Positions 1 through 35,278 of a stretch of 35,278 nucleotides of DNA are shown one piece after another. The DNA is taken from the NCBI GenBank assembly GCA_002733545.1, contig NVVX01000003.1:1-35278 (forward strand). The letters run 5' to 3'. Below the pieces are notes generated by a model, which was not told the DNA's origin, ran no database searches, and worked only from the letters and a program-made list of their open reading frames with translations. The position numbers and the translations under genes are program-made. Origin of the DNA: Alkaliphilus sp. (lineage in GTDB: Bacteria; Bacillota; Clostridia; Peptostreptococcales; NVVX01). Positions within the stretch are counted from its first letter, which is position 1; each line of letters begins with the position of its first letter.

Positions 1-2146
1 GATATTCGCTTTTTTATGGTTGCTACTTTTGAATTTCAACAAAAATACAATATTGCCATATGTTCGCTCAAATGCTATTGATAAAATCAATGCAGAAGTA
101 GGCTCGTTATCGACCATAGTTGATATGGGAGTAGATAGAATCCGTATTAGAACAGAATTAGATGCGGCTAAGGAAATGGATTTTGAAAGTTTAAAACCTT
201 TCTTAGATGTACTCGTAGATAATGGACATTTTCATAAAATAGGTTTGGTTTTTTTGGATGGAACTATTACCGATACATCTGGATTAGTAAACTCACCTCT
301 CCCTGATAGGGAGTACTACAAAGAAATTTTTAATAAAGGTCCTATAGTAACAGCTCCAATTCGTTCTGCATTTGATGACAGTTATATTGTACCTATCACT
401 ATGCCTATTACAAGTAACAATAAGACTGTTGGAGCATTAATAGGTGCTATACCTGCTAATGATATTGAAGAAATTATTTTCAGCCTATCTATTAATAATG
501 CTGGATACGGATTTTTAAGCGATATTGATGGGAATATGTTGATGCATCCATATCTAGACGAAATCAAATACACTAATGTATTTGAACTAGTTGATGAAGA
601 AGTAAAAGAATATGGCACAAAAGAGTATTACCTTAAATATACAGATAAAAATGGAATAGATAGATATATATTCTATAAATCACTGCCAGACACTGGCTGG
701 TTAGTAGGTATAGATGTTCCAGCTACTGCTGTTTATTATATTTCAAACAATATTATTAACAAATTAATGTTAGCTTCTTTTGTAAGCTTTATTTTGTTTA
801 TTACTTTGATTTACTATAGTACTATTAAACTATTTAAGCCAATGGACAAATTAATTAATGAAATGAAAAAAGCTGAAAAAGGAGATTTAAGCGTACAAAC
901 TAATATAGTAAGAAAAGATGAAATATCTGAAATAGCTATTCAGTTTAATAAAACAATAGCAGATATATATGCAAGAGATGAAGAAATAAAAGCTTTAAAT
1001 GAAGAATTGGATGCTAATTATATAGAACTTCGAGATTCTAATAATGAGATAAATAAAACTAACGAAAAACTTATGTTAGCATATGAAGAAATTACCAAAA
1101 ACTTTCAAAACGCTAAACTTGTTAATAAGTTAAGTGAAAAGCTATTTTCCGTTTCAGATTTTAGTATTATTGTAAATGGGGTTTTAGCTTACACACATGA
1201 GATGATTAATGCCACGAAATCTGCTATATATTTATTTGATTCTGATATAAATAAATACACAATTAGAGAGTCAATAAATTATAGTAATGAGGAAGTAAAA
1301 AAACTAAAATTTAGAATACATGAAGGCAGTTTTGCATGGATATCTGAAAACAAATGTGAACTGTATAGTGAAAATGCATATGATGATGATAGATTCATAC
1401 CAAAAACTTTGAGCAGAAAAGGAAAAATGTGCTACGAGCTTCCTATTTTAAGTGAAAAGAATGAACTAATTGGAGTAATGAGCTATATCTCTAACGATCT
1501 AGATATGAAACATATTCATTATTTTAAACAATTAGCTAAAATGATTTCTATCGAAATTGCAAACAATGGATTATCAGTTAAAATTGAAGAAACATATATA
1601 GACGTGCTAATTGCATTAATAAAAGGCTTAGAACTAAAAGATAAATATACTAGTGGACATAGCGAAAGAGTAATGGAATATAGTATTATGATAGGGGAGA
1701 GAGTTGGACTTTCAGTGCAGGACATGAAAGTCCTTCAATATGGAAGCATGATGCATGATATTGGTAAAATAGGCATCCCTGATGAAATACTTTTGAAAAA
1801 GGGGTCTTTAACAAGACAAGAATACGAACTAATTAAAACGCACCCTGCAAATGGTGAATCGTTCATGAGTAGTTTGAGATTTTTAGAAGATACACTCCCT
1901 ATTATAAGAAATCATCATGAAAGAATAGACGGAAAAGGATATCCTGATAATTTAGATGGCGATAATATCCCAATTTTAGCAAGAATCGTTGCAATTGCAG
2001 ATGCATATGATGCAATGAGTTCTGAGAGACCATACAGACATGCTTTAACGAAAGAAAAAGCAATAGAAGAGCTAATTAATAATAGTGGTACACAGTTTGA
2101 TTCTGATTTTGTGCAGATATTTATTGGATGCATTAACTACACTTAG
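1..2146 (+). CDS. Membrane sensor with extracellular Cache-like domain, TM, HAMP, GAF and HD-GYP (c-di-GMP phosphodiesterase-like); 5' truncated by window edge
   Basis: Frame is open to base 2 (IFAFLWLLLLNFNKN...), so the listed TTG start at 20 is probably inside a TM helix of a longer gene. HD-GYP motifs HSERV, MHDIGKIGIPDEIL, NHHERIDGKGYP and DAYDAMSSERPYR are present; HAMP-like segment after the second TM. Confidence 0.9.
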   Translation, partial: IFAFLWLLLLNFNKNTILPYVRSNAIDKINAEVGSLSTIVDMGVDRIRIRTELDAAKEMDFESLKPFLDVLVDNGHFHKIGLVFLDGTITDTSGLVNSPLPDREYYKEIFNKGPIVTAPIRSAFDDSYIVPITMPITSNNKTVGALIGAIPANDIEEIIFSLSINNAGYGFLSDIDGNMLMHPYLDEIKYTNVFELVDEEVKEYGTKEYYLKYTDKNGIDRYIFYKSLPDTGWLVGIDVPATAVYYISNNIINKLMLASFVSFILFITLIYYSTIKLFKPMDKLINEMKKAEKGDLSVQTNIVRKDEISEIAIQFNKTIADIYARDEEIKALNEELDANYIELRDSNNEINKTNEKLMLAYEEITKNFQNAKLVNKLSEKLFSVSDFSIIVNGVLAYTHEMINATKSAIYLFDSDINKYTIRESINYSNEEVKKLKFRIHEGSFAWISENKCELYSENAYDDDRFIPKTLSRKGKMCYELPILSEKNELIGVMSYISNDLDMKHIHYFKQLAKMISIEIANNGLSVKIEETYIDVLIALIKGLELKDKYTSGHSERVMEYSIMIGERVGLSVQDMKVLQYGSMMHDIGKIGIPDEILLKKGSLTRQEYELIKTHPANGESFMSSLRFLEDTLPIIRNHHERIDGKGYPDNLDGDNIPILARIVAIADAYDAMSSERPYRHALTKEKAIEELINNSGTQFDSDFVQIFIGCINYT

Positions 2147-2194
2147 AGCCAGAGTTATTATAGCAAAACCTATGATTGTCTTTTAGATGAGGCT

Positions 2195-2331
2195 TTTGAC
2201 GAAATGTTGTCAGGCTCCGCCCAAGTCGTTATAAAAGAATCTCCAATTTCAAGTTACGGGCCTGAAGCCCCGAGATTTTTAAGGAGGATTCTCTTGAAAC
2301 TTTGGCAAGTCGTTATAAAAAAAATAGAATC
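2195..2331 (+). repeat. Dispersed modular repeat, copy 1 (end module fused to a second unit lacking the large hairpin)
   Basis: GAAATGTTGTCAGGCTCCGCCCAAGTCGTTATAAAAGAATC...GGAGGATTCTCTTGAAACTTTGGCAAGTCGTTATAAAA; shares modules with the copies at 7395, 9109 and 9638. Confidence 0.8.
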
Positions 2332-2372
2332 TGGATAAACTAATAGTAGAGAACCTATTAGGAGAGGATTTT

Positions 2373-2654
2373 ATGAGAAGTGAAGAGAATAGTCGAGGAA
2401 ATTTTTTTAGTAGCATATCAAGTTCTGTTGAATTTTTGTACAATAGAGTATTTGACGAAAGATCAGAAAATACAGATCAAAGCGATACATATGCAGACTT
2501 AGTACATAAAGCGCATGAAGAATGGAAACATGCAGAAAATTTATTTCACAATATTTCAGATCCAGACTTAATTGATTACGCAGTATATAATTTGGACGCA
2601 GCCAAAAGCAGATATATTTATCTTTTGAAGAAAGTTAGAGAAGAAAGAGAATGA
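2373..2654 (+). CDS. Small DUF2508 (YaaL-like) protein
   Basis: 93 aa; ...HEEWKHAENLFHNISDPDLIDYAVYNLDAAKSRYIYLLKKVREE is DUF2508-like; RBS aggagagg upstream. Confidence 0.75.
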   Translation: MRSEENSRGNFFSSISSSVEFLYNRVFDERSENTDQSDTYADLVHKAHEEWKHAENLFHNISDPDLIDYAVYNLDAAKSRYIYLLKKVREERE

Positions 2655-2668
2655 AGTAAAAATAAAAT

Positions 2669-2713
2669 CATAATTCGATGGAGTAGTTTTTAACTACTCC
2701 ATCGAATTATGAG
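2669..2713. repeat. Perfect 21-bp-stem palindrome (3-nt loop)
   Basis: tCATAATTCGATGGAGTAGTT-ttt-AACTACTCCATCGAATTATGa; T-rich flank only in the minus-strand reading direction. Confidence 0.9.
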
Positions 2714-2781
2714 AAAAAAACACAATATAATGTTGGTGTAGAGGCGAAGTTTGTATTATAATGTGCTTAAGAGGAAAAGAG

Positions 2782-2860
2782 TTTTATAACGACTTGGGCA
2801 TTCATCCTACCCCTTGTGGGGTAGGATGAATGCCTGACAAAGTTTCAAGAGAATAATCAT
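2782..2860 (-). repeat. Dispersed modular repeat, copy 2 (half element, inverted)
   Basis: TTTTATAACGACTTGGGCATTCATCCTACCCCTTGTGGGGTAGGATGAATGCCTGACAAAGTTTCAAGAGAATAATC; 17-bp perfect stem GGCATTCATCCTACCCC/GGGGTAGGATGAATGCC. Confidence 0.85.
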
Positions 2861-2916
2861 TTGTAAGGAAGCGCAATTATATGTAGTAAAATATGGGATT
2901 TTAAAAAGGTGGTATT

Positions 2917-3936
2917 ATGAAGGTAGGACTTAGAACTATAAAAACAGGCATAGCGGTAAGTTTATCTATGTTGGTCGCAAATCTTTTAGGTATTGACAGC
3001 TCATTTATTATTATTGTTACAGCATTCATAACTATAAGACCAACAGTTGTTGATTCGTGGAAAATAGGCATAAACAGGATATTAGGAACTTTTATTGGTG
3101 CGTTTATAGGAATTCTTTTTTTATGGATTTATCCAACTAATTTTTTGTTAGCTGGAATTGGAGTAGTTATAGTAATTTGGATAATAAATCAACTAGGGTG
3201 GAAAGAAGCTGTAACTATTGGAGGAATTGTGTTTACATCTATATACTTATATGCAGAGGGCAACTATTTTTATCATGCATTAAGTAGATTGGTGGCTACT
3301 ATAATTGGAATAACAATAGCTGTAACAGTAAATTATTTTATTTATCCTCCTGCTTATGTTGAAAAAGCAACAACTAAAATGGCTAATGCTATGAAGGATA
3401 TTTGGGCAATACATATTAATCTGATAGAAATGATCATTGAAAAAGGCGGAAAGCTAAATAGGCTAGAACAAGATGAAATATATAAAATAGAAGAAGAATT
3501 GAATGAAGCAGAAGAACTTTTAATGCTTCAATCAAATGAAGAAAGGGTGAGAATTTACAACGATAACAATTACAAAGAAAAGCAAATAATTCTTAAAATG
3601 ATAAAAAAAACAACGCAGTATCTTCATAATATATATGGAATAATGCAAGAGAATATGGACGCAGAAGTCGTAGGTTTGTATAGTGAGGATTTAAAAGTTA
3701 TTAAAAATGAATTACTGCAACACAAAGACATTGAGTTGAAATTGTTGTATAATAAGGGAACAGATAATTTTTTAGAAGAAATGAAATCTGTGAGCAAAAT
3801 TAAAAACAGGATAAAATTCGAAAAAAATGTAAACATGTATCCAACAGAAGATATAGTTAAAATGTTTGTTTGGATGTATAATCTAGAAGAAACCTTATCT
3901 AAATTCAACATTATTGCAGGCCGACAGGAAAACTAG
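2917..3936 (+). CDS. FUSC/aromatic acid exporter family (ArAE_1/DUF939-like) membrane protein
   Basis: 339 aa; N-terminal MKVGLRTIKTGIAVSLSMLVANLLGIDSSFIIIVTAFITIRPTV...RILGTFIGA then cytosolic C-terminal domain. Confidence 0.8.
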   Translation: MKVGLRTIKTGIAVSLSMLVANLLGIDSSFIIIVTAFITIRPTVVDSWKIGINRILGTFIGAFIGILFLWIYPTNFLLAGIGVVIVIWIINQLGWKEAVTIGGIVFTSIYLYAEGNYFYHALSRLVATIIGITIAVTVNYFIYPPAYVEKATTKMANAMKDIWAIHINLIEMIIEKGGKLNRLEQDEIYKIEEELNEAEELLMLQSNEERVRIYNDNNYKEKQIILKMIKKTTQYLHNIYGIMQENMDAEVVGLYSEDLKVIKNELLQHKDIELKLLYNKGTDNFLEEMKSVSKIKNRIKFEKNVNMYPTEDIVKMFVWMYNLEETLSKFNIIAGRQEN

Positions 3937-3967
3937 AAAACAATCAAAAAAGAGTAGGTGATAAAAA

Positions 3968-4882
3968 ATGAGACAGCAAGCATTTAGTAAAAGAGCATTA
4001 ATTGAATCATCGTTAATTGCAGGAATTGTGTCGATTTTTGCGATTATTGGTGCAATCATTCCACTGTTATCGATACTCTTAATTCTCTTGCCAGTGCCTT
4101 TTATTTTTTTAACGGTACGCCATAAATTTATCTACTCTTTTTTATCAATTATTATAACAAGCTTAGTATTAGGGATTTTTCTGGGGATTATTTATTCGTT
4201 TTTTATTTTGCTTATGATTGTTCCTATGACAATAGTTATGGGCAGGTACATAAAAAAAGAAAAAGAACCTTTCTTTGTGATTGCAACAGGAACAATGGTA
4301 GCAACAATATCAACATTTTTTATTATCCAACTAGTTGGTGAAATAAATATAACACAAATCATGGCGGACGCTATGAGAGAAGTACTGGCTAATCAACAAG
4401 AAATGCTTTTAAGTTTTAATTTAACAGCAGCAGTAGAGGTAGAAAATATGATAAATTATTTTATTATGCTATTACCTGCACTGTTGGTTATTCAGGCAAC
4501 TGTGTCTACATTTGCGAACTATTATCTATGCATTGCTTCTTTAAGGCGATTTGCAGTAAAAAATATTAAACTATCTGAATTTAGCAGCTTCAAGTTACCT
4601 AAAAATATAGTGCTAGGGGCTTCCATTATTTTTGCGCTGTCGTTTCTCACAAGGTATGTAGAGGGTCTGTATCATGACGCATTAATTATGAATGTAGTTG
4701 TAATTTTTGCGTTTATTTTCTTTATGCAGGGATTAGCATTTATAAATTACTATATGAAAAAAATGAAAGTTCATAAAGCATTAAGAGTTATTTTAACAAT
4801 AACCGTTGTTTTAGTAGGACCAATTATGACCGTAACATCATTTATAGGAGCTATAGATTCTATTTTTGATATTCGAAAGTAA
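3968..4882 (+). CDS. yybS: YybS-like multi-pass membrane protein (DUF2232)
   Basis: 304 aa polytopic protein immediately upstream of gdpP-rplI, as in the Bacillus yybS-gdpP-rplI order. Confidence 0.8.
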   Translation: MRQQAFSKRALIESSLIAGIVSIFAIIGAIIPLLSILLILLPVPFIFLTVRHKFIYSFLSIIITSLVLGIFLGIIYSFFILLMIVPMTIVMGRYIKKEKEPFFVIATGTMVATISTFFIIQLVGEINITQIMADAMREVLANQQEMLLSFNLTAAVEVENMINYFIMLLPALLVIQATVSTFANYYLCIASLRRFAVKNIKLSEFSSFKLPKNIVLGASIIFALSFLTRYVEGLYHDALIMNVVVIFAFIFFMQGLAFINYYMKKMKVHKALRVILTITVVLVGPIMTVTSFIGAIDSIFDIRK

Positions 4883-4916
4883 TTTTTTCTTTTGAATGAG
4901 AAGCAGGAGGGAAATT

Positions 4917-6932
4917 GTGAAAAAGAAAGGGATTACTAAGTTTTTTATTCCAGACACAAGAATATACTTAATCATCATAGGGGTATTAGTTGTGTTGATT
5001 TCTATGCACGAGCCAATTATTGGAGTGTTTGGCGTAGTTTTAATAGCATATTTAATTTGGTATAATAGGAGAACAAGTAATATTAAGAGAGAAGAATGGA
5101 CTAAATATATTGAGGAATTATCATCAGAGATTGATTCAGCGACAAAGCAGGCTATATTGAATATGCCAATACCCTTGACAATTATTGAGTTTGACGGCAT
5201 GATAACGTGGTATAATCCGCAGTTTATAGAAATGGCGGGCAAAAATGATTTGTTAGAAAAAGACATACAAGAGGTTATACCAAATTTTAATTTAAAAGAT
5301 GTGTTGCAGAATAAAAATGATCAAATAAACGAAATAAAGATAAGAGACGGATACTTTAAACCGGTTTACAACATAATCAAAATTACAGAGGTGCAAAAGA
5401 CTAAATATATAATTATGATATATTGGCTAGATAAAACAAGCTATAGAGATACCAAGAAAAAATATTTAGAAGAGAAGATGATTGTAGCATTGATACAAGT
5501 CGATAACTATGATGAGGTAATGCAAAATACTGAAGAAGCGGATAAGCCGCTATTAATTGCAGAAATAGAACGTAAGATAAGTCTTTGGGTTAGTGGTATT
5601 GAGGGCGTGATGAGGAAATATACAAAAGACAAGTTCATTGTTATTTTTGGAAACAAACATATGCAAAACCTAGAGGAGAAAAGGTTTGATATTTTAGATG
5701 AAATAAGAGAAATTTATGCAGGCAATAAAATTCCTGTTACGCTAAGTATTGGTATAGGTATGGCGGGTGAAAACCCTATGGAATTAGGAATATGCGCAAA
5801 GGCTTCAAAAGACTTAGCCCTTGGAAGAGGAGGAGACCAAACTGTTGTAAAAAGAAAAACAAAGACAAATTTCTACGGTGGTAAAATGAAGGCGGTAGAA
5901 AAAAGTACAAAAGTAAAATCTAGAGTTATTTCACATGCCTTAAAACAACTAATTGAGCACGCTGATAATGTGTTGGTTATGGGGCATAAACATTCTGACC
6001 TTGATGCGTTTGGTTCTGCACTAGGAATTTATAGAGCAGCAAAAAACTTGAAAAAAGAAGCGTATATTGTATTAAATAGTTCGAATCCGTCTATAGAAAC
6101 ACTATATAATAGAATTATGAAAATTGATGAGTACAGAAAGAGTATTATATCTTCTGAGGAAGCAAAGATGAGGTTAAAGAATAAAAGTTTAGTAGTGGTT
6201 GTAGATACGCACAGGCCTAGTTTTACAGAATGTCCAGAGCTGCTTAAACACGCTAAGGATATAGTGTTAATAGATCATCATAGAAAAGGGACAGAATTCA
6301 TTGAAAATACTGTCCTAGGCTACCATGAAACTTATGTTTCATCAACTAGTGAGTTAGTTACAGAGCTTCTTTACTATATGGATGATAAAATGAATATTAA
6401 ACAAATCGAGGCAGAAGCTCTGCTGGCAGGAATTGCGCTTGATACAAAGAACTTCACGTTTAAAACAGGAGTAAGGACATTTGAAGCTGCAGCTTTATTA
6501 AGAAGGGCTGGGGCAGATACAATTTTAGTGAAGCAACTTTTCCAAGACGATTTTGATACAATAATGGCAAGAGGAAAAATTGTTAAAAGTGCTGAAATTT
6601 ATAGAGATGTTATTGCTATATCATGCTATGAGGGAGAAGAAAACACACAATTAATAGCGGCTCAAGCGGCAAATGAATTGCTGAACATAAAAGGAATTGT
6701 TGCATCTTTTGTTTTAGGGAGAAAGGATGAAGGTACTATCTTTATTAGTGGCAGATCTATGGGCAGCGTTAATGTTCAAGTGATTTTAGAACAATTAGGA
6801 GGAGGGGGTCACTTAACTGTAGCAGGGGCTCAGATAGAAAGATCAAACATGAATGAAGCAAAAAAAGAGATAAAAAAACTTATTGATAATTATTTTGAGG
6901 AAGGTGATAGCAGTGAAAGTAATTTTAACTGA
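4917..6932 (+). CDS. gdpP: Cyclic-di-AMP phosphodiesterase GdpP (2TM-PAS-degenerate GGDEF-DHH/DHHA1)
   Basis: DHH motifs [30 protein letters not shown] and DHHA1 [15 protein letters not shown] at 4917 follows GCAGGAGGG, so preferred over ATG 4896. Confidence 0.93.
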
Positions 6933-7356
6933 AGATGTTAATGGATTAGGAAAAAAAGGCGAGTTAGTAAAAGCTAGTGATGGCTATGCCCGTAATTTTT
7001 TATTCCCTAAGAAAAAGGCAATGGAAGCGACAAAAGGGAATTTAAAAGCTTTAGAAACAAGAAATGAAACCGAAAAAAAGAAAAAAGATAGAGAGTTGGA
7101 AGCTGCAAAAGAGTTGGCGGTTAGAATTGAAAACGTTATAGTCAATATCAAAGCAAAGGCAGGAGAAGGAGGTAAGCTATTTGGATCGGTAACTTCGAAA
7201 GAAGTAGTCCTAAAACTGAAAGAACAGCATAACATTAAAATTGACAAAAGAAAGCTTAATATGTCTGAGCATATAAAAGAGATTGGAAGTAAAATAATCG
7301 ATGTGAAAATTTATCCTGGAGTAATAGGAAAAATTAGGGTATGCGTGAGTGAATAA
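6913..7356 (+). CDS. rplI: 50S ribosomal protein bL9
   Basis: (V)[35 protein letters not shown]...; GTG start 6913 after GAGGAAGG, overlapping the gdpP end by 20 nt. Confidence 0.97.
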
Positions 7357-7394
7357 TCAGAGTAGTAAAGAACAGAGAGATTTACTTTGTGGGC

Positions 7395-7531
7395 TGTTAT
7401 AAAAGAATCTTTGATTCTAAGCCACGGGGGATAAATCCCGTGGTATTTCAAAGGATGATTCTCTTGAAACTTTGTCAGGCATTCATCCTCTCCCACAGAG
7501 GGAGAGGTTTTCTGCCCAAGTCGTTATAAAA
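7395..7531 (+). repeat. Dispersed modular repeat, copy 3 (both hairpin modules)
   Basis: GTTATAAAAGAATC..CCACGGGggataaatCCCGTGG..GGATGATTCTCTTGAAACTTTGTCAGGCATTCATCCTCTCCC acaga GGGAGAGG..GCCCAAGTCGTTATAAAA. Confidence 0.87.
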
Positions 7532-7600
7532 CACGGTAGACAATAACGCTACTTGTATAAGAGGCGGCATACAGAGGAGTAGAGCTGGGAGGATACTACA

Positions 7601-8944
7601 GTGGATAAAGTTAGTACATTTGGTAAAATACCGCCACATAATACTGAAGCAGAACAGTCTGTTTTAGGTTCCATGCTACTTGACCAGGAAGCAGTGATTG
7701 TGGCACAAGAAATACTTAAAGCAGAAGATTTTTATAAAAATGCACATAAAGAAATTTACGAATCAGTTTGTAATCTTGCTATTCGAAATGAGCCAGTAGA
7801 TTTAGTTACGCTAGCTGAGGATCTAAGAAATAGAGGTATATTAGAAGAAGTTGGCGGAATTCTGTATCTTACGAGCTTAAGCTCAAGTGTTCCTGTTGCT
7901 TCCAATGCAAAGCATTATGCAGAAATTGTAGAGAAAAAAGCAACGCTTAGAAACCTGATAAAAGCATCTGAAGAAATTATTGGATTGGGGCATAGTACAG
8001 AGGTTGATGTAGAAGAGATTATTGAACAAGCAGAAAAAAGCATATTTGACTTATCTCAAAATAGGCATAGCGAAGCGCTTACTCCTATTGATAAATTACT
8101 CTCTAGTACATTTGACCAAATAGAAAAGCTTTATGAAAACAAAGGTGGAATCAGAGGATTGTCAACTGGTTTTACTGATGTAGATAGAAAACTGAACGGA
8201 TTAAATAAAACAGATTTGATTTTAGTTGCCGCTCGACCAGCAATGGGCAAATCTGCGTTCGCAATGAATTTAGCACAAAACATTGCAGTGAGAGCAGGCG
8301 GATCTGTTGCAATATTTAGCTTGGAGATGTCAAAAGAACAATTGATGTTGAGAATGATAGCTGCTGAATCGATGGTTGATTTAACAAAAATACAAAATGG
8401 AAACTTGAATGAAAAAGAGTGGATAAGTATAGCTAATGCTATGGCTCCTCTATCGCAGTCAAATGTTTATTTTGATGATACACCAGGGATTTCTGTTATG
8501 GAAATGAAATCTAAGTGTAGACGTTTGAAGCTTGAAAAGGGATTAGATGTTGTATTAGTAGACTATCTACAATTAATGCAAGGAGATAAAAGGACTGAAA
8601 ATAGACAGCAAGAAATTTCAGCAATATCAAGAAATCTTAAAATGTTAGCAAAAGAACTTGATTGCCCAGTAGTCGCGCTGTCACAACTTTCGCGTGCGCC
8701 AGAACTAAGATCAGATCATAGACCTATTTTATCGGATTTAAGAGAGTCAGGTGCAATTGAGCAAGACGCGGATATTGTAATGTTTTTGTATAGAGATGAA
8801 TATTATCATGCAGATAGTGAGCAAAAAAATATTGCAGAACTTATTGTTGCTAAGCATAGACATGGAGAAACGGGGACAATAAGTTTGATTTGGCTAGGTA
8901 ATTACCAAAAATTCCTAGACTACGAAAAGTTTAGGGAAGGATAA
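7601..8944 (+). CDS. dnaB: Replicative DNA helicase DnaB (DnaC in Bacillus nomenclature)
   Basis: PPHNTEAEQSVLGSMLLDQEA; Walker A AARPAMGKSAFAMN; VVLVDYLQLM; ALSQLSRAPE; SGAIEQDADIVMFLYRDEYY. GTG start after gggagg. Confidence 0.98.
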   Translation: MDKVSTFGKIPPHNTEAEQSVLGSMLLDQEAVIVAQEILKAEDFYKNAHKEIYESVCNLAIRNEPVDLVTLAEDLRNRGILEEVGGILYLTSLSSSVPVASNAKHYAEIVEKKATLRNLIKASEEIIGLGHSTEVDVEEIIEQAEKSIFDLSQNRHSEALTPIDKLLSSTFDQIEKLYENKGGIRGLSTGFTDVDRKLNGLNKTDLILVAARPAMGKSAFAMNLAQNIAVRAGGSVAIFSLEMSKEQLMLRMIAAESMVDLTKIQNGNLNEKEWISIANAMAPLSQSNVYFDDTPGISVMEMKSKCRRLKLEKGLDVVLVDYLQLMQGDKRTENRQQEISAISRNLKMLAKELDCPVVALSQLSRAPELRSDHRPILSDLRESGAIEQDADIVMFLYRDEYYHADSEQKNIAELIVAKHRHGETGTISLIWLGNYQKFLDYEKFREG

Positions 8945-8956
8945 AATATATGCACA

Positions 8957-9078
8957 TCATTCACAGAACATCTGTGCATAAACTTGTGGATAATGTGCAT
9001 AACATTCTTTTAATAATGAAAACGCTGAAACTTCTACCTGTTTATCTGTGGATAAATACAAGTTAGACCTGTGAATAA
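8957..9078 (-). promoter_or_regulatory. DnaA-box cluster (5 exact TTATNCACA on one strand plus 1 near-match on the other)
   Basis: Plus-strand TGTGNATAA at 8973-8981 (TGTGCATAA), 8985-8993 (TGTGGATAA), 8994-9002 (TGTGCATAA), 9047-9055 (TGTGGATAA), 9070-9078 (TGTGAATAA); near-match TCATTCACA at 8957-8965 in the opposite orientation. Confidence 0.85.
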
Positions 9079-9108
9079 GAAAAAAATGCAAGCAGAAGTT
9101 CATTTTTA

Positions 9109-9268
9109 AAAGAGTTTTCGATTCTTGTGATCGGGCATAAATTGCCCCCAAGGTATTATAGAGGAGGATTCGCTTGAAACTTCGTCAGGCTTTGTCCAGA
9201 TGAAACAACAAAGTGATTCACACGAAATCAGAGATTTCGGTTCTCTACTTTTAAGTCGTTATAAAAAA
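9109..9268 (+). repeat. Dispersed modular repeat, copy 4, with extra CGAAATC-aga-GATTTCG module
   Basis: GGAGGATTCGCTTGAAACTTCGTCAGGC...AACAACAAAGTGATTCACACGAAATCAGAGATTTCGGTTCTCTACTTTTAAGTCGTTATAAAAAA. Confidence 0.85.
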
Positions 9269-9359
9269 CATTGTAAAAGTGAATTTTATATGATAATATT
9301 GATAAAATATTAGTTTGATGCTAAGAATGTAAAGATACCTATTAATGAGGAGGAGAAAA

Positions 9360-9566
9360 ATGAGCAAGATAACAAAAGAAATGACAATTATGGATGTATT
9401 AACAAAGGACAAAGAATCAGCTGCTGTTTTTATGAAGTATGGACTGCACTGTTTAGGATGCCCGGGTGCTACAATGGAGAGCATAGAAGACGCAGGTAAA
9501 GTTCATGGAATAGATGTTGGTAATTTGGTAGAAGATTTGAATAAACATTTTGAAAAGGTTAAATAG
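9360..9566 (+). CDS. DUF1858 domain protein (hybrid-cluster-associated redox disulfide-like, CxxC)
   Basis: MSKITKEMTIMDVLTKDKESAAVFMKYGLHCLGCPGATMESIEDAGKVHGIDVGNLVEDLNKHFEK; ATG 9360 after gaggaggag. Confidence 0.9.
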   Translation: MSKITKEMTIMDVLTKDKESAAVFMKYGLHCLGCPGATMESIEDAGKVHGIDVGNLVEDLNKHFEKVK

Positions 9567-9603
9567 AAATAAACACGCAAAAATGTAAGAAAACATGAAC
9601 ATG

Positions 9604-9643
9604 AAAGTTGGAAGATAGAAATATTGTATCTTCCAACTTTTTT
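9604..9643 (+). terminator. Intrinsic terminator of the DUF1858 gene, its U-tract merging with repeat copy 5
   Basis: AAAGTTGGAAGATA-gaaatattg-TATCTTCCAACTTTTTT: 14-bp stem plus T-run. Confidence 0.9.
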
Positions 9644-9832
9644 ATAACGACTTGGGCATTCATCCTCTCTCCTTGTGGGAGAGGATGAATGCCTGACAAA
9701 GTTTCAAGAGAATCATCCTTTATAAGTAGAGAACCGAAATCTCTGATTTCGTGTGAATCACTTAGTTGTTCCACCTAAAATACCTTGGGGTTTATCCCCG
9801 AGGACTAGAAGCGAAGATTCTTTTATTATTAC
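9638..9832 (-). repeat. Dispersed modular repeat, copy 5 (all three modules, inverted)
   Basis: Reverse complement reads TAATAAAAGAATC..CCTCGGGGATAAACCCCAAGG..AACAACTAAGTGATTCACACGAAATCAGAGATTTCGGTTCTCTACTT..GGATGATTCTCTTGAAACTTTGTCAGGCATTCATCCTCTCCCACAAGGAGAGAGGATGAATGCCCAAGTCGTTATAAAA. Confidence 0.87.
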
Positions 9833-9979
9833 AACACGAACAAAAAATACAAGACAAATAAAAAGATTCGCGTTTGAATTGATTGTTATTATATAATATG
9901 ATAATATAATGTCGTACTTGCAAATATGCATTACAGAAAAGGTAGGCAGAGGTTAAAATAATAATGTGAGGTGAATATT

Positions 9980-11266
9980 ATGCCATCAGTTGTGGTAATT
10001 GGAGCTCAGTGGGGAGATGAAGGGAAAGGAAAAATCATTGATTTTCTAGCGAAAAAAGCAGATGTAATTGTGAGAGCGCAGGGTGGAAATAATGCGGGAC
10101 ATACAGTAATAGTAGGAGAAAACAAGCATACTTTTCATTTACTACCTTCGGGAGTTTTGTATGAGGAAAAAATGAATATTATAGGTAATGGGGTAGTTAT
10201 TGATCCGCAGGCTTTTTTAGATGAGATCAAAACTTTGGAGAGTAGAGGGATTAATACCGCAAATATAAGGATTGACGAGAGGGCACATGTAATATTTCCG
10301 TACCATAAAAAAATTGATGTGCTAGCGGAAGAAGAAAGAGGAGAAACAAAAATTGGAACTACTAAAAAAGGGATTGGCCCATGCTATATGGATAAGGTTG
10401 AAAGAACAGGGATAAGAGTAGGCGAAATGATAGATAAAGAGTTATTTAAGCAAAGATTGTTTCCGCAGATTGATAGAAAGAATAAAATCCTTGAAAAAAT
10501 TTACAATGTTGAAGGTTTTTGCAAAGAAAGTATGCTTAGGGATTACGAACAGTATGCTTCCCAGATAAAAGAATACGTGACAGACACGACGATTATCGTG
10601 CATGAAGCATTAGTGTCAAATAAAAGGGTTTTGCTTGAGGGAGCGCAAGGAGCGTTGTTAGATGTTGATTTAGGGACGTACCCGTACGTTACTTCATCTC
10701 ATCCAACTTCTGGAGGGTTTTGTGTTGGCGCAGGAGTAAACCCTTTACAAATTGATGATGTATTAGGAGTGGTAAAGGCATATACAACTAGAGTTGGTTT
10801 TGGCCCTTTTCCAACAGAATTAATAAACGAAACGGGGGATAGAATCCGCAAAGAAGGTAATGAATTCGGGACTACTACTGGAAGAGCTAGAAGGTGTGGA
10901 TGGTTTGATGGTGTTGCTGTGAAATATACAGCACGTATAAATGGAATGACAGGAATTTCATTAATGCTCTTAGATGTGCTTAGTATATTTGATAAGATAA
11001 ATATTTGTACTGGATATGAGTATGAGGGAAAAACAATTCATAACTTCCCTGCAAGTATTAAAGAGCTAGCAAAATGCAGACCTATATATAAAGAAGTTGA
11101 TGGGTGGAAAGAAGACATCACTAGTGTTAAGACCTTTGAAGAATTGCCTGATAATGCAAAAAAATACATCAAAATTATTGAAGAATATCTGAAAATACCA
11201 ATAAAAATAGTTTCAGTAGGACCAAAACGAAGCCAAACAATAATTAGAGAAGAAATTTTTGAATAG
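9980..11266 (+). CDS. purA: Adenylosuccinate synthetase
   Basis: MPSVVVIGAQWGDEGKGKIIDFLAKKADVIVRAQGGNNAGHT...; GTTKKGIGPCYMDK; GFGPFPTEL. ATG 9980 preferred over 9971. Confidence 0.97.
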   Translation: MPSVVVIGAQWGDEGKGKIIDFLAKKADVIVRAQGGNNAGHTVIVGENKHTFHLLPSGVLYEEKMNIIGNGVVIDPQAFLDEIKTLESRGINTANIRIDERAHVIFPYHKKIDVLAEEERGETKIGTTKKGIGPCYMDKVERTGIRVGEMIDKELFKQRLFPQIDRKNKILEKIYNVEGFCKESMLRDYEQYASQIKEYVTDTTIIVHEALVSNKRVLLEGAQGALLDVDLGTYPYVTSSHPTSGGFCVGAGVNPLQIDDVLGVVKAYTTRVGFGPFPTELINETGDRIRKEGNEFGTTTGRARRCGWFDGVAVKYTARINGMTGISLMLLDVLSIFDKINICTGYEYEGKTIHNFPASIKELAKCRPIYKEVDGWKEDITSVKTFEELPDNAKKYIKIIEEYLKIPIKIVSVGPKRSQTIIREEIFE

Positions 11267-11278
11267 GAGTATAGGTGC

Positions 11279-11306
11279 AAAAAAGCCCGCTTAAATAAGT
11301 GGGCTT
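11279..11306 (-). terminator. Intrinsic terminator of the minus-strand dnaD-dnaC operon
   Basis: Minus strand AAGCCCACTT-attt-AAGCGGGCTTTTTT; overlaps the dnaC stop codon. Confidence 0.85.
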
Positions 11307-12276
11307 ACCATCTTAAGTCATCCCCATAGAACTTCAAACGTACATATTTGTTAGAGACAAGTCTTGAAAAGATTCTATCGTCATATCTATCCATAATATC
11401 TTTTGGAGTTAGATTAGTAGAGATAACAGTTTTTTTATTAATCAAAATACGCGTATTTATAATGTTGAAAAGCTCGCTGTTTGTAAAAGAATTAGAAAGT
11501 TCTGTTCCTAAGTCGTCAATGATAAGAAGGTCTGATTCAAATAGCAAATCATATGTTTTTTTGTCTTTTGTGCCTTGGAAACGGATTGCTTCTAAAACTT
11601 CAAACATTTTTATTGCGGTTAGATAGAGGATTATTTTTTCCTTATCTAAGAGAGCTTTTGCAATACAATTGATTAAAAAAGTTTTTCCAACGCCTGTGGG
11701 TCCAAAAAACAAAAGGTTTTCTTGAGACGACTTATCAAAATCTATAACAAAAGATTCGCTGATGCTAAGAATTTCAAGAATGTTTTGCCTAGGTGATTGT
11801 TCTTGTTTACTGTATGGATTATCTGAAAAAAGAGAGAGATCAAATGTATTAAAATTCTCTTTTTCTAATATGGAGGATAGGTTAGATAAAGAATATGCTT
11901 TGTTTATCAACTGCTGCTTAAGGCAACTACATTTTTTCCCACTATTAAGAAACCCAGTATCGCGACATTGGGTACAAACATATGTTGTTTCAGAAAAATT
12001 TAGGGAAATAGAATTTTGCTTAAGGATAGAAGTTTTTTCGTTATTAAGTTGTTCTGATTTTTGTTTATATGTTTCTATAACTAAATGGACGTTATTCGTG
12101 GTTTTTAGTAAAGATTTAGCCATTAGCAGACCAAGTTTTTTTATTTCTTTATCAATAGTCTCTATTCTTGGAAGTTGCCTGTATATATTTTGAACACTTT
12201 TTTCCCTTTTTTTTTCTGAATTATTTCTTGTTTGCTCATATTCATTGAGTATTTCTTTAATGTATTGAGTAGACAT
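11305..12276 (-). CDS. dnaC: DnaC/IstB-like AAA+ ATPase, replicative helicase loader
   Basis: Zn-cluster CTQCRDTGFLNSGKKCSC; Walker A FFGPTGVGKTFLINCIAK; Walker B LLIIDDLGTE; partner of a dnaD-like gene. Confidence 0.85.
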   Translation of the reverse strand: MSTQYIKEILNEYEQTRNNSEKKREKSVQNIYRQLPRIETIDKEIKKLGLLMAKSLLKTTNNVHLVIETYKQKSEQLNNEKTSILKQNSISLNFSETTYVCTQCRDTGFLNSGKKCSCLKQQLINKAYSLSNLSSILEKENFNTFDLSLFSDNPYSKQEQSPRQNILEILSISESFVIDFDKSSQENLLFFGPTGVGKTFLINCIAKALLDKEKIILYLTAIKMFEVLEAIRFQGTKDKKTYDLLFESDLLIIDDLGTELSNSFTNSELFNIINTRILINKKTVISTNLTPKDIMDRYDDRIFSRLVSNKYVRLKFYGDDLRW

Positions 12277-12306
12277 AAAATCTCCTTTTGTCTCTTTTTA
12301 AGACTC

Positions 12307-12333
12307 TCGCTTCTACGAAGTGATAATTTTTTT
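12307..12333 (+). terminator. Terminator-like hairpin pointing antisense to the dnaD-dnaC operon
   Basis: TCGCTTC-tac-GAAGTGA followed by TAATTTTTTTG on the + strand. Confidence 0.4.
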
Positions 12334-12388
12334 GTTTTTGTGCAGTTAGTGGAGTGTTATTAATCGCCTAGATAAATAAAAAAATAGT

Positions 12389-13459
12389 TTACGTTTTAGG
12401 TTGTTTCTCTAAGAAAATACCTTCTAGTTCTTCGGCGGAGTATTTATTGCCTCGGCTCTTTGAGAGGTGAAACTTTGTTTTTGATTTTGGCAATAGCTTA
12501 GAACTGGAAGGTGACGCTTTTTTCCTGTTCTTGTTTTCGAAGGCTTCGATATCCTCGATTTTTTTTGCTCCCTTTTCATGCCAATTAGACAATATTCCGT
12601 TGATGTAGCTGATACTTACATTAGATATTTTACTGGAGCTTTCGCATGCTTTTAAGATAATTTCCTCATCAAACTGATATTTTTCTATCCAAGTATCAAT
12701 AATCTCCATTTCTTTTTCTGAAGGGGAACGAAATCTAAACCCTAAAGCTTTGAATATTCTGTTATACAATTTGTAGGTGTCGCTAACGCTAAGGAGATAT
12801 TGGTTTAGATGCTCTTCATTTGAAATCCCCATATCATACCAAGCGATTATTGTTCTTTCCACATAGTTGACATTCTTTATGTTCTTTTTTTGCTTGCAGT
12901 ATTCAAAAGCTCTTAATATAAGTGAAGTATCAATATTATAATTCTTTTGCCAACTGAGTATTTGTCCCTTTTCTTTGGGAGCCAGCTGACGCTCAAGAAT
13001 TATATTTAAATCAGTAAACATTTTTTTAGTTTGAGGAATTTGATTTGAAGCAAATAACTCGCTCGTTGAAGTAGTCTTGGTTGTGGCATGCTTTTTTATG
13101 TTAGTATGTATAGTCTGAGTAGTGTTATTGATAAAAAGCTGTTTTATATTAACAAACTCAATAGAATAATCATCATCAGAAATATTGCTGAGTTTATGCT
13201 TTTTTATTATTTGTTTGTCTTCCCAAAAATCCCAAGCTGCTAATACATCTGCGAGAGGAATATTTAGGTGCTTCGAAATAGTATCATTATTAACAACGGC
13301 ATTAGTTGAAGGGTTGCACGCATATTTATAAGAATACAGATAGACTTTGACGAAGTCACCATCGGCCATAGGCATATATACGTCAATAAAAATATTCTCA
13401 ATAGGAGTATCGCTTAAATCAAAAGAGGTTTCGCTTTTAAAAAAACTCATAAAATTCAC
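12389..13459 (-). CDS. DnaD-domain primosome protein
   Basis: N-terminal wH-like region; two DnaD C-terminal-like repeats ending in IIAWYDMGISNEEHLNQYL and INGILSNWHEKGAKKIEDIEAFE. Confidence 0.85.
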   Translation of the reverse strand: MNFMSFFKSETSFDLSDTPIENIFIDVYMPMADGDFVKVYLYSYKYACNPSTNAVVNNDTISKHLNIPLADVLAAWDFWEDKQIIKKHKLSNISDDDYSIEFVNIKQLFINNTTQTIHTNIKKHATTKTTSTSELFASNQIPQTKKMFTDLNIILERQLAPKEKGQILSWQKNYNIDTSLILRAFEYCKQKKNIKNVNYVERTIIAWYDMGISNEEHLNQYLLSVSDTYKLYNRIFKALGFRFRSPSEKEMEIIDTWIEKYQFDEEIILKACESSSKISNVSISYINGILSNWHEKGAKKIEDIEAFENKNRKKASPSSSKLLPKSKTKFHLSKSRGNKYSAEELEGIFLEKQPKT

Positions 13460-13587
13460 TCCATTTTTAAAAAGTATTTTGAGTTGCTTTCCTTGTCTTT
13501 AATTTTAACAAAGGTATATATATAAAGCAAGTATCAATACTATTACTAATGAGAAGAACCAATGAAAAGATTTTTATAAGTACAGTT

Positions 13588-13612
13588 GAATGCCTAAGTC
13601 GTTATAAGAAAA
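13588..13612 (+). repeat. Relic end of the dispersed repeat, copy 6
   Basis: GAATGCCTAAGTCGTTATAAGAAAA versus GAATGCCCAAGTCGTTATAAAAAA in copy 5. Confidence 0.6.
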
Positions 13613-13825
13613 TGAATTTGTGGACGAGCGCATAACAGTCTAGGGACAATCATATATATATTAAAAGAGCTAATCAAAAGCTAAGAACTAAAGTTCGGAC
13701 TTGAATAGCTTAGTACAAGTAGTATATAATTATATAAATATTGTGAAAAATGGACGCATTTTTAGGATAGCGAGTACGATCTTAGTGCTTGTAAATATGT
13801 GTCATTTACTGAGAGGAGAACATCT

Positions 13826-15298
13826 ATGGAGTGGCACACAAAAGAGCTGGTGCGTAAGATAGTGGCTATTAAAAATGCTAGTATGGATAGATTTAAGAAG
13901 TATACTAAAGATATGAAAATTTTGGGCGGGAAAAACAGGGTGATTATATTAAACAAATACATGGTATTAAGTGCGCTAATTGTAATGGTGACGGCATTGT
14001 CTTTATATGGGATACACAACTATAAATCTGTAGAAACAGAGATGTTTTCAAATGCATATGAAGTTATCATAGAAGGAGTACCCTTTGCTGTAGTAAGAAA
14101 TAAAGAAGACTTTTGGGACGCATTTAGTGAGGTTAAAGAGCAAATACAAGAAATTAATGATAAAGAAGTTGTAATGTCAGAGGAGATTAGTTTTGTTGAA
14201 GTTAAAGGATATAGCGGAGAAATAACGAACCATGAGAAGATGATTAGAAACATTAAATTGGTATCAGATATTAAAGTGAAAGTTGCAGCTATTTCGATTG
14301 AGGGAGAAGTAATAGTATTGCTTGACAATATAGATATTGCCCGAGAAATATTAGAAGAGATAAAGGCTGAGTTTACAAATGAGGAAGACGTCGAGTACAC
14401 TTCAATTGAATTTTATGAAGATGTACAAATTGAAGAAGTTTTCTCAGATAGCAGAGATATTCGAAGTAAAGACGAAGCACTTTACTATTTGAGAAAAGGT
14501 ACAGATGAGGCAAAAATTCACGAAGTAACATCAGGAGAAAATTCATGGGTAATAGCTAAGAAATATGGTCTAACAGTAGAAGACATAGAAGAAGCAAATC
14601 CAGAAATAAATCCGAACAGACTAAAGATTGGGCAAGAGCTAAATCTTATTGTGCCTAAGCCTTATATTTCAATTCTTACAAAAGAACATGCGACTATAAT
14701 GAAAAATATACCTTTTGCCACAAAATACACTAAGACAGATGCAATATATGCTGGCGATAGAATGATTACTGTTCGTGGAGTGCAAGGAAAAAAGGAACTT
14801 AAGGTATTTATTTCGAGAAGAAACGGAGAAAAAATAGAAGAAGAGATTTTAGAAGAAAGAATTGTTTCAAATCCAAAAACAAGGGTTATTGCAGAAGGAA
14901 CTAAGCCGCGACCAGCTACTATAGCTACAGGAATTTTTGCAAATCCTACTAGGGGCAGGTTGACTTCTCCGTTTGGAATGAGATGGGGGAGGAGACATGA
15001 AGGAATAGACATTGCAGCACCAATTGGGACGCCTATAATTGCGGCTGACGGCGGAGTGGTTACGTTTGCAGGTCGAAGAGGAGCATATGGAAAGCTTGTT
15101 ATAATAAATCATGAAAATGGATTTCAGACATATTATGCACATTGCAATGGCTTTAATGTTAAAGTAGGGGAACGTGTCCATAAAGGTCAAAAAATAGCCA
15201 CAGTAGGTAATACGGGGAGAAGTACTGGTCCTCACGTTCATTTTGAAGTTAGAAAAAATGGTGTGCCAGTAAACCCTTTGTCATTTGTAAACTACTAA
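13826..15298 (+). CDS. Membrane-anchored cell-wall peptidase: LysM, G5-like, M23 endopeptidase
   Basis: LysM ENSWVIAKKYGLTVEDIEEANPEINPNRLKIGQELNL; M23 GMRWGRRHEGIDIAAPIGTPIIAADGG...GRSTGPHVHFEVRKNGVPVNP. ATG 13826 after gagaggag. Confidence 0.92.
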   Translation: MEWHTKELVRKIVAIKNASMDRFKKYTKDMKILGGKNRVIILNKYMVLSALIVMVTALSLYGIHNYKSVETEMFSNAYEVIIEGVPFAVVRNKEDFWDAFSEVKEQIQEINDKEVVMSEEISFVEVKGYSGEITNHEKMIRNIKLVSDIKVKVAAISIEGEVIVLLDNIDIAREILEEIKAEFTNEEDVEYTSIEFYEDVQIEEVFSDSRDIRSKDEALYYLRKGTDEAKIHEVTSGENSWVIAKKYGLTVEDIEEANPEINPNRLKIGQELNLIVPKPYISILTKEHATIMKNIPFATKYTKTDAIYAGDRMITVRGVQGKKELKVFISRRNGEKIEEEILEERIVSNPKTRVIAEGTKPRPATIATGIFANPTRGRLTSPFGMRWGRRHEGIDIAAPIGTPIIAADGGVVTFAGRRGAYGKLVIINHENGFQTYYAHCNGFNVKVGERVHKGQKIATVGNTGRSTGPHVHFEVRKNGVPVNPLSFVNY

Positions 15299-15380
15299 GT
15301 AGGTTTTAGCATAAATGATTAAAATCATCTTACCAGTCTGCTGGCATTAAGCCCGACGTGTTTTGAAGGTTGCTTATTTT

Positions 15381-15478
15381 GAAATTTTGAAGGCTCCTTG
15401 TAGTTGTTATATCAACTCGACAGTTTTATTTTATTGGTTTGAGTTGATGAAACTTTGAAGGCTCCTTGTAGTCGTTAT
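15381..15478 (+). repeat. Diverged, internally duplicated repeat (copy 7) between convergent genes, containing a hairpin
   Basis: gaaattttgaaggctccttgtagttgttat (15381-15410) and gaaactttgaaggctccttgtagtcgttat (15449-15478), 28/30 identical; ATCAACTC/GAGTTGAT inverted repeat between them. Confidence 0.65.
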
Positions 15479-16767
15479 AGTATAAGGACAATTAATAGTA
15501 TTAAAACAACCCAAAACCAATTATTGAAACCGGATTTTATATTGCTTGCCTTGCTTTCGCCAAGTGATGGAGTAAAGTCTAAATGATTTGATTTTGGCAA
15601 GTAGTTTGTAGTATCAATGAGTTCTCTAAAATTAAGTAAACCTGCGCCTTGCTCAGTTTGTGTTAAAGGTAAATGAAGCGCGGTAGATGATAATATTTTT
15701 TTAATTTCGCGAGGCGATAATTCAGGATTTTTTTCTAACAATAGCGCTGCACATCCGGCGACTATTGGCGCTGCCATTGAAGTGCCGGACAATCTTTGGT
15801 AACCATTATGATTATTTAGTGAATTGATATTAACGCCTGGCGCTAGGATGTCGGGCTTATTTAATCCGTCAAGTGTAGGTCCTCTACTAGAAAAATCTGC
15901 AAGAATCACTTTGCTAGGACTATCTGATAAACGATCATCGCAGGCTCCTACAGAAATAACATTAGGACTGTTAGCAGGAGAATCAATGGTTTTTTTATCT
16001 GGTCCGTTATTTCCAGCAGCTGCGACTACTGTTATTCCACTAGATACTGCTTTTTCTACAGCTTGACAGAGTGGATCTTCTCTATAAGACGTTTTTGGCT
16101 TTGTTCCTAAGGAAAGAGTTAAGATTTTTATGTCGTATTGATTTTTGTTCGCTATAATCCACTGTATTCCTGCGATTACATCAGAAATACTCCCAGAGCC
16201 ATCTTTTCCTAAAACTTTGACACCTACAATGTTGGAGTCGGGAGCAATACCCATATGTTTTCCCCTCGAAGAAAAAGCATTCCCAGAAACTATCCCAGCT
16301 ACGTGTGTGCCATGTCCGTCGTCATCATAAGGTGCCGAATTTTCGTTAACATAATCCTTAAATCCAATTATTCTATTAGTAGGTCTTATTAGGTCATTGT
16401 GAGGAAAAACCCCAGTATCAACAACTGCAATAGTAACGCCTTTTCCTGTATATCCAAGCTCGTTAGCATAATGAGATCCTACGGTAATAGATGCAATATC
16501 CATCGACTTATATACTTTGTCATCGAGGAATATTTTGCCTACAAATTGCTCTCTTGCTGCGCTCTTTACACCAACAGATGGTAAGTAGGCAGCGACAGCA
16601 TTTATTATATCAAACTTATGTTTTATACGCCCTCCTGCCTTAATTATGTATGCTTCCAATTCATCGCAAGTACAATTTTTTGCTGAAATTATAACTGACA
16701 TCTCTTCGTCAGAGCTGCGTAGTTTTTCAACTACCAAATCTTCCATAACATAATTATTTTTGAACAT
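15475..16767 (-). CDS. S8 family (subtilisin-like) serine peptidase with C-terminal hydrophobic tail
   Basis: Asp VAVVDTGVFPHNDL region, His DDDGHGTHVAGIVSG, Ser LSGTSMAAPIVAG; ends NNWFWVVLILLIVLIL; no obvious N-terminal signal peptide. Confidence 0.92.
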   Translation of the reverse strand: MFKNNYVMEDLVVEKLRSSDEEMSVIISAKNCTCDELEAYIIKAGGRIKHKFDIINAVAAYLPSVGVKSAAREQFVGKIFLDDKVYKSMDIASITVGSHYANELGYTGKGVTIAVVDTGVFPHNDLIRPTNRIIGFKDYVNENSAPYDDDGHGTHVAGIVSGNAFSSRGKHMGIAPDSNIVGVKVLGKDGSGSISDVIAGIQWIIANKNQYDIKILTLSLGTKPKTSYREDPLCQAVEKAVSSGITVVAAAGNNGPDKKTIDSPANSPNVISVGACDDRLSDSPSKVILADFSSRGPTLDGLNKPDILAPGVNINSLNNHNGYQRLSGTSMAAPIVAGCAALLLEKNPELSPREIKKILSSTALHLPLTQTEQGAGLLNFRELIDTTNYLPKSNHLDFTPSLGESKASNIKSGFNNWFWVVLILLIVLIL

Positions 16768-16937
16768 TCTAAATCCTCCTCTATCAACGATATATTATAG
16801 ATTATGCAGAAAAATTGAATGCGTGAAGGAAAATATGAAGGAGTTTTTTTCATTATTTTGTTTAGCAAAATAGAAATACTTGACACCAAGAAAACAGACG
16901 AAGCATGTTATAATTGTATAGGAAGGGGGCATGCAAA

Positions 16938-17726
16938 ATGGGAAGAATTACAAAGTATACTGGAATAACTCTTGTGACATTATTGATAGTTTTTCTTTGT
17001 TTTATTATCCAAAGTGAGAAACATGTTATAGTGATGGCAATGCACCCAATAATTAGAGAGATGGAAAATGGAATAGTTGCTTTTCAAGTGAGAAACTATA
17101 GTGAATTAGAAACAGAGAATTTTATTATTAGGTATGGGAGCATAAGCAAAGAAGCATTAGAAAAAATTTCATATATATCTGAAGAGAAATATCTAGAAAT
17201 CACAAAAATTTTTGGAGCCAGTCGTAAGGAAAAAATCGTTATTGTAGTACATGATGATGAGGAAAGCTTTAACAATCTATTTTTGATTAGAGACAACCCT
17301 CTTTTAGGTATGTACTACGGAGGAGCCTTGCATATTAATGGACTAAACCTGATTGAAAAAGAATGGGACTTTGATACGTTATGGTGTTTAGAAAATACCG
17401 TGCTTCATGAGATGGTTCATTTATTTACAGATCATTTAGGAAAAGGCAATTTTCCTGCCTGGTTTACAGAAGGAGTCAGTTTATACTTTGAGTACCGAAT
17501 AAATGGATATGAGTGGGGAAGAGAAGTAGAAGTGCCACGTGACGAATACACAATAAGCAAACTGCAACACTCATTTTATGAACTAAATCAAGATATAGCG
17601 TACACTCAATCATTTAGATTGGTTAAGAAATTTGTTGACAAAAAAGGAGTAGTAAGCTTAGTGGAGTTAATATCAAAACTAGGCGATGGAGAAAAATTAG
17701 AAAAATACTACTGTTTGTTTGAATAA
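16938..17726 (+). CDS. Membrane-anchored zinc metallopeptidase, peptidase MA-like
   Basis: N-terminal TM; HExxH motif VLHEMVHLFTDHLGKGNFPAWFTEGVSLYFE; ATG 16938 after ggaaggggg. Confidence 0.8.
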   Translation: MGRITKYTGITLVTLLIVFLCFIIQSEKHVIVMAMHPIIREMENGIVAFQVRNYSELETENFIIRYGSISKEALEKISYISEEKYLEITKIFGASRKEKIVIVVHDDEESFNNLFLIRDNPLLGMYYGGALHINGLNLIEKEWDFDTLWCLENTVLHEMVHLFTDHLGKGNFPAWFTEGVSLYFEYRINGYEWGREVEVPRDEYTISKLQHSFYELNQDIAYTQSFRLVKKFVDKKGVVSLVELISKLGDGEKLEKYYCLFE

Positions 17727-17858
17727 AAGGCAGATGAAGAAAAATTCCAGTTGAGCTAAGCTACATTGTTAATTTTTAATAATAGCTACTTCAAGCAGGA
17801 AAATTGCTATGTGTGTAGAAGTTATATTTATGTACAATTATAGAGGGGAGACTTTATT

Positions 17859-18548
17859 ATGAGCGAGAAAATACTATTGGTTGAGGACGAAAAAACGATT
17901 TCTGATATAGTTAAGTTTAATTTAGAGAGAGAAGGATATGTTGTTGAAACAGCGTTTGATGGAAAAGAAGCTCTAGATAAAGCTTCTGAGTGTAAGCCAG
18001 ATCTGGTTTTGCTAGACGTAATGTTACCCAAGATGGATGGGTTTCAGGTATGTAGAAAATTACGCGAAAAATTTACAATGCCAATACTTATGTTAACGGC
18101 TAAAGACGAGGAATTAGATAAAGTACTAGGACTAGAAATGGGAGCAGATGATTATATTACCAAACCTTTTGGTATGAGAGAACTATTAGCGAGAGTAAAA
18201 GCAAATTTGAGAAGAAGTCAATTTGTTCATATTGAAAATGAAGATTCAACTATTGTTTCAGGAAACTTATTGGTTGACTTTGCAAAATATGAAGTGAAAA
18301 AAGGTGAAGAGGTAATTGATTTGACATCAAGAGAATTTGAGTTGCTAAAATATTTAGGCTCACGCTCGGAACAAGTATTTACTAGAGAACAGTTATTGAA
18401 AGAAGTGTGGGGATATGAATATTACGGAGATATAAGAACTGTTGATGTTACAGTTAGAAGGTTAAGAGAGAAAATTGAAGACAACTCAAGTAGCCCTAAA
18501 TACGTTATGACAAAACGAGGAGTGGGTTATTACTTTAGGAGGATCTAG
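17859..18548 (+). CDS. walR: Response regulator WalR (YycF)
   Basis: OmpR-type: KILLVEDEKTISDIVKFNLEREGY, LVLLDVMLPKMDGFQVC, RTVDVTVRRLREKIEDN; followed by walK-yycH-yycI-yycJ. Confidence 0.95.
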   Translation: MSEKILLVEDEKTISDIVKFNLEREGYVVETAFDGKEALDKASECKPDLVLLDVMLPKMDGFQVCRKLREKFTMPILMLTAKDEELDKVLGLEMGADDYITKPFGMRELLARVKANLRRSQFVHIENEDSTIVSGNLLVDFAKYEVKKGEEVIDLTSREFELLKYLGSRSEQVFTREQLLKEVWGYEYYGDIRTVDVTVRRLREKIEDNSSSPKYVMTKRGVGYYFRRI

Positions 18549-18549
18549 T

Positions 18550-20343
18550 ATGCTAAGTAGCATGAAATGGAAATTTGTAATAATTTATTTTCTTCTGGTC
18601 TTTATAGCTATGGCTGTCATTGGTGTGTTTTTAGTACAACAGTTTGAGAGTTATCATTTAGGAGTAGTAGAAGAAAACATGAAAAAAACAGGTAATAGTA
18701 TTACTACATCACTAAGAGGTATAGATTGGAAAAATAATGAGGAAGAAATCCAAGAGAACATAAACTATTTCGATAAAATGGGAATGGAAATTTATATAAT
18801 AGATAACGACGTCAACCTTAGAATTCTTGCGAGTACAAATTTTTCGTATGCCAATATTAATGCAACTGCTGTTTTAGATACCGAGTTAATTATAGGAGCT
18901 CTAAATGGGAACAGTATGAGTAAAATAATAATTGACAGCAGTAATAGAAGTTCTAAACATACTTCTAGGCCTCTTTATGATGAAGATAGTAGGATTATTG
19001 GCACGCTTTATTTGAGGCGGAATCTTGCAGATGTATATAATACACTGGAACAATCAAAAACAATACTGACTAAGGCTACGCTGTTGGCTCTCTTTATAAC
19101 TATAATATTAGGTTACATTATTGCATCAAGTATAACAGCACCGATTAATGATGTTACAACTAAAGTAAAAAAAATGGCAATGGGAGATTTTGATCAAAAA
19201 GTTGAAGTTAAATCAAATGACGAAATAGGGCAGCTAGCTAGCATGTTTAACTATTTAACAGACAGATTAAAATCATTAGTTAAGGAAATTTCTAGCGAGA
19301 AGCAAAAACTAGATACAATTATTACAAATATGGCAGACGGATTAATTGCTGCAACTAGAGATGGAAAAATTATTCATGCTAATCCACGAGCGCTCGAAAT
19401 ATTAGGAATGAGTGAACAAGATATACAAGAAAAAACGTATGATAGTGTTTTAGCGAGGCTTAATAAAAAGTTGACTTTAGAATACATAAAAGAAAATGAT
19501 GAGAGTTGGTCTGGAAGCCAAATAATCACATGGAAAGATAAGACTGCAGTGCGCGCAAGTTATGCACCATATGTAAGTCAAGGGGATAATTTAGGCGGGA
19601 TTATTGTGTTGCTTCAAGATGTTACAAAACACGAAAAATTTGAAACAATGAGAAAGGAATTTGTTGCTAACGTATCGCACGAACTTAAAACCCCGATTAC
19701 AACTATTAAAAGCTATACTGAAACTTTATTAGATGGTGCAGTTGAAGACGGAGAAATGATACGGAAGTTTCTAAATACCATTAATTTAGAAACCGATAGA
19801 ATGACACGTCTTGTTGGTGATTTATTGCAGCTATCAAATCTTGATTCGAAACAAATTAAATGGGATAAAAAAACAATGGATCCCGATGATGTTATTAATA
19901 GAGTTATTTACAAACTGGATATGTCAATACAAAAAAAACAGCTTAAGCTTGCTTATGTACCGATAGAAGAAGGAATCAAGGTATATGCTGATGAAGACCG
20001 AATAGAGCAAGTACTCCTAAATATAATAAACAATGCGGTTAAGTATACAGCGGATAGAGGTTCAATCAGTATAGAAACAAGTAGAATAGGGAGGAATTTG
20101 CAAATAAGAATTTCAGACAATGGGATTGGAATTCCGGATGAAGATATACCAAGAGTTTTTGAAAGATTTTATAGAGTAGACAAAGCGAGAACAAGAGATA
20201 TGGGAGGCACAGGACTAGGACTATCGATAGCGAAAGAAATTGTTGAGGCACATGGTGGCAGTATATCGGTATCGAGTAGTACAAAAGAAGGAACAGAAGT
20301 TGTTATTTTGCTGCCAAGTGTGGAAACTGTAATTAGTTTTTAA
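18550..20343 (+). CDS. walK: Sensor histidine kinase WalK (YycG)
   Basis: TM-extracellular-TM-HAMP-PAS-HisKA (FVANVSHELKTPITTIKSYTETLLDGA)-HATPase (GGTGLGLSIAKEIVEAHGG). Confidence 0.95.
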   Translation: MLSSMKWKFVIIYFLLVFIAMAVIGVFLVQQFESYHLGVVEENMKKTGNSITTSLRGIDWKNNEEEIQENINYFDKMGMEIYIIDNDVNLRILASTNFSYANINATAVLDTELIIGALNGNSMSKIIIDSSNRSSKHTSRPLYDEDSRIIGTLYLRRNLADVYNTLEQSKTILTKATLLALFITIILGYIIASSITAPINDVTTKVKKMAMGDFDQKVEVKSNDEIGQLASMFNYLTDRLKSLVKEISSEKQKLDTIITNMADGLIAATRDGKIIHANPRALEILGMSEQDIQEKTYDSVLARLNKKLTLEYIKENDESWSGSQIITWKDKTAVRASYAPYVSQGDNLGGIIVLLQDVTKHEKFETMRKEFVANVSHELKTPITTIKSYTETLLDGAVEDGEMIRKFLNTINLETDRMTRLVGDLLQLSNLDSKQIKWDKKTMDPDDVINRVIYKLDMSIQKKQLKLAYVPIEEGIKVYADEDRIEQVLLNIINNAVKYTADRGSISIETSRIGRNLQIRISDNGIGIPDEDIPRVFERFYRVDKARTRDMGGTGLGLSIAKEIVEAHGGSISVSSSTKEGTEVVILLPSVETVISF

Positions 20344-20349
20344 TTTCGT

Positions 20350-20366
20350 TGTAATGCTGCTGTAAT
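20350..20366 (+). promoter_or_regulatory. Candidate WalR binding site
   Basis: TGTAAT-gctgc-TGTAAT, exact match to the published WalR/YycF consensus TGTWAH-N5-TGTWAH; 56 bp before the next ORF. Confidence 0.65.
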
Positions 20367-20422
20367 AAGAATTTTATAAACTATGTTTATAGAATTAGAT
20401 TGATGTTTTAGGAGGGAGCAAT

Positions 20423-20989
20423 ATGCTGGTAAAAGTGAGTACAATAGTAGTTATAGCAATTATACTTATTTCAACAAATTCATATGCGACAAATGAAATT
20501 GAAGAGAGTGATGAAAGTAGAGCAGTAGAAAGTTATAGAAAGCTAGATGGAGCAGAGATTAAGACGGAGGCTGCATCTGATACTAGCTATAGCAAAACGA
20601 ATGATGAGATAGACAATAATGACTTGTTTGTTATTGTAGGACCAATATTTCCTGTGGTTATAAACGCAGAGAGCTTAGTTTTGCAAATTACAGCGCCAGT
20701 AGGAACAACTTTGAAGATAGAATTGTATGCAAACATTAGCCTTATAGTTAAAGAAGAAAACTATGTTGCGAAGCATGACCCAATACATCTTGAAGTTGGA
20801 CTGCTTGAACGCGTGTGGCACGAGATAAAGTTAAGAAGAGGAAACAATAAGATTGTAATATCTGCAATTTGCAAAGATGGGAACATGCATAGGGAGACAA
20901 GGATGGTGTATGTTAAAAAAGTCGAGAATATGAAAGAGTTGTTAGAAAAAAACAAGTCAGATGATGTATTTTTCGCAATAGCGAAATGA
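20423..20989 (+). CDS. Uncharacterised secreted protein, possible Ig-like/glucodextranase-like fold
   Basis: 188 aa with signal-peptide-like N-terminus LVKVSTIVVIAIILISTNSYA; ITAPVGTTLKIELYANI...LRRGNNKIVISAICKDGNMHRETRMVYVKK; RBS aggaggg. Confidence 0.6.
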   Translation: MLVKVSTIVVIAIILISTNSYATNEIEESDESRAVESYRKLDGAEIKTEAASDTSYSKTNDEIDNNDLFVIVGPIFPVVINAESLVLQITAPVGTTLKIELYANISLIVKEENYVAKHDPIHLEVGLLERVWHEIKLRRGNNKIVISAICKDGNMHRETRMVYVKKVENMKELLEKNKSDDVFFAIAK

Positions 20990-21032
20990 TGTGATTAATA
21001 TTGAGCAGTAGCTATATTCTGGAGTGATGCTA

Positions 21033-22457
21033 GTGAATAAAGAGCAGTTTAAATCAGGGTTATTAATTATTCTTGTATTAATGTGTTTAGTACTTATCCA
21101 AAGTATTTGGTTTGACATTCCCTCAAAACAAATACAGATGGTCAGTGTAGAGGAAAATCAGCGAAGAATCCAAGAGATAAGAGAAGAAATAGTTGTACCA
21201 AGACGAGTGATTGTTAGCTTTGATAAAGGACAGAGTTCTAGTTATTTTGCTGTGTTAAAGCATGAAGATATGGTGGAGGCATGGTTTGGCAGCAAAATCA
21301 TACTACACGAATTTTTTAATGGCAATACAGAAATAGTTGCTGTTTTAGGTGAAGATCGCTTGATGAATAAGAGTGGTGCTTTTATTGAACTAGAATTTGG
21401 GGAGAATATTCCTTCGGTTTTAGTTTCTTCCATTTTCGAGTCTGCCGGCAATAACATTGTTGAGAAAATTAAAAAAATCAAAAAAATAGTTCTGCCAGTT
21501 TTTAGTGTAGGAACCATATATATTTACGATGCTGCAGGTAACATATTTGAAGTAACACTTAAAATATATAGTTACAATGACAGCTTGTCGAGACTTGTAA
21601 ATAACATTGAAGAAGGAGAGTTTATTAAGCATTACACGTTATTTTCTTTTGTAGATAGTGATGTTATTATGCCATTAAATTATGATGTATTGTTAGAACG
21701 AGTTTTCGTAGAAAGTAAGATTGATGTAGAAGATGAGAGCAAAATCAGGGAAATTGCACAGTCTTTTTTTAACGAAAATTTCGACTTTGTACGGATGATT
21801 AAAGAAACAAGTGGGGCAGTTGTTTACTTATATGGATTTTCGGAAAAAACGGTAAGGATAAATCCTCAAGGAAAATTGACATATAGGAAGGGTATTGGAA
21901 ATATGTTTAGCTCCAACGTTGTTGAAGCGTTCGATGCAGCAATTGTTTTTTTAGAAGAACAGAACCAGTTGCCTGAGGGCATTTATTTAACTGAAGTAAG
22001 GAGCATTAATAATGAGAGTAATAGAGGTTATTTTTTTGGATTTAACTACCGCATAGGAAAATATCCGATTTATTTTAGCGAAAGAGATATGAATCATTCT
22101 ATTGAGATTGAGGTGTTTGGGAATACAATTACTAGTTATGATGCCTCAATAAGAGAAAAAATGGACGTCCCTGCATTTATAAAAAGAGAAATAATAATGC
22201 CTCCACATGTTGTGATTGAAAAGAACATTCAATTGCTCAAGGAAAAATATGCCCATGAATACGGTTTAGAAATTGGGGATATTGAAAATGCTAATATAAT
22301 AAGAAACATAATAACCGTTGAGATGGTTTACTATGACACGAAAGAGATGCGAGAAAGGCAAGTATTATTTCCTAGTTGGAAGATTGTCACGTCAGAAACA
22401 ACGTACTTTTTTGACGCTTATAGAGGGAGTTTAATAAGCTCGCGCCGAAACAACTAA
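21033..22457 (+). CDS. yycH: YycH-like regulator of WalRK
   Basis: Single N-terminal TM, extracellular domain, wal operon position; GTG 21033 has the better spacing from GGAG. Confidence 0.75.
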   Translation: MNKEQFKSGLLIILVLMCLVLIQSIWFDIPSKQIQMVSVEENQRRIQEIREEIVVPRRVIVSFDKGQSSSYFAVLKHEDMVEAWFGSKIILHEFFNGNTEIVAVLGEDRLMNKSGAFIELEFGENIPSVLVSSIFESAGNNIVEKIKKIKKIVLPVFSVGTIYIYDAAGNIFEVTLKIYSYNDSLSRLVNNIEEGEFIKHYTLFSFVDSDVIMPLNYDVLLERVFVESKIDVEDESKIREIAQSFFNENFDFVRMIKETSGAVVYLYGFSEKTVRINPQGKLTYRKGIGNMFSSNVVEAFDAAIVFLEEQNQLPEGIYLTEVRSINNESNRGYFFGFNYRIGKYPIYFSERDMNHSIEIEVFGNTITSYDASIREKMDVPAFIKREIIMPPHVVIEKNIQLLKEKYAHEYGLEIGDIENANIIRNIITVEMVYYDTKEMRERQVLFPSWKIVTSETTYFFDAYRGSLISSRRNN

Positions 22458-22471
22458 AAGGTGGAGATGAT

Positions 22472-23338
22472 ATGGACTGGATTAAGGCGAAGAATATATT
22501 AATAATTGCTTTGATAGCAACAAATATTTTTTTGGTATACAATTCTAGAAACATGATATTCGGGGAAGGACATAACCAAGCGAAAAGTGAATACTTCTAT
22601 GAGTCTGCTATTAGTTTTTTGAAAGAAAGAGGTTTAGTGATAGAAGCGGATGTCCCGAAGAACAATATACTTATGCCTATGATTATGGTAGAATATGAGT
22701 TGTTTGACCATGAGGAAATTGCTAAATTGTTCTTAGGACCGGAATACGAAGTTATAAACAATACTGTTTTTGTGTACAAAGATAAAATGCTTAAAGCAGA
22801 AGGGAATAAGAAATTATTATTTTTTGACAATTCAAACGAAAGCGTAGTACATAAGTTGAGTGATGATAAGGTACAAGAATTGAGTGAGAAATTCTTAAAT
22901 GAACATTTATTAACGAGAGAAGGGTTAGTGTTAGAAGAAATAAATCTTAACGTATTAGAAGAAGAAAATTTGTACTACGAGGTTGTTTTTAGACAAAAGC
23001 ACAATGAATTTTTTCTAGAGAATAGTTATGTTCATGTTTATATAGATGAGAGAGGTGTTTTTGAAGCAAGAGTAAAACTCCTAAACGTTAAAGGAGTAAC
23101 AACACAGAAAAAAGAACCTATCTCTGCTATAGAAGCGATAGTAAAAGCTCTAGGGAGAATTAAAGATGAAAATGAAGAAAAAGTTACAGTTGTAAAAGTA
23201 GAGTTGGGATATTATTTTGATGTAGTGGATAGCAAGGTATCTGATTGGGATACAATAAAAGCGGGAACAGCAATGCCAACATGGCAAATTACACTTGAAA
23301 ACGGGAAAAAATACTACGTGACGGCTACAAAAAATTGA
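22472..23338 (+). CDS. yycI: YycI-like regulator of WalRK
   Basis: MDWIKAKNILIIALIATNIFLVYNS... N-terminal TM, typical YycI start, after yycH. Confidence 0.85.
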   Translation: MDWIKAKNILIIALIATNIFLVYNSRNMIFGEGHNQAKSEYFYESAISFLKERGLVIEADVPKNNILMPMIMVEYELFDHEEIAKLFLGPEYEVINNTVFVYKDKMLKAEGNKKLLFFDNSNESVVHKLSDDKVQELSEKFLNEHLLTREGLVLEEINLNVLEEENLYYEVVFRQKHNEFFLENSYVHVYIDERGVFEARVKLLNVKGVTTQKKEPISAIEAIVKALGRIKDENEEKVTVVKVELGYYFDVVDSKVSDWDTIKAGTAMPTWQITLENGKKYYVTATKN

Positions 23339-23460
23339 CAAAAATTAGTCTAGGATCAAACTTGGGAATTCTTTTATTAGATAATCACTTATCAAACAGG
23401 TAAAAAAATGATATAATAAAACGACTTGAAATTGTAGAGTATAATTGAAAACAGTGCAAA

Positions 23461-23495
23461 GGTGGTGGGCCGCTGACAAAGTCAGCGAATATATG
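23461..23495 (+). promoter_or_regulatory. SD - hairpin - start codon arrangement of murA
   Basis: aaGGTGGTGGG-c-CGCTGAC-aaa-GTCAGCG-aatat-ATG; perfect 7-bp stem 23471-23477/23481-23487. Confidence 0.6.
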
Positions 23496-24743
23496 AAAAA
23501 AGTACAAATAGAAGGTGGCAGAAGACTAGAAGGAAGTGTTGAAATAGGTGGATTTAAGAATTCTGCAGTTGCGCTTATTCCAGCAACTATTTTAGCAGGT
23601 GACAAATGCATAATTGACAATCTTCCTGATATAAGTGATGTAGAAAAACTTTCACAAATATTAGTAAATAACGGAGCAAAAATTAAAAGAAAAGGTCTAA
23701 AAAAACTAGAAATAGATACGACTGATATAGAAAAGTGCTATGCAGATTATGATATGGCAAAAGAAATGAGGGCTTCTTACTATTTACTTGGAGCAGGACT
23801 TGGAAGATTTAAAAAAGCAAAGGTTATATTTCCTGGTGGGTGTCATATAGGGACAAGACCGATAGATCAGCATATTAAAGGTTTTGAAGCTTTGGGTGCG
23901 AAAGTTTCGATAGAGCACGGAATAATTTCAGTGGAAGCAGAAAAACTGGTCGGGGCAGATATATACTTAGATGTAGTAACTGTTGGTGCGACTATTAATA
24001 TAATGCTAGCAGCTACGAGGGCAGAAGGAACAACGACTATTGAAAATGCAGCTAAAGAACCGCATATAGTTGATGTTGCAAATTTCTTGAATTGTATGGG
24101 CGCGGATATTAAAGGAGCAGGAACAGACACGATAAAAATAAATGGAGTTGACAAACTAAGAGGTTGTGAGCACTCTGTTATACCAGATCAAATTGAAGCG
24201 GGAACATATATGATTGCAGCAGCGGCTACTAAGGGTGATGTTACTATAACTAATGTAATACCGAAACATTTAGAAGCAATTACAGCCAAATTAAAAGAAA
24301 TGGGAATAAAGATAACAGAAAATGGAGATTCAGTGAGAGTGGAAGTGAAGAAACCCATAAAAAATATCAATATTAAAACATTGGTTTATCCTGGATTTCC
24401 AACTGATTTGCAACAACCAATGACGAGTTTGTTGTCAATTGCTGCTGGGACAGGAACTGTTACTGAAACAATTTTTGAGAGCAGATTTAAACATGTTGGA
24501 GAACTAAAGAGAATGGGAGCAAGTATAAAGGTCGAAGGAAGAATAGCTGTAATTCAAGGGGTAGAAAAATTATCGGGGTCAAAAGTTGAAGCGAGTGATT
24601 TAAGAGCAGGAGCTGCTCTTTTAGTAGCAGGGCTGATAGCTGAAGGGACAACAGAAATTGAAAATGCAGAGTATATCGAAAGAGGATATAGTTGTTATAT
24701 AGAAAAACTAACTAAACTAGGTGCGAAGATAACAGAGGTTTAG
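23493..24743 (+). CDS. murA: UDP-N-acetylglucosamine 1-carboxyvinyltransferase
   Basis: [50 protein letters not shown]...; [39 protein letters not shown]. Confidence 0.96.
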
Positions 24744-24830
24744 ATTAATCTGGAATAAATCTAGAAATTAAAATAGAAAATATTAGCGCGTTTAATTAAT
24801 AACACTGGTGCAAGAAATGGAGAACATAGC

Positions 24831-25649
24831 ATGTCAGTTAAGTTTTGTACATTAGCAAGCGGTAGCAAAGGGAACTGCCATTTTATTTCAGATGGAGACA
24901 ATTATTTGTTATTTGATGCAGGATTGAGTGGGGTAAAAATTCAAAAGAGGCTTATAGAAATAGGAATAAAACCTGAACAACTTACAGGAATCGTGATTAG
25001 TCATGAGCATAATGATCATATTCAAGGGGCAGGAATTTTATCGAGAAGATTCGATATCCCACTATACGCAAACGAAGGCACTTGGGATGTTATGAAAAAC
25101 AAAATTGGAGAAATAAAATTAAGAAATATGAAGGTTTTTTCTACTGGGAAATTGTTTGAGTTAAATAGTTTTATAGTTAACCCATTCAAGATTTCTCATG
25201 ATGCTAGAGAGCCTGTGGGTTTCTCTATAGAAAACAATGGAGTAAATATTTGCATTGCGACTGATTTGGGGTATGTAGATGAAACTCTTATCAAGCATAC
25301 CGCAGGTGCAGATCTAGTGGTTTTAGAATCTAATCACGATGAAGAAATGCTAAAAGCTGGAAGGTATCCTTACTCCTTAAAAAGAAGAATTTTATCAGAA
25401 GTAGGACATTTGTCTAACGAAAATGCTGGATTAGCAATATTGAAAATGATTGATAAAAATGTAAAAAAAATAATATTAGCGCATTTAAGTGAAGAAAATA
25501 ATTTTCCAGAGTTAGCATATGAAACAGTGAAAAATGTATTGGAGAGAAATAATGTTTCGGTGGAAAAAGACATCAATCTGTATGTAGCACATAGAGACAG
25601 CAAAGTGCATGAATTTAAGCAGAAATGTTTGAAGTTAGCTTTTGCGTAA
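24831..25649 (+). CDS. walJ: MBL-fold hydrolase WalJ/YycJ
   Basis: KFCTLASGSKGNCHFISDGDNYLLFDAGLS; HEHNDHIQG; DLVVLESNHDEEML; wal operon position. Confidence 0.93.
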   Translation: MSVKFCTLASGSKGNCHFISDGDNYLLFDAGLSGVKIQKRLIEIGIKPEQLTGIVISHEHNDHIQGAGILSRRFDIPLYANEGTWDVMKNKIGEIKLRNMKVFSTGKLFELNSFIVNPFKISHDAREPVGFSIENNGVNICIATDLGYVDETLIKHTAGADLVVLESNHDEEMLKAGRYPYSLKRRILSEVGHLSNENAGLAILKMIDKNVKKIILAHLSEENNFPELAYETVKNVLERNNVSVEKDINLYVAHRDSKVHEFKQKCLKLAFA

Positions 25650-25686
25650 TTGTGTATATGAATTTTTGTCAAAGGAGGACTTTAAT

Positions 25687-26910
25687 ATGGACTTCAAGGA
25701 AAATGAAAGAAGCAATGACCAGCGCATTTTTACAGGTGAAACGGAAGAAGTCATAACAAAAGAGATGATTAAAGAACTTTGGTCTAGCGATTTAAGAGAA
25801 ATGGAAGAATCACTAGGTAACCGAATGAAAAAAAGAAGGTATTTAAGCACTTTTGTCCTCCTAGCATTGAGTGCTATCTTAGGCAGCATAATTACAATAG
25901 TAGCAATGCATTTTTACTTGCCCGAAATAATTAATCTAAATGAGTTTAAAACAAATGAGAGAGAAACCTCTCTAGAAATTAAAACGAGTGTATTTACACT
26001 AGTTGCGAGAAAGGCAATGCCATCGGTTGTCGGAATAACAACTATTATTGAAGACCGAAATGAGTTTATGCTAGAACAAAACAGGGGAGGTCTTGGAACA
26101 GGGGTGATTGTTGATGACAGAGGATATATTTTGACTAACTCACACGTCATTAGCGATGGAGATGTCGACAAAATAAATGTGATACTACACGAGGGAACAA
26201 TAATTGAGGCAGAGGTAGTGTGGCAAGATAGAATTCTTGATTTAGCTGTGATAAAAGTAGATGCAATAGATTTGCCGGTAGCTGAGCTGGGCAATAGTGA
26301 CTTGCTAGAGGTTGGGGAGATTGCAATAGCAATAGGAAACCCACTAGGTCTTCATTTTGATAGAACGCTAACACAAGGTGTAATTAGCGGGCTTGACAGG
26401 ATGATACCAATAAGTAGTACTGAAACAATGGATAATTTAATTCAAACGGATGCATCAATTAACCCAGGGAATAGTGGGGGACCACTTTTAAATGCTAGAG
26501 GTCAAGTGATTGGAATTAACACTGCAAAGATAAAAGATGGTGAGGGCTTAGGATTTGCTATTCCAATAAATATTGCAAAGCCAATAGTATCACAAATAAT
26601 AGAGCATGGTAGCTTCAAAAGAGTTTTATTAGGTGTGAGAGCTGTTGACGTTGCAGTGTTTGAGCAAGTGACTGGAAAAGACGTCGAAGTAAGCAAAGGT
26701 GTTTATATTATTGAAGTTATTGAGAATACCTCAGCAGATTTAGCGGGGCTTAGGAATGATGACGTAATTATTAAAATGGATGGCAGAGAAACAAATACGA
26801 TGCAACAATTTATAAGGAACTTATTTACGTACAAACACGGAGATAAAGTGGAGTTAACAGTTGTAAGAAACAATAAAGAAAAAGTGATAGTTGTAGAGTT
26901 TATTGAGTAA
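25687..26910 (+). CDS. htrA: HtrA/DegP-like membrane-anchored serine protease with PDZ domain
   Basis: TM; GLGTGVIVDDRGYILTNSHVI; DASINPGNSGGPLLN; PDZ SADLAGLRNDDVIIKMDGR; ATG 25687 after aaaggagg. Confidence 0.93.
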   Translation: MDFKENERSNDQRIFTGETEEVITKEMIKELWSSDLREMEESLGNRMKKRRYLSTFVLLALSAILGSIITIVAMHFYLPEIINLNEFKTNERETSLEIKTSVFTLVARKAMPSVVGITTIIEDRNEFMLEQNRGGLGTGVIVDDRGYILTNSHVISDGDVDKINVILHEGTIIEAEVVWQDRILDLAVIKVDAIDLPVAELGNSDLLEVGEIAIAIGNPLGLHFDRTLTQGVISGLDRMIPISSTETMDNLIQTDASINPGNSGGPLLNARGQVIGINTAKIKDGEGLGFAIPINIAKPIVSQIIEHGSFKRVLLGVRAVDVAVFEQVTGKDVEVSKGVYIIEVIENTSADLAGLRNDDVIIKMDGRETNTMQQFIRNLFTYKHGDKVELTVVRNNKEKVIVVEFIE

Positions 26911-26959
26911 TGTAGTCTCGGTTGATGTTTTTATCTAGCTACTATTTTAGAAAATAGAA

Positions 26960-26991
26960 CTTGCCAGTATTGTGGGCAAGCCTTGTTTTTT
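26960..26991 (+). terminator. Putative intrinsic terminator between htrA and rlmH
   Basis: CTTGCC-agtattgtg-GGCAAG-ccTTGTTTTTT. Confidence 0.6.
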
Positions 26992-27024
26992 GGAGGGCGG
27001 TTAATTCTGGGGGGAGGAATTCCT

Positions 27025-27480
27025 ATTGACATTACAATAATTTCAGTTGGTAAATTGAAAGAAAAACACTTTAGGGAAGCAGAAAAAGAGTATCTTAACA
27101 AAAAAAGAAAACATTTCAAACTGAGATGTATTGAAGTAGCAGATGAAAAAGCTCCAGCAAATCTAAGTAGAGTTGAAATTAAAAAGATAAAGGATAAAGA
27201 AGCAAAAAAAATACTGCATTATATCAAAGACGCTCATTTTGTGATTGCGCTAGTTATCAAAGGCGAAATATTATCAACAAAAATGCTTGCGAACAAAATT
27301 AAAACAATCGATTGTGAAGAAAGTAGAAATATTGTTTTTGTAATTGGAGGTTCTTTAGGGTTGTCGGAGCTTATCATAAAGAGAGCTAATTTTAGCCTTT
27401 CGTTTTCAAGAATGACTTTTCCGCATCAACTAATGAAAATAATACTATTGGAGCAAATATGCAGATTATGTAGGGAATAG
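27025..27480 (+). CDS. rlmH: RlmH-type SPOUT methyltransferase, C-terminal tail missing and no ATG/GTG/TTG at the conserved start (ATT at 27025; possible decaying gene)
   Basis: IDITIISVGKLKEKHFREAEKEYLNKK...ADEKAPANLS...NIVFVIGGSLGLSELIIKRANFSLSFSRMTFPHQLMKIILLEQICRLCRE*. Canonical RlmH ends ...EQIYRAFRI.....YHK. GGAGG 7 nt before ATT. Confidence 0.8.
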   Translation: MDITIISVGKLKEKHFREAEKEYLNKKRKHFKLRCIEVADEKAPANLSRVEIKKIKDKEAKKILHYIKDAHFVIALVIKGEILSTKMLANKIKTIDCEESRNIVFVIGGSLGLSELIIKRANFSLSFSRMTFPHQLMKIILLEQICRLCRE

Positions 27481-27547
27481 GTGAGCAAATTTGTGGTAGG
27501 AAACGTGCATGTTATGGTAGCTATTTACTACACTTCGCTAAACTGGA

Positions 27548-27949
27548 TTACTTATGGTAAGCTTGATTATTTATAATGCGAAAGGCCCTATAAATTTGTT
27601 CGTATATTATAGTTAGTAGCAAACCATCACACATCTTCAAAGGACTAATTGAGATTGTTTCATCAACAGAAGAGTATGGAAAGTTAAATATTATTGCTAT
27701 GTTAGAAACTCCAGAAACAGCAAAACTGTTTAACTTAGTAGCTAGAAATTCCGAAGAGATTAATGTGCTTGATGTGCAGATTTGAATCACATACGAATTC
27801 TTGGGTATTTTTTTTTCGGCTTCTTTTGTATTCTTACATTGGAATAATTTTATCTTACAATAACTAGAGAGTCTTTTGTTGTACTCTTGTATTGCGTCTT
27901 TATAAAAGCTTTCGAGTTTTTCTGATGCTACAATAATATTGATTTTCAT
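27548..27949 (-). CDS. Divergent RlmH-like SPOUT protein retaining the C-terminal tail
   Basis: MKINIIVASEKLESFYKDAIQEYNKRLSSYCKIKLFQC...; ends LLLTIIYEQIYRAFRIINNQAYHK; ATG 27949 after GGAG. Confidence 0.8.
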   Translation of the reverse strand: MKINIIVASEKLESFYKDAIQEYNKRLSSYCKIKLFQCKNTKEAEKKIPKNSYVIQICTSSTLISSEFLATKLNSFAVSGVSNIAIIFNFPYSSVDETISISPLKMCDGLLLTIIYEQIYRAFRIINNQAYHK

Positions 27950-27997
27950 AAAACGCTCCAATTCTAATGAAAGTAAACGGGATTCATTTCATTTAGT

Positions 27998-28411
27998 CTA
28001 TAGGCACTTATTGCAGATACCTTTAATATATGCATGATATTCTGTTATAGCACAGTCACTTAGTTCAGCAATAGCATGTTTAGACAAGTCATAACTGAAA
28101 TCATAAACTTTTTTGCATTTTATGCATTTAAAGTGACCATGGTTAGTAATGTCTGAATCATATCTTATTTCATTCTCTTCGACCAAGATAGAAGTAATGA
28201 TTTTTTTCTCTACAAAAAGATTGAGCGTATTATAAACTGTAGTCTTCGATAAAGTCATTAACTCAGGAGCTAACGATACAAAAATTTCATCAACAGTTGG
28301 ATGAGATTTTTGAGTTGTAAGGAATTCATAAATTTTAATGCGCTGAAGGGAAGGTTTTACTCCATTGTCTTGCAAGACTTTTTTAATAGCGTCAGCATTT
28401 ATTAGATTCAT
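27998..28411 (-). CDS. perR: Fur-family regulator, PerR-like
   Basis: DNGVKPSLQRIKIYEFL...SHPTVDEIFVSLAPELMTLSKTTVYNTLNLFVEK...HGHFKCIKCKKVYDF...GICNKCL; two CxxC; next to rubredoxin. Confidence 0.85.
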   Translation of the reverse strand: MNLINADAIKKVLQDNGVKPSLQRIKIYEFLTTQKSHPTVDEIFVSLAPELMTLSKTTVYNTLNLFVEKKIITSILVEENEIRYDSDITNHGHFKCIKCKKVYDFSYDLSKHAIAELSDCAITEYHAYIKGICNKCL

Positions 28412-28618
28412 AGCTAGAAACCTTCTTTCGTAAATAGTTTATGTGCACGCTAAGACAATATTACAGCATTAGTATATACTTTTTATTTGCTATAACTAGG
28501 GAGAGATTCAACTGAACTGTACCTGCATGGAGCAAGCAAAAGACTGGTAAAGATTCAAGAGAACCTCCGCTAAAATATTTTGATTTTTATGCCTTCATAT
28601 TAGGAGTGAATTCTCTTA

Positions 28619-28783
28619 TTATTCTTCAAAGACAACAAAAAACTCTTTTCCTACACCACAGACAGGGCAAACCCAATCTTCAGGGATATCAGCAAAAGAA
28701 GTTCCTGGCGCAATATCTCCATCTGGGTCACCTAACTTCGGGTCATAAACATAACTACAAGGTTCACAAATGTATTTTTTCAT
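28619..28783 (-). CDS. Rubredoxin (54 aa; below the ORF-track cutoff)
   Basis: [54 protein letters not shown]; CxxC...CPVCG. Confidence 0.96.
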
Positions 28784-29076
28784 AAAAACACCCTTTCCAA
28801 ATTATTTGAAGTGTAACGATTACAATTTTATATTAACAGCATTCAAGAGCAATGTCAAGGAAATTAGGAAAACTTATTTAGAGTTCCGTACTTGTAGTGC
28901 AGTATAGTTTGGAAATTTTGAGATATGTATGCAAGAAGAATGCACAATTCAATTGGTATCAGGTCATAATATGTGGTATAATTAGGCGAATTGTGAAAGT
29001 GTAGTACTTCTTCTGTTTAGTACAAAGGCTACAGCGATTTTACATTCGAGTGTAGTATAATAAAGGAGACGATTAA

Positions 29077-30144
29077 ATGATTTTGAAACCTTTAAAGGTA
29101 GGTAAAAAAACCGCTAGAATTCCTATAATTCAAGGTGGTATGGGTGTAGGTGTTTCGCTTTCAAAATTATCTGCTGCTGTTGCTAACGAAGGCGGAATTG
29201 GAGTGATTTCTGCTGTGCAAATGGGATTTAGAGAACATGATTTTGAAAATAATAATGATGAAGCGAACGTGAGAGCATTGAGAAAAGAAATAAAAGAAGC
29301 GAGGAGATTAAGTCCTGAGGGGATAATTGGTGTTAATATTTTAGTGGCTGTCAACAACTTTAAAGAAATGGTAAAAGCTGCAGTGGAAGAACAGGCGGAT
29401 TTGATTATTGCAGGAGCAGGGTTGCCAACAGACTTGCCAGCTCTTGTAAAAGGAAGCGATACAAAGATAGCCCCTATAGTTTCTTCGGGAAAAGTAGCAG
29501 CACTTATCACTAAGGTATGGAAGCGTAGATATAATTATGTTCCAGATCTTGTAATAGTTGAAGGACCAGAAGCAGGAGGTCATTTAGGATTTTCAATGGA
29601 GCAAATTGAAATGGGTAAAGCTCCAGAATTAACAGATATAGTTGAAGAAGTTATTGAGACATTACAATCGCATGAGGAAATCATACCAGTAATTGCTGCT
29701 GGAGGGATATTTGACGGTGTTGATATTGTGAAATACTTAAAAATGGGAGCTGCTGGAGTTCAGATTGCAACTCGATTTGTTGCGACTCATGAGTGCGACG
29801 CCGATATAAAGTTTAAAGAGGCATATATTGACGCAAAAAAAGAAGATATTGTACTAGTGAAGAGTCCTGTGGGAATGCCCGGAAGAGCGCTTAGGAATGA
29901 TTTTGTTAAAAGATTAGAAAAGGGTAGTATTGCTATAAAGAAGTGTAGTAATTGCCTTAAGCCATGCGATGCAAGTGTAAGCCCGTATTGTATCTCGAAA
30001 GCGCTTATTAATGCCGTAGTTGGAGATATAGACGACGGATTAATTTTTGTAGGTAGCAATGCGTATAAACTTGACAAAATTGTATCGGTAAAAGAATTGA
30101 TGGACGAATTGATAAGAGGTGTATATAATGTGAGTGACATTTAA
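29077..30144 (+). CDS. NAD(P)H-dependent flavin oxidoreductase (nitronate monooxygenase/FabK-like) with C-terminal Cys cluster
   Basis: KTARIPIIQGGMGVGVSLSKLSAAVANEGGIGVISA; VIVEGPEAGGHLG; IPVIAAGGIFDG; C-terminal KKCSNCLKPCDASVSPYCISKAL. Confidence 0.88.
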   Translation: MILKPLKVGKKTARIPIIQGGMGVGVSLSKLSAAVANEGGIGVISAVQMGFREHDFENNNDEANVRALRKEIKEARRLSPEGIIGVNILVAVNNFKEMVKAAVEEQADLIIAGAGLPTDLPALVKGSDTKIAPIVSSGKVAALITKVWKRRYNYVPDLVIVEGPEAGGHLGFSMEQIEMGKAPELTDIVEEVIETLQSHEEIIPVIAAGGIFDGVDIVKYLKMGAAGVQIATRFVATHECDADIKFKEAYIDAKKEDIVLVKSPVGMPGRALRNDFVKRLEKGSIAIKKCSNCLKPCDASVSPYCISKALINAVVGDIDDGLIFVGSNAYKLDKIVSVKELMDELIRGVYNVSDI

Positions 30145-30246
30145 TTTATCCGCAGATTCTGATAAAGCAGCGCCCACCAGAAGAGCTGGCTAGATAAGCA
30201 AGCGCTATTTTTTGAGCATAAATGAATGCGAATTGAGGTGAGAGCA

Positions 30247-31878
30247 TTGATTAAAGCATATAGATCGCTCTTTAGAAGAAGAGCTTTAAGAGTATGGCTA
30301 ATTATTATTTTCATGTTAATAATCTATATTCCAATTGTTGTAAACATAGTATATATTCACAACCAAACAATAGAAGTGGTAAGACGAGAAAAAAAAGAGT
30401 CAATACAAAACAAATTGTCTAAAGTGAGAGAGACCATAAATTTTGTGACGAATGAGATACAGGAAAATAGCAATGAATTTATAGCACATTTGGGAATAAG
30501 AAAGTCGATTCAAGACTTTGAAAAGTTAGACGAAGACCGCCAAGAAAGCGTACGGCGGTTTATTATAGGGAAAATTGATGATGTTGTTGAAAAAAGTGGA
30601 GGGTACATAAAGGAAGCTTTTGTAATAACGGAAGAGGGAGAATTTTTTAAGCAGGTAGGGTTAGAGTTAGTCGAGAGGTCCAGCTTTGTACAGAGTTGGT
30701 TTTTATGGAATGCTAGACGAAAAGATAGTAATGCTTTATGGCAGATTATTAGTGGCGAAAAGTTATATGAGAATACAGAACAAGAAAAAAATTTGGTTTT
30801 GACCGAAAAGATTTACGATATAGACGAGCAAAGAGTAATAGGTATATTTGTTGTGATGGTAGAAAACAATAATTTTTATAATCTCTATGGAAATACGGTT
30901 TCACATTACTCGGGGCAGTCTGAAATATATGATGGTAGATTTAAGCCTCTTTCTTTGGGGAATGTAGATGAAAAGTTGTATTTGAATGTCTATGCTAAAC
31001 AAGAGCTAGCAAATCACGAGCTAACAAACCAAGAACAGGTGAGTATGAAAATCGGATCCGTGGACTACGTCATAGTAAACGAATATCTAGACATACTTGA
31101 TTGGAGATTAGTGAGCTTGGTACCAGAAGAAGAACTAGTGCTTTCTATTAAAAAGGAGTTAAGGCGCAGCCTAATACTTATTTTGCTTGTCAGCGCAATT
31201 GTAGCGGTTATAATTGCATTTGAAATTACAGTTGTTTCTAGCGCAGTTGCCGAGAAAGAAAAAACTCGATATAAACTCAATATGAGTGAAGAAATGAATG
31301 AAAAATTAAGTATGTATAAGCATGATTTTGCTAATCACATACAAATTGTAAGAGGAATGATTGAGTTAGGGCATACAAAACGAGCTATTAAATATCTTAA
31401 AGATATGGGTTATGAAAGTTTAGACATTAAGGAGAGAACGGATACAGGAGTACCAGAAATAGAAGCTGTTTTAGCGACGGCATATGCTGCAGCAAAAAAA
31501 CAAGACATAGAAATAGAAATCATTACAAGAAAAATACATGCAGAATCAAATGCGCAAATATACGACTTGTTAAAAGTTGTTAATAATTTAATTAAAAATG
31601 CAATTGAGTCATTAAGCCTCAGTAAAAATGAAGACAAAAAATTAACAATACTTGTGGATTTTGTATTAGATGAGTATGTATTTAAAATTACGAATAATGT
31701 TCCTCTCATTAACGAAAAAGATAAAGAAGCAATATTTACTAAAGGATATACTACAAAGCAGAGAGGGAGGGGCTTGGGACTATATATTGTAAAGAAATTA
31801 TTAGATAAAAATCATGGAACAGTGAATCTTGTAGTAGATGAAAATGGGAATCATTTTGAGGTGAGGTATCCTAGTTAA
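30247..31878 (+). CDS. Membrane sensor histidine kinase, Spo0B/CitA-DcuS-type, orphan in this window
   Basis: TM-extracellular-TM; SMYKHDFANHIQIVRGMIELG; HATPase NNLIKNAIESL...GRGLGLYIVKKLLDKNHG; TTG 30247 after GAGGTG, or ATG 30226. Confidence 0.82.
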   Translation: MIKAYRSLFRRRALRVWLIIIFMLIIYIPIVVNIVYIHNQTIEVVRREKKESIQNKLSKVRETINFVTNEIQENSNEFIAHLGIRKSIQDFEKLDEDRQESVRRFIIGKIDDVVEKSGGYIKEAFVITEEGEFFKQVGLELVERSSFVQSWFLWNARRKDSNALWQIISGEKLYENTEQEKNLVLTEKIYDIDEQRVIGIFVVMVENNNFYNLYGNTVSHYSGQSEIYDGRFKPLSLGNVDEKLYLNVYAKQELANHELTNQEQVSMKIGSVDYVIVNEYLDILDWRLVSLVPEEELVLSIKKELRRSLILILLVSAIVAVIIAFEITVVSSAVAEKEKTRYKLNMSEEMNEKLSMYKHDFANHIQIVRGMIELGHTKRAIKYLKDMGYESLDIKERTDTGVPEIEAVLATAYAAAKKQDIEIEIITRKIHAESNAQIYDLLKVVNNLIKNAIESLSLSKNEDKKLTILVDFVLDEYVFKITNNVPLINEKDKEAIFTKGYTTKQRGRGLGLYIVKKLLDKNHGTVNLVVDENGNHFEVRYPS

Positions 31879-31888
31879 AACCTGGCGG

Positions 31889-31906
31889 TTGTTAATAAAA
31901 TAACAA
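31889..31906. promoter_or_regulatory. Candidate Rex operator upstream of PFOR
   Basis: TTGTTAATAAAATAACAA, one mismatch from TTGTTAAnnnnTTAACAA. Confidence 0.6.
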
Positions 31907-31908
31907 AA

Positions 31909-31937
31909 TTGTCATACGGGGTAAGACTTGTTATAAT
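31909..31937 (+). promoter_or_regulatory. Sigma-A-type promoter for PFOR
   Basis: TTGTCA-N17-TATAAT. Confidence 0.8.
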
Positions 31938-32054
31938 GAATGTAGAAATAAACTAAAGAAAATTACAGTCAACTTAAATTTTATTCAGGCATACCACTTT
32001 GACATAAAATTAACACGAGACAGAATTTTCAAACAGACTAAGGAGGAAGAAAAA

Positions 32055-35000
32055 ATGGCAAGAAAAATGAAAACAATGGATGGTAATGCAGCAGCAGCAT
32101 ATGTTTCATATGCTTTTACTGACGTTGCCGCAATATATCCGATTACGCCTTCATCAAATATGGCAGAATATGTAGATGAATGGAGCGCTTATGGGAAAAA
32201 GAATCTTTTTGGACAGACTGTGAAAGTGTCAGAAATGCAATCAGAGGCAGGAGCAGCAGGTGCAGTACATGGGTCATTAGCAGCGGGAGCTTTAACAACT
32301 ACTTACACAGCATCACAGGGATTGTTGTTGATGATACCAAACATGTATAAAATGGCTGGAGAATTATTACCAGCTGTGCTTCATGTAAGTGCAAGGGCTA
32401 TTGCAGGACATGCTCTTTCTATATTTGGAGATCATTCTGATGTAATGGCGGTAAGGCAGACAGGATGTGCATTGCTTGCAGCAGGTAGCGTGCAGGAAGT
32501 AATGGATTTAGGAGGTATTGCACATTTAGCGGCTATTAAAAGCAGAATCCCTTTTGTGCATTTCTTTGATGGGTTTAGAACTTCGCATGAAATGCAAAAA
32601 ATTGAGGTTATTGAGTATGATGAATTTGATAAACTTCTTGACTGGGAGTCAGTAAAGACTTTTAGAGATAATGCTCTAAATCCTGAACATCCGGTCTTAA
32701 GGGGAACTGCTCAAAATCCAGATGTTTTCTTTCAAGCAAAAGAAGCTTCAAATAGGTTTTATGATGCTGTTCCTGATATTGTAGCAGGATATATGAAAGA
32801 CATTACAAAAATAACTGGAAGAAAATATGCCCCTTTTGTTTATTATGGTGCAGAAGATGCCAAAAATATAATTATTGCTATGGGATCGGTAACAGATACT
32901 GTTGAGGAAACAATTGATTATTTAGTAGCCAAAGGGGAAAAAGTAGGTATACTTAAAGTTCACCTATACAGACCATTTTCGATTAAGTATTTTTTTGATG
33001 CACTTCCGAAAACTGTTGAGAGAATTTCGGTATTAGATAGAACCAAGGAACCAGGATCATTAGGAGAGCCACTTTATTTAGATATTAAATCGCTGTTTAC
33101 TGGAAAAGAAAATGCACCGATAATTGTTGGCGGTAGATATGGATTAGGTTCAAAAGACACAACCCCAATACAGATTAAAGCAGTTTTTGATAATTTAAGC
33201 ATGAAAAACCCAAAGGACGGGTTTACAATAGGGATAGTGGACGATGTAACGCATACTTCACTACCTTCAGATGGCATTCTAAACACAGTACCTAAAGGCA
33301 CTATCAGATGTAAGTTTTGGGGATTAGGTTCTGATGGCACAGTTGGAGCTAACAAAAATGCAATAAAAATCATTGGAGATAAGACTGACCTTTATGCACA
33401 AGCATATTTTTCATATGATTCAAAAAAATCTGGTGGGGTAACTGTTTCACACTTAAGATTCGGAGAAAAACCAATAAAGTCCCCGTATTTAATTGACGAG
33501 GCAGATTTTATTGCATGTCATAACCAAGCTTATGTATATCAATACGATTTGTTAAAAGGTTTAAAAAAGGGTGGAACATTCGTGTTAAACACAATGTGGA
33601 ACCATGATGAATTAAATGATAAACTGCCAGTTTCTATGAAAAAATATATCGCAGAAAACAATATTAAATTCCACACTATTAATGCAACAAAAATTGCTTC
33701 TGAAATTGGATTAGGCGGCAGAATTAACATGGTAATGCAAGCGGCTTTCTTTAAAGTAGCTAATGTTGTTCCTGTAAATGATGCTTCTGTGTATTTGAAA
33801 GAGGCAATAGAGCAAACATATGGAGCCAAAGGCGAAAAAATAGTAAAAATGAATTGGGAGGCAGTTGACAGTGGGTTTGACAAACTGAGCATCTATGATG
33901 TGCCTGCCAACTGGTCAGGATTGACAGAAAAAGTTGCACAAAGTAGCGATGAGCCAGATTTTATTAAGAACATCCTAAACCCAATGAATGCTCAAAAAGG
34001 AGACACCCTGCCGGTTAGCGCATTTGTAGGTACTGAAGATGGAACTTTCCCACTAGGAACTACCAAATACGAAAAAAGAGGAATAGCAGTAAGTACTCCA
34101 GAGTGGATTGATGAAAACTGTATACAGTGTAATCAATGTTCTTACGTCTGCCCTCATGCAGTTATTAGACCTTTCTTATTAGATGATGAAGAGGTCACTA
34201 ATGCACCTGAGAGCTTTACAACAATTAAAGCTATGGGTAAAGACTTTAAAGATCTAAAATACCGAATACAAGTGAGTCCTTATGACTGTACCGGATGTAG
34301 TAATTGTGTAGACGTTTGTCCAGCGAAGAACAAGGCGATAGTAATGAAACCTATTGAACCGCAAATGGAAGCACAAAAATCAAATTGGGAATATGCTTTA
34401 ACAATATCGGATAAATCGGAATTAACTAATATCGAGACAGTAAAAGGAAGCCAATTTGTACAACCTTTGTTCGAGTTTTCTGGTGCATGTGCAGGATGTG
34501 GAGAAACTCCATATGTGAAACTTCTTACTCAATTATTTGGTGATAGAATGATGATTGCAAATGCGACTGGATGCTCATCTATTTATGGTGGAAGCGCACC
34601 TTCAGTACCATACTGTACAAATAAAGAGGGCAAAGGACCGACATGGGCAAACTCATTATTTGAAGACAATGCAGAATTTGGATACGGAATGTTCCTAGGC
34701 GTCCAGCAGATAAGAAGCAAAATAGCGGACACTATGACAGAGCTATTAGAAGCTAATATTTCTGAAGAACTTAAATCAAAGTTTAAAGAATGGATTGAAA
34801 CTAAAGAAGACGGAAAATTATCTAAGAGAGTTTCATTAGATATGCTGCGTTTACTAGAAGAAAGCAAAGACAATCAATTAGTCAAAGAAATAATTGAAAG
34901 AAAAGACTTTTTAATTAAAAAATCTTTCTGGATAGTCGGTGGAGATGGATGGGCATATGATATTGGCTTTGGCGGACTAGACCATGTAATAGCATCTGGT

Positions 35001-35278
35001 GACGATGTGAATATACTAGTTATGGATACGGAAGTATATTCGAACACTGGTGGACAATCTTCAAAAGCCTCCCCAACAGCATCAATAGCTAAGTTTACAA
35101 CATCAGGTAAAAAAGTCAGAAAGAAAGACCTTGGAATGATGGCTATGAGCTATGGGCATGTATATGTTGCACAAGTAGCAATGGGTGCGAATCAAAACCA
35201 ACTAATGAAAGCAGTTAAAGAAGCAGAAGCGTATAGCGGACCATCGGTTATAATCGCGTACTCGCCATGTATTGCACA
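32055..35278 (+). CDS. nifJ: Pyruvate:ferredoxin (flavodoxin) oxidoreductase, 3' truncated by window end
   Basis: MARKMKTMDGNAAAAYVSYAFTDVAAIYPITPSSNMAEYVDEWSA...; 4Fe-4S CIQCNQCSYVCPHAVIRP and CTGCSNCVDVCPAKNKA; TPP domain GDGWAYDIGFGGLDH; RBS aaggagg. Not in the ORF track because no stop is reached. Confidence 0.96.
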   Translation, partial: MARKMKTMDGNAAAAYVSYAFTDVAAIYPITPSSNMAEYVDEWSAYGKKNLFGQTVKVSEMQSEAGAAGAVHGSLAAGALTTTYTASQGLLLMIPNMYKMAGELLPAVLHVSARAIAGHALSIFGDHSDVMAVRQTGCALLAAGSVQEVMDLGGIAHLAAIKSRIPFVHFFDGFRTSHEMQKIEVIEYDEFDKLLDWESVKTFRDNALNPEHPVLRGTAQNPDVFFQAKEASNRFYDAVPDIVAGYMKDITKITGRKYAPFVYYGAEDAKNIIIAMGSVTDTVEETIDYLVAKGEKVGILKVHLYRPFSIKYFFDALPKTVERISVLDRTKEPGSLGEPLYLDIKSLFTGKENAPIIVGGRYGLGSKDTTPIQIKAVFDNLSMKNPKDGFTIGIVDDVTHTSLPSDGILNTVPKGTIRCKFWGLGSDGTVGANKNAIKIIGDKTDLYAQAYFSYDSKKSGGVTVSHLRFGEKPIKSPYLIDEADFIACHNQAYVYQYDLLKGLKKGGTFVLNTMWNHDELNDKLPVSMKKYIAENNIKFHTINATKIASEIGLGGRINMVMQAAFFKVANVVPVNDASVYLKEAIEQTYGAKGEKIVKMNWEAVDSGFDKLSIYDVPANWSGLTEKVAQSSDEPDFIKNILNPMNAQKGDTLPVSAFVGTEDGTFPLGTTKYEKRGIAVSTPEWIDENCIQCNQCSYVCPHAVIRPFLLDDEEVTNAPESFTTIKAMGKDFKDLKYRIQVSPYDCTGCSNCVDVCPAKNKAIVMKPIEPQMEAQKSNWEYALTISDKSELTNIETVKGSQFVQPLFEFSGACAGCGETPYVKLLTQLFGDRMMIANATGCSSIYGGSAPSVPYCTNKEGKGPTWANSLFEDNAEFGYGMFLGVQQIRSKIADTMTELLEANISEELKSKFKEWIETKEDGKLSKRVSLDMLRLLEESKDNQLVKEIIERKDFLIKKSFWIVGGDGWAYDIGFGGLDHVIASGDDVNILVMDTEVYSNTGGQSSKASPTASIAKFTTSGKKVRKKDLGMMAMSYGHVYVAQVAMGANQNQLMKAVKEAEAYSGPSVIIAYSPCIA

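Follow-up and report, generated by a model that had tools for sequence, protein, structure and literature searches.

The window analysed here is a stretch of 35,278 nucleotides from Alkaliphilus sp. (contig NVVX01000003.1, positions 1 to 35,278, forward strand), and it contains two convergently oriented RlmH-like genes, referred to here as RlmH-alpha and RlmH-beta (Table 1). An earlier note made from the sequence alone had described them as adjacent RlmH paralogues with complementary defects, and the open reading frames, the motifs kept and lost, and the spacing of the convergent stop codons all read as it described. The alpha reading frame closes with ...LLEQICRLCRE and a stop codon at 27480, and retains the FVIGGSLGLS and TFPHQLMK motifs without the YHK tail. 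The beta gene starts at an ATG at 27949 and stops at 27548–27550; its product begins MKINII with a KRL nearby and lacks the DEKAP segment. FNFPYSS replaces its GGSLG loop and KMCDGL its TFPHQL, but the protein is RlmH-related at both ends, as had been noted.

Table 1. Features of the RlmH-alpha/RlmH-beta locus (coordinates are those of the window).
Feature	Coordinates	Strand	Basis
walJ-like metallo-beta-lactamase gene	24831-25649	+	ancestral rlmH neighbourhood
htrA	25642-26910	+	ancestral rlmH neighbourhood
RlmH-alpha, putative SAM-binding tail-less subunit, ~150 aa	27025..27480	+	ORF reading, PF02590, NF000985, AF2
alpha SAM bight 2, FVIGGSLGLS, E. coli G103-L108 region	27337..27366	+	G107 in 28/28 alphas, 0/27 betas
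alpha SAM bight 3, TFPHQLMK, E. coli T126, P128, H129	27415..27438	+	H129 in 28/28 alphas, 0/27 betas
alpha truncated C-terminus, EQICRLCRE, without Y152, H153, R154 equivalents	27451..27477	+	Y152/H153 in 0/28 alphas, 140/140 canonical
gap between convergent stop codons, 67 bp	27481..27547	.	ORF coordinates
RlmH-beta, putative tail-donating subunit, 133 aa, without SAM pocket	27548..27949	-	ORF, PF02590, AF2
beta catalytic tail EQIYRAFRIINNQAYHK, E. coli E138, R142, Y152, H153, R154	27551..27601	-	intact; 27/27 betas
beta degenerate SAM-pocket region (FNFPYSS...KMCDG)	27617..27691	-	alignment, residue counts
beta KRL, equivalent to E. coli R25/R26 (RNA site, tail monomer)	27869..27877	-	R26 in 27/27 betas, 6/28 alphas

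The true start of alpha is uncertain, the in-frame candidates being ATT at 27025 and TTG at 26983. Between 27018 and 27030 the window reads TTGAC where its congener G002 reads TTGAAC, i.e. there is one base fewer at the start of alpha, such that the TTG start of G002 is out of frame in the window; this one-base difference could be either real or an assembly error. The walJ-like gene and htrA lie just before alpha, in agreement with the wal-operon position (walJ-htrA-rlmH) that had been assigned to it. On the minus strand, genes for a Fur-family regulator (27998–28411) and a rubredoxin (28619–28783) are located directly upstream of beta, and the three might form one transcript.

Both proteins exceed the PF02590 cut-off of 27 bits (alpha 141.8, beta 75.4), and against the NCBIfam RlmH equivalog NF000985 (cut-off 172 bits) they score 176.5 and 70.8 bits, respectively. 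Neither combines a SAM pocket (GGxxG loop, TxPH) and a catalytic tail (YHK/R) in a single chain: alpha has only the pocket and beta only the tail, and the pair has both jointly. An intact rlmH elsewhere in the genome, which the earlier note had held out as a reason to discard its reading, is not present, as no third RlmH copy was found in the window's genome (2.77 Mb, 97.6% complete).

RlmH is described as a homodimer throughout the literature searched. In the E. coli enzyme the SAM pocket, K11, K42 and R43 are contributed by one monomer, R25, R26, E138, R142 and the tail residues Y152, H153 and R154 come from the other, and mutants at E138, Y152, H153 and R154 are inactive (PMC5430550); the earlier note's statement that the active site is composite across the dimer matches this structure. 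We counted these residues in 140 canonical, 28 alpha and 27 beta rows, the canonical control set consisting of contig matches from a profile search with the alpha alignment, all of which are canonical RlmHs. Pocket residues are kept by the canonical proteins and the alphas and lost from the betas (canonical/alpha/beta: G104, 139/24/0; G107, 140/28/0; L108, 140/28/1; T126, 140/28/2; P128, 139/27/0; H129, 140/28/0), and the opposite is seen for R26 (139/6/27), R142 (140/9/27), Y152 (140/0/27), H153 (140/0/27) and R154 (140/1/27). E138 is retained in both subunits (24/28 alphas and 26/27 betas), and K11 and R43 are E. coli-specific where they align and are uninformative. Among the RNA-site residues, K42 is kept in alpha and R26 and R154 in beta. 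As these counts follow the roles of the E. coli monomers, each subunit keeps essentially the half belonging to its role. The alpha C-termini have no common replacement motif; few interface residues of beta are unchanged, and many betas have T, S or K where E. coli has I74.

The earlier note had proposed looking for co-occurrence of both genes in related genomes, and an alpha/beta pair is found in at least 30 of ~1,057 surveyed genomes belonging to at least 14 families, most of the source sequences apparently being draft metagenome assemblies. Both congeners (G001 and G002) carry the same convergent pair, rather than lacking the defects as might be expected of a sequencing error or a recent pseudogene. 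Within the order, 14 of 299 genomes contain the pair, 265 have an RlmH match without beta, and 20 have no match; nearly all of the 265 contain one strong full-length RlmH match, with a few that are partial or frameshifted. A profile built from the betas yielded eight further pair genomes within the class, two from family f59 (in which all six genomes have the pair) and six from other classes of the phylum. Three proteins ranking high in the beta-profile list (G418, G640 and G341) were rejected as betas, being short canonical RlmHs with both motifs present. None of the 30 pair genomes was found to contain a canonical RlmH, and a forecast fixed before the last search, that every new beta genome would carry an alpha lacking the tail and would be without a canonical gene, was correct in six of six.

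The arrangement of the two genes varies. They are convergent in the window's genus and in G234, G919, G1044, G696 and G951, and in tandem, alpha then beta, in G156, G171, G189, G174, G195, G365, G671, G439, G655, G1053 and G713. In G089, G604, G327 and G377 they are 3.5–46 kb apart, and in G032, G040, G049, G043, G405, G461 and G672 they are unlinked or on separate contigs.

Several relatives in family f2 have no RlmH match (G014, G025, G061, G098, G103, G127, G144, G147 and others), and the enzyme is thus apparently losable in the order. Divergent single RlmHs without a beta are present in G667 (L234, 2470–2912), where the tail is YDK, the catalytic histidine is absent and MTMLHHM replaces TFPHQLM, and likewise in G583 (family f42, genus g310).

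Between the window genome (G000) and G002, alpha and beta have the same dN/dS of 0.21 (Fisher p = 3e-6 and 5e-5, respectively), and against G001 the values are 0.21 and 0.12; these ratios, a test the earlier note had put forward, indicate purifying selection on both genes and lend no support to its alternative of a decaying ancestral copy. In the G000–G002 comparison, all six nucleotide changes in the beta tail (codons 116–133) are synonymous. Across genomes, the identities among alphas correlate with those among betas (Mantel rho 0.79, p = 0.0002), for which shared ancestry alone could suffice. G001 (L065, 2870–3844) has frameshifting indels in both alpha (two) and beta (one), with the adjoining walJ and htrA intact, and these may reflect either a recent joint loss, the activity being dispensable there, or assembly errors.

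AlphaFold2 models of both proteins have the RlmH fold, with pLDDT of 90.3 for alpha and 93.3 for beta, and compare with 1vh0, 1to0 and 4fak at query-normalised TM scores of 0.87–0.92, the input alignment being one of canonical RlmHs that favours that fold. The pair genomes with an assembled 23S, five in number with 11 copies in total, all have an unaltered H69 target hairpin; no 23S copy covering H69 is assembled in the window's genome.

We propose that alpha and beta very probably make up an obligate heterodimeric RlmH, a 23S rRNA m3Psi1915 methyltransferase that arose through complementary degeneration. The earlier note had suggested an obligate heterodimer, and the recurrence of the pair without a canonical RlmH, the residue partition and the purifying selection all point towards one. 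Alpha, at the ancestral walJ-htrA-rlmH locus, would bind SAM in its knot, and beta, having lost SAM binding, would be its partner in the antiparallel SPOUT dimer and would insert the tail at its own C-terminus (E-R-Y-H-K), along with the KRL that contacts RNA, into the alpha pocket. The enzyme would thus have a single composite active site rather than two, and neither subunit should be functional without the other. We infer heterodimer formation, the loss of SAM binding by beta, the activity and the target nucleotide. Neither chain is well supported as an RlmH by definition, since neither has both halves; that the two chains function as one RlmH active site is well supported.

Other explanations can be weighed against these observations. 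An assembly or frameshift artefact of one normal gene could be imagined from the one-base difference from G002 at the alpha start, and some canonical rlmH genes elsewhere do look frameshifted (G068, G427). However, both open reading frames are open throughout their length and the pair recurs in at least 30 genomes in varied arrangements, including unlinked ones, so that the probability of an artefact is close to nil; this, along with a recent pseudogene, is ruled out by the congeners and 27 further genomes. Decay of both paralogues, with m3Psi1915 dispensable in these lineages and the copies drifting, might account for the joint frameshifts in G001 and for the absence of RlmH from some relatives (the 20 order genomes without a match), but is hard to reconcile with the low dN/dS of each gene or with the retention of complementary halves in at least 14 families. 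Neutral drift would not retain Y152 and H153 in all 27 betas and H129 in all 28 alphas, and we consider decay very unlikely.

The remaining possibilities assign the proteins different functions. Beta is strongly diverged outside of its tail and lies at a distance from alpha in about one third of the genomes, and could have adopted a new role, as a regulator, an RNA chaperone or an enzyme with another target, leaving alpha to act by itself or as a homodimer that uses a different tail. Yet the residues invariant in beta are the catalytic ones of RlmH, despite loss of the SAM pocket; no alpha was found without a beta; the alpha C-termini offer no shared motif to substitute for a tail; and E. coli RlmH loses its activity when the tail is mutated (PMC5430550). 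A new role for beta is thus improbable, although less so than decay. A heterodimer acting at a target other than Psi1915 is about as remote a prospect as decay, given that no canonical RlmH is left in the pair genomes, that alpha scores above the RlmH equivalog cut-off, that the RNA-site residues are retained (K42 in alpha, R26 and R154 in beta), and that H69 is unchanged wherever it is seen.

A heterodimeric RlmH would have some parallels among known methyltransferases. In the Trm6-Trm61 type (tRNA m1A58), one SAM-binding and one SAM-less paralogue form an obligate hetero-oligomer derived from a homo-oligomer after duplication, but those are eukaryotic Rossmann-fold proteins catalysing a different reaction, whereas alpha and beta are SPOUT proteins. 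The canonical RlmH homodimer (YbeA, OrfX; PF02590, COG1576) shares with the pair the fold, the SAM-pocket motifs of alpha, the catalytic tail of beta, the locus of alpha and the composite active site between monomers (PMC5430550), but each of its chains contains both halves and two sites could form, in contrast to the two genes and one possible site proposed here. A heterodimer of wild-type and R135A nosiheptide-resistance methyltransferase (NHR) showed the need for one functional subunit in a SPOUT dimer (PMC4409310), although it is a laboratory construct with reduced activity rather than a pair of natural paralogues. For yeast Ymr310c/Ygr283c (COG2106), a role as the inactive subunit of a SPOUT heterodimer with a catalytic partner has been proposed, but they belong to another SPOUT family, the pairing is raised there only as a possibility, and no complementary split of tail and pocket is described (PMC1829167). 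The literature searched on RlmH paralogues and on RlmH or SPOUT heterodimers contains no report of a natural split RlmH.

If the proposed heterodimer is correct, the pair represents a natural dissection of the composite site deduced in E. coli, repeated by evolution, and a heterodimer within a SPOUT family whose known members are homodimers. It allows direct tests of whether an RlmH dimer can manage in vivo with a single active site, and of whether the complexity of an obligate heterodimer can result from reciprocal loss rather than gain of function. For genome annotation we note that automated calls may label both halves as RlmH, or one half as a pseudogene.

The history of the pair appears to differ for its two members. 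Alpha is at the walJ-htrA locus in the window and in G002, G365, G439, G604, G405 and G327, and beside walJ in G234 and G377, neighbours that place it at the original rlmH locus. The betas likely share a single origin, judging from trees in which they are monophyletic (100/100 with all columns; 97 SH-aLRT with pocket and tail columns removed) and from a larger set in which a single beta clade is not rejected (p = 0.30). A single alpha clade was likewise not rejected with the first tree (p = 0.30), but was rejected after the addition of more alphas and of canonical genes from the family of G377 (p-AU = 2.9e-5; p-AU = 0.014 without G377), indicating that the tail was lost more than once. The pair would have originated when a duplicate, beta, was released from SAM binding, and the native copy, complemented in trans, would have lost its own tail on more than one occasion, fixing the dependence.

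G377 offers the clearest example of tail loss and may illustrate these events. Its alpha lacks only the YHK (...KILNNEP) and is nested among the canonical RlmHs of its own family (98/91; 72% identical); of five other family members searched, four carry a complete canonical gene without a beta, and one has no match. The G377 beta is on the same contig 14 kb from alpha, and is nearest to the betas of another family. It adjoins an IS200-like Y1 transposase gene (L281, G377:C18:127500-146500, 136–3477) and is flanked by two copies of a TnpB C-terminal fragment with a 300-nt exact repeat in common, suggesting recent mobility. This single draft assembly suggests that beta came in horizontally and that the native tail was lost afterwards. 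More generally, and tentatively, as we put its chances a little below even, beta may be a tail-donor spreading between lineages, partly via mobile elements, after which native RlmHs repeatedly and irreversibly lose their tails, a constructive-neutral ratchet from homodimer to obligate heterodimer that would be caught mid-way in G377.

Two RlmH copies ~4 kb apart (5991–6480 and 10243–10732) are also present in a genome of the Bacilli, that of Virgibacillus alimentarius (L116); one copy is canonical and the other has EPYIFQG replacing YHK. The latter possibly represents an early step, or else the result of an SCC-type element inserting at the rlmH 3′ end, and integration of the SCC type at this position was also considered as a possible source of tail loss, both here and in G377.
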